Shown piece after piece: positions 1 to 64,000 of a stretch of 64,000 bases of DNA (its first letter is position 1; each line of letters begins with the position of its first letter). Both the position numbers and the translations under genes were made by a program. The DNA is from Thermosipho japonicus (GTDB lineage Bacteria; Thermotogota; Thermotogae; Thermotogales; Fervidobacteriaceae): NCBI RefSeq assembly GCF_014201655.1, contig NZ_JACHEX010000001.1, positions 124,001 to 188,000 on the forward strand. Direction: 5' to 3'. The notes beneath the pieces are model-generated. The model did no database searches, was not told the DNA's origin, and saw nothing but the letters and a program-made list of their open reading frames with translations.

Positions 1-705
1 TTCACCATTATTCTTCTTCCACTTCAAATCATATTTGTACAAAAACAAAAATATTAAAAAATCTAATACACTTTCATACAAAAACGTAGGATGAAAATAA
101 GAATAATTTTCATATCCAACCATCCTATTTTCGGGTGGAACAAACATCTTCCAAGGTAAATTAGTCGGCCCACCATATGCTTCATAATTAAAAAAGTTTC
201 CCCATCTTCCAATTGCCTGACCTAACGGTAATACACTTGTTAAAAGATCAGTTCCTTGCAAGAAAGTAAAAGAACAATTTTTTTTCAAGCGTGTATACAA
301 AAAAGTTGAAATAATAGCACCAATAACAGCACCATGGATTGCAAGACCACCATGCCAAATTTTTATAATCTCTGAAGGATACTTTGAATAAAACTCGTCC
401 CACATAAATATTACATAGTATGTCCTTGCACCAACTATAGATGATAAAATTCCCCAAAAAACAGCTTCATCTAAATCATCTGGGTTAATATTAAAATATT
501 TTAGCCTTCTTCTAACAAGATAATAGGAAACAATTATTCCCGTAACTATTAAAAAGCTATACCATCTAAGCTCAAAAAAACCAAATTTAAAAATGTACCT
601 TTTTAATATTATTTCTCCAGCAAATACTCCTTTGAGAAAGAAAAACATTCCAATTATAAAACAAATAAAGATTAAGGTAAGAATTAATTTTAAAGATTTT
701 CCCAA
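1..705 (-). CDS. lgt: Prolipoprotein diacylglyceryl transferase, 3' end cut by window
   Basis: Integral inner-membrane enzyme that transfers diacylglycerol from phosphatidylglycerol to the lipobox cysteine of prolipoproteins. The reverse strand is open for 235 codons down to base 1. It shows the family motif HGGLAIHG near residue 118, then GQAIGRWGNFFNYEAYGGP and HPTFLYES, which are the signature and lipid-site regions of Lgt. Hydrophobic helices alternate with basic loops. The start is a TTG at 705, eight bases after AGGAGG; it overlaps the last codons of the upstream gene, so the two are translationally coupled. The usual length is 260-290 residues, so only the last few dozen residues are missing. 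It would process the lipoprotein encoded at 58435-59754. Confidence 0.95.
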   Translation of the reverse strand, partial: MGKSLKLILTLIFICFIIGMFFFLKGVFAGEIILKRYIFKFGFFELRWYSFLIVTGIIVSYYLVRRRLKYFNINPDDLDEAVFWGILSSIVGARTYYVIFMWDEFYSKYPSEIIKIWHGGLAIHGAVIGAIISTFLYTRLKKNCSFTFLQGTDLLTSVLPLGQAIGRWGNFFNYEAYGGPTNLPWKMFVPPENRMVGYENYSYFHPTFLYESVLDFLIFLFLYKYDLKWKKNNGE

Positions 706-2012
706 TTCTTCTTCCTCCTTTTATCTTTTTCGTATAAATTAGAATAAATATAGCTTATATTCGAAAGTTTAGCTTTTATTTCTTCAGGAAATTCTATGTA
801 CCTCCAAAATATTTCTCTAATTTCCTTCTCAAGTTTTTGAACACCATTTGATTCCTTCAAAATCCAAAGTATATATCTCTTTACAAAGAATTCATCAATT
901 CTATCTCTAATTTTATTATTCATTAAATAATTATATATTTCTCCTGTCAATCCTTCTTCCATCCAACGTCCAAATGTTAATTCCTTTGCTGCCTTTAACC
1001 TGTAATCTCCCAAAGCACTTAAAATAGCAACATCAATATTTTTAGAAAACATAGGTATAACCACTCTACCACGACCACTAATAACATTTAATCCTTCAAA
1101 AGGCTCCCAGCAAAATCCATAGTCTCCATACCCAGGAACTATTATAAAATAGGGTTTTAATTTAATAGTTGTGCCTCGAATCTTTCTCTCAAATATTTTA
1201 TAATCAATTTTTTCAAATTCATTGATTTTTTTCTCAACTAGATCTTTTGAACCAATCACAGTAATACCATTTAAAAAAATAGAGGTTAAAACTAAAAATC
1301 GATTCCCAAGTCTTCCAATAGATTTATTTATCATTTGTATTATAACTTCATGTTCCCTTATTTTTTTACCGAAATTATCTTCTGTTTTTTTATTTATCTT
1401 GGATTCTTCTTTCAACTTGTTAAGTTGCTCAAAAATAATATCGACTTCCCTGTTTACAAGTTTTAATTTTTTTAATTTTTCTATAGCTTGATCAATCAAA
1501 CTCAAGATAGATTTCCTATAAGGTTTTCCTTCATCTTCGATACTATTAACAATTTCTTTTAATTGTTTTTCAATTAATTTTCTTTCTTCCAATTTCTCAT
1601 TAAATGCCATCTCAAATGACGAAACATTTTTGGGAGCAACATTTTTTCGTGATTCTATTACCTCCATGAAACTACTTTCGTTTATTAATCCCTTTTTAAC
1701 AGCAAGCATCCATTCATCAACATAAAATATATTTTCTTTATCATCCACAAAAGGAATACTTTTTATTCTTTCAAAATCCCTGGAATTTAAATATCTAGGT
1801 TCGAGTAACCCATACCTTAAAAATAGGCGTTTTTCAACTTCATAACTTTCGTCTATATTTTCAAGCAAATATCTATACAATTTCCATGTAATTTCAATAA
1901 AGTTTCGTTTCACTTGTGAGTCGTTAAAGTTTTTTTCAAGATCGCTTTTTGCTTTAAAAACTTCTTTGGCAAGTTCGTTAGGTATATCTTTTAAAACATT
2001 TTCAAAAAACAT
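690..2012 (-). CDS. Unrecognised 440-residue protein with central coiled coil
   Basis: I do not recognise a family. The product is lysine- and glutamate-rich with no signal peptide or membrane helix, so it is probably cytoplasmic. Residues about 140-240 are strongly heptad-like (EKLEERKLIEKQLKEIV, then a second Lys/Glu stretch), suggesting a coiled coil. The C-terminal 200 residues look globular, with conserved-looking stretches such as YFIIVPGYGDYGFCWEPFEG and GRWMEEGLTGEIYNYL. I chose the ATG at 2012 because AGGGGGG lies just upstream; a TTG at 2042 would overlap the preceding gene and has no binding site. It lies between the MrpB-like gene and lgt in one minus-strand run. Confidence 0.7.
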   Translation of the reverse strand: MFFENVLKDIPNELAKEVFKAKSDLEKNFNDSQVKRNFIEITWKLYRYLLENIDESYEVEKRLFLRYGLLEPRYLNSRDFERIKSIPFVDDKENIFYVDEWMLAVKKGLINESSFMEVIESRKNVAPKNVSSFEMAFNEKLEERKLIEKQLKEIVNSIEDEGKPYRKSILSLIDQAIEKLKKLKLVNREVDIIFEQLNKLKEESKINKKTEDNFGKKIREHEVIIQMINKSIGRLGNRFLVLTSIFLNGITVIGSKDLVEKKINEFEKIDYKIFERKIRGTTIKLKPYFIIVPGYGDYGFCWEPFEGLNVISGRGRVVIPMFSKNIDVAILSALGDYRLKAAKELTFGRWMEEGLTGEIYNYLMNNKIRDRIDEFFVKRYILWILKESNGVQKLEKEIREIFWRYIEFPEEIKAKLSNISYIYSNLYEKDKRRKKNWENL

Positions 2013-2034
2013 AAAAAAACCCCCTATAAATTCA

Positions 2035-2637
2035 TTAAACAATTCCTCTATGCTTTATAAAACTGTATATGATTATCCACATACCAAACATTACTTTAAG
2101 GTATATTAATATACTCAGTAATCTTACGTGAACACTGCCTAGCAAAGAAGAGATCGAAAATCCATATATAATGAATATTGCAATTTTTTCAAAAAGCTTT
2201 ATTTTATACTTTTCAAATGCATGCTCAATTTCATTAAATGTAGTACTTAGAGAGTATAATAAAACACCAGTTCCTCCAACTACCCCAGCTGAAAAACCTC
2301 CACCAGGAGTCTTATCACCATAATATGCTAAATAAAATGATAATAATATCACAAAATAACTAAGAAACTTTAATAATATTCTTATGTGAGTTTCATGTAA
2401 ATGAAATTTTTGCCTTTCTTCTGAATAGTTAAATAAAAATATTCCCATTGCAGCAAGTGAAAAAACCAAAACCTCAAAAAGAGTGTCATACAATCTATTT
2501 CTTAAATATATTTCAGTAACAAAATTATTTACAACACCTAATCTACTAAAATCTAAGTGATATGAGCTTTCAAGAAATAAAAATATAACAAATAAAATTG
2601 CTAAAAAAATCAAAGAAAAAAACTTTATCCATGCCAT
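2035..2637 (-). CDS. Orphan MrpB/MnhB-like membrane protein
   Basis: About 200 residues with roughly six hydrophobic segments. The segment NRLYDTLFEVLVF followed by YYGDKTPGGGFSAGVVGG parallels YRSFDTLGEVTVLF and HGHLTPGGGFPGGTI in the MrpB-like subunit of the Mrp operon at 26997-27719, so this is a diverged paralogue of the MnhB domain. In Mrp antiporters this subunit is membrane-embedded and needed for assembly and Na+/H+ exchange. Here no other Mrp subunit is nearby; the neighbours are a winged-helix regulator (overlapping by 13 bases) and an unknown soluble protein. The ATG at 2637 lies inside the end of the upstream gene, with GGAGG about 12 bases before it. A role as a stand-alone antiporter subunit is inference. 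Confidence 0.75.
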   Translation of the reverse strand: MAWIKFFSLIFLAILFVIFLFLESSYHLDFSRLGVVNNFVTEIYLRNRLYDTLFEVLVFSLAAMGIFLFNYSEERQKFHLHETHIRILLKFLSYFVILLSFYLAYYGDKTPGGGFSAGVVGGTGVLLYSLSTTFNEIEHAFEKYKIKLFEKIAIFIIYGFSISSLLGSVHVRLLSILIYLKVMFGMWIIIYSFIKHRGIV

Positions 2638-3251
2638 GACAACTTAAATTCCTCCGTTTTAAATACATAGATATCAGTAAAATCATACTTTTTAGCTTTT
2701 TTTACCATTTGTTCAGAATTTTTTATAGATGCTACTACTAGAGCATCTATTCTAACTTTCGAATTGAGTGGCAAAATTGGTATGCCAAATACTCTAGAGT
2801 TAATTTTACTATTATCATCATCAAAAAATACAACTATATTATACCCTCTATTCAACAAAAGCTCAGCCAAAACTTTTCCAACAAGACCTGCTCCATAAAT
2901 CCCTATTTCATTTTTTCCTTTTAATTTCAAGAAAATATTTTCAAGCTGAGAATCTATCTTTTTTGATAAATTAACTATATCATTAAAAAATGAAAGTTTC
3001 AAATAATACAATTCCGACAAACCTTCTTCTGTAACATTATAAATTTTGTTTTTTCCTAGATCCTTAGTTTCAATATATCCATTCTTTTCTAATTCATTTA
3101 TATACTTATTCACTAAAGATGGAACAATGCCAGCTATGGCTGAAAGTTCTTTCTGAGAAAGATTAGGATCTTCATACAAAGCTTCCAATATAACAAGCTT
3201 CCTGTATTCAGGTGTCGGTTGAAAAAATTTCAACGTATCTATTTTTATCAA
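2625..3251 (-). CDS. Winged-helix regulator with C-terminal Rossmann-like domain
   Basis: The N-terminal 80 residues form a winged helix of MarR/ArsR type: LSQKELSAIAGIVPSLVNKYINELEKNGYIE reads as recognition helix and wing. After a linker of about 40 residues comes a nucleotide-binding-like stretch, EIGIYGAGLVGKVLAELLLNRGYNIVVFFDD, a GxGxxG Rossmann signature with an acidic pair at the end of the second strand, as in NAD- or sugar-nucleotide-binding folds. I prefer the TTG at 3251, eight bases after GGGG; a GTG at 3260 lies inside that binding site. It is transcribed away from nadE across a perfect inverted repeat, which suggests autoregulation and perhaps control of nadE. The effector is not evident from sequence. 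Confidence 0.75.
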   Translation of the reverse strand: MIKIDTLKFFQPTPEYRKLVILEALYEDPNLSQKELSAIAGIVPSLVNKYINELEKNGYIETKDLGKNKIYNVTEEGLSELYYLKLSFFNDIVNLSKKIDSQLENIFLKLKGKNEIGIYGAGLVGKVLAELLLNRGYNIVVFFDDDNSKINSRVFGIPILPLNSKVRIDALVVASIKNSEQMVKKAKKYDFTDIYVFKTEEFKLSWHG

Positions 3252-3271
3252 TTTGCTCACCCCTTCAAAGA

Positions 3272-3300
3272 AATTATATCATAAAAATCATGATATAATT
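3272..3300. promoter_or_regulatory. Perfect inverted repeat over divergent -10 boxes (putative operator)
   Basis: Arms AATTATATCAT and ATGATATAATT are exact reverse complements, 11 bp each around a 7-base spacer. TATAAT at 3294-3299 faces nadE and its mirror ATTATA at 3273-3278 faces the winged-helix gene. The site is the likely operator of the divergently encoded regulator; the ligand and regulator identity are inference. Confidence 0.6.
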
Positions 3301-3319
3301 TGATTGAGGAGGGATATTT

Positions 3320-5050
3320 ATGTTTATAAGAACGACCGTTGCACAATTAAATTCCACTCTAGGTGATTTTGAAAGAAACATGAAAAAAGTTATATCAGCA
3401 ATTGAAATTGCTGAAAATAACAATTCAGAATTCTTAATATTTCCTGAACTATTCTTGACAGGTTATCCACCTGAAGATTTAATTCTAAGAACTTCATTTT
3501 TAAAAAAGAATATTGAATATTTGGAAAAAATTATTGATTTTTCCAGTGGAAAAAACGTAGTTATTTTGCTAGGATTTATAGATATTGAAGATGATGCTTA
3601 TAATTCACTTGCGATTATAAGAGATGGGAAATTACTTGGGAAGTATCATAAAATGCATTTACCTAATTATAGCGTTTTTGATGAAAACAGATACTTTAAA
3701 TCTGGAAATGAAATTGCCATTATAGACTATAACAATATTAAAATTGGAATAAATGTATGCGAGGATATCTGGAGTCCATTAGGCCCTATGTTTTACCAAG
3801 CTATAAATGGAGCTCAATTAATTTTAAATGCATCGGCTTCTCCATATTTCTATGGAAAAAGGGAGCTTAGGAAAAATTATTTGTCCCAGAAATCATATGA
3901 TCATCATTGTCCAATAGTTTACTGCAATATGGTAGGCGGACAAGATGAAATAGTATTTGATGGTGGAAGTGTTGTTACTTCAGCTGATGGAAAAATAATG
4001 TTTGAAGGAAAACCTTTTGAAGAAGAAATCTTTACAATTGATATACCTATTGAAGACAATTTAAGAACAAATCTACATGATCCAAGAAGAAGATATATTA
4101 ACATTGTAAATGATAAACAAACAAATTATATCTTTGTAAAAAATGAAAACATAAATAAACTAAAGCCAATAAAACATATAAACACAAATTACTCTTTAAC
4201 AAAAGAAGAAGAAATTTTCAGAGCAATTACTTTAGGACTTAAAGATTACATCCAAAAAAATGGATTTAAAAAGGTTCTAATCGGCTTAAGTGGTGGTATG
4301 GATTCATCTTTGGTAGCTGCAATAGCAGTAGAGGCTCTTGGAAATAAAAATGTAGTTGGTATTTTAATGCCTTCTATGTACAGTTCATCACATAGCGTAG
4401 AAGATGCAAAAAAGTTGGCAGAAAATCTTGAAATTGAATACCATGTTATAAAAATCTCAGATATTTATTATTCATTTAAAGACTCATTAAAAGAAATATT
4501 TAAAGAAACAAAAGAGGATATCACGGAAGAAAACTTACAAGCAAGAATTAGAGGAACGCTATTAATGGCTGTATCAAATAAATTTGGATATATCGTTCTT
4601 GCAACTGGAAATAAAAGTGAAATAGCTACTGGATATTCTACTTTATACGGTGATATGGTGGGAGGGTTTTCTCCAATAAAAGATGTCTATAAAACAGATG
4701 TATACAAAATTGCAAGGTGGTATAATAAATTCAAAGGTAAAGAAATAATACCAGAAAATGTATTTATCAAACCACCAAGTGCTGAATTAAGACCTGATCA
4801 AAAGGATCAGGATACCTTGCCACCTTATGAAATACTAGATGAAATTTTAAAACTGTACATTGAAAAAGAACTTTCTGTAGATGAAATAATTAAAAAAGGA
4901 TTTGATAAAGATACTGTAAAATATGTAGCAAAATTGGTAGACAGGAATGAATACAAAAGACGTCAGGGGGTTATTGGCGTTAAAGTTTCAGAAAGATCCT
5001 TTGGAAAAGACAGGAGAATGCCAATAACAAACAAATATCGGGAATGGTAA
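3320..5050 (+). CDS. nadE: Glutamine-dependent NAD+ synthetase
   Basis: Last step of NAD synthesis: deamido-NAD + ATP + glutamine to NAD+. The 576 residues have the two-domain layout of the glutamine-using enzyme. The nitrilase-like amidase (about 1-270) has Glu in FPELFLTGYPPEDL, Lys in GKYHKMHLPNY and the nucleophile Cys in INVCEDIW. The ATP pyrophosphatase synthetase (about 295-576) has the P-loop GLSGGMDSS and the motif ATGNKSE. The ATG follows GAGGAGGG by seven bases. It is first in a long plus-strand run and shares its promoter region with the divergent Rossmann-domain regulator, so NAD-linked control is worth considering. Confidence 0.95.
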   Translation: MFIRTTVAQLNSTLGDFERNMKKVISAIEIAENNNSEFLIFPELFLTGYPPEDLILRTSFLKKNIEYLEKIIDFSSGKNVVILLGFIDIEDDAYNSLAIIRDGKLLGKYHKMHLPNYSVFDENRYFKSGNEIAIIDYNNIKIGINVCEDIWSPLGPMFYQAINGAQLILNASASPYFYGKRELRKNYLSQKSYDHHCPIVYCNMVGGQDEIVFDGGSVVTSADGKIMFEGKPFEEEIFTIDIPIEDNLRTNLHDPRRRYINIVNDKQTNYIFVKNENINKLKPIKHINTNYSLTKEEEIFRAITLGLKDYIQKNGFKKVLIGLSGGMDSSLVAAIAVEALGNKNVVGILMPSMYSSSHSVEDAKKLAENLEIEYHVIKISDIYYSFKDSLKEIFKETKEDITEENLQARIRGTLLMAVSNKFGYIVLATGNKSEIATGYSTLYGDMVGGFSPIKDVYKTDVYKIARWYNKFKGKEIIPENVFIKPPSAELRPDQKDQDTLPPYEILDEILKLYIEKELSVDEIIKKGFDKDTVKYVAKLVDRNEYKRRQGVIGVKVSERSFGKDRRMPITNKYREW

Positions 5051-5385
5051 ATATGAAATTTGAAGAAACAATTGTCAACTATTTAGGATTAATCTTTCAA
5101 CTTCTAGCAATTATAGTTATTACCTCCGGAATAGTTAAAGCTTTTATTATTTTTGTAAAAGACGCACTATTAAAAAAAGATTCAAAAGAAGCAATAGAAG
5201 AAAGTCGATTGGAGATAGGTCATTCTTTTTCGTTGGGACTTGCTATCTTAATTGGTTCAAGTATTTTAAAAACAACAGTTGCTCCTTCATGGAATGACAT
5301 AGGGCAACTAGCTGCAATTATTGGAATAAGGACATTACTTAACTACTTTTTAAGAAAAGATATTAAAGGCGGGGATGAAAAATGA
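5044..5385 (+). CDS. DUF1622 family small membrane protein
   Basis: About 113 residues with a hydrophobic helix near 15-37, a basic/acidic loop, then two more helices. The pattern ESRLEIGHSFSLGLAILIGSSILKTTVAPSW is typical of the DUF1622 family, whose function is unknown. The ATG at 5044 overlaps the nadE stop; a second ATG at 5053 is equally possible and neither has a strong binding site, so translation is probably coupled to nadE. It overlaps nfo downstream by four bases (ATGA). Confidence 0.75.
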   Translation: MVNMKFEETIVNYLGLIFQLLAIIVITSGIVKAFIIFVKDALLKKDSKEAIEESRLEIGHSFSLGLAILIGSSILKTTVAPSWNDIGQLAAIIGIRTLLNYFLRKDIKGGDEK

Positions 5386-6230
5386 TAAGAATAGGAGCAC
5401 ATATGCCCATCGGTGGTGGCTTTAAAAGAGTACCGAAAGAAACATATGAAATTGGAGGAAATGCATTTCAAATATTTCCGCATAATCCACGTCAATGGAA
5501 AGCTAAATTACCTAAGGAAGATGATGTTAAATTATTTAAAGAAGGTATTAAAAAGTATAAGATAGATCCAGAAGCTATGCTTTGTCACAGTGGTTACCTT
5601 ATAAACATAGCAAGTCCAAATACCGAAACATGGAATAAATCTCTAGAACTATTAATCTTAGAAATGAAAATATGCTCAACTCTAGGTATAAAATATTTAA
5701 ACATTCATCCTGGAAGCCATCTAAAAAGTGGGGTTAAAAATGGTATAAATCAAATTTTAAAAGCTTTAAATACAGCTATGGAGGAAGAAGAAAATACTTT
5801 TATCCTACTTGAAAACGTAACAAAAAAAGGTGGAAATATTGGTTCAACACTTGAGGAATTAAAGATGATTATTGATAAAGCTAAATTCCCGGAAAGGCTT
5901 GGTATTACCATTGATACTTGTCATGCTTTTGATGCAGGATATGATATAACTAATAAAGAAAAACTGGATGAATTTTTAAATAAGATAGATAAATACTTTT
6001 CGCTCGAAAAATTAAAATTTATACACTTAAATGACTCAAAAAATGACTTAGGATCAAATAAAGACAGACATGAAAATATTGGAAAAGGAAAGATAGGCTA
6101 TGAAGGTCTCAAAGTTTTTTTATCCAATCCATTTATTCAAAAAATACCATGGATATTAGAAACACCAGGTGATAATGAAGTTCATAAAAAAGATATACAA
6201 GAAGTATTCAAAATTTTAGAGGTGAAATAA
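5382..6230 (+). CDS. nfo: Endonuclease IV (AP endonuclease)
   Basis: Cuts 5' of abasic sites in base excision repair; a TIM-barrel enzyme with three zinc ions. The 282-residue length fits. Metal and active-site stretches are visible: GAHMPIGGG at the N-terminus, CHSGYLINIASP, NIHPGSH, LLENVTKKGGNIG, TIDTCHAFDAGYD, IHLNDSKNDLGSNKDRHENIGKG and WILETPG near the C-terminus. It starts at an ATGA overlap with the DUF1622 gene, and its stop abuts the patatin gene start, indicating one operon. Confidence 0.95.
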   Translation: MIRIGAHMPIGGGFKRVPKETYEIGGNAFQIFPHNPRQWKAKLPKEDDVKLFKEGIKKYKIDPEAMLCHSGYLINIASPNTETWNKSLELLILEMKICSTLGIKYLNIHPGSHLKSGVKNGINQILKALNTAMEEEENTFILLENVTKKGGNIGSTLEELKMIIDKAKFPERLGITIDTCHAFDAGYDITNKEKLDEFLNKIDKYFSLEKLKFIHLNDSKNDLGSNKDRHENIGKGKIGYEGLKVFLSNPFIQKIPWILETPGDNEVHKKDIQEVFKILEVK

Positions 6231-7024
6231 TGAAAATAGGACTTTCTCTTGCTGCTGGTGGTGTTAAAGGATTTGCTCATATAGCAACTCTGAAATTTTT
6301 AGAAGAAAACAATATAGATGTTGATCTTTTAACTGGTTCTTCAGCCGGAGCAATTGTTGCCGCTTTATACGGATTATATGGAAACAGCGACAAAGTTTTT
6401 GAAATGTTTTCAGAGGCTATAAAACTTTATCTTCCAAATTTCAAAAAATATATGACTAAACTTGAAAAGTCAAATTTTTGGTCTATTTTTCAAAGGGCCT
6501 TAGTTCCGGTCGAAGATTACTATCCATTTTTCAAATTCCTTTTTGGAAAGAAAAAATTTAGTGATCTAAAAAAAGAAGTTGGAATAATAACCTTTGATAC
6601 TTTAGAAGGAACTTCGTTGTTGATTACAGAAGGTTTTTTAGTAGATGCGGTAATGGCAAGCTCATCAGTACCAGGTGTCTTTTCACCGCTATGGATAGCT
6701 GGAACTCAAAATACTGATGGTGGGGTACTAGCACCTACTCCTGTAAAAGAAGCTAAACTTTTAGGTGCCGATTTTGTTGTTGCAAGCACTTTTGAAAGAA
6801 AACCGCAAGATTTTCCTAAAGACCAACTCGAACTAATGTACTATTTAGATACATGGAAAGAAATAGAAATTGAATATGTTGATTTAGAACTTGCTAATGT
6901 GGTAATATATTATAGAATACCTTATCAATGGTATGAATTTAATAGTTACTTGCAAATTTACAATACTGCGCTAAACTATATTAATGAGAGGAGAGAAGAA
7001 TTTGACCCTCGCTTTTGGTGGTGA
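6230..7024 (+). CDS. Patatin-like phospholipase (RssA type)
   Basis: Serine lipid acyl hydrolase with a Ser-Asp dyad. All hallmarks are present: oxyanion loop AAGGVKGFAH at residues 8-17, nucleophile elbow GSSAG with Ser38, and catalytic Asp163 in the DGG motif. At 264 residues and without a signal peptide it resembles the cytoplasmic or membrane-associated RssA/YchK group. The ATG follows GAGGTG by six bases. The next gene overlaps it and encodes a diverged version of the same fold, so the pair probably arose by tandem duplication. The lipid substrate cannot be read from sequence. Confidence 0.9.
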   Translation: MKIGLSLAAGGVKGFAHIATLKFLEENNIDVDLLTGSSAGAIVAALYGLYGNSDKVFEMFSEAIKLYLPNFKKYMTKLEKSNFWSIFQRALVPVEDYYPFFKFLFGKKKFSDLKKEVGIITFDTLEGTSLLITEGFLVDAVMASSSVPGVFSPLWIAGTQNTDGGVLAPTPVKEAKLLGADFVVASTFERKPQDFPKDQLELMYYLDTWKEIEIEYVDLELANVVIYYRIPYQWYEFNSYLQIYNTALNYINERREEFDPRFWW

Positions 7025-7742
7025 TTCAATTCTTTATTTATCAATTCCTGCTTTTTTCTCCGCAGCTGAAAAATATAATATTGAATTTAAAGAAATTCAC
7101 TGTACTGGCTTTTCATGCATACCAGCATATTTTTACATAAAAACACAATCAGCTTCAACTAGTTACTTATACTCAAAGAAATTATACTTAGAATTAAAAA
7201 AAACCTTTCATTTCTTATTTGGCTTAAACCTTTTTGGAATTACAGAACAATTGAGAACTTTGTACAAAGCCTCAAGAAGTTTAAATGGTTTTAAATCCGA
7301 AAAAGTTCTTACAAATTTCGTAGATAAGTTTTTTTTTGATGAACCTATTCCAGAAAAATTAAAAATACATGCATTTAATATCAATACATTTAACGACGAA
7401 ATACTAAAGGGTTCTTTAAATGAATCGTTAATTAAAACATTATCTATTCCTATAGAGTTCAAACCTTATAATGGTTACATCACAGGTAGTTGGGTATATG
7501 GGATTCCAGAAGCTGAATTCCTATTTTATATTGAAAATGAAAACGAACATAATTTGAAAAATGCAATTGATTATATGATAGTATCAACAATACATAGGAC
7601 AAAACAAATTGCAAAGAAAAGATTGGAAAATGCAAATCACAAAATAGTTATAAATACAAAGTCTAAAAATCCTTTTGAAATTTCAACAACAATACTCAAT
7701 ATATCAGAAAAATATTTAGGGGGACTAATCAATGAAAAATAA
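7002..7742 (+). CDS. Degenerate patatin-fold paralogue, probably inactive
   Basis: 246 residues starting from a TTG at 7002 with GAGGAGAG upstream; an in-frame ATG at 6984 lies deeper in the upstream gene. The N-terminus TLAFGGDSILYLSIPAFF lines up with LSLAAGGVKGFAHIATLKF of the upstream patatin, and CTGFSCIP lines up with LTGSSAGA, placing Ser38 at the same residue number. The glycine after the nucleophile is lost. The region TGSWVYGIPEAEF replaces TDGGVLAPTPVKEA, so the catalytic Asp is absent. This is my alignment by eye. A regulatory or structural partner of the active patatin is plausible but unproven. Confidence 0.65.
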   Translation: MTLAFGGDSILYLSIPAFFSAAEKYNIEFKEIHCTGFSCIPAYFYIKTQSASTSYLYSKKLYLELKKTFHFLFGLNLFGITEQLRTLYKASRSLNGFKSEKVLTNFVDKFFFDEPIPEKLKIHAFNINTFNDEILKGSLNESLIKTLSIPIEFKPYNGYITGSWVYGIPEAEFLFYIENENEHNLKNAIDYMIVSTIHRTKQIAKKRLENANHKIVINTKSKNPFEISTTILNISEKYLGGLINEK

Positions 7743-8361
7743 AACTTTAACCCTTTTTATTATATTACTTCTAACTACCATTGCAATCTCAAAAACTATA
7801 CATATTTCTTCTGATTATATTGAACCAAGTGAGAAAACTATTATTTACCAAGGAAACATTTTATTGAAAATTCCAGATGACAAACTACTTTTAACCTCTA
7901 ATGATATGGTAATAAATAAAATAAACAATAAATGGATTGACCTAAATGTTGACGGTAAAGTTCACATAGAATTTGAAAATGGAATAATGGAAGGTATAGA
8001 AATGAAATACAATATTGAATCACAAAAAGGAACAATTAAAAATGCATCAGTAACTATAAATGATTCACAAAGCTCGGAAACAATATTTATTTCATGTGAA
8101 ACCCTTGAATTTGATTTAAAAAATAACACATTTTCTGGGAAATCTGAAAAAGAAAAAGTTTCAATTACAAAAGGAAGCATAATTGCTAAAGCTTTTGAAT
8201 TTTGGTATGATAGAAATGAAGGTAAAATATCACTTTCAAATAATGTTGATTTAAAAGATGAAAAGAAAAAATTGAAACTTCTAGGTGATAGTGTAAGCAT
8301 AAATACCAAGGACAATAGCATGAAAGGTAAAAACGTTAAAGTAGAAATAGTGGTGGAGTGA
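7732..8361 (+). CDS. LptA/OstA-like exported beta-rich protein
   Basis: 209 residues with an N-terminal signal peptide (KNKTLTLFIILLLTTIAIS) and a beta-rich body of repeating strand-turn units (HISSDYIEPSEKTIIYQGNI, LTSNDMVINKINNKW, ISCETLEFDLKNNTFSG, LLGDSVSINTKDNSMKG). Such repeats are typical of the OstA/LptA/LptC beta-jellyroll family that bridges inner and outer membranes for lipid transport. Thermotogales have an outer toga, so an envelope role is reasonable, although these bacteria lack typical lipopolysaccharide. GGGGG precedes the ATG; the start overlaps the pseudo-patatin gene. Confidence 0.65.
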   Translation: MKNKTLTLFIILLLTTIAISKTIHISSDYIEPSEKTIIYQGNILLKIPDDKLLLTSNDMVINKINNKWIDLNVDGKVHIEFENGIMEGIEMKYNIESQKGTIKNASVTINDSQSSETIFISCETLEFDLKNNTFSGKSEKEKVSITKGSIIAKAFEFWYDRNEGKISLSNNVDLKDEKKKLKLLGDSVSINTKDNSMKGKNVKVEIVVE

Positions 8362-8364
8362 TAT

Positions 8365-9270
8365 ATGAAATACACAATTATTTCAGGACCAACAGCAGTT
8401 GGAAAGACTGATATAGTATTAGAAATTGCATCCCAAATTAACGCAAATATTATTTCAGTAGACTCAAGACAAATTTACAAATTAATGGACATAGGAACAG
8501 CCAAACCAAGTAAAGAAGAACAATCAAAAGTTACACACTATTTAATCGATCACATTTACCCAGATGAATATTATAATGCTTTCCTTTTCAGACAAGATGC
8601 ACTAAAAATAAGAGATAAACTAGTTAATGAAGGTATTGTTCCACTTTTTGTAGGAGGAACAGGTTTGTATATTGATTCATTAGTCAAAGGCTTTTTTGAA
8701 GGTGTACCTAAAGATGAAAAACTTAGAAAAAAACTAAGTGAAATGGAAAAAAATGAACCTGGTATTTTAAGGAGCATGCTGGAAAAATATGATCCACAAG
8801 CTGCTCAAAAAATTCATCCTTCCGATATAAAAAGAACAATCCGAGCTCTTGAAGTTTATTTTAAAACAGGTAAAAAGATATCACAACTTCAAACACAATC
8901 AGAATATTCAAAAGACTATAAAATACTTGTCTTAGATCGCTATCGAGATGAGTTATACGGAAGAATTAATTTAAGAGTTGACAAAATGATAAAAGAAGGA
9001 CTTATAGAAGAAGTTAAATCTTTATTAGAAAAATATCCTAAAGATCTCAATGCTTTTCAAACAATTGGATATAAAGAAATAATCCGTTATTTAGAAAATA
9101 CATACGATTTGAATACGGCAATTCACTTAATAAAGAAAAACACAAGGCACTATGCAAGACGACAAATAATCTGGCTTAGGCGATATAAACAAGCTAAATG
9201 GATAAATCTATCTGAAATCTCAAGAAAAAAAGCTATAGAAGAAATTAAAAAATTTATATTAGAGGTGTAA
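8365..9270 (+). CDS. miaA: tRNA dimethylallyltransferase
   Basis: Adds the dimethylallyl group to A37 of tRNAs that read UNN codons. The 301-residue protein has the P-loop GPTAVGKTD at residues 8-16, the DSRQIYKLMDIGTAKP motif with the catalytic Asp, VGGTGLYIDSL, and the C-terminal QTIGYKEIIRYL and RHYARRQIIWLRR motifs. The binding site GGTGGAG precedes the ATG. It lies three bases upstream of dnaX. Confidence 0.97.
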   Translation: MKYTIISGPTAVGKTDIVLEIASQINANIISVDSRQIYKLMDIGTAKPSKEEQSKVTHYLIDHIYPDEYYNAFLFRQDALKIRDKLVNEGIVPLFVGGTGLYIDSLVKGFFEGVPKDEKLRKKLSEMEKNEPGILRSMLEKYDPQAAQKIHPSDIKRTIRALEVYFKTGKKISQLQTQSEYSKDYKILVLDRYRDELYGRINLRVDKMIKEGLIEEVKSLLEKYPKDLNAFQTIGYKEIIRYLENTYDLNTAIHLIKKNTRHYARRQIIWLRRYKQAKWINLSEISRKKAIEEIKKFILEV

Positions 9271-9272
9271 AA

Positions 9273-10706
9273 ATGCAAGCATTATATAGAAAATATAGAC
9301 CGAAGTTATTCTCCGAAGTTGTTGGTCAAAATCATGTGAAAACCTTGTTTTTAAATTCCTTAAAAAATGGAGAAATATCACATGCATATATTTTTGCCGG
9401 CCCACGTGGCACTGGAAAAACTACTGTTGCAAGGATACTTGCAAAATCTCTTAATTGTGAAAATAAGGATGGAGTTGAACCATGTAACAAATGTAGCACT
9501 TGCCAAGCAATAGATAATGGCAGTTTTATGGATGTTCTTGAAATAGATGCTGCTTCAAATAGGGGAATAGATGAAATTAGAAAAATACGTGAAACGGTAG
9601 GTTATCATGCAGCGCAGGGAAATTATAAAGTATATATAATTGATGAAGTTCATATGTTAACAAAGGAAGCATTTAACGCTCTACTAAAAACACTAGAAGA
9701 GCCTCCTTCAAACGTAGTCTTTATACTTGCTACCACCAACCCAGAAAAAATTCCTCAGACTATCATATCAAGATGTCAAGTAATAGATTTTAAGAACATA
9801 ACTATTGAAGATATTATAAAAAGACTTGAATTTGTATGTGAAAAAGAAAATATAAAAATAAGCCAAGAAGCCTTATATGAAATTGCAAAAAGGGCTAATG
9901 GCGGAATGAGAGATGCATTAACAATACTAGAACAAGTAGCAAAAAGTTCTGGAAAGAATATTACTATAAAAGATGTTCGTGAAACTCTTGGATTAATCCC
10001 AATAGAAGTTATAAACGAAATAATTGATAGTATAAAAATCGGAAATATTAAGAAAACCACAGAAGCTATTGAAAAAGTTTATTTTTCAGGAAAAGATCCA
10101 GAAGTATTCCTGATGCAACTGCTTGAAGAAATGATTTCAAAAATTGAAAGCGGTGATTATGAATTAATTGAATTTTTAAAACCACTCTCAGAAATTTTAA
10201 AAGACATAAGATACTCTGAAGAAAAATTAATTTTGATAAAACTTGGTTTCTTAAGCATCATGAAAATAAAGTTGCCCCAAGAAAATACAAATAAAAATGT
10301 TGAGAAAACTAAAGAGAATAAGCTTGTATCTGAAAGTAAACTAAATGATAAAGATTTAGAACCAACTCAAAATGTTGAAGATAAAGAAAAAAATATCGAA
10401 AATATAAGTAAAATAATGGAATATCTAAAACTTCATGGAGATTTATCACTTTATGTTGGACTTTCATTTTCAAAAATTGAAGAGCACCCTGACAGAGTTA
10501 CAATAACTTTTCCACCTGAGAAAAAAATTCAGTATGAGCTTGTTAAAAGTAAAATACAAGAGTTAGAAAAATTGTATACCTCAAAATTTGGAATATTTAA
10601 ACCCTTTGAAGTAGTAATTAAAGAAAATTCAAAAGAAGATGATGTACTTAATAAATTAAAGTCATTATTTGGGAACAATTTCATAGTAGAGGGGGATAAA
10701 GAATGA
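9273..10706 (+). CDS. dnaX: DNA polymerase III subunit gamma/tau
   Basis: Clamp-loader ATPase of the replicative polymerase. The AAA+ module has P-loop GPRGTGKTT, a four-cysteine zinc module (CENKDGVEPCNKCSTC), Walker B DEVHML, and sensor motifs ATTNPEKIPQTIISRCQ and GGMRDALTILEQ. The 477-residue length gives a short tau-like C-terminus with a charged linker at about residues 340-390. AGAGGTG lies seven bases before the ATG. The gene overlaps pilT by four bases. Confidence 0.96.
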   Translation: MQALYRKYRPKLFSEVVGQNHVKTLFLNSLKNGEISHAYIFAGPRGTGKTTVARILAKSLNCENKDGVEPCNKCSTCQAIDNGSFMDVLEIDAASNRGIDEIRKIRETVGYHAAQGNYKVYIIDEVHMLTKEAFNALLKTLEEPPSNVVFILATTNPEKIPQTIISRCQVIDFKNITIEDIIKRLEFVCEKENIKISQEALYEIAKRANGGMRDALTILEQVAKSSGKNITIKDVRETLGLIPIEVINEIIDSIKIGNIKKTTEAIEKVYFSGKDPEVFLMQLLEEMISKIESGDYELIEFLKPLSEILKDIRYSEEKLILIKLGFLSIMKIKLPQENTNKNVEKTKENKLVSESKLNDKDLEPTQNVEDKEKNIENISKIMEYLKLHGDLSLYVGLSFSKIEEHPDRVTITFPPEKKIQYELVKSKIQELEKLYTSKFGIFKPFEVVIKENSKEDDVLNKLKSLFGNNFIVEGDKE

Positions 10707-11751
10707 CCGAATTAAATATTGATGAAATAATACTAAAAGCAAATCAATCTCGTGCATCTGATGTACATATATCTGCTAATATGCCTATTATGCTAAGAGT
10801 TGATGGAAACTTAGTAAAACTTCCTGGAGAAAACATCCCAACTGCCCAAGAAATAGAAATAATGGTTAAAAATTTATTTTCAAAGCTTGGAATAAATTCA
10901 TTAAAAAAAGAAATAGATTTTTCATTTTCCATACGTGATATTAGAATAAGAGCAAATTTCTACTATGAAAAAAGAAATCCCACCCTTGCTTTAAGACTTA
11001 TACCAAAAAAAATCAGAACAATAGAAGAATTAGGACTGCCGAAAATTTTAAATGAATTTTCAGAAAAAGACCATGGATTAATTCTTGTAGCTGGTCCTAC
11101 AGGTAGTGGAAAATCAACAACTCTTGCAGCAATGATCGAACATATAAATTCTCGATTTGCAAAGCATATAATAACAATAGAAGATCCAATTGAATATGTT
11201 TTTGACTCAAAAAGATCTTTGATACATCAAAGGGAAGTTGGAACAGATACAGATAGTTTTTCAGATGGATTAAAGTATGCTCTTAGACAAGACCCAGATG
11301 TTATATTAGTTGGAGAAATGAGAGATTTAGAAACAATGTCACTTGCCCTAACAGCTGCAGAAACAGGACACTTGGTATTTGCAACAATTCATACAAATTC
11401 AGCTGCCTCTGCTCCTGAAAGAATAATTGATGTTTTTCCAGCCCATCAACAAAAGCAAATAGCTCTTCAACTTGCAAATACGCTGATAGCAGTAATATTC
11501 CAGAGATTAGTTCCTAAAAAAGATTTTGGAGTTGTTGCAATTGATGAAATAATGATAGCTACACCTGCTATAAAGAACCTTATTAGAGAAAATAAATTAC
11601 ATCAAATAGAAGGTGTAATGCAAACAAGCAAAAAGCAAGGAAATATATTATTTGATGATGCGCTTATCGATGCATTTTTAAAAGGCGTTATAACTAAACA
11701 AGCAGTTTTAGAAAACGCCAGAAACATAGAGGAGGTGTCTAAAAAGATAGG

Positions 11752-11764
<13 letters not shown>
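10703..11764 (+). CDS. pilT: PilT-type twitching motility ATPase
   Basis: Hexameric retraction ATPase of type IV pili. In 353 residues it shows the N-terminal PAS-like domain ([19 protein letters not shown]), Walker [11 protein letters not shown], the Asp box [10 protein letters not shown], Walker B-region [13 protein letters not shown], the His box [14 protein letters not shown], and the PilT-type AIRNLIRE-like stretch [16 protein letters not shown]. No pilin or PilB gene is present in the window. It starts with an ATGA overlap after dnaX and overlaps prfA at its end. Confidence 0.93.
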
Positions 11765-13444
<1,680 letters not shown>

Positions 13445-13455
13445 GGGGGATTATT

Positions 13456-14724
13456 TTGAGCAATAATGATGCTTATAATATAAAAGATTTAGAAAGAATG
13501 ACAATAAGAGATTTGTACAAACTCGCTAAAGAATACGATATTCCCAGATACACTTCTTTAAAAAAACAAGATTTAATATTTGCAATTTTAGAAGCAAGGG
13601 CTCAATCAGAAGGATACTTTTTTGGAGAAGGTGTTTTAGAAGTACATCCTGATGGTTTTGGCTTTTTACGAAGCCTTGAAAGCATGTTACCAAGCTCCAA
13701 AGATATATACATCTCAAATTCTCAAATAAGGAAATTTAACCTCAATACCGGTGATATTATATCTGGTGTAATTAGACCCCCAAAAGAAGGCGAAAGATTT
13801 TTTGCAATGATAAAAATTGAGGCAGTAAATTATAAAGACCCAGAATTTGCGAACGAAAGAGTTAATTTTGAAAATTTAACAGCATGCTATCCTGATAAAC
13901 AATTTTTCTTAGAAACAAACAAAGATATATATTCAACGAGATTAATTGATTTATTTTCCCCAATAGGAAAAGGGCAAAGAGGTATGATAGTTGCTCCACC
14001 AAAAGCTGGAAAAACGACTATTTTAAAAGAAATTGCAAATGGAATCGCAAAAAATCATCCAGATACAATAAGAATAGTTCTTTTAATAGACGAAAGGCCT
14101 GAAGAAGTAACAGATATAAAGGAATCAGTTAATGCATGGGTAATTGCCGCACCTTTTGACATGCCGCCTGATAAACAGATTAAAAAAGCTGAACTAACAC
14201 TTGAAATGGCAAAAAGACTTGTGGAATTTGGCTATGACGTTGTTATTTTAATGGACAGTTTGACAAGACTTGCAAGGGTGTATAATATAAATGTTCCACC
14301 AAGTGGCAAACTTCTTTCTGGTGGTGTAGATCCTGCAGCACTTTACAAACCCAAACACTTTTTTGGAGCAGCTCGTAATACAAAAGAAGGGGGAAGTTTG
14401 ACAATAATTGCAACTTCTTTGATTGAAACGGGGTCAAAAATGGATGAAGTAATTTTCGAAGAGTTTAAAGGAACTGGAAATATGGAACTCGTTCTCTCAA
14501 GACAACTTGCTAATAAAAGAATTTTCCCTGCAATCAATATTATGTTATCTGGAACGAGAAGAGAAGAATTGTTGCTTAGCAATGAAAAATTAAAAAAGTT
14601 GTGGCTTTTAAGAAAAATGTTGTCTTCAATGAGTGAAGAAGAGGGGTTAAAGCTTATTCTCAATAAAATGAAAGAAACAAACACAAATGAAGATTTTCTT
14701 GCATTAATTGATCTTCAACAGTGA
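13456..14724 (+). CDS. rho: Transcription termination factor Rho
   Basis: Hexameric RNA helicase that terminates transcription. The 422 residues show the N-terminal helix bundle (LYKLAKEYDIPRYTSLKKQDLIFAIL), the cold-shock RNA-binding domain (GVLEVHPDGFGFLRS), Walker A APPKAGKTTI, Walker B VVILMDSLTRLARVYN, the Q/R-loop region GGVDPAALYKPKHFFGAARN, and EEFKGTGNMEL. The start is TTG at 13456 behind AGGGGGG. It follows upp after 11 bases. Confidence 0.97.
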   Translation: MSNNDAYNIKDLERMTIRDLYKLAKEYDIPRYTSLKKQDLIFAILEARAQSEGYFFGEGVLEVHPDGFGFLRSLESMLPSSKDIYISNSQIRKFNLNTGDIISGVIRPPKEGERFFAMIKIEAVNYKDPEFANERVNFENLTACYPDKQFFLETNKDIYSTRLIDLFSPIGKGQRGMIVAPPKAGKTTILKEIANGIAKNHPDTIRIVLLIDERPEEVTDIKESVNAWVIAAPFDMPPDKQIKKAELTLEMAKRLVEFGYDVVILMDSLTRLARVYNINVPPSGKLLSGGVDPAALYKPKHFFGAARNTKEGGSLTIIATSLIETGSKMDEVIFEEFKGTGNMELVLSRQLANKRIFPAINIMLSGTRREELLLSNEKLKKLWLLRKMLSSMSEEEGLKLILNKMKETNTNEDFLALIDLQQ

Positions 14725-14735
14725 GGTAATCTTTT

Positions 14736-15839
14736 ATGAAAAGATTTTTCATTTTGATTATGTTTATTCTCATTTTAAGTACGTTATTTTCATTCGAAAA
14801 AGAAGCAATCGAGTATTACCAAGCAGGGCTTAATGCATATCAACAAAGCAACTATGAAAAAGCTCTTTACTATTTTGAAAAAGCCCTAGTTATTGATCCT
14901 TCAATTGAAGGATATGATACTTCGTTAAAGTTTAAAGCAGGAATATCAGCTTATATGATTGGAAACTATGAAAAGGCTAAAGCTTATCTTTCAGGGTATA
15001 CCGAAAATCCATTTGTAAAAGAGCTTTTGAATGATATTTTAAAAAATTCAACATCCACATCAGAAGAATGGAGTAATTGGATTGAAAAGTATAAACCAAT
15101 GGAATTACCTGCTTCAACTGAGACTACAAATAAGAAAAACAATTCAAAATTGATACTTTTCTTAATTACTTTTTTATCATCCTTTGCAATTTTACTTATA
15201 ATGGAGTTAAGAGTTATAAAAGCTAAAAAAACTTATCCTCAGCCCCTTGAAACAACAAAAGAAGTTGAGCAACAACTTACAACAAAAACTTCAGGAATTA
15301 TTTTTAATGAAAACGAAGAATTAATTCCTGAGAATTCTTACACTATGGATTTTAATGAACTTATAAATAAAGAGCTCTCATTCTTATCTGAATTATTTGA
15401 GGGTCTTGAAGAAATAGAAAGTAATAATGAAGAAGAGATAAAAAGTGACATTGAAGATAATGTAGAAAACTCCCATCCTGAAATTATAGCCGAAAAAGAA
15501 AATAAAGAAGAAGAAAATGTAGATATTGATGAAGTTATTGAAGAAATAGATGAATTAGAAGAAATGGTATCTGATCAAGATGAAAAATTAATCAAAAGCG
15601 AAGTTGAACAATCATTAATTGAAAAAATTAAAAGCCTTGAAATTTCTTCCTCAGAAGAAAGTAGCGGAGAACTTCCTATTGAAATTGCAGAAGAATTTTC
15701 ATCATTAAATATAGAAGAAGCATTTTCAAAATTTGATGAAAAAGAAGAGCTTGAAGAAGGAGAATTAAAATTAATAACAGAAAAACTAAAAGAATTCATT
15801 TCAACCCAAAACCAAAAAGAAGAGGAGGAGATTATATAA
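14736..15839 (+). CDS. Exported TPR protein with membrane anchor and acidic tail
   Basis: 367 residues. An N-terminal signal peptide (KRFFILIMFILILSTLFSF) is followed by TPR-like helices at about 25-110 (AIEYYQAGLNAYQQSNYEKALYYFEKALVIDP is a textbook TPR), then a transmembrane helix near 137-157 (LILFLITFLSSFAILLIMEL). The remaining 200 residues are extremely acidic and Glu-rich, probably disordered and cytoplasmic. A TPR module outside the membrane joined to an acidic inner tail suggests a scaffold across the inner membrane. Function unknown. The stop overlaps the next reading frame in the sequence ATAA. Confidence 0.75.
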   Translation: MKRFFILIMFILILSTLFSFEKEAIEYYQAGLNAYQQSNYEKALYYFEKALVIDPSIEGYDTSLKFKAGISAYMIGNYEKAKAYLSGYTENPFVKELLNDILKNSTSTSEEWSNWIEKYKPMELPASTETTNKKNNSKLILFLITFLSSFAILLIMELRVIKAKKTYPQPLETTKEVEQQLTTKTSGIIFNENEELIPENSYTMDFNELINKELSFLSELFEGLEEIESNNEEEIKSDIEDNVENSHPEIIAEKENKEEENVDIDEVIEEIDELEEMVSDQDEKLIKSEVEQSLIEKIKSLEISSSEESSGELPIEIAEEFSSLNIEEAFSKFDEKEELEEGELKLITEKLKEFISTQNQKEEEEII

Positions 15840-16426
15840 AAAAAATTATACTTTTTCTAACACTACTTCCCTTAATTATTTTTTCTAACTCTTCTATGTT
15901 TAATTTCATAGAAAATATTGCTGGTAAAAGGGATTTTTTTATATATGGAACTCTACATTTTGATGTATATGATCAAAGTAATAAAAATCTACAAAGTGAT
16001 ATAACATTAGATGCAACAATAGTTAATTTAGAACATTTTTTTGTGCGAATTTACAAACCCGAATTTTTAAAAGATATACAAATAGAATTTAATAGTCTTA
16101 CAAAAACAACGTATTACAAATATAATAACTATAAAGTTGTAGATATTTCTGCAATTGATGTTGACTATATTTATGAAATTTTAAAAACAATTTTTAGCTT
16201 TTTATCTTCTTCGCTTTTTACAATATATGAAGATCAAGAAAATTTAACCTTAATCCCTGCAGGTGCTCCTTTCTTGAAAAGGTTAGGCTTAGAGCCAACT
16301 AAAATTAATGTTTACTTTGATAAAGACTCGTTAAAAAAAATTATGTTTACTACCGATGATAGTACTGAAAATATTACAATTACGTTTGATAAATTTCAAA
16401 TTCTAAACTTAGAAAATCAGAGGTGA
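15836..16426 (+). CDS. Exported hypothetical protein with probable AUA start
   Basis: From the first ATG (15896) the product lacks a signal peptide, but the frame is open upstream and reads K-K-I-I-L-F-L-T-L-L-P-L-I-I-F-S, a textbook signal peptide, directly after an ATA at 15836. GGAGG lies exactly seven bases before this ATA, and the ATA overlaps the preceding stop in ATAA, mirroring the ATGA overlaps common here. No ATG, GTG or TTG is available at that point. The 196-residue product is beta-rich with no family I recognise; it may be an envelope protein. Either AUA is used as start or the start codon has mutated. Confidence 0.6.
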   Translation: MKKIILFLTLLPLIIFSNSSMFNFIENIAGKRDFFIYGTLHFDVYDQSNKNLQSDITLDATIVNLEHFFVRIYKPEFLKDIQIEFNSLTKTTYYKYNNYKVVDISAIDVDYIYEILKTIFSFLSSSLFTIYEDQENLTLIPAGAPFLKRLGLEPTKINVYFDKDSLKKIMFTTDDSTENITITFDKFQILNLENQR

Positions 16427-16432
16427 ATCATT

Positions 16433-16957
16433 ATGAAAAAAATTTTTGCAATACTTATTATTTTGACTATCTTTTCTTTAACTTTTTCAAATGAAACTTT
16501 TCTAGATTTTGGTATTGGATGGAATCTAGGAAAATTCTCAAACTATGGCTTAAATCTTGGTTTTTCAAATAATTTATTTAATATACAATGGATATTTAAT
16601 TTCTCAGAAAATTTTGACCATAAAATTTTTGTAGATTCTGCTATAGCAAAGTTTGAAAATATAAGCATTGGACCAATTCTATTTGTTAATAACACAACAT
16701 ACGATAGCACATCGCTAGACATTGAAGCTGGACTCAAAACTTCTATATATATTCCTGATATAGAAATCTCCTTATCCCTTACTTACCCATTAAATAAAGA
16801 AGTAAATTATAATCTTACTGATTTTCTATTAGTTAATCTAAAATACATCGTTCCTCACCCAAATACAAAAAAAATTTGGCGTGATAAGCTTTTTTTGCTA
16901 ATTAGTTATTCTAAAAAAACAGTTTTTTTCGGAATTGGACTATCTGAACCATTTTAA
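16433..16957 (+). CDS. Exported beta-rich protein, possible small outer-membrane barrel
   Basis: 174 residues with a signal peptide ([18 protein letters not shown]). The mature part alternates hydrophobic and polar residues in amphipathic strands ([36 protein letters not shown]) and ends in a phenylalanine, as do many outer-membrane beta barrels. GAGGTG precedes the ATG and it lies seven bases after the previous gene. No family recognised; the barrel assignment is inference. Confidence 0.6.
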
Positions 16958-16981
16958 CAAAATAGCTTTGGAGGAAATTTA

Positions 16982-17434
16982 ATGGAAATCTATCCAAATG
17001 TAACCAACATAGATTTTAACAAACTTATTGATATGGGTATAGATTTGTTCATTTTTGATTTTGATAACACTGTTAATAAATGGAAAGAAAGCAGAATTCC
17101 AAACGAAATAATTCAAATTTTTAACTATCTTGAAAAAAATGGTGCAAAAATAATAATTGTTTCAAATGGAAAACCAAGAAATTTAAACGTAAATGTTAAA
17201 ACTCTTTGGCTTGCAAGAAAGCCTTTACCTTTTAAGTTTAAAAAGTACTTGAAAGAAAAGAATATAAAATATAATAAAGCAGCAGTTATTGGTGATCAAT
17301 TATTTACTGATATGCTTTTTGGAAAGCTTTTAAATGCGTATTTAATAAAAGTCGATCCACTTGATACACAAAAAGAATTTTTCATAACAAAAATTCTTAG
17401 GTTTTTTGAAAAAATAGTCTTGAAATTTTTTTAG
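16982..17434 (+). CDS. YqeG-type HAD phosphatase
   Basis: 150 residues of the HAD superfamily, IIIA subfamily. The nucleophile motif DFDNTV gives the two aspartates, motif II is IVSNGKPRN, and motif IV is AVIGDQLFTDMLFG. The layout matches YqeG-like phosphatases (PGP phosphatase-like, substrate unproven in most species). The ATG follows GGAGG by seven bases. It is the last gene before tRNA-Ser. Confidence 0.85.
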   Translation: MEIYPNVTNIDFNKLIDMGIDLFIFDFDNTVNKWKESRIPNEIIQIFNYLEKNGAKIIIVSNGKPRNLNVNVKTLWLARKPLPFKFKKYLKEKNIKYNKAAVIGDQLFTDMLFGKLLNAYLIKVDPLDTQKEFFITKILRFFEKIVLKFF

Positions 17435-17447
17435 AGTATGTTATAAT
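17420..17447 (+). promoter_or_regulatory. Promoter of tRNA-Ser
   Basis: TTGAAA at 17420-17425, a 16-base spacer, and TATAAT at 17442-17447, seven bases before the mature tRNA 5' end. It overlaps the end of the YqeG-type gene. Confidence 0.75.
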
Positions 17448-17454
17448 AGCTTGT

Positions 17455-17545
17455 GGAGGCGTGTTCCGAACTGGCTAAGGGGCCGGTCTTGAAAACCGGT
17501 GGGGGTTACACCCCCGTGTGGGTTCGAGTCCCACCGCCTCCGCCA
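17455..17545 (+). tRNA. tRNA-Ser(UGA)
   Basis: The acceptor arms GGAGGCG and CGCCTCC pair over 7 bp. The anticodon loop CTTGAAA gives UGA between CCGGT and ACCGG arms, a long variable arm (GTGGGGG..CCCCCGT) marks a class II tRNA, and GGTTCGAGTCC is the T arm. The discriminator is G and CCA is encoded (17543-17545). Confidence 0.96.
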
Positions 17546-17556
17546 AGTAAAAAATG

Positions 17557-17585
17557 ATCCCCATCCTAAATGGATGGGGATTTTT
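17557..17585 (+). terminator. Intrinsic terminator after tRNA-Ser
   Basis: Stem CCCCATCC / GGATGGGG with a five-base loop, followed by ATTTTT, twelve bases after the tRNA. Confidence 0.85.
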
Positions 17586-17622
17586 CCTACTTCTTTATAA
17601 AAATCTTCATAAAACAATATCA

Positions 17623-19278
17623 TTAACTACTTAAATTTTTCCATATTCTCTCAATTTCAGCTTCATAAGCTCTAAAAATTTCTAAAATCTTAGGATTAAA
17701 TTCTTCTGGTGAAGTTCTTCCATCTCCATTTAGCATAATCTCCAAAGCTTTTTCGTGACTAAACGGTTTTTTATATGGCCTTTTTGACCTTAAAGCATCG
17801 TAAACATCTACTATATTTACAATTTGTGCTTCAATGGGTATCTGATCCTCTTTAAGTCCATACGGATATCCTTGCCCATTAAACTTTTCATGATGATACA
17901 AGGCTATCCTTTTTGCAATTTCTAATCTTTCATCTCCATCTAGTATTTCCGCTCCCCAAACTGTATGTTTCTTCATAATTTCCCATTCTTCATTAGACAA
18001 AGAAGAAGGCTTTCTCAATATTTCCGGCGGAACTTTTATCTTTCCAATATCATGCAATGCCGAATACAAATATATCTTTTTTACCAAATTATCTGGTAGT
18101 TTCATCTTTTTTGCTAAAAATTTTGATAAAACTTGAACTCTTTTAATATGATTACCGGTATCTTCATCAAAACCTTCAACAATAGTTGCCATTTTTTCAA
18201 TAAATAGCTCGTATGTTGTTTCAAGCTCTCCAGAATATTTTTCTATTTCCTTATATGCTTCTTCTAGTTCCTCATTTGTAGCTTTAAGTTCTTGAAAATT
18301 TGCTTCAATTATTGAAATCATATCAGCAATTTCATTAACCAAAACATCAATTTCTTCAATTTCAGTATTAATTTTTGAAGCATCAAATTCTTGATTAGTT
18401 AAATATCTTTTTGTTTCATCTATAATATTTTCAATTGGCTGTCTAATATAAATATCTAATTCTTTTTCTACATTATCATCAGTCAAATGCCCTAAGATCA
18501 AAATTCCTAAAACAATTATTATTGTAATTAAAAGATTAGGTAGCAATCTTACTAAATAATTTTCATATACTACAATATATACATCACCTAAAGCTTTTCG
18601 AAATAATAATACATTAAAATTATAAATTCTATATTTTTTATCATGATCAATTTTTAATTTTCGCCCTATAATTTTCTTATTATTACTATAAATTACTGTG
18701 TTATCTTGATCAATTAAAATAACATTTCTATCTAAAATATGAGTAACAATATAGTTGGGATTTATATCCACACCTAAAACTCCGTATCCATTTTTCATTT
18801 CAACATATTTTGATATAGTTAAAATAATTTCACCAGTGACAGCATCAATATATGGTGGGGAGACTTGGAAAAAATCCTTTTTTTCTAAAGATTTTTTAAA
18901 CCAGGGCCTATTTTTGGGCAATAAATTTTCTGGAATTTTAGCCTCAGGAATAAAGACAAGATTCTTTTCAGGAATGGAAAAATAAACATATTGCACCATA
19001 TTTTTATAATTCTCATAGAAAAGTCTTAAAATATTTTCAAGATTTTTCTCATCTCCAAATAAACTTTTGTCCTGACTTAAAACATTTAAAAAATTCCCAA
19101 CATGTAATCCCAAATCATTCCATTCACGCACAGATTTGGAAAGTTGTAGATCCAACTGAAAAAACATAGCTCTTATTCCTAAAAGCGTCATAATGATCCC
19201 AGCAATTATTCCAATTGCTACAATCGGCAAGATAATATGGTTTCTTATTTTCTTTTTTATAAAGTGATTGATTGTCAA
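17623..19278 (-). CDS. Membrane sensor with Cache-like domain and HD-GYP output
   Basis: 551 residues. A helix near 17-40 and another near 237-257 frame an extracytoplasmic region with Cache traits (VYFSIPEKNLVFIPEA, NRPWFKKSLEKKDFFQVSPPYIDAVTGEIILTIS). A coiled coil at about 300-350 leads into the HD-GYP domain: HDIGKIKVP, HTVWGAEIL, ALYHHEKFNGQGYP and DVYDALRSKRPYK. HD-GYP domains usually hydrolyse cyclic di-GMP, so this is a ligand-sensing phosphodiesterase by family knowledge. No GGDEF protein is in the window. It is divergent from tdk. Confidence 0.88.
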   Translation of the reverse strand: MTINHFIKKKIRNHIILPIVAIGIIAGIIMTLLGIRAMFFQLDLQLSKSVREWNDLGLHVGNFLNVLSQDKSLFGDEKNLENILRLFYENYKNMVQYVYFSIPEKNLVFIPEAKIPENLLPKNRPWFKKSLEKKDFFQVSPPYIDAVTGEIILTISKYVEMKNGYGVLGVDINPNYIVTHILDRNVILIDQDNTVIYSNNKKIIGRKLKIDHDKKYRIYNFNVLLFRKALGDVYIVVYENYLVRLLPNLLITIIIVLGILILGHLTDDNVEKELDIYIRQPIENIIDETKRYLTNQEFDASKINTEIEEIDVLVNEIADMISIIEANFQELKATNEELEEAYKEIEKYSGELETTYELFIEKMATIVEGFDEDTGNHIKRVQVLSKFLAKKMKLPDNLVKKIYLYSALHDIGKIKVPPEILRKPSSLSNEEWEIMKKHTVWGAEILDGDERLEIAKRIALYHHEKFNGQGYPYGLKEDQIPIEAQIVNIVDVYDALRSKRPYKKPFSHEKALEIMLNGDGRTSPEEFNPKILEIFRAYEAEIERIWKNLSS

Positions 19279-19345
19279 TCTATCACTCCCATTCTACTTT
19301 TATACAACTTAATTTTATCATAAAAATCTTTTATATAAAATGGTA

Positions 19346-19351
19346 TATAAT
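19346..19351 (+). promoter_or_regulatory. Probable -10 box of tdk
   Basis: TATAAT in the 126-base gap between the divergent HD-GYP gene and tdk; I see no good -35 hexamer. Confidence 0.4.
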
Positions 19352-19404
19352 ATAAAGTGTAGTAGACATATATCTCAAAAAGATCATTTAATTGGAGGGA
19401 GAAT

Positions 19405-19965
19405 ATGGTAGGAAAACTAACAGTAATCACTGGCCCAATGTATTCTGGTAAAACCACTGAACTTTTATCATTTGTAGAAATCTATAATATAGGAAAGAAA
19501 AAAACGATTGTCTTTAAACCATCGATCGATAACAGATATGGTGAAGATATAGTTTCAACTCATACGGGATTTAAAGTAAAAGCTCATAAAATCTCAAAAT
19601 CAAGCGAAATATTAAATCATATTTCAAGCAATATTGATGCAGTATTTATAGATGAAGTACAATTCTTCGATGAAGAATTGTTAAATGTAGTCAGAAATCT
19701 TATCTTTAAAGGTATCGATGTTTATTGTGCAGGTCTTGATATCTCATATCTAGAAAAGCCTTTTAAAACAACGGCAAATTTACTGGCAATGGCTGATGAA
19801 GTTATTAAAAAGAAAGCCGTATGTGAAAAATGTGGGGAGCATAGAGCAACTTATTCTTTTAAAATAACTCAAGACAACAGAGAAATAGATATTGGTGGAA
19901 AAGAAAAATATATAGCTCTATGTAGAGAATGCTTAAAAAAGATAAAAGTTAATAAAACACTATAG
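19405..19965 (+). CDS. tdk: Thymidine kinase (type II)
   Basis: Phosphorylates thymidine for dTMP salvage. The 186 residues show P-loop GPMYSGKTT, Walker B region VFIDEVQFF, the GLDISYLEKPF lid motif, and a zinc-binding pair CEKCG / CREC near the C-terminus, as in the TK1 family. GGAGGG lies six bases before the ATG. The 5'-nucleotidase gene follows 12 bases later, suggesting joint nucleoside handling. Confidence 0.95.
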   Translation: MVGKLTVITGPMYSGKTTELLSFVEIYNIGKKKTIVFKPSIDNRYGEDIVSTHTGFKVKAHKISKSSEILNHISSNIDAVFIDEVQFFDEELLNVVRNLIFKGIDVYCAGLDISYLEKPFKTTANLLAMADEVIKKKAVCEKCGEHRATYSFKITQDNREIDIGGKEKYIALCRECLKKIKVNKTL

Positions 19966-19977
19966 GAGGTGGGATGC

Positions 19978-21780
19978 ATGAAAAAACTTTTAGGTATTTT
20001 TCTTATTATCTTAGCTGTATCTTTATTATTTTCAACTGAATTAGTTATCTTACACACGAGTGATTTGCATGGAAACATTTTACCGATTAATTATGCTACA
20101 AATTCTCCATCAGATGTGGGCCTTGCAAAAATTGCAACCTTGGTAAAACAGTTTAGGAATGAGTATCAAAACGTAATACTTATAGATACCGGAGACTTAA
20201 TTCAAGGAACCCCCTTGGAATATTATCATGCAAGAATAGATAACAAGCCAGTTGATCCAATGGTACTTGTAATGAACAAACTAGGTTATTCTGCCTGGAT
20301 AATAGGAAATCATGAATTTAACTACGGATTAGATGTTTTAAAAAAAGCAGTTTCTGAAGCTCAATTCCCAGCTTTAAGCGCTAATATAATAGATGTAAAA
20401 GAAAATTCATCTTTATTTAAACCTTATCATATAGTAAATGTTGGAGATATAAAAATCGGTATTTTAGGACTTACCACTAAGTACATCCCCAATTGGGAAG
20501 ATCCAAAAAATATCGAAGGTCTTGACTTTTTAGATCCAGTAGAAGTTGCTAAAAAATACGTTGATATTCTTAAAAACAAAGAAAATGTTGATATAGTAAT
20601 TGTTGCATACCACGGTGGTCTTGAAAGAGATCCTCAAACAGGAGAACCAACAGAAGAATTAACCGGTGAAAATCAAGCTTATCAACTCTTACAAGAAGTT
20701 GATGGAATTGATGTTTTACTACTTGGCCATCAACATAGAACTATTGCAACAAAAATAAATAATGTGCCAGTTTCAATGCCTTCTTACTGGGGAAAATCGC
20801 TTGGAAAGATTGTTTTAAAACTTGAAAAAAAAGACAATAAATGGCAAATTATTGATAGCTCAGTAGAGCAAGTTTCTGTAAAAGGAGTTCCTGCCGATAA
20901 AGAAATCATTTCTTTGATAAAACCATATGATGAAAAAGTTCAAGCATGGTTAGATCAACCCGTTGGATATGCAGACGGAGATTTTTGGGTAGAAAATCCT
21001 CTTTTTGCAAGACTTCAAGACAATCCTTTAATAGAATTTGTGAATAAAGTTCAAATGTACTACAGCAAAGCTAAAATTTCATCTACTGCTCTCTTTAATA
21101 ATAGCATTAAAGGATGGAAAAGTGGACCTGTTACATTAAGAGATATTAACGCAGTTTATATCTACCCAAATACCTTAAAGGTTATTAAAGTCACCGGTAA
21201 AGATATAAAAGATGCTTTAGAAAAAAGTGCTGACTATTTTGTTATGGAAAATTATATGGTTTCAGTCAATAAATCTTGGGTTGAACCTAAACCTAGACAT
21301 TATAATTATGATATGTGGGAAGGAATTAGCTATAAAATAGTTCTTAACAATCCTTCAGGAAATAGAATAGTAGACTTAATGTTCGAAGGAAAGCCAATTG
21401 AAATGGATAAAGAATACGAAATTGTCCTTAACAACTACAGAGCAGGTGGCGGTGGTGGCTACACAATGTTTAAAGGAAAACCAGTTGTTAGAGAAGTAAT
21501 GATGGAAGTTTCAGAATTAATGGCAGATTACATTCTTGAACACAAGAATATTAAAGCAACAACTGATAACAATTGGCAAACTGTTGTTAAATTTGAATAT
21601 GTTATTAATCCTGGCGAAACTCTCTGGTCAATCTCAAAACGCTTAGGTGTTTCAATTAATGATTTAATAAGATGGAATAATATTAAAAATCCATCGCTTA
21701 TAAAACCTGGAACTAAATTGGTATATTACAAAAATTACATTGATACTATACCACCAATAAAAGAACTAATAAACTTCTAA
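19978..21780 (+). CDS. Exported 5'-nucleotidase (UshA family) with C-terminal LysM domain
   Basis: 600 residues. A signal peptide (KKLLGIFLIILAVSLLFS) is followed by the calcineurin-like metallophosphatase domain (HTSDLHGNI, DTGDLIQG, GNHEFNYG, GHQHRT) and the 5'-nucleotidase C-terminal domain (about 330-510, with NNYRAGGGGGY). Residues about 545-590 are a LysM module (NPGETLWSISKRLGVSINDL), which binds peptidoglycan or related glycans. It probably dephosphorylates nucleotides in the periplasm while held near the wall, feeding tdk. The ATG at 19978 follows AGGAGG by eight bases; an in-frame GTG at 19969 overlaps that site. Confidence 0.9.
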   Translation: MKKLLGIFLIILAVSLLFSTELVILHTSDLHGNILPINYATNSPSDVGLAKIATLVKQFRNEYQNVILIDTGDLIQGTPLEYYHARIDNKPVDPMVLVMNKLGYSAWIIGNHEFNYGLDVLKKAVSEAQFPALSANIIDVKENSSLFKPYHIVNVGDIKIGILGLTTKYIPNWEDPKNIEGLDFLDPVEVAKKYVDILKNKENVDIVIVAYHGGLERDPQTGEPTEELTGENQAYQLLQEVDGIDVLLLGHQHRTIATKINNVPVSMPSYWGKSLGKIVLKLEKKDNKWQIIDSSVEQVSVKGVPADKEIISLIKPYDEKVQAWLDQPVGYADGDFWVENPLFARLQDNPLIEFVNKVQMYYSKAKISSTALFNNSIKGWKSGPVTLRDINAVYIYPNTLKVIKVTGKDIKDALEKSADYFVMENYMVSVNKSWVEPKPRHYNYDMWEGISYKIVLNNPSGNRIVDLMFEGKPIEMDKEYEIVLNNYRAGGGGGYTMFKGKPVVREVMMEVSELMADYILEHKNIKATTDNNWQTVVKFEYVINPGETLWSISKRLGVSINDLIRWNNIKNPSLIKPGTKLVYYKNYIDTIPPIKELINF

Positions 21781-21836
21781 AAATCAACTTTTTTAAGAAA
21801 TTCATCTTTAAAAACCTTGCTCACGCTTACATTAAT

Positions 21837-21872
21837 GCCCGTTTCTAGTAGAGCAGCTAGAAACGGGCTTTT
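21837..21872 (+). terminator. Intrinsic terminator of the tdk/5'-nucleotidase operon
   Basis: Perfect 12-bp stem GCCCGTTTCTAG / CTAGAAACGGGC, an eight-base loop, then TTTT. Confidence 0.85.
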
Positions 21873-22033
21873 CTATTTAAAAGTAATATTTAAATATATG
21901 ATTCTGTGCTTTTAAAACCTTTTTGAAAGAATAATTTTTGCATTAAATTTTAAGCCATAAATAACTTAACAAGTTATGCATTACCTATTATTACCAAGAT
22001 TTATTAATTCTGACTCTTTTAAATAACAAAATA

Positions 22034-22076
22034 TAAAAAAATACCCCATACTTTCTTAAGTTAGAATGGGGTATTT
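22034..22076 (-). terminator. Intrinsic terminator for the minus-strand gene upstream
   Basis: Stem AAATACCCCAT / ATGGGGTATTT (11 bp) with a 16-base loop. On the minus strand it is followed by a run of seven T. Confidence 0.8.
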
Positions 22077-22127
22077 ACGGTTTAAGACTATTTATAAAGG
22101 ATGTTTCTTTTCAGTGTTAATATTTTT

Positions 22128-22799
22128 TTATTTTATTAAACCAAAAACATCCTTTAAACCTTGCTTTTCAACTTGAAATTTATAAAATCCAAAAAACTTA
22201 TCCATATATTTGTCTCTTTCCTTTGAATATTTATCAGCAAAGTTAGCTGTAGATCTTGAAACAGTATCATGATCCCTTGTCTCTTTAATCGCATCCATAA
22301 GATATAAAACTGTATAATCCATGTTTATAGCAGCCATATATAAGTCTTGATTTGCATTATAAATTTCAGAATTTTCTATTCTGTCTCTTAAAGAATCAAG
22401 TTTACTAATTATATCTTTTAATATTTTTCTCTTATCTTCTAAATAGTAAATCATATAAGAATATGTTTCATTTCTATTTTGCATTTTATTAAGTTCATCA
22501 AATATCTTACCTGTTATTAAGTTTTCTTTTAAAACATCATACCCAATTTCTTTATCCAGAGCTTCTAAATAGGATTTAAAATCTTTAATTTTAGTTGATT
22601 CTTGAGTGTTTTCAACTTCTTGAGGTTCAACTTCTTCTGTTACTGGTGATGAATCTTCTTCAATATCTTCTTGTGCAATTGGAGTTTGAACACTATTTGT
22701 TGCAACTTCTTTATCCTTAGATGGTATAAGTAGCACTACCACTGCCAAGACTACAACTATCAATATAAAAAAACCACAACCTCTAACCAGTTTTCTCAT
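22128..22799 (-). CDS. Membrane-anchored hypothetical protein
   Basis: 223 residues from the ATG at 22799 behind AGAGGAGG. One N-terminal helix (GFFILIVVVLAVVVLLI) is followed by a low-complexity Glu/Pro/Val linker (about 30-70) and a helical domain rich in Lys, Asp and Tyr. No family is recognised. The layout of anchor, spacer and soluble helical domain suggests an extracytoplasmic protein. It is alone between its own terminator and the divergent PatB-like gene. Confidence 0.7.
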   Translation of the reverse strand: MRKLVRGCGFFILIVVVLAVVVLLIPSKDKEVATNSVQTPIAQEDIEEDSSPVTEEVEPQEVENTQESTKIKDFKSYLEALDKEIGYDVLKENLITGKIFDELNKMQNRNETYSYMIYYLEDKRKILKDIISKLDSLRDRIENSEIYNANQDLYMAAINMDYTVLYLMDAIKETRDHDTVSRSTANFADKYSKERDKYMDKFFGFYKFQVEKQGLKDVFGLIK

Positions 22800-22851
22800 A
22801 AATCTACCTCCTCTAAAGTTAGTAAACAAAATTATATTTCCGACAAGATTA

Positions 22852-22884
22852 TACCATAATAAAAGTATTAATCAATCTATGGTA
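22852..22884. promoter_or_regulatory. Inverted repeat in divergent promoter region
   Basis: TACCATA (22852-22858) and TATGGTA (22878-22884) are exact reverse complements 19 bases apart. They touch the minus-strand -10 (ATTATA, 22848-22853) and the plus-strand -10 (TACAAT, 22883-22888), so a regulator binding there could control both genes. Confidence 0.4.
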
Positions 22885-22922
22885 CAATTGATAACGAAAG
22901 ATTATCATAAAAGGGGGATATA

Positions 22923-24077
22923 ATGATAGATTTTGACAAAATCATTGAACGACGTGGAACAAACTCGTATAAATGGGATTATGGATATAATGAATTATAT
23001 GATAATTTATTACCTTTATGGATAGCAGATATGGATTTTGAAGCTCCAAAAGAAGTAATTGATGCAATAAAAGCAAGAGCAAAGCACGGAATATATGGAT
23101 ATACTTTTAGGCCTGAAGGGTATTATAAGTCAATTATAAAATGGTTTGATGAAATTCATAATGTAAAAATAAAAAAAGACTGGATCGTTCCAATCCCTGG
23201 AGTGGTTCCAGGAATTGCATTTGCAATACAAGCTTTAACAAATCCTGGAGATAAAATAATAATACAACCTCCGGTTTATAGACCTTTTTATGAAGTAATT
23301 AATAACCTTGGAAGAAGAATTTCTTTAAATCCACTAATTGAAAATAACGGATATTACAAAATGGATTTTGAAAATCTTGAAAAAATTATTGATAATAGAA
23401 CTACAATGTTAATTTTATGTAGTCCACATAATCCAGTAGGAAGAGTATGGAAAAAAACAGAGTTAGAAAAATTAGGTGAAATATGTTTAAAGCACAACAT
23501 AACAGTTATATCCGATGAAATTCATGCTGATATAGTTTATTCCCCTAATAAACATAATATGTTCTTTTCAGTATCTGATAAATTTTTAGACAATAGTATT
23601 GTGCTTACTGCTCCAAACAAAACTTTTAATATAGCAGGTCTTCAAACTGGCAATGCATTTATTCCAAATAAGTTTATAAGGCGAAAATTCGAGGCAGTTA
23701 TAAATTCACAACACTTAAACTTAACTAATATATTTGGAATTGTTGCAACTGAAGCAGCATACACATACGGAAAAAGCTGGCTTATTCAATTAAAAAAATA
23801 CCTTTATGACAATGCCGTATATGTTAAAAAGACACTAGAAAAAAACACCAATGTTATAACTTTAATACCTGAAGGAACTTTCCTTATGTGGCTCGATTTT
23901 AGAAAATATAATACTGATATCCATGAAAAGTTATTAAAAAATGGTTTGTGGTTAAATCAGGGGAAAGAATTCGGAAAAGAAGGAGATGGATTTGAAAGAA
24001 TGAACATTGCAACCTCAAGAAAAATAATTGAAAAGGCAGTAAAAATAATAATTAGTAGTTTAAATGATCTTGAATAA
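22923..24077 (+). CDS. PatB/MalY-type PLP C-S lyase (aminotransferase fold)
   Basis: 384 residues of fold type I. The N-terminal ERRGTNSYKWDYGY and LPLWIADMDFEAP are hallmarks of PatB/MalY cystathionine beta-lyases. The PLP lysine lies in TAPNKTFNIAGLQ, with SPHNPVGRVW and SDEIHADIVY as cofactor-contact motifs. The likely reaction is beta-elimination from cystathionine or cysteine conjugates to pyruvate, ammonia and a thiol. GGGGGA precedes the ATG. It stands alone, closed by a bidirectional terminator. Confidence 0.87.
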   Translation: MIDFDKIIERRGTNSYKWDYGYNELYDNLLPLWIADMDFEAPKEVIDAIKARAKHGIYGYTFRPEGYYKSIIKWFDEIHNVKIKKDWIVPIPGVVPGIAFAIQALTNPGDKIIIQPPVYRPFYEVINNLGRRISLNPLIENNGYYKMDFENLEKIIDNRTTMLILCSPHNPVGRVWKKTELEKLGEICLKHNITVISDEIHADIVYSPNKHNMFFSVSDKFLDNSIVLTAPNKTFNIAGLQTGNAFIPNKFIRRKFEAVINSQHLNLTNIFGIVATEAAYTYGKSWLIQLKKYLYDNAVYVKKTLEKNTNVITLIPEGTFLMWLDFRKYNTDIHEKLLKNGLWLNQGKEFGKEGDGFERMNIATSRKIIEKAVKIIISSLNDLE

Positions 24078-24084
24078 TTTTTCA

Positions 24085-24127
24085 AAAGCCCCCAAAATAT
24101 TTATTTTTCATAAACTTTGGGGGCTTT
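24085..24127. terminator. Bidirectional terminator between convergent genes
   Basis: Stem AAAGCCCCCAAA / TTTGGGGGCTTT (12 bp) with a 19-base AT-rich loop, between the PatB-like gene and the LUD gene. Confidence 0.75.
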
Positions 24128-24150
24128 ATAATATACTCAAGATTAAGATT

Positions 24151-24792
24151 TTACAAGCCCAGCTCTTTTAATACAATAACAACCTTGATCCTTCCAGGAT
24201 GTCTATAACCACTTTCTATTATCGTATAATAATTGCAAATTCTTTGGTGTGATGCGCAATCAACACAATAACCTGTTTGAGCACATGGAGTATTAAGATT
24301 CAACCTTTTTGTATTCATTGGAGAAATATACCTTATTCTTTCTCTTGCTTCTTCCAAATTTTTCACTACTTTATTAACACTAGTAACTAAAATAACGTTT
24401 TTTGGTCCAAAAATAACTGCAGCAACTCTATTACCGTTTCCATCTAAAAGCGCAATTTCACCATTTTCAGTTATTGCATTAGCACTACATACATAAAAAT
24501 CTGAAAAAAACGCTTTTCTTTCCAATTCTTCCTTCTCTTCTTTTGTTTTTGCACTATATCTATCCAAAAAGTTATATTCTTCAGTTCTTAACTTTTCTAG
24601 TAGTCCTATTTGATTAAGTGTCAAAGATCCACCTGTGGCAACTGTTGAACCCTTAGGAATTAACTCTAAAACTTTTTCTAAAGCTTCTTTTTCATCTTTT
24701 ACAATATATGCTTCATGACCTTTTTTGTTTAAAGCATCAGCAACTTTGTTTGCCAACGATTTATACTTCCATAAATATAATTCGTCTCTCAT
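24151..24792 (-). CDS. LUD-domain protein (LutC/YkgG-like)
   Basis: 213 residues of the lactate-utilisation domain: IPKGSTVATGGSLTLNQIGLLEKL near 50-70, NAITENGEIALLDGNGNRVAA, and FGPKNVILVTSVNKVV. Four cysteines in the C-terminal part (CAQTGYCVDCASHQRIC) may bind a metal or cluster. Family members take part in lactate oxidation together with LutAB, which are absent here. It lies 14 bases after rex and should be co-transcribed with it and so respond to the NADH/NAD+ ratio. Confidence 0.85.
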   Translation of the reverse strand: MRDELYLWKYKSLANKVADALNKKGHEAYIVKDEKEALEKVLELIPKGSTVATGGSLTLNQIGLLEKLRTEEYNFLDRYSAKTKEEKEELERKAFFSDFYVCSANAITENGEIALLDGNGNRVAAVIFGPKNVILVTSVNKVVKNLEEARERIRYISPMNTKRLNLNTPCAQTGYCVDCASHQRICNYYTIIESGYRHPGRIKVVIVLKELGL

Positions 24793-24806
24793 TCTACCAC
24801 CTTCTT

Positions 24807-25430
24807 CTATTCAATATTTCTTTCAATCTTAAATGATAACGATTTAAAAGAAAGAGTTATATCTACATCTTCAACTGGGATATTCGTTCTAAGTTTCACA
24901 GGTGCAAAATTAACAATTCCCTTAATTCCCAATTCTTCCAATTTATCTACAACCATTTGAGCAGCATTTTCTGGAACCGCTAGAACTGCTATTTCTACAA
25001 TATTTTTCTTAAAAAAATCATCAATTTCAGAAAAATGTTTAACAGTTAACCTTCCTATCTTTCTTCCAACCTTTGATCTATCAGCATCAAAAATACCTAT
25101 AACATTAAACTTTTCCTTCCTTAAACCTTCATAATTTGCTATAGCACTACCAATATTTCCTGCACCAATAACAATGACATTCCAATATTTATTAACACCT
25201 ATTATGTCTTCGAGCCTTTCCATTAATTCATAAGTATTATATCCAACTCCTCTTTTTCCAAACTCTCCAAAGTATGATAAATCTTTTCTAACTTGGCTAG
25301 ATTTAATACCAAGTCTTTCTGCAATATCTTTTGAGGCTACATATTCAATACCTTCATCATATAATCTATTAAGACACCTATAATAAAGCCCTAATCTCTT
25401 AATAACAGGTCTTGGAATCTTTTTTTCCAT
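24807..25430 (-). CDS. rex: Redox-sensing transcriptional repressor Rex
   Basis: 207 residues. The winged helix is IPRPVIKRLGLYYRCLNRL..SSQVRKDLSYFGEFGKRGVGY, the Rex signature, followed by the NAD(H)-binding Rossmann domain VIVIGAGNIGSAIANY with Asp in IGIFDADRSKVG and the swapped C-terminal helix. Rex leaves DNA when NADH rises. A perfect Rex site lies over the transcription start of its own promoter, so the gene is almost certainly autoregulated. Confidence 0.97.
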   Translation of the reverse strand: MEKKIPRPVIKRLGLYYRCLNRLYDEGIEYVASKDIAERLGIKSSQVRKDLSYFGEFGKRGVGYNTYELMERLEDIIGVNKYWNVIVIGAGNIGSAIANYEGLRKEKFNVIGIFDADRSKVGRKIGRLTVKHFSEIDDFFKKNIVEIAVLAVPENAAQMVVDKLEELGIKGIVNFAPVKLRTNIPVEDVDITLSFKSLSFKIERNIE

Positions 25431-25451
25431 ATTCTCAATCCTCCTATATTT

Positions 25452-25469
25452 TTGTGAAGTTAGTCACAA
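25452..25469. promoter_or_regulatory. Rex operator
   Basis: TTGTGA-AGTTAG-TCACAA is a perfect match to the TTGTGA-N6-TCACAA consensus. It lies just downstream of the rex -10 box and would block initiation. A further half site, TTTCACAA, lies at 25486-25493. Confidence 0.92.
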
Positions 25470-25472
25470 TAA

Positions 25473-25502
25473 ATTATACTATATTTTTCACAAATAATTC
25501 AA
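25473..25502 (-). promoter_or_regulatory. Promoter of rex-LUD operon
   Basis: On the minus strand: TTGAAT (25497-25502), 18-base spacer, TATAAT (25473-25478). Confidence 0.65.
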
Positions 25503-25602
25503 GTAATAATTTGCCTTCGATTTTTCAATAAAAATATTAAATTTCTGGAAATATTAAAAAATAATATGTAGATAATAACCTTTATCCTATTTTTTTTAAT
25601 AT

Positions 25603-25630
25603 TTGAACAAATTGGAAAATATGATATAAT
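25603..25630 (+). promoter_or_regulatory. Promoter of the Mrp-Mbx operon
   Basis: TTGAAC (25603-25608), 16-base spacer, TATAAT (25625-25630), followed by an 80-base leader. No Rex site is visible in this leader. Confidence 0.65.
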
Positions 25631-25710
25631 ACAACTTGAAAACAGATAAGAATACTCGGAATTTAATAATTACTTCAAATTTTTAATTGCTTTTTTAAAG
25701 GAGGGATATT

Positions 25711-26193
25711 GTGTATATTTCAGTATTTATTGTGACCTATTTCACATGGATATTACTAACAGGTTACAACGATATTTCCGAGCTAATCGTAGGCTTTTTT
25801 GTTTCACTAATTGTTTCAGGTGTCTTAAAAAAGTATTATAGAATAAGATTCGATTCAAAATTTTTAGTAAGATTTGTTAAATTTGTATTAGTTTATTTAC
25901 CTGTATTTATATGGGAAATGATAAAAGCAAATTTTGATGTTGCCGCAAGGGTCTTAAATCCGAAACTTCCAATTAAACCCGGTTTTGTAAAAATTAAAAC
26001 AAACCTTAAAAAAGAAGCCTCAAAACTTACCTTAGCAAATTCAATTACACTTACCCCTGGCACACTTACCTTAGATGTTAAAGATGATACCCTCTTTATC
26101 CATTGGATTGATGTAAAAACCTTAGATGAAAACGAAAAAAAAGAAAAAATTAGTGGAACATTTGAAAAGATTTTAAAGGGGGTATTCGAATGA
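25711..26193 (+). CDS. mrpE: Mrp-type antiporter subunit E
   Basis: First gene of the operon; 160 residues, GTG start behind AAAGGAGGG. Two or three N-terminal membrane helices are followed by a cytoplasmic domain with KLTLANSITLTPGTLTLDV, the MnhE/MrpE signature. In Mrp and Mbh/Mbx complexes this subunit is part of the Na+/H+ exchange module. The stop overlaps mrpF (ATGA). Confidence 0.92.
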   Translation: MYISVFIVTYFTWILLTGYNDISELIVGFFVSLIVSGVLKKYYRIRFDSKFLVRFVKFVLVYLPVFIWEMIKANFDVAARVLNPKLPIKPGFVKIKTNLKKEASKLTLANSITLTPGTLTLDVKDDTLFIHWIDVKTLDENEKKEKISGTFEKILKGVFE

Positions 26194-26447
26194 CAATTAT
26201 TAACTATATTTTCTTTGGATTTGTCGGTTTGGGAGTATTATTTTCTTTTCTTAGAATATTGCTTGGTCCAACAAGCGCTGACAGAGTAGCTGCATTAGAT
26301 ACTTTGAATGTCGTTTTAACCGGAACTATTGTTTTTTTAGCTTTAGTATTTAAAAATGGACTATATCTTGATATCGCTCTAGTATACGGTCTTCTTTCAT
26401 TTACTGAAACAGTTGTAATATCTCGTTACTTGGAGGGGAAAAAATGA
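26190..26447 (+). CDS. mrpF: Mrp-type antiporter subunit F
   Basis: 85 residues, three helices, with the MnhF/MrpF motif LRILLGPTSADRVAALDTLN and DIALVYGLLSF. Small subunit of the Na+/H+ module. ATGA overlaps on both sides indicate tight translational coupling. Confidence 0.92.
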   Translation: MTIINYIFFGFVGLGVLFSFLRILLGPTSADRVAALDTLNVVLTGTIVFLALVFKNGLYLDIALVYGLLSFTETVVISRYLEGKK

Positions 26448-26764
26448 GTATATTAGGATATATTCTAATAACTATAGGAGCATTTTTTTATTTTCTAGGC
26501 GGGCTAGGTATTTTTAGAATGCCAGATGTTTACAATAGGTTACAAGCTGGGACAAAAGCTACCACTCTTGGCTCATTCTCGGTAATATTAGGAGTAGGTT
26601 TGGTAAATCTTGATTATTTACCTAAAGCATTAATTATAATTGCTTTCATTGCATTAACAAATCCCGTTGGAAGTTCTGTTCTTGCAAGAGCCGCCTATTT
26701 GAAAGGTATAAAGCCTACTGACAAGACAAAAGTTGACGAATATAAAGGTGGTGATGAAAAATGA
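26444..26764 (+). CDS. mrpG: Mrp-type antiporter subunit G
   Basis: 106 residues, three helices, with the MnhG/MrpG motif GGLGIFRMPDVYNRLQAGTKATTLG and TNPVGSSVLARAAY. Starts and ends with ATGA overlaps. Confidence 0.92.
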   Translation: MSILGYILITIGAFFYFLGGLGIFRMPDVYNRLQAGTKATTLGSFSVILGVGLVNLDYLPKALIIIAFIALTNPVGSSVLARAAYLKGIKPTDKTKVDEYKGGDEK

Positions 26765-27000
26765 CTATTGTCATTATATTCGTCGGAATATTAATGATTA
26801 TTTCTGCCATTTATGCAGTAGAAGCAAAAAAAATGCTGGATTCATTTATATCATTATCACTTTTAAGTTTGTTATCAGTTTTTTTGTTTGTAATAATGAA
26901 GGCTCCCGATGTTGCAATTACAGAAGCTGCAGTTGGAGCTGGTCTTACTACAGCTGTTTTAATCTTGGCATTACAAAGAGTCGGTGGTGATGGAAAATGA
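26761..27000 (+). CDS. MbhD-like (DUF4040) antiporter module subunit
   Basis: 79 residues, three helices. MKAPDVAITEAAVGAGLTTAVLILAL matches the DUF4040/MbhD segment that in full Mrp antiporters forms the C-terminal part of MrpA. Its separation into its own gene, followed by an MbhE/F-like gene, is the Mbh/Mbx arrangement rather than the classical mrpA order. Confidence 0.85.
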   Translation: MTIVIIFVGILMIISAIYAVEAKKMLDSFISLSLLSLLSVFLFVIMKAPDVAITEAAVGAGLTTAVLILALQRVGGDGK

Positions 27001-27719
27001 GAAGAGTATTTTCAATTCTTATAGTGTTAGGATTGATTTTATTTTTTGTAAATTCTCTTTCTATTCTACCTGAATATGGGAAAGTTAAACTTTCAAAAGT
27101 TTCCAGTGCATATATAAATAAAAGTGTTAATGGAAACAGTGAAAAAGTTAAATTTGGTGAATCAAAAGATTTAGAAGATGGTTCTGCTAATGTAGTTACA
27201 TCTATAGTAGTCAACTATAGATCTTTTGATACACTTGGTGAAGTAACTGTATTATTCACATCTGCATTAGGCGTTGGATTAATATTACATGGCTATAAAA
27301 GAAAAAAATACGGAAGACAACCTAACTTTATTCTAAGAATTTCTGTAGGTATTTTGCTCCCATTAATTCTTTTATTTGGTGCTTATATATTTATCCACGG
27401 ACATCTTACACCTGGTGGCGGGTTTCCCGGAGGTACAATAATTGCTGCCGGTATTTTACTATTGTATCTTTCTAACGAAGAATATGATCTTTCTAAAGCT
27501 TCCAAATTTGTCGAAAGTACTGCAGGAAGTTTATATGTAATAGTCGGTTTAACAGGATTAGCAATTTCAGGTATTTTCTTATTAAACTTCCTCCCAACGG
27601 GAGTAGTTGGTAATTTGTTTAGTGCTGGGATAGTACCAATAGTGTACATATTAATTGGTTTTAAAGTAGGTGCCGAACTTTCAGGAATAATTGCGGATTT
27701 ACACAGGGAGGAGGGATGA
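26997..27719 (+). CDS. mrpB: MrpB-like subunit (MbhE/MbhF type)
   Basis: 240 residues. The N-terminal helix and periplasmic loop lead into YRSFDTLGEVTVLFTSALGVGLIL (MrpA C-terminal/MbhE-like), then the MnhB domain with HGHLTPGGGFPGGTI. MbhE and MbhF functions therefore appear fused. Membrane-embedded part of the Na+/H+ module. Overlaps upstream and downstream genes. Confidence 0.87.
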   Translation: MRRVFSILIVLGLILFFVNSLSILPEYGKVKLSKVSSAYINKSVNGNSEKVKFGESKDLEDGSANVVTSIVVNYRSFDTLGEVTVLFTSALGVGLILHGYKRKKYGRQPNFILRISVGILLPLILLFGAYIFIHGHLTPGGGFPGGTIIAAGILLLYLSNEEYDLSKASKFVESTAGSLYVIVGLTGLAISGIFLLNFLPTGVVGNLFSAGIVPIVYILIGFKVGAELSGIIADLHREEG

Positions 27720-27721
27720 CA

Positions 27722-28063
27722 ATGGTTTATTATATTTCTTTTATATTAATAGGAGTAGGAATTTATGGAATACTGACTCAAAAAAACTTATTTAAAACAT
27801 TAGTATCATTAACAATAATTGATACCGCAATTAACATTCTTATAATTTCACTTGGTTACATTGAAGGATGTGATGTGCCAATTTATTCAAAATATACACA
27901 ATCAACTAACTTTGTTGATCCACTCCCACAAGCATTGGTACTTACAGCAATTGTCATAGGCGTAGGTACTTTAGCATTAGGTGCTTCTCTATTAATTAGA
28001 GTATATGAAAAATATGGAACTTTAGATACTGAAGAAATCGCCGTTAAGGAGGCGAGAAAATGA
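27722..28063 (+). CDS. mrpC: Mrp-type antiporter subunit C (NuoK-like)
   Basis: 113 residues, three helices, homologous to NuoK/MnhC: GVGIYGILTQKNLFKTLVSLTIIDTAINILI and DPLPQALVLTAIVIGVGTLALGASL. The ATG at 27722 is seven bases from GGAGG; an ATG at 27716 overlaps the upstream stop but is too near the binding site. Confidence 0.9.
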   Translation: MVYYISFILIGVGIYGILTQKNLFKTLVSLTIIDTAINILIISLGYIEGCDVPIYSKYTQSTNFVDPLPQALVLTAIVIGVGTLALGASLLIRVYEKYGTLDTEEIAVKEARK

Positions 28064-29412
28064 CAGCTTTATTAATTGCTATTCCCTTAATTTCTGCTTT
28101 CATATTTGTACCATTTAAAGAAAAATCAAAATATATTCTTCCATTTATCGTATTAGCCAACATCATTTTATTATTTAATCTTCCACTTGATACTGCAGAA
28201 TTTATGGGCGGTTGGAAAGCTCCATTTGGAATAGTATTAGTACTTGATTCTGCAAGCTTTTATACTTTATTAGTCGTTAATATTATTTTCTTACTTATCT
28301 CCCTAATGCCACAAATAACAGATAAAGGTTTGTCAATAATCTTATTAATTTTATTAGCCTCTACAAATGGTCTAATATTAACAGGTGATATATTTAATTC
28401 ATTTGTATTTATGGAAATCACAGCAGCTGAAGCATACATTATTGGTTCTTCAAAGAAAAATTATTATGGAGCATATAAATATTTGATTGTTGGAAGTATT
28501 GCTGGTGGTTTCTACCTCTTAGGTGCAATATATTCATATCTTGGAACTGGATCATTAAATTTTGCAGATATTTCTTTAAATATGAAAGAGTCATTCCTTC
28601 CTTATGTTGCACTTATGTTATTTATTGGACTTGCTGTTGAATCAAAAATACTTCCATTAGCTGGATGGGTTCCAGATGTTTATGCTTCAGGTTCACCACT
28701 TACTCCTGCAATTTTGGGTACTGGAGTTACATTTACAATGATTTATCTATTAAGTAGAATTTTTATTACTGTACTTAATGGATATTTTCTTGACGTAATT
28801 TATATCTTTGGATTATTAACTCTTATTTTAGCTGAAATTGCAGCATTTAAACAAGAAAAATTATTAAAAGCATTGGCATTTTCATCTATTGCTCAAGCAG
28901 GTTTAGTTTTAAGCGTTATTTCTTTAAACACTTATGATTCATTAAAAGCTGGATATTTCCATCTCCTTAATGATGCAACGGCAAAGATAATTTTATTTGT
29001 AATAGCTGCAACAATTGTTGGCAGCTTTATGAAAAACAAAACTGCTGGAATTTCATTTAGTATTGCTTCTTTTTCCTTGATTGGTTTCCCATTATTTGCA
29101 GGCTTTAGAAGTAAATTGTTAATTTTACAAAGTTCATTCGAAAGTGGAAACTATATTTTACCAGCAGCATTACTATTCTCAACTATTATTGAAGCAGCTT
29201 ACTTATTAAAATGGAATATACATCTTTGGTACGAAAACAATGAAAAATCAGAAAGAATTCCTTGGAATATAGTTCTAATCACTTTAATATTATCGTTATT
29301 CATAATATACATTGGATTGTTCCCAGATACATATTTAAAAATTGCTGAAAATATAACAAACGGCTTAATGAACTACAAAGCTTATGTAACTACAGTTCTG
29401 GGAGGGATGTAA
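28060..29412 (+). CDS. mrpD: Antiporter-like subunit, MrpD/NuoN family (MbxH type)
   Basis: 450 residues with about 14 helices. The proton/sodium-channel residues of the family are visible: Glu in FVFMEITAAEAY, Lys in VESKILPLAGWVPDVYASGSPLTPA, and the following GTGVTFTMIYLLSRI. It is the first of two large antiporter-like subunits in this operon, as in Mbx/Mbs complexes, which have two where Mbh has one. ATGA overlap with mrpC. Confidence 0.9.
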   Translation: MTALLIAIPLISAFIFVPFKEKSKYILPFIVLANIILLFNLPLDTAEFMGGWKAPFGIVLVLDSASFYTLLVVNIIFLLISLMPQITDKGLSIILLILLASTNGLILTGDIFNSFVFMEITAAEAYIIGSSKKNYYGAYKYLIVGSIAGGFYLLGAIYSYLGTGSLNFADISLNMKESFLPYVALMLFIGLAVESKILPLAGWVPDVYASGSPLTPAILGTGVTFTMIYLLSRIFITVLNGYFLDVIYIFGLLTLILAEIAAFKQEKLLKALAFSSIAQAGLVLSVISLNTYDSLKAGYFHLLNDATAKIILFVIAATIVGSFMKNKTAGISFSIASFSLIGFPLFAGFRSKLLILQSSFESGNYILPAALLFSTIIEAAYLLKWNIHLWYENNEKSERIPWNIVLITLILSLFIIYIGLFPDTYLKIAENITNGLMNYKAYVTTVLGGM

Positions 29413-31257
29413 ATGATTTCTATTACAAATCTAATATTAGTGTTTCTGTTTGGTTCTTTAATTAGTTATCTACTAACAAAAGCAAACAAAGTTTTAGGTT
29501 CTATATTTAACTTTCTTCTTTCATTTTACGCATTATATTACGTTTGGAACATTGAAGTAGGTCACTATGAAAAATTATTCAACATTTTTCCAAATATTGA
29601 AAACTCACTAAAAGTGACATATTTAGGCAAGTTTTTCGCTATTATAAGTTTAATAGTTATTTCATTAGTTTCATTTTTCATAATTGAATGGATAAGAAAA
29701 AAACCTTCAAGACCAGCTGCTTTTAATGCTTTTATATTAATTATGATAGCTGGAGTAATTGGAGTATTCTTTTCAAATGATCTTTTAACATTATATGTTT
29801 TCTGGGAAATTGCAGTTTTAGGTTCATTCTTAATAGTTCCAATGGGCAAAGAAGAATCTAAAAAGGCAGCAGTAATTTATGCAGTAACAAGTGCCATTGG
29901 AAGCTATATGTACCTTTTTGCAACATTTTCTATTTATAGCAAATACGGTGTACTTTCTTTTGACAAAGTATCAAGTTATTTGTTGAATGAGCCATCAAAC
30001 TTATTTAAATGGTTTGTAATTCTATTTATTGCTAGTGCAGGAATAGCAAAAAGTGGTATTTTCCCATTGCATACCTGGTTGAGAATAACACATGGTAATG
30101 CTCCAGATGCATTTAGTGCAATATTATCTGGTCAACTAGTTAAAATGGGATCATATGTTCTTGCAATTTCTCTATCTGTATTTCCTTCGACAATGCTATT
30201 CAATGCTTTCTATCATGGTGTACCTTTAATTAATTATCTTCTTATTTGGTTAGGAAATATTTCGATAATAATAGGAACTTTTATGGCAATAAGACAAAAT
30301 GACATGAAACAATTAATTGCTTATTCTTCTATCGCAAATGGTGGTTACATTCTAGTTGGGCTTGGAGTAATGAATTCAATTGGTTATGCCGGAGGACTTT
30401 TTCATGTTTTTAACCATGCTATTGCAGCTGCGATGATCTTTTTATCATTTGCTGCAGTAGTTTATCGAACAGGCACAACCAAGATTGATGAAATGGGTGG
30501 TTTAATCTGGAGAATGCCTTGGACTTTTGTAACTTATCTTGTAGGAATAATTTCATTAGCTGGAATTCCTCCTACAAGTGGTTTTATATCAAAATGGATG
30601 ATATTTAATGCTCTATTAACAAAGGGAATGTTTATTACATTAGCAATTACATTTATTGGAAGTGTCGGATCATTTTTATACGTTTTTAGACCACTTGCAG
30701 GTGTATTTTTAGGTCAATTAAAGAAAAAACATTATGAAGTAAAAGAAGTATCACCTATAATGTTAATTCCTATGTTAATACTTGTTACTTTAACGGTATT
30801 TATTGGAATTTATCCAAAACCTGTACTTGACTTAATAGCATCGATTGAAAGAAATATTGGTATCAAACCAATAGAATATAGTGGTACAATTATAAAAACT
30901 TCTTTAGGTCAGTGGAATACTTTAACAGTATTTACAATGTTTGCAACTGGATTTATTATTGCTCTTATTTTACACCTTATTTTCCCAAAGGGTAAAAAAG
31001 TTGAATTGACTGATCAATATACTGGAGGAGATTATCTATATAATTACGATTTATATCACTACGCAACAGGATTCTACAAATTTATTGAAAGATTATATGA
31101 TAAACATCCATCATTCGAAAAACTCTATAATATGTTAGCATCATTTTTCAAAAGTATGGGTGAAATAGTTAATGGAATAATTTATAAAGTTAGCCCAAGT
31201 GGATACGTATTCTGGATTTCAATTGTAATCCTCATTTTATTCTGGGTGAGGTGGTAG
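29413..31257 (+). CDS. Second antiporter-like subunit, NuoL family (MbxH' type)
   Basis: 614 residues, about 15-16 helices. Conserved Glu (YVFWEIAVLGSF), Lys (AKSGIFPLHTWLRITHGNAPDAFSA) and GGLFHVFNHAIAAAMIFLSFA are visible. The C-terminal extension of about 110 residues (from DQYTGGDYLYNYDLYHY) ends in a further helix. It follows the stop of the previous gene directly, with GGGAGGG upstream. It likely provides a second ion path between the Mrp part and the redox arm. Confidence 0.9.
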   Translation: MISITNLILVFLFGSLISYLLTKANKVLGSIFNFLLSFYALYYVWNIEVGHYEKLFNIFPNIENSLKVTYLGKFFAIISLIVISLVSFFIIEWIRKKPSRPAAFNAFILIMIAGVIGVFFSNDLLTLYVFWEIAVLGSFLIVPMGKEESKKAAVIYAVTSAIGSYMYLFATFSIYSKYGVLSFDKVSSYLLNEPSNLFKWFVILFIASAGIAKSGIFPLHTWLRITHGNAPDAFSAILSGQLVKMGSYVLAISLSVFPSTMLFNAFYHGVPLINYLLIWLGNISIIIGTFMAIRQNDMKQLIAYSSIANGGYILVGLGVMNSIGYAGGLFHVFNHAIAAAMIFLSFAAVVYRTGTTKIDEMGGLIWRMPWTFVTYLVGIISLAGIPPTSGFISKWMIFNALLTKGMFITLAITFIGSVGSFLYVFRPLAGVFLGQLKKKHYEVKEVSPIMLIPMLILVTLTVFIGIYPKPVLDLIASIERNIGIKPIEYSGTIIKTSLGQWNTLTVFTMFATGFIIALILHLIFPKGKKVELTDQYTGGDYLYNYDLYHYATGFYKFIERLYDKHPSFEKLYNMLASFFKSMGEIVNGIIYKVSPSGYVFWISIVILILFWVRW

Positions 31258-31260
31258 AAG

Positions 31261-32145
31261 ATGATGACTATACTTAAGGTAGCAGCAGTATTATTGACAG
31301 GATTCTTTTTTGGATTAACATTAGAGGGAATTTCAAGAAAAGTTATGGCAAGGATACAAAGAAGGTATGGGCCACCCTGGTACCAAAACTTCTTAGATGT
31401 TTTCAAGGCTCTTTCTAAAATTGGAATTTCACACGGTTGGATTTTTGACTTTGGAATTTTGATGGCGCTTGGAGGAGTAATTGCTACACTTGCATTTGTG
31501 CCACTTGGAAATTTAGTCGCTTTTCCTGGACTGGACAATTTATTTATTATAGTATACCTATTTGCAGTTGGTGCACTGGGAATGGCAATGGGAATGGTTG
31601 GCTCAGGGAATCCAAACGCAAGTATTGGTGTTGCAAGGGCTTTGACACAAATGTTAGGTTATGAAATACCTTACATGATTTCCGTAGCCGCAGTAATGTA
31701 TTACTATAAAACAGCTTCTGTATCAACATTAATGCTCTCACAACAAGATAAATGGACTTTATTTAAAATGCCAATAGGTGGTATTGTTGCATTTATTTCA
31801 CTCTTGGGTATGTTAGGTAAAAAACCATTTGATACCCCAATAGCACCTGCTGAAATAGCTTCTGGGCCAATGGTTGAACTTTCAGCTAAATACATGGGCT
31901 TATTAATGTTAATGCATACTTTTTCAATTTTTGTTGAAGTTGGACTATTTGTAGACATTTTCTTAGGCGTAAGCAATTATTGGACTTTTCTCTTAAAGTT
32001 TACAGTTGTTTGGATCTTTGCAACTTTAATTTCATCTGTTTTGCCACGTTTTAGGATAGAACAAGTTGTTAAATTTTACTGGAAAGTTCCACTCAGTTTA
32101 GCTTTTATACAAGCATTGTTTGTATTAATCGGATGGGTATTTTAG
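31261..32145 (+). CDS. NuoH-like membrane subunit (MbxM type)
   Basis: 294 residues with about eight helices. Family motifs: EGISRKVMARIQRRYGPPWYQNFLDVFKALSK (NuoH loop), GSGNPNASIGVARALTQMLGYEIPY, KKPFDTPIAPAEIASGPMVELSAKYMGL and the C-terminal FRIEQVVKFYWKVPL. This subunit connects the hydrogenase-like catalytic arm to the ion-translocating arm. Start ATG at 31261 (or 31264) after GAGGTGG. Confidence 0.93.
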   Translation: MMTILKVAAVLLTGFFFGLTLEGISRKVMARIQRRYGPPWYQNFLDVFKALSKIGISHGWIFDFGILMALGGVIATLAFVPLGNLVAFPGLDNLFIIVYLFAVGALGMAMGMVGSGNPNASIGVARALTQMLGYEIPYMISVAAVMYYYKTASVSTLMLSQQDKWTLFKMPIGGIVAFISLLGMLGKKPFDTPIAPAEIASGPMVELSAKYMGLLMLMHTFSIFVEVGLFVDIFLGVSNYWTFLLKFTVVWIFATLISSVLPRFRIEQVVKFYWKVPLSLAFIQALFVLIGWVF

Positions 32146-32158
32146 GAGGTGAATAAAA

Positions 32159-32701
32159 GTGAAAATAGATGAAAGAGGTATTTGGGAAAAAATAGCTGAT
32201 AAGCTTAGGAGCAAATCGCTCTGGATGCTTCACTATTGTACAGGCTGTGGAGCTATGGAACTTCCACCAACAATGACATCGAGATTTGATATGGAAAGAT
32301 TTGGAATGGGTCCAATGGCTACACCAAGACAGGCTGATATCCTATTTATTACTGGATACTTAAATACAAAAACACTTAGAAGAGTTATCTATACATATGA
32401 AAAAATGGCCGATCCAAAATACGTAATTGGTTTTGGTTCTTGTACTTTAAACGGAGGCATATACTATGACTCATACGGAACTATAAATAAATTAGATTAT
32501 TATCTTCCCGTTGATTTATATATTGCTGGATGTATGCCAAGACCTGAAGCACTTCTTGAAGCATTCAATGAACTAATGAGAATGATAAGAAACGGTGAAG
32601 CAAATGGATGGAAAAAATACAAAGAAAATTATGAATGGTATAAAAACAACCAGCTACGTTCATTAGGGGAGGTGTATGTACATGACGAATTCCATGAATG
32701 A
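32159..32701 (+). CDS. NuoB-like [4Fe-4S] subunit (MbxJ type)
   Basis: 180 residues. The proximal cluster ligands are CTGC (residues 27 and 30), Cys in GFGSCTLNGG and Cys in IAGCMPRPEALLEAF, as in small hydrogenase/NuoB subunits. GTG start at 32159 behind AGGAGGTG. The NuoC-like gene begins within its last codons. Confidence 0.94.
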   Translation: MKIDERGIWEKIADKLRSKSLWMLHYCTGCGAMELPPTMTSRFDMERFGMGPMATPRQADILFITGYLNTKTLRRVIYTYEKMADPKYVIGFGSCTLNGGIYYDSYGTINKLDYYLPVDLYIAGCMPRPEALLEAFNELMRMIRNGEANGWKKYKENYEWYKNNQLRSLGEVYVHDEFHE

Positions 32702-33212
32702 GGTAATTAATAATGTAAAAAATATCGCCAGTCAAGTAGTAATAAATGAAATTGATGAAAGAGAAATAAAATTAGAATTAAATGAAAAAGAAGTTATAAA
32801 TGTCCTTTCTTATTTAAAAGGCAATGGTTTTTCTCACCTATCCCTTATGACTGTAGTTGATTGGATTGCAGAGAACAAATTTGAAATTGTTTATATATTA
32901 TTCTCCTGGGAAACAGGAAATAAAATTATTGTATCAACAAAAATTGACAGAAAAGAAGCTAAATTTGTCACTATAAAACACTTATGGCCAACCGCAAGAT
33001 TTTACGAAAGAGAAATCCACGAATTTTTTGGTATAGAGTTTAAAGGAAATGATGATATGAAACCCTTATTCTTAGAAATATGGGATGATATTCCACCACT
33101 AAGAAAAGACTTTGATCCATTAGAATATTCAAAGAAAAAATTCCCTGATAGAGAATATGAAAAAGATGTCATCCATGAGGCAAAAATCATAAGAGGTGAT
33201 ATAAATGGGTGA
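32682..33212 (+). CDS. NuoC-like subunit (MbxK type)
   Basis: About 176 residues; motifs WPTARFYEREIHEFFGIEF and LRKDFDPLEY are NuoC/hydrogenase-4-component signatures. Two ATGs (32676, 32682) are possible; 32682 has better spacing to GGGGAGG. It overlaps the NuoB-like gene and the NuoD-like gene, consistent with a stoichiometric complex. Confidence 0.9.
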   Translation: MTNSMNEVINNVKNIASQVVINEIDEREIKLELNEKEVINVLSYLKGNGFSHLSLMTVVDWIAENKFEIVYILFSWETGNKIIVSTKIDRKEAKFVTIKHLWPTARFYEREIHEFFGIEFKGNDDMKPLFLEIWDDIPPLRKDFDPLEYSKKKFPDREYEKDVIHEAKIIRGDING

Positions 33213-34308
33213 AGTAAAATTATTCTTTGGTCCAAATCATCCTGGAATGCATGGCAATTTTAGTGTCCACATGTATGTTGAAGGTGATACTGTCTTAAAA
33301 GCAAGACCACTCCCAGGTTTTTTACATCGTGGTTTTGAAAAATTAATGGAAAGAAGACTCTGGTTTCAAAATCTTGCACTTATACCAAGAATTTGTGTTC
33401 CAGAACCTGATATAAATGAAGCATGTTATGCAATGGCTGTTGAAAAGATAGCAAAAATAGAGGTTCCAGAAAGAGCTCAATGGATAAGAATGATTGTTTT
33501 AGAACTTGCAAGAATAGCAAATCATTTAATGAGTTTTCCAGGTATTGGTGGTGCAATCGGTCTTTATACTAGTTCTTTTTGGGGAACAGCTGACAGAGAT
33601 AGAATTTTAGATATATTTGAAAATTTAACTGGTGCAAGAGTTTATCATATGTATATTATTCCTGGAGGAGTAAGAAAAGACCTAACACCAAAAATAATAA
33701 AAATGATTAAAGAAACTCTTAACTATATCGAATCAAGATTACCTGACTATGAAAATCTTATATTTAAAAACAGAATCGTTCAAACCAGATTAAAAGGCAT
33801 TGCATTATTAGATAGGACAACCGCTTTAGAATTAGGTGTTACAGGTGTTGGACTAAGAGCAACTGGAATACCATATGATATAAGAAAAGTAGATCCTTAT
33901 TTATTTTATGATAAAGTTGAATTTGAAGTACCTACTGCAACAGAAGGTGATGCATTCTCAAGAGTTTATCTAAAATATTTAGAAATTCCACAAAGTATAA
34001 AAATTATCAGACAAGCATTAGAAATGATGCCAGAAGGTAAAGCAAATGTTCCAATTAGTGAAGGTAATGCTCTTAGATATAGAGTACCAAAAGGTCAGGC
34101 ATATGTACATATAGAATCAACTCGCGGCGAATATGGTTACTTTATGGTTTCAGATGGTGGAGAAAAACCATATAGAGTAGCTGTTAGAGGAGCGTCATAT
34201 CCACAAACATTTATAGGTATAGAAAAATACTTACCTGGTACAAGAATCGAAGATGTTCCAATTTGGCTTGCTACGATGGACGTTTGTGCTCCTGAGGTAG
34301 ACAGATAA
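33205..34308 (+). CDS. NuoD-like catalytic subunit with half-lost NiFe ligands (MbxL type)
   Basis: 367 residues. The N-terminal GPNHPGMHGNF and PGFLHRGFEKLMERR are NuoD/large-subunit signatures. Hydrogenases have two CxxC pairs for NiFe; here the first pair is RICVPEP (Cys64 kept, partner lost) and the second is DVCAPE (Cys361 kept, partner replaced by Glu), so one cysteine remains of each pair. That is the pattern of Mbx/Mbs rather than hydrogen-evolving Mbh. There is no C-terminal maturation peptide after the second motif, which ends six residues later. The active site is therefore probably not NiFe. Confidence 0.9.
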   Translation: MGEVKLFFGPNHPGMHGNFSVHMYVEGDTVLKARPLPGFLHRGFEKLMERRLWFQNLALIPRICVPEPDINEACYAMAVEKIAKIEVPERAQWIRMIVLELARIANHLMSFPGIGGAIGLYTSSFWGTADRDRILDIFENLTGARVYHMYIIPGGVRKDLTPKIIKMIKETLNYIESRLPDYENLIFKNRIVQTRLKGIALLDRTTALELGVTGVGLRATGIPYDIRKVDPYLFYDKVEFEVPTATEGDAFSRVYLKYLEIPQSIKIIRQALEMMPEGKANVPISEGNALRYRVPKGQAYVHIESTRGEYGYFMVSDGGEKPYRVAVRGASYPQTFIGIEKYLPGTRIEDVPIWLATMDVCAPEVDR

Positions 34309-34321
34309 GGAGGTGTGTGCA

Positions 34322-36175
34322 GTGAATAATAATAGTACAATGCCAAAAAAAGATTTTTTTGCACCAATAAAGGCTTGGAAGTTTTTATTTAAAAAACCAG
34401 TGACAATTAAGGTCCCATATGTTAAAAGAGAAGCTGCAGAAAGATATAGAGGGTTTCATATAAATGATTGGGAAAAATGTATAGGATGCGGTACTTGTGC
34501 AAAAATATGTCCTACAGATGCAATTAGAATGGTCGAAGTAGAGGATTTACCCCATGAATATGGCAAAAAATCTCAACGTCCAGTCATTGATTACGGAAGA
34601 TGTTCATTTTGTGCAATGTGTGTTGACATCTGTACAACAGGGTCCTTAAAAATGACAAGAGAATATGTACATGTTTCACCCGATCCTGAAGACTTTATTT
34701 ACGCACCTACAGAAAAAGGAATACATGGAATAGAAAATATTCCCGTTGGTTGGACAAAAGATGAAAACTCAGACCTTTTAGAATTAGATAGAGTTGAAAT
34801 GGAAATGATTGAAGGAGAAGAAAGATCAAAATCGTTTATCGAATATGTTAAAGGATATAGCAAAGAACAAGCTATGCATGAAGCTGCAAGGTGTGTTGAG
34901 TGTGGAATTTGTACAGACAGATGTCCACAACACATGAGAATTCCAGAATATATTAAAGCAATTTGGAAAGACGATCTAAAAGAAGCAGTAAATATATTGC
35001 TAAAAGGTGACTTAGAACAAGATATGCTCGGTGCAAACCCATTTTCTTCAGTATGTGGTAGAGTATGTACTCACAAGTGTGAAGAAGCATGTTCAATAGG
35101 GAATAGAGGAGATGCAATTGCAATTAGATGGTTAAAAAGGTACATTGTTGACAACATTTCAAGTTATGAAAACGTTGTTAATTATAAAATTGAACCAAGA
35201 AACAAAAAAGTTGCAATTGTAGGTTCAGGGCCTGCAGGACTTTCAGCTGCATACTTTTTAGCAACTATGGGATACGAAGTAGAAGTATTTGAAAGTCTTT
35301 CAAGGCCTGGCGGTGTCATGAGATACGGTATACCGTCATATAGGCTGCCCGATGAAGCTTTAGATAAAGATATAGCTTTCATTCAAGCACTTGGAGTAAA
35401 AATTCACGTTGGTGTTAGTGTAGGAAAAGATATACCTCTAATGGAACTAAAAGAAAAATTTGATGCTGTCTATGTTTCAACAGGATTTACACTTGGAAGA
35501 AGTACCAATATTCCTGGAACAGAACATGAAGATGTAATACAAGCTCTGCCATTATTAAGAGAAATAAGAGATTTTCTAAGAGGAGAAGGACCAAAACCAA
35601 AGATTCCAAAAAGTCTTGTTGTTATTGGTGGCGGTAATGTTGCAATGGACGTTGCTAGATCAATGGCAAGACTTCAAATGATGGAGTATGGTAAAGTAGA
35701 TGTAAAAGTTTCAAGTTTAGAAAGAACATACGAAGAAATGCCTGCAGATATGGAAGAAATAGAGGAAGGATCAGAAGAAGGTGTAAAATTCTATCCTGGT
35801 TGGGGCCCTATAAAAGTAGTAATTGAAAATGGAAAAGTAAAAGGCGTAGAATTCAAAAAATGTCTTGAAGTATTTGATGAAAACCGAAGGTTTAATCCAA
35901 AATTTGATGAAAATCAAAAAATGATTTTGGAAGCTGACATGGTTGTAGAAGCAATAGGTCAGGCACCTGATTATAACTACCTCCCTGAAGAATTAAAAGA
36001 AAAATTAGAATTTGTAAGAGGAAGAATCGTAACAAATGAATATAGACAAACACCAATTAAGTGGCTTTTTGCTGGTGGCGATATTGTTCACGGTCCTGAC
36101 ATCATCCACGGTGTTGCAGATGGTTATTGGGCAGCAAAAGGTATTGATGAATATTTAAGAAATGAGGTGAAATAA
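34322..36175 (+). CDS. NuoI-NfnB fusion: polyferredoxin joined to FAD/NAD(P) oxidoreductase
   Basis: 617 residues from GTG at 34322 (eight bases after AGGAGG). Residues about 1-130 are NuoI/MbxN-like with two [4Fe-4S] sites, CIGCGTCAKIC and CSFCAMCVDIC. Residues about 175-275 are the GltD/NfnB-type cysteine domain (CVECGICTDRC, CGRVCTHKCEEAC). Residues about 295-617 hold two dinucleotide folds (VAIVGSGPAGLSAAYFL for FAD, VVIGGGNVAMDVARSM for NAD(P)H) and the C-terminal FAGGDIVHGPDIIHGVADGYWAAKGI. Stand-alone MbxN has only the first part. The fusion would put an NAD(P) site on the ferredoxin-coupled complex. Confidence 0.92.
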   Translation: MNNNSTMPKKDFFAPIKAWKFLFKKPVTIKVPYVKREAAERYRGFHINDWEKCIGCGTCAKICPTDAIRMVEVEDLPHEYGKKSQRPVIDYGRCSFCAMCVDICTTGSLKMTREYVHVSPDPEDFIYAPTEKGIHGIENIPVGWTKDENSDLLELDRVEMEMIEGEERSKSFIEYVKGYSKEQAMHEAARCVECGICTDRCPQHMRIPEYIKAIWKDDLKEAVNILLKGDLEQDMLGANPFSSVCGRVCTHKCEEACSIGNRGDAIAIRWLKRYIVDNISSYENVVNYKIEPRNKKVAIVGSGPAGLSAAYFLATMGYEVEVFESLSRPGGVMRYGIPSYRLPDEALDKDIAFIQALGVKIHVGVSVGKDIPLMELKEKFDAVYVSTGFTLGRSTNIPGTEHEDVIQALPLLREIRDFLRGEGPKPKIPKSLVVIGGGNVAMDVARSMARLQMMEYGKVDVKVSSLERTYEEMPADMEEIEEGSEEGVKFYPGWGPIKVVIENGKVKGVEFKKCLEVFDENRRFNPKFDENQKMILEADMVVEAIGQAPDYNYLPEELKEKLEFVRGRIVTNEYRQTPIKWLFAGGDIVHGPDIIHGVADGYWAAKGIDEYLRNEVK

Positions 36176-36678
36176 TGTCAATTGAAGACATTTTAAAACT
36201 TGCTGAAAATTTTGAAATTGAAGGGTACAGATTTTATATGTCCAAAAAAGAAGAAATCAAAAATTCGCTTGCAAAAGAAGTTCTCGAATTTCTAAAAAAC
36301 ATGGAAAAGGAACATACTGAATATATTAGAAGTGTTAGAAGGGCACTTGAAGAAAACGGGGAAATTCCTACTGCTTCAGTTGACACTACAAAAGAATTTT
36401 TCAAAGAAAGGTTTACATCACAAAAGATAAGTAAAACACCTTCTGAAGATGACATAAAAGATTTGTCAATTCTAAGAATGGCTCTTTTAATTGAAAAAGA
36501 TTTTGTTAATTACTATGATAAAGCTGCAAAACGTGCTAGAGAGTTAGAAAATGAACAATTGGTAAAAATACTAGAAAACTTAAAAACATGGGAAGAAAGC
36601 CACGTAGAATTGGTCAAAAAAATGATTGAAAAAATATATGAAAAAAATAGCCTTGATCTTGGATTTTATCCTTTCTAA
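36175..36678 (+). CDS. Ferritin-like/rubrerythrin-family protein without rubredoxin domain
   Basis: 167 residues, all helical. Diiron ligand motifs appear in two repeats: ENFEIEGYRFY, EKEHTEYIRSV, then EKDFVNYYDKAA and EESHVELVKK. No rubredoxin CxxC tail is present. It begins at the stop of the fusion gene and closes the operon before a terminator. A peroxide- or oxygen-reducing role protecting the FeS complex is likely by family; the electron donor is unknown. Confidence 0.82.
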   Translation: MSIEDILKLAENFEIEGYRFYMSKKEEIKNSLAKEVLEFLKNMEKEHTEYIRSVRRALEENGEIPTASVDTTKEFFKERFTSQKISKTPSEDDIKDLSILRMALLIEKDFVNYYDKAAKRARELENEQLVKILENLKTWEESHVELVKKMIEKIYEKNSLDLGFYPF

Positions 36679-36693
36679 TCAATGAAAAAATAT

Positions 36694-36735
36694 AAATACC
36701 CCAAGGGTGAAATATCATCTTTGGGGTATTTTTTA
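36694..36735 (+). terminator. Terminator of the Mrp-Mbx operon
   Basis: Stem AAATACCCCAA / TTGGGGTATTT (11 bp) followed by a T run. Confidence 0.85.
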
Positions 36736-36736
36736 C

Positions 36737-36765
36737 TTGATTTAAAAAACTAAAAATGTTATAAT
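36737..36765 (+). promoter_or_regulatory. Promoter of nucleotide-sugar dehydrogenase gene
   Basis: TTGATT (36737-36742), 17-base spacer, TATAAT (36760-36765). Confidence 0.75.
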
Positions 36766-36777
36766 TTACTCAGAATA

Positions 36778-36794
36778 TTCATTCACTGAATGAA
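36778..36794. repeat. Perfect inverted repeat in leader
   Basis: TTCATTCA-C-TGAATGAA, an exact 8-bp palindrome about 12 bases after the -10 box and just before the binding site GGAGGG. It could be an operator or an RNA hairpin masking translation. Confidence 0.5.
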
Positions 36795-36806
36795 CGGAGG
36801 GAAAGT

Positions 36807-38114
36807 ATGTCAAAATTGTACGAAAAAATATTAAACAAAAGTGCTATTATTGGTGTAATGGGAATGGGATATGTTGGACTTCCACTTGCAGTTGAAAAGG
36901 CAAGAGCTGGATACAACGTCATTGGCTTTGATATACAACAAAAAAGAGTAGATATGATTAATGAAGGAAAAAATTATATTGGAGATGTCAATGATGAAGA
37001 ATTAAAACAACTTGTAAGTGAAAAAAGGCTTAAAGCCACTACCAATTTTAACGAACTTGCAAATTGTGATGTAATAAGTATATGTGTTCCCACACCGCTT
37101 GATAAATTCAAACAACCAGATCTTTCATACATTATTCAAACTGCAGAAGATATCTCTAAAAGACTACGTCGTGAACAGCTAATAATTTTAGAAAGCACAA
37201 CATATCCTGGAACCACCGAAGAAGTAGTCCTACCTATACTTCTAAAATCTGGGCTTGAGGTAGGTAAAGATTTTTACCTTGCATTTAGTCCCGAAAGAGT
37301 TGATCCAGGAAATATGAGATATAAAACGAGAAATACTCCAAAGGTGGTTGGTGGAGTAACCAGTGAATGTACAAAATACGCAAAAGCATTGTACGAAAAT
37401 GTGCTCGATGCTCCGGTATTCCCAGTAAGCTCCCCTAAAACTGCTGAAATGTCCAAAATCCTTGAAAATACTTTTAGATTAGTTAATATTGCATTAGTTC
37501 AAGAGATGACAAAAGTTGCTGAAAAAATGAATGTTAATATTTGGGAAGTAATAGATGCAGCTTCAACTAAACCGTTTGGTTACATGCCATTTTATCCAGG
37601 CCCAGGTATAGGTGGGCACTGTATCCCTATCGATCCATTTTATCTATCATACAAAGCAAGAGAATACGATCTTCATTTAATGCTTGTAGAACAGGCAGGT
37701 CAGGTTGCAGATGAAATGCCTTATTATGTTGTCCAAAGACTCGGTGATATTTTAAATGAATTTAAAAAGCCTTTTAATGGCAGCAAAATATTAGTTCTAG
37801 GAGTTGCATACAAAGGAAATATAGATGATATGAGAGAAAGTCCTGCATTAAAAGTAATAGAAATATTAGAAAGAAAAAAAGCAGAGGTATATTATTTTGA
37901 TCCATTTGTACCAGAATTTTCTCTAAACGGAAAGAATTACAAATCCATAGATCTTGATAAAGAAGTCCTTAAAAATTTCGATGGAGCAATTATAACCACT
38001 GCTCATACAATTGGAATAGATTATGAATATATAATAGAAAATTTACCATTTGTTTTTGACACTAAAAATGTTTTAAAGAACTTTAAAAACAGAGAAAAAA
38101 TATACGTTTTATAA
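36807..38114 (+). CDS. UDP-N-acetyl-hexosamine 6-dehydrogenase (WbpA/WecC type)
   Basis: 435 residues. NAD-binding GMGYVGLPLAVEKARAGY, SICVPTPL, SPERVDPGN, Lys in LENTFRLVNIALVQEM and the catalytic Cys in GPGIGGHCIPIDP fit UDP-GlcNAc/ManNAc 6-dehydrogenases rather than UDP-glucose dehydrogenase. It makes uronic acid precursors for surface polysaccharide. It is monocistronic, with its own promoter. Its last six bases overlap the end of the convergent glucosaminidase gene. Confidence 0.9.
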   Translation: MSKLYEKILNKSAIIGVMGMGYVGLPLAVEKARAGYNVIGFDIQQKRVDMINEGKNYIGDVNDEELKQLVSEKRLKATTNFNELANCDVISICVPTPLDKFKQPDLSYIIQTAEDISKRLRREQLIILESTTYPGTTEEVVLPILLKSGLEVGKDFYLAFSPERVDPGNMRYKTRNTPKVVGGVTSECTKYAKALYENVLDAPVFPVSSPKTAEMSKILENTFRLVNIALVQEMTKVAEKMNVNIWEVIDAASTKPFGYMPFYPGPGIGGHCIPIDPFYLSYKAREYDLHLMLVEQAGQVADEMPYYVVQRLGDILNEFKKPFNGSKILVLGVAYKGNIDDMRESPALKVIEILERKKAEVYYFDPFVPEFSLNGKNYKSIDLDKEVLKNFDGAIITTAHTIGIDYEYIIENLPFVFDTKNVLKNFKNREKIYVL

Positions 38115-38885
38115 CCTTGGCAAATTTTTAATGACACTCTTAATTATTTCAACATATTTTTCTCTCATTTGTGAGTAATTGATAAGGCCATCAGCAGGAT
38201 GGCCTTTTTTTATTCCAGCCCTTATAAGTCTAAAATCTTCATAATATGGTAATTTGTTTAAATTCAAAGCATAGCTTCTCATAGAATCCAAAAGACTATT
38301 AAAATATTCCACTTCGTAAATTTCACCATCTGGTCTATCATTTGGAACGATACCAGTTCCTGGTGTAAAAGTCCACTCTCCAAAAATATTATTTGCTTCA
38401 ATAGCAAATCTACTTGTTCCCCAAGCAGATTCTATCGCAGCCTGTGCAAGTGCTATGTCCTCAGGAATAGTATTTACCTTTAATAATAGTTCGTCATAAT
38501 CTTTTGCATCATATTTTTTCATATAAAAATCTAAAACTTTTAAATCACTATTTTCCTTTGCTTTTAAGATTTCCTTTCTTTCCATAAGAATTTCTTGATT
38601 AACTTTTCGAATTAATGGAATCATTATCTTTACAAATAATTCCTTTTTTTCAGTAACTGGAGCTTCAGAAAGGTTTTTTGGCAATGATTCAACAATCACA
38701 TTAGGAGAATTTTTAATTGAAAAATAACCTATCCTTTCAAAATATTTTTTTAATTCTTTCCAATCATCAAAATTGACCTTTATTTCTGATTCAAAAAATT
38801 GAAAATACTCAAATTCTGAATCAATAGTATAAAAGTTTAAAAACAAAAATGCTATAATTATAATCGAAAAAGTTGCTTTTCTCAT
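38109..38885 (-). CDS. Exported Bax-like glucosaminidase
   Basis: 258 residues with a signal peptide (TFSIIIIAFLFLNFYTI). Residues about 140-250 match the mannosyl-glycoprotein endo-beta-N-acetylglucosaminidase-like domain of Escherichia coli Bax: ALAQAAIESAWGTSRFAIEANNIFGEWTF (catalytic Glu in AAIESAWG), YFNSLLDSMRSYALNLN and YSQMREKYVEII. It likely cleaves peptidoglycan. GAGGTG precedes the ATG. Confidence 0.87.
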   Translation of the reverse strand: MRKATFSIIIIAFLFLNFYTIDSEFEYFQFFESEIKVNFDDWKELKKYFERIGYFSIKNSPNVIVESLPKNLSEAPVTEKKELFVKIMIPLIRKVNQEILMERKEILKAKENSDLKVLDFYMKKYDAKDYDELLLKVNTIPEDIALAQAAIESAWGTSRFAIEANNIFGEWTFTPGTGIVPNDRPDGEIYEVEYFNSLLDSMRSYALNLNKLPYYEDFRLIRAGIKKGHPADGLINYSQMREKYVEIIKSVIKNLPRL

Positions 38886-38951
38886 CTATCTTATCACCTC
38901 TCATATCAATTTTATCATAAATTTTATAAATAAACTTAAAGGAGGGGTTAA

Positions 38952-39626
38952 ATGCTTTTTAAGACTGATTTTAGAGGTTCATACGCTATCTTGTTTGTTG
39001 AACTTGAAATAGGTGAAACTATTGTAGCAGAACCTGGTGCAATGGTTTCAATGGAAGGGGATATTGAAGTAAATACATCTACAGGAGGAATATTTAAAGC
39101 CTTAAAAAGAGCCTTTTTAGGTGGTGAACACTTTTTCCTCAATAAATATATTTCACATAGTAAAAGCAAAATTTCATTTGCCCCACTTCTTCCAGGTGAT
39201 ATTGAAGTAATAGATATCAAAAATGGATTTTTCCTTCAATCTACATCCTATCTTGCAAGTCAAGAAACTATATCAATAGACACAAAATTTGGTGGATTCA
39301 AAACTTTCTTTTCCGGTGAAGGTTTCTTTCTATTAAAACTTTCTGGATATGGAAAAGCTGCTATATCTGCCTTCGGTGGAATTTATCACAAAGAACTTGA
39401 ACCTGGAGAGACAATTACTGTTGATACAGGTCATATTGTAGGATTTGATGAAACAGTAAAATATTCTGTTAGAACTTTTGGTGGAATAAAATCAACTCTT
39501 TTTGGTGGTGAAGGTCTCGTAGTTGATCTTGTTGGTCCAGGGAGAGTATATATACAAACAAGAAATTCTCCTGCATTTATCAACTGGATTAGAAATCTTT
39601 TACCTAGAGATACCGCAAGTAAGTAA
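38952..39626 (+). CDS. AIM24 family protein (TIGR00266)
   Basis: 224 residues, beta-rich, with repeated LEIGETIVAEPGAMVSMEG / LEPGETITVDTGHIVGFDE and FGGIKSTLFGGEGLVVDLVGPGRVYIQTR, hallmarks of the TRAP-like AIM24 fold. Molecular function in bacteria is unknown. The ATG follows AGGAGGGG. Confidence 0.9.
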   Translation: MLFKTDFRGSYAILFVELEIGETIVAEPGAMVSMEGDIEVNTSTGGIFKALKRAFLGGEHFFLNKYISHSKSKISFAPLLPGDIEVIDIKNGFFLQSTSYLASQETISIDTKFGGFKTFFSGEGFFLLKLSGYGKAAISAFGGIYHKELEPGETITVDTGHIVGFDETVKYSVRTFGGIKSTLFGGEGLVVDLVGPGRVYIQTRNSPAFINWIRNLLPRDTASK

Positions 39627-39883
39627 AAATAATCTTTTTTTGAACCATTTAAAATTTTCATTAGTCAAAATAGTAGAAAAAGTAAAAAGTAGTTTTTATA
39701 ATTGCTAATAAGGTAGAGTGTAATTCTTTGTTAACAAAAATGGTTCGTAACAGAAACTTTGGCAAGACTAACTTTGTAACATAAATGATGTAATATATTA
39801 AATAGAGAAACCCCCCTATCCCCCTTGAGATACACCCCCCACAGCTTTGAGCGGGCCAAGAAAAAGGCCCGTGTTTTTTTTAT
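39627..39883. other. 257-base intergenic region with C-rich tract and terminator
   Basis: No credible reading frame. It contains a palindrome TTTGTTAACAAA-like site near 39728 and, at 39810-39841, a C-rich stretch (CCCCCC-TAT-CCCCC, then CCCCCC) that is striking in this AT-rich genome. A plus-strand terminator follows. See the finding on a possible small RNA. Confidence 0.5.
39851..39880 (+). terminator. Plus-strand intrinsic terminator
   Basis: Stem CGGGCC / GGCCCG with an eight-base loop, then TGTTTTTTTT. It is 225 bases beyond the AIM24 gene and ends at the mnmE stop. Confidence 0.75.
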
Positions 39884-41209
39884 TTATTTTCCAACACAAA
39901 AGTTTGAGAAAATTGTATCGAGCAAATCTTCAGAAAATCTTTTCCCTATTAATACATCCAATTCTTCCAAAGCTTTTCTTATATCAATAGATATAACATC
40001 AACCTCATACCCACTTTTTAAATTAAAAATAGCACTTTCAACATTTCTTTTTACTCTCTCCAAAACTTCGAGCTGCCTTTGTGTTATTACATGAGAGCTT
40101 TCTCCAGATTCTATGATATCAGAAACCTTTGATAATATTATAGACTCTAAAGATCTAAAACTTTCTCCCGTTAAAGCACTTATTTTTACTGCATCTTTAA
40201 ACTCCTTATTAAAATTATAACCAATATCGCACTTGTTCCATACAGGTATATAGTTTAATTTTTTTACCTTCTCAAAAATATACTCATCTTCCTTTGTAAA
40301 ACCTGTTGTCGCATCCAAAACAAAAAGAACAATATCAGCCTTTTCAAGCTCTTTAATACTTTTCTGGATGCCTATACTTTCTACAACATCATCTGTTTTT
40401 CTTATACCAGCAGTATCAACAATAACAAAATGGATTCCGTTAATATCTATTTCGCCTTTAATAACATCCCTTGTTGTACCGGGAATATCCGTAACTATTG
40501 CTCTATCTTCTTCCAAAAGCTTATTTAGCAAAGTAGACTTCCCCGAATTTGGCTTTCCCACGATTGTCATAACTATACCTTGATTCAAGGTTAAAGCTTT
40601 TTTGCTTTTCTCAATTTTCAAAGATAATTCTTGATCTATTTTAGATAATAAATTGGAAATATTATCAAAATCAACTTCCATATCATCCGGATAGTCTATA
40701 GAAACTTCTATCTCTGCAAGTATATTTAATAACCTTGAACGATAATTTTCTATTTCTTCTGATAGTTTGCCTTTTAAATTTTCAAAAGAAAGTTTTAAAG
40801 ATATTTCACTTTTTGCTTCTATTATTTGATAAATTGACTCTGCTTGAACTAGAGAAATTTTTCCATTTAAAAATGCTCTTTTTGTAAATTCTCCTCTTTC
40901 TGCAAGCCTTGCTCCACTCTTCAACACTGCTTCAAGAACTTTTCTAGTAACCAGTATTCCTCCATGACCATATATTTCAACTAAATCGTTTCCTGTATAA
41001 CTATTTGGGGATTTATAAAAAACAATATTTACCTCGTCTACTATTTGCCCTTCAAATTCCATAAAAGCATGATAAACTCTTCTATAATCAACATTAGAAA
41101 TTTTTACCAACTTTTTTGCAATATCATGACTTTTAGGTCCATCAATCCTTACAACTGAAATAGCACCTGTTCCTAAAGGGCTGGATATTGCCGCAATCGT
41201 GTCAAACAA
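39884..41209 (-). CDS. mnmE: tRNA modification GTPase MnmE
   Basis: With MnmG it forms 5-carboxymethylaminomethyl-U34 in tRNA. The 441 residues show the N-terminal folate-binding domain (TIAAISSPLGTGAISVVRIDG), the G domain with P-loop GKPNSGKSTL, DIPGTTRD and DTAGIR, NKCD, and the C-terminal FCVGK whose Cys is conserved. TTG start at 41209 behind GAGGAGGG. Last gene of the tagA-rsmG-mnmE run. Confidence 0.97.
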   Translation of the reverse strand: MFDTIAAISSPLGTGAISVVRIDGPKSHDIAKKLVKISNVDYRRVYHAFMEFEGQIVDEVNIVFYKSPNSYTGNDLVEIYGHGGILVTRKVLEAVLKSGARLAERGEFTKRAFLNGKISLVQAESIYQIIEAKSEISLKLSFENLKGKLSEEIENYRSRLLNILAEIEVSIDYPDDMEVDFDNISNLLSKIDQELSLKIEKSKKALTLNQGIVMTIVGKPNSGKSTLLNKLLEEDRAIVTDIPGTTRDVIKGEIDINGIHFVIVDTAGIRKTDDVVESIGIQKSIKELEKADIVLFVLDATTGFTKEDEYIFEKVKKLNYIPVWNKCDIGYNFNKEFKDAVKISALTGESFRSLESIILSKVSDIIESGESSHVITQRQLEVLERVKRNVESAIFNLKSGYEVDVISIDIRKALEELDVLIGKRFSEDLLDTIFSNFCVGK

Positions 41210-41223
41210 ATCCTAATCCCTCC

Positions 41224-41862
41224 TCACAAAGGTTGTTTCAAAATTTTATTAAATCTCCTCGGAAATTTAGAATCAGTTGCTTTTACTTTTTCAAAAACAA
41301 GTAACACTCTTTCTTTATCAAGAATATTATATTCCCTTATTTCTTTAAGTTTTACGTTTAGCTCTTTTATAGCATTTTGCGCACTATCTAACTCCTCCTT
41401 ATAATTTTTCCCCTTGTAAAGAAAAATTTTTCCACCAATTTTTGAAAAAGGAACTGTCAATTCCAATATTACTCTTAATTCTGCAACAGCCCTTGAAAAA
41501 ACAGAATCAAATCTTCCAATCAAATCTTTCTTTTCTTCAATTCTTGCATTTAAAAATTCTAGATTATTCAAATTTAATTTATTACAAACCCCTCTAACAA
41601 AATCTATCTTTTTTCTAGAAGAGTCAACTAATAACCCTCGAGAATTTTCAAACATAATTCCAATAAAAACTCCTGGAACACCTCCTCCGGTCCCAACATC
41701 TAAAAAATTACTCCCCACATCATTTTCTTTTAGTGGAATTAAACTATCCATGGCTAATAACTGGTAGGCAAGTTCTAGATCCTTTATTGCGGTAAGATTT
41801 AACGGTGCATTTATAATTTCTTTCAAGTATCTTAAAATTAATTGCTTCTTTTCAAATTTCAT
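41224..41862 (-). CDS. rsmG: 16S rRNA m7G527 methyltransferase
   Basis: 212 residues with the RsmG signature [19 protein letters not shown], the second motif [11 protein letters not shown] and [12 protein letters not shown]. Uses S-adenosylmethionine. ATGA overlap with the upstream transferase gene. Confidence 0.95.
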
Positions 41863-42575
41863 TTTATCTTACCTCTTAACACTAAATATGTGTATTTAAT
41901 TATTTCAAAAGGCACATGCCTTTTTTTTATCGGAGACTGCAGCCATCTATAAAACCACTCTAATTTCATTTTTTGGAAAAACAGTGGTGCACGTTTTTTT
42001 AACCCTGAAATTACGTCAAAACTTCCACCAACACCCATTGCAAATTTAAAAGGCAATGAAAAGTTATTAAAAATCCATTCTTCCTGTCTTGGAACACCCA
42101 TTCCTACAAAAACTAAGTCAGGTTTTAAACGTTCGATTTCCTCAGAAACACTTTTATCATCAAAAGGAAAATAACCATGATGAAAGCCAACGACATTTAC
42201 ACCACTATTTTTTAGCTTTTTAGCCGCCTCTTCAATAACTTTTGGTTTAGCACCTAAAAGATAAACCTTCCAGTTATACTCTTTAGACTTTTCACATAGA
42301 TATAACATTGTGTCTATACCTGTAATTCTATCAGTTAAAATGTTTCTGTTCCTTTTTAAGGCCCATACTATTCCAGAACCATCGGGAATAATATATGTAG
42401 CATTATTTACAACGTTTCTATAATAACCATCCTTCAACGCTCTTAATAAAATAGAAGCATTCAAAGTTACTATAAAAGTTTTTTCATTAGAAATTATACT
42501 CTTTACAATTTCTTCTCTTATCTCATTTTCAAATCCAACTGTGACCTTTAACTGCGAGAAATTTACAATATCCAC
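41859..42575 (-). CDS. WecG/TagA/CpsF family glycosyltransferase
   Basis: 238 residues from GTG at 42575 after AAAGGTGG. The frame stays open further upstream but there it runs into the terminator and tRNA-Leu, so longer starts are rejected. Family motifs: [54 protein letters not shown] and [13 protein letters not shown]26 enzymes add N-acetylmannosamine (uronic acid) to lipid-linked sugars; the nucleotide-sugar dehydrogenase at 36807 could supply the donor. Confidence 0.92.
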
Positions 42576-42603
42576 TTTCTCCACCTTTCTTACTTTTCTA
42601 ATA

Positions 42604-42630
42604 CAAAAAAATTCCCGGATATTACCGGGA
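42604..42630 (-). terminator. Terminator after tRNA-Leu
   Basis: Stem TCCCGG / CCGGGA with a six-base loop, followed on the minus strand by ATTTTTTT, directly after the tRNA 3' end and before the GT26 gene. Confidence 0.8.
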
Positions 42631-42631
42631 C

Positions 42632-42718
42632 TGGTGCCGAGGGCGGGACTTGAACCCGCACGGAGAAAACTCCACATGATCCTGAGTCATGCGCGTCTGC
42701 CAGTTCCGCCACCTCGGC
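42632..42718 (-). tRNA. tRNA-Leu(CAG)
   Basis: On the minus strand acceptor GCCGAGG pairs with CCTCGGC. The anticodon loop CTCAGGA (anticodon CAG) sits in a CATGA/TCATG stem, and there is a long variable arm (TGTGGAGTTTTCTCCGTG) and T arm GGGTTCAAGTCCC. Discriminator A and encoded CCA (42632-42634). Confidence 0.96.
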
Positions 42719-42734
42719 ATGTTACACAACTATA

Positions 42735-42740
42735 TTATAT
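42735..42740 (-). promoter_or_regulatory. Probable -10 box of tRNA-Leu
   Basis: TATAAT on the minus strand, within GATATAATATAG, about 17 bases before the tRNA. The -35 is weak and lies at the end of the decarboxylase gene. Confidence 0.45.
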
Positions 42741-42759
42741 CACATAAAATTTAAGTAAA

Positions 42760-43923
42760 CTATACTTCTTCAAACAATTCTTGCTTTACAAATATTGAAC
42801 TTTCAAAGATTATCTTAGGAGAAGGTATACCATTGAAATTTGTACCATATTCAGTAGTGTACGCTCCTGTGTTATACAATACAATTAAATCATCCATTGT
42901 TGTGGTTTTCGGTAAATTAATATCATAATACATTACATCAACGCTATCACATGTTGGACCTGCAAGAACAAATTTTTCCTTTTCTTCATCCTCTTTGTCA
43001 ATAACTTCAACTTCATACCTTATATTTTGTATAGTTTCAGTAAGACCATGGAATACTCCTGCATCAGTATAAATCCATTTTTCTTCTCCTTTTTGGCTTC
43101 TTAAAATTACACTCGTTATCATTACACCAGCGTTACCTACCATTGAACGTCCTGGTTCCAATATTACTGTTACATCTTCTCCAATATAATCTGCAATTGC
43201 CTCATTTATAACTGCAGAAATTTCTTCAACTGTTGGAATATTTTTTGAATATTTTACTGGCATTCCTCCACCAGTATTTACCATTTTCATTTCAATTCCC
43301 ATTCTTCTTGCCTCTTCAAATACTACAGAAACTTCCCTAATAGCAACTCTCCAATTTTCAGGGTTATAATTTTGTGATCCCACATGAAAACTCACACCAA
43401 TTGGATTAAGTCCCAATGAGTGCGCATATTTTACCAACGAAATGGCGTGATCAACACTTGTTCCAAATTTTTTGGTTAAAGGCCAGTCTGCATCATCTTC
43501 CATCCCATTGGTACTAATTCTAACATATATATTCGAATTTGGAGCATTTTTTGCTATCTTTTCTATCTCCATTTCGCTGTCAACTGCAAACATTTTAATT
43601 CCTTTTTCATATGCAAACGCTATATCTGAAGATTTCTTTATTGTATTCCCAAAACTCATCCTCTCTGGTTCTACACCTATACTTAAGAGCTTTTCAATCT
43701 CTGGTCTTGAAGCCACATCAAAATAGCTTCCTAAATCTCTTAAAAGTTTTAAAATTTCAATATGGGAGTTGGCCTTAACAGCATAATAAATCTTTGAATT
43801 TTTTACATTTTCTACAAGTCTTTTGTAGTTATCTCTTATTATTTCCAAATCCATTACTAAAATAGGAGTTCCGTGCTTTTCTGCCAATGCTTTCAATTTT
43901 TGGTTGAGAATTTTTTTGTCCAT
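42760..43923 (-). CDS. Group IV PLP decarboxylase (ornithine/lysine/DAP decarboxylase family)
   Basis: 387 residues from ATG at 43923 (GGGAGTGGGGAG upstream). The PLP lysine is Lys50 in YYAVKANSH, with HVGSQ, the PLP phosphate loop NTGGGMPVKY, EPGRSMVGNAG and the active-site Cys in GPTCDSVDVM. That last motif and TGAYTTEYGTNFNG resemble ornithine decarboxylases; diaminopimelate decarboxylases usually have GxxCESGD. I therefore favour ornithine or ornithine/lysine decarboxylation to putrescine/cadaverine, but lysA function cannot be excluded. Monocistronic between tRNA-Leu and a 124-base gap. Confidence 0.85.
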   Translation of the reverse strand: MDKKILNQKLKALAEKHGTPILVMDLEIIRDNYKRLVENVKNSKIYYAVKANSHIEILKLLRDLGSYFDVASRPEIEKLLSIGVEPERMSFGNTIKKSSDIAFAYEKGIKMFAVDSEMEIEKIAKNAPNSNIYVRISTNGMEDDADWPLTKKFGTSVDHAISLVKYAHSLGLNPIGVSFHVGSQNYNPENWRVAIREVSVVFEEARRMGIEMKMVNTGGGMPVKYSKNIPTVEEISAVINEAIADYIGEDVTVILEPGRSMVGNAGVMITSVILRSQKGEEKWIYTDAGVFHGLTETIQNIRYEVEVIDKEDEEKEKFVLAGPTCDSVDVMYYDINLPKTTTMDDLIVLYNTGAYTTEYGTNFNGIPSPKIIFESSIFVKQELFEEV

Positions 43924-44047
43924 TCTCCCCACTCCCTTCAGTAAAAAATCTAAAACAATAATAAACTAATTTATGCTACATTAAAACATACATATTATTA
44001 ATTTTTTACTACAACATGTTACAATTTTGAAATACAGAGTGGGAAGG

Positions 44048-45175
44048 TTATAATAACATATAAATAAAATGTGAAAAAACACCAGCTGCAAGTCCTCCAA
44101 TTGTATGCGACAAAATTGCTTTACCTGTCAAAAATCTATACCCAAGTTCATCCATCATAGCAATATGAGTGCTCAAATATCCACTCCAAGTCATTCCCAT
44201 GGCTGTAAAGACTGCTATATCATTCGGTGTAATAATATTCAAATCAATAAACTTTGGGATTAATGCAAGTGCAGCACCAGTTGAACCTAATGAAGTTAAA
44301 GGAAAGGCAATCAATTCAGGATTGGAAAAACCAAACAACCACTTTAAAATGAAGAATATTTTTTCACCCAAATAAGGCAATATTGGAATACCTTCATATG
44401 CAAGTCCCTGGTATCCTACTGTTGGATCTTTTGGCCCAAAAGTAATCATCATTACAAAAGTGCTAATTACTAGTACTCCAGGAATGATACCTAATCCAAT
44501 ATCAACACCCTTTTTTCCACCATCAAGTAACGCAGTTAAAAGTCTCTCTGTAAAACTGCCATAACTATTGCCAGCCTCATATTCAACATTTATTACTTCT
44601 TCCGAATCATCGTATTCTCCCAATTTTTTCCTTGTAAAACTTGAAAAAACTCTTACGCTAACAATACTTCCAAAAATTGCACCCAAATTTCCAATAAACA
44701 CGGCGGGAACTAGATTATACCCCATTTTACTACCTTGAGCAATCATAAAAGTTGAAACTATTAGTCCCATCCCAAAAGAAGTTCCCAAATTACACAGCAA
44801 AGGTTCTTGCCACTTTGCAAAGTTTTTCATAAACCTTTTATCCTTTGCAAGAGCAATAATAGCTGGATTATCTGAAAAGTAAGTTGCAATTATTCCCATC
44901 ACAGAAACACCAGGAAGGTTATAGAGAGGTTTCATAAACGGTCTTAAAATTACATCTATCAAATCAGCAACCTTAAATTCAAACAAAAGACCTGAAAAAG
45001 CTCCAGTAATAACTGCTACTGCCATAATAAAAAATACGGTATTTAATAATAAATCATGGGCTGTTAGCATTAGTGTCTTAAAAAAATTAGAAACTCCCAT
45101 ATAGGAGTTTACAAACAAAAAAGCAAGTATCAATACTATTAGAAAAAGAAAAGCTTCAAAATATGATTTTTTCAC
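44048..45175 (-). CDS. Gate-domain (nucleoside recognition) membrane protein
   Basis: 375 residues, about nine helices, GTG start after AAAGGGGAG. Two gate-type segments are visible (NTVFFIMAVAVITGAFSGLLFEF and GLGIIPGVLVISTFVMMITFG), with GIIATYFSDNPAIIALAKD and FPLTSLGSTGAALALIP between or after. Related proteins are annotated as nucleoside recognition or spore-maturation-like transporters; the substrate is unknown. Confidence 0.75.
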   Translation of the reverse strand: MKKSYFEAFLFLIVLILAFLFVNSYMGVSNFFKTLMLTAHDLLLNTVFFIMAVAVITGAFSGLLFEFKVADLIDVILRPFMKPLYNLPGVSVMGIIATYFSDNPAIIALAKDKRFMKNFAKWQEPLLCNLGTSFGMGLIVSTFMIAQGSKMGYNLVPAVFIGNLGAIFGSIVSVRVFSSFTRKKLGEYDDSEEVINVEYEAGNSYGSFTERLLTALLDGGKKGVDIGLGIIPGVLVISTFVMMITFGPKDPTVGYQGLAYEGIPILPYLGEKIFFILKWLFGFSNPELIAFPLTSLGSTGAALALIPKFIDLNIITPNDIAVFTAMGMTWSGYLSTHIAMMDELGYRFLTGKAILSHTIGGLAAGVFSHFIYMLL

Positions 45176-45190
45176 AAATACTCCCCTTTC

Positions 45191-45670
45191 TCAGTCTAAT
45201 TTTAGCAGAACCAGTATAATACCAACTAATAAAGATATTACACCAACTATTTCTGCATGCAACGACTGAGAAATGGGATAAGCGGCAATTAAAATCGCAA
45301 AATATTTAAAAAAGCTTCCAATTATTCTTTTGCTTACTCTTTTAATTGAAAATATAGCATACTCAAATCTATCTTTTCCCAAAGCTAAAACCAATATTCT
45401 AAACCTGGTATCTATAGAATAAATATCCCTAATAATCCTATAAAGTTGGTAAAGCGTTGAAAGAATTAAAAAGAAAAACAATTGCAAAATACCTTTAGGT
45501 ATATAATACCAACCTAATATTCCAAGCCCTAAAACAATTAATTCATTAAAAACTCTAAACGTACCATATTTAAAGAATGTCTTTGAAATTACAATTAAAA
45601 AAGCTAATGCAATAGAAATCAGGAGCCCTACAGCCCCTGTAATAAGCGTAAAAAAGGTAACATCAAGCAT
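45191..45670 (-). CDS. Hypothetical four-helix membrane protein
   Basis: 159 residues from ATG at 45670, which overlaps the qmcA stop; longer starts would lie inside qmcA. Four or five hydrophobic segments with basic loops ([26 protein letters not shown]). No family recognised. Its coupling to qmcA and nfeD suggests a membrane-microdomain function, which is inference. Confidence 0.65.
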
Positions 45671-46580
45671 TATCTTTTTCACCGCCACTCTTAAACATTT
45701 CAGAAATTGCTCCTATACTTCCTAAAATACCTGATAATTCCATTGGTAAGAATATCTTAGTTGCATTTCCATTAGCCATTTCTTTAAGTGTCTCAAGATA
45801 TCTTACTGCAATAACATCGTTGGTAGGATTTCCTTCATGGATTGATTTAAATACTAACATAATAGCTTCACCTTGACCCTGAGCTTCAGCAATCAATTTA
45901 TACTTATTTGCTTCTGCCACTTTCTTAATGGCCTCCGCTTCACCTTCTGCCTTTAAAATCGCTGCCTGTTTTTGACCTTCCGCCTTTAAAATTTCAGATT
46001 GTCTAATTCCTTCTGCTTCTAAAATTGCGGCTCTCTTTGTCCTTTCAGCTTTCATTTGTTTACTCATAGCCTCCATAATATCTTTTGGAGGATCTATTTT
46101 CTTAATTTCCACCCTTGTAATTCTAATTCCCCATTTATCAGTAGCTTCATCAAGTACAGTTCTAAGTTTTGTATTTATTTCTTCTCTCGAGGTAAGCGTT
46201 TGATCAAGTTCTAATTCACCAATAACATTTCTAAGATTTGTTTGTGCAAGCTTTATGGTTGCAAATTCAAAATTACTAACATTGTATACTGCCTTGTATG
46301 CATCTGTAATTTCATAGTATATGACAGCATCTACAGTTACAACAACGTTATCCTTTGTAATAACTTCTTGAGGTGGAACATCTATGACATGTTCTCTTAA
46401 ATCTACTTTTATCATTCTATCAAAAAAAGGAATTATAAAATGAATACCAGCTTTAACTTCTTTTCTAAACTTTCCAAGTCTTTCTACCAATCCTCTTTCA
46501 TACGGTCTAACAATTCTTATACCAGATGCCGCAACTAAAAACAAAAAGAATATTAATATTAAAAACAAAAAGTATAACAT
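45663..46580 (-). CDS. SPFH/band 7 protein (stomatin/QmcA type)
   Basis: 305 residues. One N-terminal helix, then the SPFH domain ([63 protein letters not shown]), then a long helical Glu-Ala-rich coiled coil ([20 protein letters not shown]) that oligomerises. Such proteins form ring assemblies in membrane microdomains and pair with NfeD, encoded immediately upstream. Confidence 0.93.
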
Positions 46581-46584
46581 ATTA

Positions 46585-47031
46585 TCATACCCCCTTATCT
46601 ATTTTTTCAACCACAACATGTGCACCTTCAACTTGCAAAATTTTTACATATTCCCCCTTTTTTATTACAATTTCATCATCATTTGAGAATGCTCTCCAGG
46701 TATCACCATTTACTTTAATAATTCCAGTTCCTGCTTTGTTGTTAATATCTTCTAAAACCAAGGCATGCTTTCCAATTATCTCATCAACATTAATCTTTCT
46801 CGTTTGCTCTCCACTAATTTTATTTGCAAGAGGCCTTGTTAAAATAACCAAAATACCAGAGGCTACTATAAATGTAACAAGTTCCCAAATTGTATTGCCT
46901 ATGAAAAAAGCAACTAGTGCTGATGCCAATGCGCCTACACCAAACCAGAATATAAAAAACGTAGGCGTTAATATCTCAGCTGCCATTAATATTACTCCTA
47001 ATATAATCCAAAAAACTGTCGGGCTAATTAT
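46585..47031 (-). CDS. NfeD family protein with probable non-canonical start
   Basis: 148 residues if started at ATA (47031) or 147 at ATT (47028). The first ATG (46986) would remove half of the first transmembrane helix, which reads [21 protein letters not shown] when extended and matches the usual NfeD N-terminus. No ATG, GTG or TTG exists between the upstream in-frame stop and 46986. GGGGGTGAT, close to the extended ribosome-binding consensus, precedes these codons. Two more helices and a C-terminal OB fold ([26 protein letters not shown]) complete it. It partners with the SPFH protein. Confidence 0.75.
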
Positions 47032-47840
47032 ATCACCCCCTCACTTTTTAAAAAACTTTCAAATTTTTCGACCAAATTTGGATCAAAATATTTTCCGGAT
47101 AACTTTTTAATCATTTCCATAGCTTCTTTTGGAGTTTTTAGTTCAGATTCCCATTCTGAAGAAATAAAATGAGTTGTTTCATCAAAAAAATCTAGTATAG
47201 AAATTACTCTGGCATAATATGGAATCTGTCTTTCTCTCAAACCATCAGGATAACCTTTTCCATCCCATCTTTCATGGTGATATCTAACAGTTGGAATATA
47301 TTCCCACAAAACTTCGAACATCGAAAGAAAAATACTTCCCATAACTGTGTGATCTTGGTAACTTTCTTCAAACAATCTCATCCTAGTGGGTGAATATAAC
47401 ATTAATTGTTCAAGGCTGATTTTTCCAACATCATGCAAATATGCATGAAATACAAATTTTCTTAATTCTTTCTCATCCATTCCTAAAAATCTTCCAAATT
47501 TTTCCGCCATTCTTGCAACTCTTTCAGTATGGCTATATCCATCACTGTCTTCTACTTCACTTAAAACTATTATATTTACAAGCAAATCAACAATTAATTC
47601 TTCTGCCTTATCCTTGTGTAAAACATTTAAGTGCCCTCTTACAACTTTTTCAATTATTATAGGTAAAAGGTCAAAATATTGTTTTTCGTTTTTGAGAGAA
47701 AAAACAATATCTTGATTCTTTTCTACAAAGATAAATCCATTTTCTTCAAAAATATTTATATCTTTTTCTCCTTTTTCAAAACCTATATCATAGTCATATA
47801 ATTTTTCTTTCAGAAAATTTGATAATTCTTTTGAAATCAA
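47028..47840 (-). CDS. HD-GYP domain protein
   Basis: 270 residues from TTG at 47840, after GAAGGTG and just past the thrS stop; longer starts overlap thrS. N-terminal 95 residues are not recognised. The HD-GYP domain has HTERVARMAEKFG, HDVGKISLEQL, HTVMGSIFL and RYHHERWDGKGYPDGL. A cyclic-di-GMP-type phosphodiesterase by family; soluble, unlike the sensor at 17623. Its stop overlaps the nfeD start. Confidence 0.85.
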   Translation of the reverse strand: MISKELSNFLKEKLYDYDIGFEKGEKDINIFEENGFIFVEKNQDIVFSLKNEKQYFDLLPIIIEKVVRGHLNVLHKDKAEELIVDLLVNIIVLSEVEDSDGYSHTERVARMAEKFGRFLGMDEKELRKFVFHAYLHDVGKISLEQLMLYSPTRMRLFEESYQDHTVMGSIFLSMFEVLWEYIPTVRYHHERWDGKGYPDGLRERQIPYYARVISILDFFDETTHFISSEWESELKTPKEAMEMIKKLSGKYFDPNLVEKFESFLKSEGVI

Positions 47841-47844
47841 TTTA

Positions 47845-49755
47845 TCACCTTCTTTCAGCAATAGCCTTGCGGACAATCTCAACAAATTCTTCAATATTTA
47901 CATCTTTTTCCTCGGCTCCATCTCTGCTTCTAACACTTATTTTACCACTTTTCTCTTCATTTTCTCCTACAATAATCATATATGGTACTTTGCTGATTTG
48001 AGCTTCTCTAATCTTATAACCAAGCGTTTCGTTCCTACCATCAACTTCAACCCTAATATTATTTTCACTTAACAACCTTGCAACTTTTCTTGCATAATCA
48101 ATATATTTATCAGAAACTGGTAACACTAATACCTGTACTGGTGAAATCCAAAGTGGGAACGCTCCTGCATAATGCTCAATTAATATTCCAAAGAATCTTT
48201 CAAGTGATCCATATTTTGCCGTATGAATCATCACTGGCCTTTTTTCAATACCATCCTTGTCTACATATTTAAGGTCAAACCTTTCTGGCATTTGAAAATC
48301 TAGTTGAATTGTTGCACATTGCCATTCTCTACCAAGAGAATCTTTTACATGAAAATCAACTTTCGGACCATAGAAAGCACCTTCACCTTCTGCAATATCA
48401 AAATCAAGCTTTATATCTTCTAAAACTTTTTTTAGAGCATTTGTTGCTTTTTCCCAGGTCTCTTCATCCCCCATATGATCTTCTGGCATGGTGCTCAAAG
48501 TTGCTCTGTAAGTAAATCCAAATGGTTTATAAAGTTCGTCTATAAGCCTTACAACAGAGCTTACTTCTTCTTCAATTTGATCTTGTCTACAGAATATATG
48601 AGCATCATCTTGAGTAAATGCCCTCACCCTAAGAAGCCCATGTAATACTCCACTTCTTTCATACCTATGAACCTTCCCAAATTCAAAAAGCCTTATAGGA
48701 AGATCTCTGTAAGAAACTACATCATTCTTATAAATCAGAATATGTCCTGGACAGTTCATTGGCTTTACTGCGTATTCAGTCTCTTCCTTTTCTGTAAAAT
48801 ACATATTATCTTTGTAATGATCCCAGTGACCGCTTTGATGCCAAAGCTTTACATTCATAATTAATGGAGTCATTACTTCTTTATATCCATACTTTTTGTG
48901 AAGTTGTCTTGAAAAACTCATCAGTTCATTTAAAATAGTTGCACCTTTTGGAAGGAATATTGGCATTCCAGCTGCAACATCTGTGTTTATAAAGAATAAT
49001 CCAAGTTTTGGACCTAATTTTCTGTGATCTCTCTTTTTAGCTTCTTCAAGCATTTTTAAATAATTATCCAATTCATCTTTGGTAGCAAATGCTGTACCAT
49101 AAATTCTTTGAAGCATTGGATTTTTTTCACTACCTCTCCAATATGCACCAGAAACAGACAATAGTTTAAAGTGCTTTATCATTCCCGTTCTTGGTAAATG
49201 TGGTCCTCTACATAGATCCACAAATTCTCCTTGCTTATAAAAACTCACTTTTTCATCTTGTATTTCTTTTATTAACTCTACTTTGTATATTTGACCTTTT
49301 TCCTCCATCATCTTTATAGCTTCATCTTTACTCAGTTCAAACCTTTCAATCTTTAAATCTTCCTTTATGATCTTTTTCATTTCTTTTTCAATCTTTTCTA
49401 AATCCTCTTCTTTTATAACCCCATTCAATATTTCAAAGTCATAATAAAATCCATTTTCAATAGTAGGACCTATACCTAGTCTAACATTTTCTGGACCATA
49501 TATTCTCATAACTGCTTGAGCCATTATATGTGCCATGGTATGCCTAAAAAATTCTGGCGCCTCTTTATCCTTTTTCGTTATAATTCTTATCTCACAATCA
49601 AAGTCAATAGGTCTTTCAAGATCCCATAGCATTCCATTAACTATTCCTCCAACTGCATTTCTGTATAACCCTTCACTAATCTCTCGTGCAATTTGTGCAA
49701 GCGTAATTTTTTCTCTATATTCTTTTACACTTCCATCTGGTAAAGTTACCTTCAT
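47845..49755 (-). CDS. thrS: Threonyl-tRNA synthetase
   Basis: 636 residues: TGS domain (1-60), editing domain with [11 protein letters not shown], class II catalytic core ([81 protein letters not shown]) with the zinc Cys in MNCPGH, and an anticodon domain ([15 protein letters not shown]). AGAGGAGG before the ATG. First gene of the thrS-HD-GYP-nfeD-qmcA run. Confidence 0.97.
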
Positions 49756-49768
49756 TATATTACCTCCT

Positions 49769-50173
49769 CTATTTAAATTTTATTATTCCTTTCTTTATTA
49801 AATATCCATATATCAACAAAGAAATTAATATTGAAATAATAACTACTTTTAAATTACCATTAATCAAAAACAAAGAATAAAAAATAAAAGCTTCCAGCAA
49901 AGGTAAAATCCAAATCTTTAAGAAAGAATCTCTATACGACTCTATTAATATGATTAAAAATATCAAAAAAATATTAATTAAATTAAAATCTTTAAAGATT
50001 ACCATATTATATAAAGAAAGAAAAACAACGTATCTTAACGCTTTTTCAAAGCTAAAGCTATTAACAGATTCTAAAAAGAAAAACAACATAAAAGATAAAA
50101 AAAGATCGGAAAACGCTAAATCAAAAGAAATTAATAAAAATGGAAAAAGCCAAAAAAACAAACCTGATATCAT
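49769..50173 (-). CDS. Small hypothetical membrane protein
   Basis: 134 residues made almost wholly of hydrophobic helices, with a short central acidic segment. It starts by an ATGA overlap with the HD hydrolase gene (GGAGC upstream), which supports it as real. It lies 13 bases before thrS. No family recognised. Confidence 0.6.
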
Positions 50174-50715
50174 AAACCAAGCTCCTTTGATATCTTCTTC
50201 ATTGCATTTAAGGCAATTTCATAAAATTTCTCAAGTGAAAGACCAAATTTTTCACAGCTTGCCATTTGATCCCTATTTGCCCCTCTTGCAAAAGATTTTT
50301 CCTTAAAACGTTTTAATAAGAATTGAACATCTATTGATTCTAACTTTTTTTCCGGTTTAATCAGTGCAGCTGCAACAATAAAACCAGTTGTAGGGTCAGC
50401 AGCATAAATTGCTTTTTCAATCAAAGTATCTCTAGATTTTTTCCCACTGTGGGCAAGTATTGCATTTTTAATATCTTGACTAACTAAATCTCCAAGCAAC
50501 TCTACTGTTTTCAATCCATGCTCTTCTGGAGTATTTTTCGTATATTCATAATCTAAGTCATGTAAAAGTCCTGCAAGTCCCCAAGTTTCTTCATCTTCCT
50601 CAAAATAGTTTGCAAGATCTCTCATAACTGCTTCTGTTGCAAGACAATGTTTTATGAGATTTTTTGTCTTAACATGTTCATTTAAAAGTTCCCATGCCTG
50701 CTGCCTATTTATCAT
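50170..50715 (-). CDS. HD superfamily hydrolase
   Basis: 181 residues from ATG at 50715 behind GTGGAGGTG. HCLATEAVMRDLA, LLHDLDYEY, EEHGLKTVELL and ILAHSG give the HD metal ligands, and AADPTTGFIVAAALI is typical of the predicted HDIG hydrolases. Substrate unknown; relatives act on nucleotides. Confidence 0.85.
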   Translation of the reverse strand: MINRQQAWELLNEHVKTKNLIKHCLATEAVMRDLANYFEEDEETWGLAGLLHDLDYEYTKNTPEEHGLKTVELLGDLVSQDIKNAILAHSGKKSRDTLIEKAIYAADPTTGFIVAAALIKPEKKLESIDVQFLLKRFKEKSFARGANRDQMASCEKFGLSLEKFYEIALNAMKKISKELGL

Positions 50716-50833
50716 ACCTAAACACCTCCACATTTATAGTATATCATAAGTTTAAAACGAAAATCACTAATAATATCTGTAAAATTTTCAAAAATTGTAA
50801 AATTCAAAAAAATTCTTAATTTCTTGTTATTTT

Positions 50834-50860
50834 TTGATTACATCAAATATCAAGTATAAT
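50834..50860 (+). promoter_or_regulatory. Probable promoter of the threonine-synthase/Mo-hydroxylase operon
   Basis: TTGATT (50834-50839), 15-base spacer (short), TATAAT (50855-50860), 27 bases before the GTG start. Confidence 0.5.
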
Positions 50861-50887
50861 TTAAAACAAACTATAGGAGGGATTAAT

Positions 50888-52099
50888 GTGTACAAATTGA
50901 AATGTATAACTTGTGGTACTATTTATGATCCAGAACCAAATATGTATACCTGCCCCAAATGTGGCGAAAGATACGGAACATTAGAAGTAATCTTTAATTA
51001 CGATTTAATAAATGTTAAAAAATCTGATTTTGACAAACATGGAGATATCTCACAATTTTCAAAGATTTTACCAATTACAGAATATAAAGTCAAACAAGTC
51101 GTAGGTAATACCCCTACATATGAATTTAAAAATTATTATGGCATAAAAAAAGTCTTCTTTAAATACGATGGGACAAACCCTACTAGCTCTTACAAAGATA
51201 GAGCCTCAGCAATTGCCATCTCAAAAGCATATGAATACGGATATGATACCATCTACTGTGCCTCAACTGGAAATGCAGCAAGCTCTCTAGCAGGCCTTTC
51301 AGCACCTACTGATCTTAAAACTTTTATATTTGTACCTAAAAATATTCCAATTGCAAAACTTGCGCAGTTACATGTTTTCGGAGCAAATGTAATTCTTGTT
51401 GACGGAAATTATGATCAAGCGTTTGATATATCTACAAAAGTTGGCAAAAAGTTAAATTGGTATTCAAGGAATTCTGCTATTAATCCATACCTTCTTGAGG
51501 GCAAAAAGACTGGTGCTATGGAACTTGCTGTACAACTTGATTTTGAAGTTCCAGATATCGTTTTTGTAAGCGCAGGAGATGGAACAGTTATAAGCTCAAT
51601 TTACAAAGGTTTTTATGATTTTTACAACTTAAACCTTATACAAAAAATTCCAAAAATAATCGGTATTCAAGCAAAAGGGGCAGATGCAATTGCAAAAACA
51701 TTTTCTAATGGAAAACCTTACACTCCTGTAGATATAATACCAAACACAATTGCAGATAGTATTTCTGTTGGGAAGCCTCGTGATGTAATAAAAGCATGTA
51801 AATATGTTGAAAAAAGTGGTGGAACATTTTTAACTGTCAATGATGAAGAAATCAAAACCGCAATATTTGAACTTGCTAAAAACACGGGTATTTTCGCAGA
51901 ACCTGCTGGTGCCGCTGCATATGCAGGTTTTAAAAAAGCTATCTCTATGGATTTACTAAAAAAAGAAGATACTGTAGCAATATTTATTACTGGAAATGGC
52001 TTAAAAGATATTAAAGCTGTGCAAGATAACATAAAAATTAATCCTATTCCACCAGTATTTGAGAAAATCATTGAATACATAAATGGGGTGAAAAAATGA
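50888..52099 (+). CDS. Threonine synthase-like PLP enzyme
   Basis: 403 residues from GTG at 50888 behind AGGAGGG. An N-terminal zinc ribbon (CITCG, CPKCG) precedes a fold type II domain with the PLP lysine in TSSYKDRAS, GNAASSLAG phosphate loop, and FAEPAGAAAYAG. These match archaeal-type threonine synthases (O-phosphohomoserine to threonine). However, it is coupled by ATGA to a molybdenum hydroxylase operon and no homoserine pathway gene is near, so a related lyase/deaminase role is possible. Confidence 0.8.
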   Translation: MYKLKCITCGTIYDPEPNMYTCPKCGERYGTLEVIFNYDLINVKKSDFDKHGDISQFSKILPITEYKVKQVVGNTPTYEFKNYYGIKKVFFKYDGTNPTSSYKDRASAIAISKAYEYGYDTIYCASTGNAASSLAGLSAPTDLKTFIFVPKNIPIAKLAQLHVFGANVILVDGNYDQAFDISTKVGKKLNWYSRNSAINPYLLEGKKTGAMELAVQLDFEVPDIVFVSAGDGTVISSIYKGFYDFYNLNLIQKIPKIIGIQAKGADAIAKTFSNGKPYTPVDIIPNTIADSISVGKPRDVIKACKYVEKSGGTFLTVNDEEIKTAIFELAKNTGIFAEPAGAAAYAGFKKAISMDLLKKEDTVAIFITGNGLKDIKAVQDNIKINPIPPVFEKIIEYINGVKK

Positions 52100-52560
52100 A
52101 AATTAAATTCACACTCAACGGACAAACAATTGAAAGGGATGTACCTGTTTATAAAAGAGCTCTTGACTTTTTAAGAGATGATTTAAAGATAACGTCTGTA
52201 AAGGAAGGATGTGGTGAAGGAGAATGCGGAGCTTGTACGATAATCGTCAACGGTAAAAATGTTCATTCATGCCTTATGCTTGCAGTTGAGCTTGATGGAA
52301 AAGAAGTGATCACACTTGAGGGTATTAAAGATCCAATTAAAGATGCTTATGTTGAAGCTGGAGCAATACAATGTGGATTTTGCACACCAGGATTTATAGT
52401 TTCAACAAAAGTGCTACTCGATAAAAATTCCAATCCAAGCGAAGAAGAAATAAAAGAAGCACTTGAGGGAAACCTTTGTAGATGTACTGGATATATAAAG
52501 ATCATTGATGCTGTGAAAATAGCTTCTAGCAAGATCAAAGGAAGTGAAAAAAATGATTAA
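52096..52560 (+). CDS. Molybdenum hydroxylase [2Fe-2S] subunit, copy 1
   Basis: 154 residues. Plant-type cluster CGEGECGACTIIVNG..C and the second cluster QCGFCTPGF / CRCTGY, as in XdhC/CoxS small subunits. Transfers electrons from the Mo centre to FAD. ATGA overlap with the PLP gene upstream. Confidence 0.93.
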   Translation: MKIKFTLNGQTIERDVPVYKRALDFLRDDLKITSVKEGCGEGECGACTIIVNGKNVHSCLMLAVELDGKEVITLEGIKDPIKDAYVEAGAIQCGFCTPGFIVSTKVLLDKNSNPSEEEIKEALEGNLCRCTGYIKIIDAVKIASSKIKGSEKND

Positions 52561-53395
52561 AAATTATTTCTTACCTAAAACCGTTGAAGAATTATCTGAA
52601 ATTAAAGCATCTACAAAAGGCTTCCTCTTTTCCGGTGGTACTGATCTTTTTGTCAAAATGAGGGCTAATGCAATAAAAACAGACACAGTAATAGATACAA
52701 AAGCTATTATTGAAGGCCCAAAAATTAGTGATAAACTATTTATCCCATTAAACTTTACATACAGTCAACTCAGAGAATATCTAAAAGATAATAACATAAA
52801 CGAATATCTAAATAATGTAATAAGGCTAATTGGTTCACCAATGATTAGAAACAGAGGAACTCCTGTAGGAAACATTGCAAATGCATCACCGGCGGGAGAT
52901 TTTGTCCTTGCAAGTTATCTTTTAAATGCAAAAGTGATTGTCAAACCATCAAATAAAAAAATCCCCATTGAAGATTTTATTAAAGGCCCAGGAAAAATAG
53001 AATTAGAAGATAATGAATTTATTTTTGGAGTAGAACTTGATATAAAAAATGACTATAAATTCTATTTTGAAAAAGTTGGCAGAAGAAATGCGATGATCAT
53101 CTCAATTGCAAGTATTGCAATACTATTAAAAGAATCAAGCAACAAAATTGATGACATTGCAATTTGTTACGGTTCCGTTGGACCTACAATATTGCGTGAA
53201 AAGCTGCTAGAAGAAAAAGTAAAAGGCAAAGAGATTAGCTTAGAACTTTTTGAATACCTTGCAAGCGAATATGAAAAGCTTTCAAATCCAATTACTGATG
53301 TTAGAGCATCAAAAGAATATAGAAAACAACTTGTGTACAACCTCATGATTAAAGCATATTACAATCTTAAAGAAAAGAAGGTGGTGGATATATGA
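52553..53395 (+). CDS. Molybdenum hydroxylase FAD subunit, copy 1
   Basis: 280 residues; FAD loops FSGGTDLFVKMR and GTPVGNIANASPAGDF are those of the CoxM/XdhB family. ATG at 52553 (AAAGGAAG upstream) overlaps the FeS gene by eight bases; a GTG at 52544 lacks spacing. Confidence 0.9.
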   Translation: MIKNYFLPKTVEELSEIKASTKGFLFSGGTDLFVKMRANAIKTDTVIDTKAIIEGPKISDKLFIPLNFTYSQLREYLKDNNINEYLNNVIRLIGSPMIRNRGTPVGNIANASPAGDFVLASYLLNAKVIVKPSNKKIPIEDFIKGPGKIELEDNEFIFGVELDIKNDYKFYFEKVGRRNAMIISIASIAILLKESSNKIDDIAICYGSVGPTILREKLLEEKVKGKEISLELFEYLASEYEKLSNPITDVRASKEYRKQLVYNLMIKAYYNLKEKKVVDI

Positions 53396-54180
53396 TAAAG
53401 TTTAAAGAATATGTAAAGCCAAAAACATTAGAAGAGGCATATCAAATACTAACCGAAAAAAATTCACGAGTTATCGGAGGAGCAGCATTTTTGAAACTTT
53501 CAAGCCAAGAATTTGATGTTGCAATTGATCTAATAGATGCAAATCTTGACTTTATAAACGACTATCCAGAAAAAGTTGAAATCGGTTCGATGGTGACAAT
53601 ATCAGCTTTTGAAGAGCATCCTGTACTTTCAACTTTATACAACGGCTTTTTAAAAAATGTTGCAGAAAAAATTTTAAGTTATCAAATGAGAAATATAGTT
53701 ACTGTTGGAGGAACTATATTTCCTAAATACGGTTTTTCCGATTTAATTACCGCTCTTTTAGTATTAAACACAAATGTAAAGTTATACAAAAACGGTGAAA
53801 TACCACTTGAAAAATTTCTTGAATCAAAAATAACAAAAGACATCATGGTAAAAATCGAGATAATGAAAGAAGATTTAAGGGTAGCATTTAAATATGTTAG
53901 AAATTCAGAATATGATTTTTCTTTACTAAATGTAGCTGTATCAAACAATAAGGGAAAATTCAAAATTGCTGTCGGTGCAAGACCTGGTATAGCTCAACTT
54001 GCTAAAAACGCTGCAGAATTTTTGTCAAATAACACAGTCACAAAAGAAAGTATTGAAAAAGCTGCAAAAATTGCAGCTGAAGAATTAAAATTTTCAGATG
54101 ATTTAAGGGCCACAGCAGAGTATAGAAAAAAGGTTTGTAAAGCACTTGTAAAGCGTACCCTTGAGGAGGTGACAAAATGA
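53392..54180 (+). CDS. Molybdenum hydroxylase FAD subunit, copy 2 (diverged)
   Basis: 262 residues of the same family but shorter. VIGGAAFLKL and YQMRNIVTVGGTIFPKYGFSDL correspond to the two FAD loops of copy 1, with the ASPAGD-type sequence replaced. The C-terminal FSDDLRATAEYRKKVCKALVKR is the CO-dehydrogenase flavoprotein C-terminal domain. Flavin binding may be altered. ATGA overlaps both sides. Confidence 0.85.
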   Translation: MIKFKEYVKPKTLEEAYQILTEKNSRVIGGAAFLKLSSQEFDVAIDLIDANLDFINDYPEKVEIGSMVTISAFEEHPVLSTLYNGFLKNVAEKILSYQMRNIVTVGGTIFPKYGFSDLITALLVLNTNVKLYKNGEIPLEKFLESKITKDIMVKIEIMKEDLRVAFKYVRNSEYDFSLLNVAVSNNKGKFKIAVGARPGIAQLAKNAAEFLSNNTVTKESIEKAAKIAAEELKFSDDLRATAEYRKKVCKALVKRTLEEVTK

Positions 54181-54623
54181 AAATTAGTCTAATAATAAAC
54201 GGTGAACAAAAAGACGTTGAAATAAATCCAGATGATATTTTACTCGATGTTCTAAGAAAGCTAGGCTATTATAGCGTTAGGAGAGGTTGTGACACTGGAA
54301 TGTGTGGAATTTGTACTGTATTATTTGATGGAAAACCTGTACCTTCATGTTCTGTTTTTGCTGCAAGAGCCGATGGTCATCATATAACAACAGTTGAAGG
54401 CCTCGAAGATGCAAAAGTTTTTGCCCAATATCTTGCAGAAGAAGGTGCCGACCAATGTGGTTTTTGCAGTCCTGGATTGATCGTAAATACGGTCTATCTT
54501 AAAAATAAAAACATTAAAGATAAAGAGGAAATAACAGACAAATTAATTGGTAATCTTTGCAGGTGCACTGGATATGTAGGGCAGCATAGAGCAATAGAAA
54601 AATTCTTGGGGGTGGAAAAATGA
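54177..54623 (+). CDS. Molybdenum hydroxylase [2Fe-2S] subunit, copy 2
   Basis: 148 residues with CDTGMCGICTVLFDG..C and QCGFCSPGL / CRCTGY, all eight cluster cysteines intact. It pairs with FAD copy 2 by gene order. ATGA overlap with both neighbours. Confidence 0.93.
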   Translation: MKISLIINGEQKDVEINPDDILLDVLRKLGYYSVRRGCDTGMCGICTVLFDGKPVPSCSVFAARADGHHITTVEGLEDAKVFAQYLAEEGADQCGFCSPGLIVNTVYLKNKNIKDKEEITDKLIGNLCRCTGYVGQHRAIEKFLGVEK

Positions 54624-56917
54624 AAGAAGTTACAAGAAAAATTCCAAAAAAGGATGCATTAGGTCTTCTTTTAGGAAAACCAGTATACACAGATGATCTA
54701 TCCCCCAAAGACGCACTTGTGGTAAAGATTTTAAGAAGTCCCCATGCATTTGCAAAAATAAAAAGTATTGATACATCGAAAGCAGAGAAAATTGACGGAA
54801 TAGAATGTGTTTTAACATATAAAGATCTTCCAAGAATTCCGATAACTAGAGCAGGACAGGGCTATCCTGAACCTTCACCGCATGATTGGTATATACTTGA
54901 TGAATATGTAAGATATGTTGGAGATGAAGTTGCAATTGTTGCAGGAAAAGATGAAAAGGTTGTAGAAAAAGCATTGTCAGAAATTAAAGTAGAGTATGAA
55001 ATACTAGAACCAGTTTTTGATTTTGAAAAAGCAGAAAATCATCCTTCAGTTATACATCCTGAAAAAGAAACTCATCCAATGTTTGAAATAGGGTTTGATG
55101 CTAAAAAAAACATTGCAGCATCATATGAAATGGAAATAGGCAATGTTGAAGAAGAGCTAAAAAAATGTGATGTAATAATTAACGAAAGATTTTATACACA
55201 AGCTCAAGCACATGTTGCTTTTGAACCACATACCGCTGCCTCATATATTGATATGCATGGAAGACTAGTGATTATTTCTTCAACACAGGTACCATTCCAT
55301 GTTCGAAGAATAATTGCCGAAGCATTTAATATACCAATAAAAGACATTAGAGTTGTAAAACCAAGGATTGGTGGTGGCTTTGGTGGAAAACAAGCAATAC
55401 ATGGTGAGCCTTTTGTTGCCGCTGTTACATTAAAAACAGGAAAACCTGCAAAAATTGTTTATTCTCGTCAAGAAGTTTTTGAAGCAACATATACTAGACA
55501 TCCTATGAGATATGATATTACACTAGGAGCAACAAAAGATGGAAAATTAAAGGTTATTGACATGAAAGGTTTATCAGATACCGGAGCATATGGAGAACAT
55601 GCTCTTACTACATTTATGGTTGCTGGTTCAAAAACACTTCCAATGTACAACAAAGTTGATGCTGTAAGATTTTCAGGAAAAGTTGTTTATACAAATAAAG
55701 TACCTGCTGGGGCATATAGAGGATATGGTGCAATTCAAGGAAACTTTGCACTTGAATCTGCTATTGATATCTTAGCAGAAAAACTAAATATGGATCCTGC
55801 AGAATTTAGAAAAAAGAATATGATACGTGAAGGCGAAACTTCACCAATATTCAAGATAATGGGCGAAGGCCGTGAAGGAGTAGATATGATTGTAAGAAGT
55901 TGTAAATTAAATGAATGTGTTGAAGAAGGAATGAAATTAATCAACTGGAAAGAAAAATTTCCAAGAAAAAAAATATCAGAAACTAAATTCAGAGGAATTG
56001 GAATGGCAATAGCAATGCAAGGTTCAGGTATTGCAAACATTGATATGGGATCCGCCATACTAAAATTAAACGATGATGGATCATTTAATTTATTAGTTGG
56101 AGCAACGGATCTTGGTACTGGAAGTGACACAATACTTGCCCAAATAGCAGCTGAAGTCCTTCAAGTTCCTACTGAAAATATTATTGTTTATTCATCAGAC
56201 ACCGATCTTACTCCATTTGACGTTGGCGCATATGCATCAAGTACTACATACGTCTCAGGCAATGCTGTCAAAAGGGCAGCAGAAAAAATGAAAAGAATGA
56301 TTATTAGAGAAGGAGCGCTTAAATTAGGGCTTGATGAATCAAAAGTAGACTTTGATGGAAAATATATATTGGAAAAAGATGGTAGTAAAAAAGTTGATTT
56401 AAAAGAACTTGCCACAGTTTTGTATTACACTGAAAATCAAAAGCAGCTGATTGCAGATGCTTCATATGTTGGTGAAGAATCTCCACCACCATTTATGGCA
56501 GGTTTTGCAGAAGTTGAAGTTGATATTGAAACAGGAAAAGTTAAGCTTATAAACTATGTGGCGGTAGTAGATTGTGGTGTTACAATTAATCCAAATCTTG
56601 CAAGAATTCAAGTTGAAGGTGGTCTTGTGCAGGGAATTGGTATGACATTATTTGAAGATGTTAAATACTCACCAAGTGGAAAATTATTGACAAACAATTT
56701 AATGCAATATAAAATTCCTTCAAGAAAAGATATAGGAAATATAATCGTAAAATTTGTAGAAAGTTATGAACCTACTGGTCCCTTTGGCGCTAAATCTGTT
56801 GCAGAAATTGGAATTGACACACCACCGGCTGCAATAGCTAATGCAATATATAATGCAGTCGGTGTTAGAATTACATCTCTTCCAATAACTCCTGAAAAAA
56901 TATTATCAAAATTATAA
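54620..56917 (+). CDS. Molybdopterin-binding subunit of xanthine dehydrogenase/aldehyde oxidase family
   Basis: 765 residues. Cofactor loops GGGFGGKQ and GAYRGYGAIQ, QAHVAFEPH, and the C-terminal FGAKSVAEIGIDTPPAAIANAI, with the putative catalytic Glu in AEIG, identify the large subunit. The purine-hydroxylase-like layout is the best guess; substrate uncertain. No molybdenum cofactor biosynthesis gene is in the window. Last gene before a strong terminator. Confidence 0.92.
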   Translation: MKEVTRKIPKKDALGLLLGKPVYTDDLSPKDALVVKILRSPHAFAKIKSIDTSKAEKIDGIECVLTYKDLPRIPITRAGQGYPEPSPHDWYILDEYVRYVGDEVAIVAGKDEKVVEKALSEIKVEYEILEPVFDFEKAENHPSVIHPEKETHPMFEIGFDAKKNIAASYEMEIGNVEEELKKCDVIINERFYTQAQAHVAFEPHTAASYIDMHGRLVIISSTQVPFHVRRIIAEAFNIPIKDIRVVKPRIGGGFGGKQAIHGEPFVAAVTLKTGKPAKIVYSRQEVFEATYTRHPMRYDITLGATKDGKLKVIDMKGLSDTGAYGEHALTTFMVAGSKTLPMYNKVDAVRFSGKVVYTNKVPAGAYRGYGAIQGNFALESAIDILAEKLNMDPAEFRKKNMIREGETSPIFKIMGEGREGVDMIVRSCKLNECVEEGMKLINWKEKFPRKKISETKFRGIGMAIAMQGSGIANIDMGSAILKLNDDGSFNLLVGATDLGTGSDTILAQIAAEVLQVPTENIIVYSSDTDLTPFDVGAYASSTTYVSGNAVKRAAEKMKRMIIREGALKLGLDESKVDFDGKYILEKDGSKKVDLKELATVLYYTENQKQLIADASYVGEESPPPFMAGFAEVEVDIETGKVKLINYVAVVDCGVTINPNLARIQVEGGLVQGIGMTLFEDVKYSPSGKLLTNNLMQYKIPSRKDIGNIIVKFVESYEPTGPFGAKSVAEIGIDTPPAAIANAIYNAVGVRITSLPITPEKILSKL

Positions 56918-56918
56918 A

Positions 56919-56955
56919 AGATATGCCCCGGTTTTAAAACCGGGGCATATTTTTA
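56919..56955. terminator. Bidirectional terminator
   Basis: Perfect palindrome with arms ATATGCCCCGGTTTT and AAAACCGGGGCATAT (56921-56950) and T runs on both strands, between the convergent Mo-hydroxylase and protease operons. Confidence 0.9.
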
Positions 56956-56965
56956 AATCATATTC

Positions 56966-58435
56966 TTAGTCATTTCCATAAAGTTTATTATATAAAAACA
57001 CCCAAGTTGCAACATCATTTCCATCAATTTTTCCATCTTTTGGGAATGAAATATCGAGCTTTTCTATGTCGGCACTTTCAGTACTACCAACTTTTGAAAC
57101 CAAATAATTAAAGTCATTAATGTCTACAACACCATCACCATTACAATCAACTGAATCTCCCTCATGTTTTGCTAAATCATCAAAGATGGAAACATACATG
57201 TTCCTTGAATCGATCATCCACCAACCAACTTTTTTTGCCTCATACGCTTCTTTAGAAATTGCTGGAACTACAAAGTAGCCTCCATCTCCCCAATTGTAAC
57301 CCCATGAATTTTTTACAATCCAGAACAAGCTGGTTGTATAAGTCGCATCAATTGTAGGATCATAATATGTGAATGAGCCATCTGGAAGTTCTTCATCTAG
57401 AATTGGACTTGCTTCAGGATTAATTTTTGAAGACAATATAACATCGTCAAGATCTTTTCCATCTACCCAACCTACTAGCGTAACAGCATGCCCACCTGAT
57501 TGTTCATTTGAAGTAGGAACATATATTCCACGGCTATATCCTCCAAAATCAGCTGGAACAGTATATGCAACTGAAAGAGAGCCAAAGCGTTTTAATGCAG
57601 TTTTTATCATATTAATGTATTCTTCATAACTATAACCTAATTCGTTTGCACTTACCGCATCTGGTATCATTATTGTTCTGCTAGCTTTAATTCTTGGAGC
57701 CCTGTATGCTTGTGGAGGCAATGGTATTACTTCATCTGAAACAAGATATACGTCCGAATATGGAGCAGATTCTTCCTTAATCATACCATATCTAACCATA
57801 TTATAGGATGAAAAATACACATTCCCGCCTTCCAAAGAGTTTTTATCCTGTACATACTCATATCTAGATTTTGTATATACATCCCAATCAATATTATGAT
57901 ATGCTGCCCATCTTTCTGAAAAATCAACTAAATTATCTACATTTCCTTCTTCTTTACCAAGAACTTGTACTGCATAAGCACTTTCCATCATAGCTGCTGT
58001 TGAAAATGCCCAACAACTTCCGTGCATATATTGATCTCTGATTGGTTCTAATCTATAAAAAGTCTTATCTGTTATATTTTCAGGTTTAATCAACACAAAA
58101 GAAGACATCATTAAATCATCTGTTGTTGTCATATTATCTGGAGTCACTTTTCCTTTAAAGGAGTTAAGATAATTAAATATCTTAGATTTTACCTCAGATG
58201 GTAATTCTCTTGTGCCGTTTAATTTTCTTAAAACTTCATCAACAGAAGTAACATTAAATTTTTCAAACTCTTCAAAAAACTTTTCATTAGGAGAAGCTTT
58301 CCAGAGCAAGCCAAACTTTTCAATTCTCGCATTAATATTATTTGCATATTTTTGAGCATTATCTACAAGAGCTCCAGCAAACAAAAATACTCCAAATATA
58401 GCTAATATTAAAAGCACAGAGATTTTCTTAATCAT
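56966..58435 (-). CDS. Exported papain-family cysteine protease with dockerin-like C-terminus
   Basis: 489 residues. Signal peptide at 1-21, then a helical propeptide-like region (about 25-110). The C1 peptidase domain has oxyanion Gln135 and nucleophile Cys141 in DQYMHGSCWAFS, His316 in GGHAVTLVGW and Asn376 in KNSWGYNWGDGGYF, so the triad is complete. Residues 428-489 carry DCNGDGVVDIND, a canonical dockerin calcium loop followed by a hydrophobic helix, and a second loop (DISFPKDGKIDGND) longer by two residues. The gene begins on the last base of the stop codon of the cohesin-like lipoprotein gene, suggesting the two products bind each other. Confidence 0.88.
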   Translation of the reverse strand: MIKKISVLLILAIFGVFLFAGALVDNAQKYANNINARIEKFGLLWKASPNEKFFEEFEKFNVTSVDEVLRKLNGTRELPSEVKSKIFNYLNSFKGKVTPDNMTTTDDLMMSSFVLIKPENITDKTFYRLEPIRDQYMHGSCWAFSTAAMMESAYAVQVLGKEEGNVDNLVDFSERWAAYHNIDWDVYTKSRYEYVQDKNSLEGGNVYFSSYNMVRYGMIKEESAPYSDVYLVSDEVIPLPPQAYRAPRIKASRTIMIPDAVSANELGYSYEEYINMIKTALKRFGSLSVAYTVPADFGGYSRGIYVPTSNEQSGGHAVTLVGWVDGKDLDDVILSSKINPEASPILDEELPDGSFTYYDPTIDATYTTSLFWIVKNSWGYNWGDGGYFVVPAISKEAYEAKKVGWWMIDSRNMYVSIFDDLAKHEGDSVDCNGDGVVDINDFNYLVSKVGSTESADIEKLDISFPKDGKIDGNDVATWVFLYNKLYGND

Positions 58436-59754
58436 TATTCCTCACCTCCTACGGTGATAACTACAGGTGTATGATCAAATACAAAACCATCAACGTTTGA
58501 ATTATCTTTGTCTTTTATAAGTGGATTTGGTAAATCTGGATAATTTGAATATGTGTTCCACCAACCCTCATAAACTAAGCTTGCTGAAAGTTCCCCAGTT
58601 GCATCATCGGTAACTGTAAAATTAAGAACTGCAATTGTTGATGTTGCATCTTCAGATTCATCCTTCTCATCAAAAAATGCCTTGTAAAGGACTACAGAAG
58701 AATCATTCTTATTATATGCACCTGTTTCTTTCAATCCATCCATAAATTCTGGAAATTCTACAGAATCTAACACAAGCATAGTACTATGATTTAGAGCAAA
58801 TTGCATATATCTCACATCATATATTTTTGCAAAATCAGCAACATTTTCAGCCTTTACAAAAATCTTCAAGGATTGACCTGGAGATACTGTCTTCTTTTCT
58901 GGCATAATTTTAAACACTGGCTTAGAATCAGAGTTATACCTTTCATGAATCATAAATTGACCATAAATATGTTTTGAAAAATCAGTAGTAGTAATATATC
59001 TTGAGTACCATTCGTTCAATTCAAATCCAACTTCTGCAAAAGGAACAGTTAAAGTATATCCCTTATAAGTACCTGAAACGCCAGTATATTTTAGGTTAAT
59101 TTCATTATCATTGTATTCAATATAGCTTAATTGCCAAACTGTATCATACTGATTAACTGGATTTGGAATATTATACCAAAGCTGATCATATGTAGTCGCT
59201 GTTGAAGGTAAAACTTCCCAGGTATCGTATATGTTATTTCCATCTGTATCCAACAAATTCAACCTTCTTCTTTCAAGAACTACTTCACCATTATCCATAA
59301 CTTTTTCATTCAGCTTATAAAATCTTATATATAAATCTGTCGCAGGTGAAAGAAGATCATCAGACAAATAATCATAGTAAATTTTTCCACCATCCAAGTA
59401 TACTTCCCTTTCAAGTGCCGAAACTTTGAAACTTAATTCCTTTTTAACATCACTATCTGGTAAAATAACTTCAACTTTGTATTCTCCTTCATCTTTTGCT
59501 GCAAATACATGTGTCAAACTTGTCTGTGTAGCTTCAAAATAAAGCTTTCCCTCTAAATATACCTTTATCAACGATGATGCTGGTTTCCCATCTTTTAACA
59601 TCCCTACTTCAATAATACTATTTGGAGGTAAAGCTTCTCCAGCCCCTACTGAACTTTTAATCGTATAATCGTGCGATTCAAACATGTTACCTATACAACC
59701 ACTAAGCGCTAAAAGCAAAACCAAACCTAAAATAGAAACCCACAGCTTCCTCAC
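58435..59754 (-). CDS. Lipoprotein with cohesin-like C-terminal domain
   Basis: 439 residues, GTG start after AGGAGGG. Lipoprotein signal with lipobox LSGC (Cys20). An Ig-like region at about 35-115 and a middle region of about 120-275 are not recognised. Residues 278-438 resemble a type I cohesin jelly roll: SPGQSLKIFVKAENV at the first strands, MQFALNHSTMLVLDSVEF in the centre and IAVLNFTVTDDATGELSASL at the end. The cohesin call is by eye. Together with the dockerin-like tail of the next gene it suggests a scaffold that holds the protease on a membrane. Confidence 0.75.
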   Translation of the reverse strand: MRKLWVSILGLVLLLALSGCIGNMFESHDYTIKSSVGAGEALPPNSIIEVGMLKDGKPASSLIKVYLEGKLYFEATQTSLTHVFAAKDEGEYKVEVILPDSDVKKELSFKVSALEREVYLDGGKIYYDYLSDDLLSPATDLYIRFYKLNEKVMDNGEVVLERRRLNLLDTDGNNIYDTWEVLPSTATTYDQLWYNIPNPVNQYDTVWQLSYIEYNDNEINLKYTGVSGTYKGYTLTVPFAEVGFELNEWYSRYITTTDFSKHIYGQFMIHERYNSDSKPVFKIMPEKKTVSPGQSLKIFVKAENVADFAKIYDVRYMQFALNHSTMLVLDSVEFPEFMDGLKETGAYNKNDSSVVLYKAFFDEKDESEDATSTIAVLNFTVTDDATGELSASLVYEGWWNTYSNYPDLPNPLIKDKDNSNVDGFVFDHTPVVITVGGEE

Positions 59755-59822
59755 CTTAATCCCTCCTTTAATTTAGTAGAATTTAACTCTTTACATACTT
59801 ATTACATTTCACATCGATATTA

Positions 59823-59848
59823 TAACACACTTTGCAAAATTTGTGTTA
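59823..59848. promoter_or_regulatory. Inverted repeat between divergent lipoprotein and rel genes
   Basis: TAACACA and TGTGTTA are exact reverse complements 12 bases apart, lying where promoters of both genes are expected; the minus strand has TATAAT at 59820-59825. Confidence 0.4.
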
Positions 59849-59882
59849 AAATATTTCCAAAAGAGTTAAGGAGTGTTTAAAT

Positions 59883-62009
59883 ATGATAAATACTGAAAAA
59901 TATATTAAAAATTTGGAAACGGTTCTTAAAAGAAAACTATCAGAAACCGAAAAAGAAAAAATCAAAAAAGCAGTCAAATTAGCTGAATATGGGCATGAAG
60001 GTTATTATAGAAAATCCGGTGAGCCTTTTATCACTCATCCAATTGAAGTTTCTAAAATTTTAGCATCATTAAAATTAGATATTACTACTATAATCTCTGG
60101 AATTTTACACGACACAGTTGAAGATAGTGAAGGCAAAGTCACTTTGAAAGAGATTGAAGAAATGTTTGGTAAAGAAGTTGCATTAATTGTTGATGGAGTA
60201 ACAAAGGTCAGCAAGATTAATGCACCCGTTGGAAATATCGAACAAAAGAAAAAGAGCGAAACCATACAAAAAATGCTCTTTGCAATGGCTGAAGATGTAA
60301 GAGTTATTTTTGTAAAACTTGCTGACAGACTACATAATATGCGAACAATACAATATGTAGAAGATGAGGAAAAAAAGAAATACAAAGCACTTGAAACCCT
60401 TGAAGTTTATGCTCCTATCGCACATAAACTTGGGATTCATGTAATTAAGTGGGAACTTGAAGACCTTTCTTTTAAAGTTTTATACCCAAAAGAATATTAC
60501 ATGATTAAAGAATTAGTATCTGAAAAAAAGAAAGAAAGGGAAGAAAGAACAAACGAATATGTAAATCAACTAAAACTTGCATTAAAAGAAAACAATATAA
60601 ATGCTAAAGTAGAAGGTCGTTATAAACATTATTACAGTATCTGGAAGAAGATGAAAGAAAAAAATAAAAAATTTGAAGAAATTTATGATCTTATTGGAAT
60701 AAGAGCAATTGTAAAAGACGTCCAAACCTGTTATACTGCTCTTGGAGTAGTACATCATATTTGGGTCCCACTCCCTGGAAGATTTAAAGATTACATTGCA
60801 GCTCCAAAATCAAATGGTTATAAATCAATTCATACCACAGTTGTAACACAATACGGCGAACCTTTAGAAATACAAATCAGGGACAACCAAATGCATAATG
60901 AAGCTGAATATGGATTAATTGCACATTGGATTTACAAAGAAAAAAATGTTGATCTAAAGCAAAAATGGTTACTTCAGCTTCTTGATTGGCGAAAAGAACT
61001 TCTTCAAGGAAGTACAAACCTTTCCGAGCTTAAAAATGAATTGCAACTTGATGAAGTATTTGTTCTAACTCCAAAGGGAGAAATAATTCATATGCCATTG
61101 GGATCAACCGTAATCGATTTTGCCTATGCTATTCATACTGAAATAGGGCATCACTTTGCCGGTGCAAAAGTAAATGGAAAAATTGTTCCAATAAATTACA
61201 AGCTAAAAAATGGTGATGTAGTAGAAATTTTAGTTAATAAATCAAGTAAAGGCCCAAGCCTTAGCTGGATAAAGTATGCTAAAAGTCCTAGAACAAAAGC
61301 AAAAATTAGAAGATTTTTTAGAGAAAAAGAAAAAGAAAAACTAATCGAATCTGGAAAAGATGTTATTAGAAAGTTATCAAAAAGGTTAAATATTTCCATA
61401 GAAAAATTACTCGAACATGAAAAAGTAAATGAATTTATAAAAAATCATAATTTGAGCATAGATGAATTTTATACACGCATAGGTGAAGGTAGTATTACTT
61501 TTAATGATTTACTAGAATTAATAGAAAACAAGCCCGAAAAAAATTACAAGAAAAAAACAAAAGCTTCAAAAAAAATTAAGAATGCCGTTGAAATAGATGG
61601 AATATCAAACATTGATATTCACATAGCCAAATGTTGTATGCCAGTTCCAGGTGATGAAATAGTAGGAGTAGCAAGCAGAAGAGGAATAACTATACATAGA
61701 ATTAACTGCAAAAATATTAGAGATATAGATGAAGATAGACTATTTAAAGCCAAATGGTTATCTGATGATTCAAATGAATTTTTGACGAACTTAGAAATTG
61801 AATTTGACAAAAACGAAAGACTTGCCGAAATAATGAATCTCTTAGTTTCAAAAAACATAAACGTAAAAAGTTTTAAATTAAATGAATCAAAAAATTGGAA
61901 TTCAGTCTTTGCACATCTGACAATTGTGGTAAAATCTTTAAATGAACTAAATGATATAATAAGTCAATTAAATAAAAAATCTGGAATATTGAGGGTGAGA
62001 AGAAGATGA
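59883..62009 (+). CDS. rel: Bifunctional (p)ppGpp synthetase/hydrolase
   Basis: 708 residues: HD hydrolase domain ([31 protein letters not shown]), synthetase domain ([56 protein letters not shown]), TGS ([32 protein letters not shown]), and ACT at the C-terminus. Both activities look intact, as HD residues and the synthetase motif are kept. AAGGAG before ATG. Confidence 0.96.
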
Positions 62010-62455
62010 GAGCCGTAGTACAAAGGGTTAAAAATGCAAAAGTTGAAGTAGAAGGAAAAACAGTTGGAAAAATAGAAAACGGACTTTTAGTATTGCTAGG
62101 AGTTGGAAAAGATGACGATAAAAAAGACATCAAGTATCTTTCCGAAAAAATAATTAATTTGAGAATTTTTGATGACGAAAATGGAAAAATGAACCTTTCA
62201 TTACTTGATATAAAAGGTGAGCTCCTTATAGTATCTCAATTCACTTTATATGGTGATTGCAGAAAGGGTAGAAGACCTTCTTATTCTGAATCAGCATCTC
62301 CTGATATCGCCAAAAAACTTTATGAAGAATTTGTAAATATCTGTAAGAATTATAATTTAAAAGTTGAAACTGGTGAATTTGGTGCACACATGCAAGTATC
62401 TTTAGTAAATGATGGACCTGTAACTTTATTACTTGATTCAAAGAAGGTGTTTTAA
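62006..62455 (+). CDS. dtd: D-aminoacyl-tRNA deacylase
   Basis: 149 residues; [27 protein letters not shown]-like [22 protein letters not shown], and the Gly-Pro motif [11 protein letters not shown] define DTD. Removes D-amino acids from tRNA. ATGA overlap with rel, a common pairing in bacteria. Confidence 0.96.
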
Positions 62456-63247
62456 TTGCTTCTTCACGTATGTTGTGCGCCAGATTTGGTGCCTGCATAC
62501 TTTCATATGAAAGAAAAAATAAAATACATTTATTTTTACAATCCAAATATCCATCCAAAATCTGAATATGAAAAAAGATTCAATGAAGTTTTGAAACTTG
62601 CAAAGATGTGGAATTTAGAAATTATTGAAAGCAGATATGAACCCGAAGTTTACTTTAGATATGTGAAAGGTCTTGAAAATCTTGGTATTAACAGTCCACG
62701 GTGCGATAAATGTATATATCTTCTTTTAAAAAATACAGCAATTACAGCTAAAATAAACAATTTTAATTCTTTTGCAACTACTCTAACTTCCTCTCCAAGA
62801 AAAGTTTTGGAAAAAATAAATAAAATTGGTAAAATAATAGAGCAGGAAGTTAAAGTAAAATATATCGAAACATATTTCAGGAAAGGAAAGGAATACCAAG
62901 AAGCTTTAAAATTTATCAAAGAACAAAATATTTACCGTCAGACATATTGCGGTTGTATATTTTCAAAGATTGAACTTGAAAATAAAAGAAAAGAAAAAAT
63001 CGAAAAATCAAAAAGAGTTCTAAAAGAATACGGAATAACTGATATCCCAGTTTTACCTGAAAAATTAGTAATAACAAAAGAAAATTTTGAAATATTCTCA
63101 AAAAACTTTATTGAGATAATTAAAGCTATTCAACCAAAAATCTTATACGTTGACAATTTTGTTAAAGAAAAATACAATTTAAAAGAAGGTTGGAATAAAT
63201 TTGGAAATTATAATCAAAAAATACAAATTTTAAAGGGGAATGGATAA
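62456..63247 (+). CDS. queH: QueH-like epoxyqueuosine reductase
   Basis: 263 residues, TTG start at 62456. LLHVCCAPD at the N-terminus, FYNPNIHPKSEYEKR, RCDKCIYLLL and YCGCIFS match QueH (DUF208), which reduces epoxyqueuosine to queuosine in tRNA using an FeS centre. Many members read HVCCAPC at the first motif; here the last position is Asp. The C-terminal 80 residues are less conserved. Confidence 0.87.
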   Translation: MLLHVCCAPDLVPAYFHMKEKIKYIYFYNPNIHPKSEYEKRFNEVLKLAKMWNLEIIESRYEPEVYFRYVKGLENLGINSPRCDKCIYLLLKNTAITAKINNFNSFATTLTSSPRKVLEKINKIGKIIEQEVKVKYIETYFRKGKEYQEALKFIKEQNIYRQTYCGCIFSKIELENKRKEKIEKSKRVLKEYGITDIPVLPEKLVITKENFEIFSKNFIEIIKAIQPKILYVDNFVKEKYNLKEGWNKFGNYNQKIQILKGNG

Positions 63248-63654
63248 TGGATATAATTTCAATTACTTTTCTCTCAAAAAGTGAAAATATTAAAATCGCA
63301 AGAAGTGTAGTACAAAAATTTTTATCTCAAAAATCAGTTAATGAGCAAGATATATTTGATACTGAACTTGCAGTTAATGAAGCAATCGCAAATATAATAG
63401 AGCATACATACAAATTCGAAAAAGATAAAATTATTAAAATGACGTTAAAATGGACTGAACCTAATATTCTAGAAATCTATCTTAGAGATTTTGGACCCAA
63501 AGTTGATCCATCAAAAGTTAAGCCAAGACCTCTAGAAGAAGTTAGGCCAGGAGGATTAGGAGTATATATAATCCAAAAAATATTTGATGTTATGGAATTT
63601 AAAGATGTAAGTTGTGGAAATCTTTTACTTCTTAAAAAAGAATACAATATATAG
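63247..63654 (+). CDS. RsbW-like anti-sigma factor/serine kinase
   Basis: 135 residues of the GHKL ATPase fold: N box ELAVNEAIANIIEHTY, G1 box LRDFGPKVDP, G2 box PGGLGVYIIQKI. Such proteins bind sigma or antagonist proteins and phosphorylate the antagonist. No partner gene is present on this side; it overlaps the queH stop by one base. Confidence 0.87.
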   Translation: MDIISITFLSKSENIKIARSVVQKFLSQKSVNEQDIFDTELAVNEAIANIIEHTYKFEKDKIIKMTLKWTEPNILEIYLRDFGPKVDPSKVKPRPLEEVRPGGLGVYIIQKIFDVMEFKDVSCGNLLLLKKEYNI

Positions 63655-63666
63655 AGGTGTAAATAT

Positions 63667-64000
63667 ATGCTCCAATTATTATCAAATAAAGCATTATTAG
63701 CTGCTTTCTTTGCATTTTTAAGTGCTCAAATATTAAAGGTGATAATATATAGAGATATTAAAAGTTTTGGAAGATACGGCGGAATGCCGAGTGCACACGT
63801 TGCAACAACAGCAGCTTTGGCTTGGGAAGTTGCAAGGCTAACAGGTTATAATTCGCCAGAAACTGCAATAGCAGCAATTTTTTTATCAATAGTTGCTTCT
63901 GATGCAGTTGGTTTAAGAAGAAAAGTAGATCCAAATAGTGGACATACATTAATTGAAGCCATACTAGGATTTATTCTTGGAACAATCATTGCATTTATAA
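63667..64000 (+). CDS. DUF212 (divergent PAP2) family membrane protein, 3' end cut by window
   Basis: 111 codons are visible. YGGMPSAHVATTAALAW, SDAVGLRRKVDPNSGHTLIEAILGFILG are the family motifs (PSxH and RR..GH), related to PAP2 phosphatases. Membrane helices flank them. AGAGGTG precedes the ATG. A membrane lipid phosphatase activity is often assumed but unproven. Confidence 0.9.
   Translation, partial: MLQLLSNKALLAAFFAFLSAQILKVIIYRDIKSFGRYGGMPSAHVATTAALAWEVARLTGYNSPETAIAAIFLSIVASDAVGLRRKVDPNSGHTLIEAILGFILGTIIAFI

Follow-up and report, generated by a model that had tools for sequence, protein, structure and literature searches.

The 64,000-nucleotide stretch of Thermosipho japonicus DNA analysed here (the window) contains two overlapping genes whose sequences and predicted structures point to a lipoprotein ending in a cohesin and an exported C1 (papain-family) protease ending in a dockerin. 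We propose that the two products probably form a one-to-one cohesin-dockerin anchor; a single protease would thereby be displayed on the cell envelope, where it would serve the use of extracellular proteins. Modules of these two kinds are familiar chiefly from machines that digest cellulose. The pair recurs across much of the phylum Thermotogota and is not confined to the genome of the window.

A two-gene unit for a lipoprotein and a protease

Both open reading frames lie on the minus strand, at the coordinates given by an earlier sequence-only reading of this DNA. The layout of the locus, in window coordinates, is as follows.

54620-56917, convergent to the protease gene: xanthine dehydrogenase-type gene, named from reading the sequence
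56921-56950, unstranded: palindromic terminator-like stem of 13 pairs between the protease and dehydrogenase genes (such sites were not above chance in number in the scan)
56966-58435, minus strand: gene of the exported C1 (papain-family) protease, 489 aa, open reading frame read from the sequence
58435-59754, minus strand: gene of the lipoprotein, 439 aa, GTG start, open reading frame read from the sequence
58437-58450, minus strand: Shine-Dalgarno sequence of the protease gene, GGAGGTGAG, inside the last lipoprotein codons, read from the sequence
59883-62009, divergent from the lipoprotein gene: relA/spoT-type gene, named from reading the sequence

As had been noticed earlier, the second gene begins on the stop codon of the first: the ATG of the protease gene and the TAA of the lipoprotein gene share one base (written TAATG). 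Since the ribosome-binding site of the protease gene also lies within the lipoprotein gene, the two genes are probably translationally coupled. The lipoprotein GTG is itself preceded by a Shine-Dalgarno sequence, AAAGGAGGG. The two-gene unit stands alone on the minus strand between the convergent dehydrogenase gene and the divergent relA gene. Rfam gave no RNA element at the locus, and a promoter scan there returned matches at chance level only.

A predicted cohesin at the lipoprotein C-terminus

The lipoprotein divides into the following parts.

58438-58923, minus strand: single cohesin module, approximately residues 278-439 (AF2, Foldseek, PDB profile search, PF00963 in orthologues)
58924-59694, minus strand: N-terminal beta-rich part, residues 21-277 (AF2 secondary structure)
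59695-59697, minus strand: codon of Cys20, in the lipobox LSGC of residues 17-20 (sequence)

The lipoprotein has a signal peptide with a lipobox cysteine, and the lipobox is kept in its relatives; the cysteine assigned earlier, Cys20, was found in the LSGC of the GTG-start protein. When the AF2 model of the lipoprotein (mean pLDDT 86) was compared with known structures by Foldseek, it matched the solved cohesins 2vn5, 1g1k, 4uyp, 2jh2 and the archaeal 2xdh with a probability of 1.00, 4uyp giving a TM of 0.71 by target. A profile search of the PDB with the C-terminal domains yielded eight matches up to E=10, seven of which were cohesins (E 0.0036-0.059). PF00963 matched the orthologues in G080 (E=7e-5), the other Thermosipho genome with the pair, and in G043 (1e-4), both just under the curated cut-off, which the G013 member of the pair clearly exceeded. 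The lipoprotein of the window alone had no Pfam match, including to PF00963, and nothing useful in NCBIfam, so that detection of the cohesin needed orthologues, profile and fold. A phmmer search of the lipoprotein against the PDB gave one chance match, which was discarded.

The predicted model thus confirms a cohesin beta-sandwich fold at the lipoprotein C-terminus, and the earlier proviso that this region might have a non-cohesin fold is answered by Foldseek in favour of the cohesin. The sequence-only reading had named it a type I cohesin; the fold stands on AF2 and Foldseek, but the type I label is not adopted because the profile search ranked type II cohesins first, the single-domain matches in Foldseek being of mixed types. 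Within the lipoprotein, the cohesin is the best conserved part, with 72% identity to that of G080 versus 57% for the N-terminal part. Cohesin-fold domains that are not known to bind dockerins occur in TMEM132 (PMC6030884).

A C1 protease with a C-terminal dockerin

The protease has the following parts.

56969-57154, minus strand: dockerin module, residues 428-489 (PF00404, NF041540, AF2 helices, alignment)
57176-58087, minus strand: C1 catalytic region, residues 117-420 (PF00112, invariant columns, Foldseek matches to procathepsins)
57308-57310, 57488-57490 and 58013-58015, minus strand: codons of the catalytic residues Asn376, His316 and Cys141, respectively
58370-58435, minus strand: signal peptide, approximately residues 1-22, without a lipobox Cys (sequence; cleavage presumed after AGA)

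The catalytic region matched PF00112 (E=9e-22, 78.6 bits), and Gln135, Cys141, His316 and Asn376 were invariant in an alignment of 33 homologues, in agreement with the exported C1 protease and intact Cys141-His316-Asn376 triad recognized earlier. Foldseek matches of the AF2 model were mainly procathepsins and mature papain-family enzymes. We therefore assign the protein to Peptidase C1 (papain family) as a predicted protease.

The tail scored 19.0 bits against the dockerin family PF00404 in plain hmmscan; counting the neighbouring pieces of the frame as well raised the score to 23.1 bits (cut-off 22.9). It contains the duplicated calcium loop-helix (F-hand) unit of about 60 residues that characterizes type I dockerins. 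In the AF2 model its helices span residues 439-447, 454-460 and 472-486 (block-mean pLDDT 80-94), in dockerin order and C-terminal to the C1 domain, which speaks against the earlier proviso that the tail might fold as an internal part of the protease. Loop I is canonical (D430-CNGDGVVDIN-D441), and loop II (D461-ISFPKDGKIDGN-D474) has a two-residue insertion in an otherwise canonical loop of 12 residues; the tail thus falls short of two canonical 12-residue calcium loops because loop II is too long. At the same place in the alignment, the relatives G097/G099 have the canonical DLNGDGKVNGND and the window has DISFPKDGKIDGND, two residues longer. The loop pair described earlier is thus retained, while its "irregular" second loop resolves into a canonical loop with an insertion. 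In four further genomes (G008-G011; loci L074, L075, L076 and L091), loop II reads PKTGKIGGGS and lacks some calcium ligands while loop I is intact, hinting at single-site binding in these dockerins.

Distribution of the pair across Thermotogota

Sequence searches of 103 Thermotogota genomes found the protease in 31 and the lipoprotein in 26. Because an iterative HMM of the lipoprotein strayed to other Ig-like lipoproteins, only matches adjacent to a protease were counted. Reading of the loci gave 26 adjacent pairs in 25 of the 103 genomes, with gaps of -4 to +15 bp and a constant order, lipoprotein then protease on one strand. Dockerin-bearing proteases without a visible neighbour lie at contig ends (G009, G018, G031 and G100); wherever the upstream gene is visible, the dockerin tail goes with a cohesin neighbour. 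The whole pair is present twice in G027, duplicated as a unit. The gene-order survey proposed earlier therefore recovered conserved adjacency, but within Thermosipho and Fervidobacterium the result was patchy: the pair was present in two of the four Thermosipho genomes (that of the window and G080) and was found nowhere else in the family. In G029 (L080:8136-9306), the lipoprotein is a frameshifted pseudogene and the protease is missing except for a signal-peptide-like start.

Many orthologue tails exceed the Dockerin_1 cut-off, and nearly all Dockerin_1 matches in the phylum are tails of this protease, one per genome, with G102 and G045 as exceptions. The protease tail is the sole dockerin above the cut-off in the genome of the window. 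Two other arrangements were observed. G102 has four proteins with similar dockerin-like tails on one contig (L136), one of which is protease-like and 850 aa long. G006, G007 and G045 (L103, L108 and L109) encode large proteins with fibronectin-like repeats in which a PF00963 cohesin is followed by a dockerin-like calcium loop pair; these chains would represent a second cohesin/dockerin architecture in the phylum.

The lipoprotein and protease trees agree in their main groups, the protease tree joining the pair of the window with G043 and G100 of other families, and the distance matrices of the cohesin and the protease domain are correlated (r=0.95). Agreement of this kind is expected from linkage alone and therefore shows co-inheritance rather than binding; mirror-tree correlation was accordingly dropped as binding evidence, as linked genes correlate anyway. 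A contig search with the protease retrieved one distant deltaproteobacterial C1 protein without a dockerin or cohesin neighbour, which was set aside. The conserved neighbours that were identified encode HAD hydrolases, a pyrophosphatase and LeuRS in one genus, whereas another family has genes of the activase/dehydratase and radical-SAM types; no explanatory neighbour and no peptide-uptake or transporter gene was found conserved beside the pair among the surveyed loci.

Adjacency and co-inheritance fit any partnership, including one in which the pair cooperates without cohesin-dockerin binding, the N-terminal beta domains helping the protease to fold or inhibiting it, and the cohesin and the dockerin each binding something else, such as toga proteins or glycans. 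The approximately 250 residues of beta domains that the lipoprotein carries besides its cohesin agree with such a role. Nevertheless, we consider it improbable, since conservation is higher in the cohesin than in the N-terminal part, the dockerin-less proteases have no such lipoprotein neighbour, and further dockerins and cohesins are scarce in these genomes, which leaves few other candidate partners for either module.

Two predicted anchoring modes of the protease

A clear lipobox is lacking from the signal peptides of the dockerin-bearing proteases, of which one (the second of the two G027 copies) is ambiguous and another is truncated by a contig end, whereas all five dockerin-less paralogues in the alignment have an LSGC lipobox, and two C1-type proteins of G065, likewise without a dockerin, have a lipobox-like LSSC. 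No cohesin neighbour of these seven dockerin-less C1 proteins was found in the available flanking DNA. The dockerin-less paralogues form one clade in the protein tree, so that the contrast between lipobox and dockerin counts as one evolutionary split. This contrast reads naturally as two ways of anchoring one enzyme, either directly by lipid or via cohesin and dockerin. Each of the five paralogues lies behind a beta-propeller (PQQ-like) lipoprotein (L089, L092, L093, L094 and L095), and this lipoprotein together with the lipobox C1 protease appears to be another two-gene surface-protease cassette.

The same paralogues bear on an alternative in which the tail has no partner and belongs to the protease itself, stabilised by calcium and packed against the catalytic domain to withstand heat. 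In its favour, loop II is irregular, and the AF2 model that includes the tail has a high overall pTM of 0.86, compatible with a tail packed on the enzyme. However, five paralogues of the same protease lack the tail, and many orthologue tails are dockerins over the cut-off, with a cohesin neighbour wherever the gene upstream can be seen, which makes this explanation very unlikely.

Exchange with a fervidolysin-like cassette

By its flanking proteins (97% identical), the closest relative of the window's genome is G079. A sequence search of the genus genomes did not find the pair in G078 or G079. The DNA of G079 matches the window up to the last dehydrogenase codons (~56905) and resumes at ~59792, before relA; the slot between them (L133:934-4606, equivalent to 56918-59882 of the window) encodes a lipoprotein of 543 residues and an S8 protease of 673 residues that matches the fervidolysin prodomain and a sandwich domain. 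G078 (L134:568-4215) and G081 (L135:831-4520) have a like cassette in the same slot. No orthologue of the S8 protease was found elsewhere in the window's genome or G080, which have only a 36-40% identical subtilase. Members of both cassettes stand side by side in G026 and G027, and in G006 the S8 gene lies in the same run of genes. Given the swap between close relatives and these side-by-side members, the cohesin/dockerin pair and the S8 cassette look like exchangeable surface-protease units.

Fervidolysin is a keratinolytic subtilase, according to a reference given in PMC12042847. Feather degradation by Fervidobacterium islandicum requires direct contact with the cells and involves membrane-associated proteases (PMC13157175). 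This contact-dependent degradation and the fervidolysin-like cassette in the slot suggest, by analogy, that extracellular protein use is the most likely role of the C1 protease. There is a lesser but appreciable chance that tethering is real and that the enzyme serves not nutrition but the shedding of surface proteins or the processing of envelope or toga proteins made by the cell itself; the conserved neighbours of the pair include no gene for transport or peptide utilisation, and cellulosomal peptidases have been proposed to act in processing (PMC12484212). On the other hand, most of the family lacks the pair, near-identical genomes have a fervidolysin-family cassette in its place, and such a patchy pair, replaced in place, fits an accessory nutritional enzyme better than a housekeeping one.

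Proposed anchor and comparison with known systems

The proposed anchor builds on the computed module identities, catalytic residues, gene overlap, conserved one-to-one pairing, exclusivity of lipobox and dockerin, and slot exchange. The lipoprotein would be exported, lipidated at Cys20 and retained in the cell envelope, its free C-terminus presenting the one cohesin. The protease would be made alongside it by coupled translation and exported via an ordinary signal peptide, and its C-terminal, calcium-loaded dockerin would then be caught by the lipoprotein cohesin, a contact replacing the direct lipid anchor carried by the dockerin-less paralogues. The tethered protease would most likely cut extracellular proteins for peptide nutrition, the same role as that suggested for the fervidolysin-like cassette. 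In this scheme, we infer the binding, its calcium dependence, the exact membrane and side, and the substrate. A matching cohesin "socket" and dockerin "plug" suggest that one dedicated enzyme is probably held on the cell surface. Counting against the anchor are the failure of Pfam to detect the cohesin of the window, the longer than canonical loop II, the loss of ligands from this loop in G008-G011, and the occurrence of cohesin-fold domains, as in TMEM132, for which no dockerin binding is known.

A cellulosome has several cohesins and several dockerin enzymes; here there is one cohesin and one dockerin above the cut-off, and Pfam found no carbohydrate-binding module or carbohydrate-active enzyme in either protein. 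For these reasons the pair is not a cellulosome, and of its earlier description as cellulosome-like only the attachment principle is kept. On domain content, we place it with the non-cellulosomal cohesin/dockerin systems. The pair, with its one lipoprotein and one protease in one operon, may also have evolved in Thermotogota as a dedicated non-covalent substitute for lipidating the enzyme, a minimal and cellulosome-independent employment of the two modules, and may move as a cassette able to replace other surface-protease cassettes at a fixed chromosomal slot; to this idea we give slightly less than even chances.

Dockerin-held proteases on cell-anchored cohesins are likewise represented by the S8 protease of C. 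thermocellum (double dockerin dDoc_0689) with ScaD and by RflaF_05439 of R. flavefaciens with ScaE. Those enzymes are of S8 or NlpC/P60 type and belong to large many-enzyme cellulosomes, whereas the Thermosipho pair consists of one C1 protease and a lipoprotein in a private operon of a non-cellulosomal genome. The monovalent anchoring scaffoldin ScaE resembles the Thermosipho lipoprotein in having a single cohesin on a cell-anchored protein, but it is held by a sortase-like signal, while the lipoprotein relies on a lipobox and serves one dedicated client, the product of the adjoining gene. Cohesins and dockerins outside cellulose digestion also occur in ANME archaea, their sulfate-reducing partners, Cloacimonadota, whose dockerins include peptidases, and Archaeoglobus, whose cohesin 2xdh is among the structural matches of the lipoprotein cohesin; these systems are described as having many modules or repeated cohesins, in contrast to one cohesin, one dockerin and one enzyme in Thermosipho. 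Homologues of fervidolysin, the Fervidobacterium S8 keratinase, fill the same slot in close relatives, also as a two-gene cassette, but there the enzyme is a serine protease with its own lipobox and no dockerin, unlike the C1 enzyme with a dockerin in Thermosipho. No description of the pair was found in the literature on cohesin/dockerin with Thermotogae, Thermotogota or Mesotoga, and an earlier mention is possible.

The roles of cohesins and dockerins outside cellulosomes are largely unknown (PMC5244752). Here the partners are obvious, single and encoded in one operon, so that function is directly testable with two proteins, and protein engineering may gain a minimal, heat-stable pair of interacting modules. 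For Thermotogota, with their reported breakdown of insoluble protein on cell contact (PMC13157175), the pair suggests how surface proteolysis may be organised.
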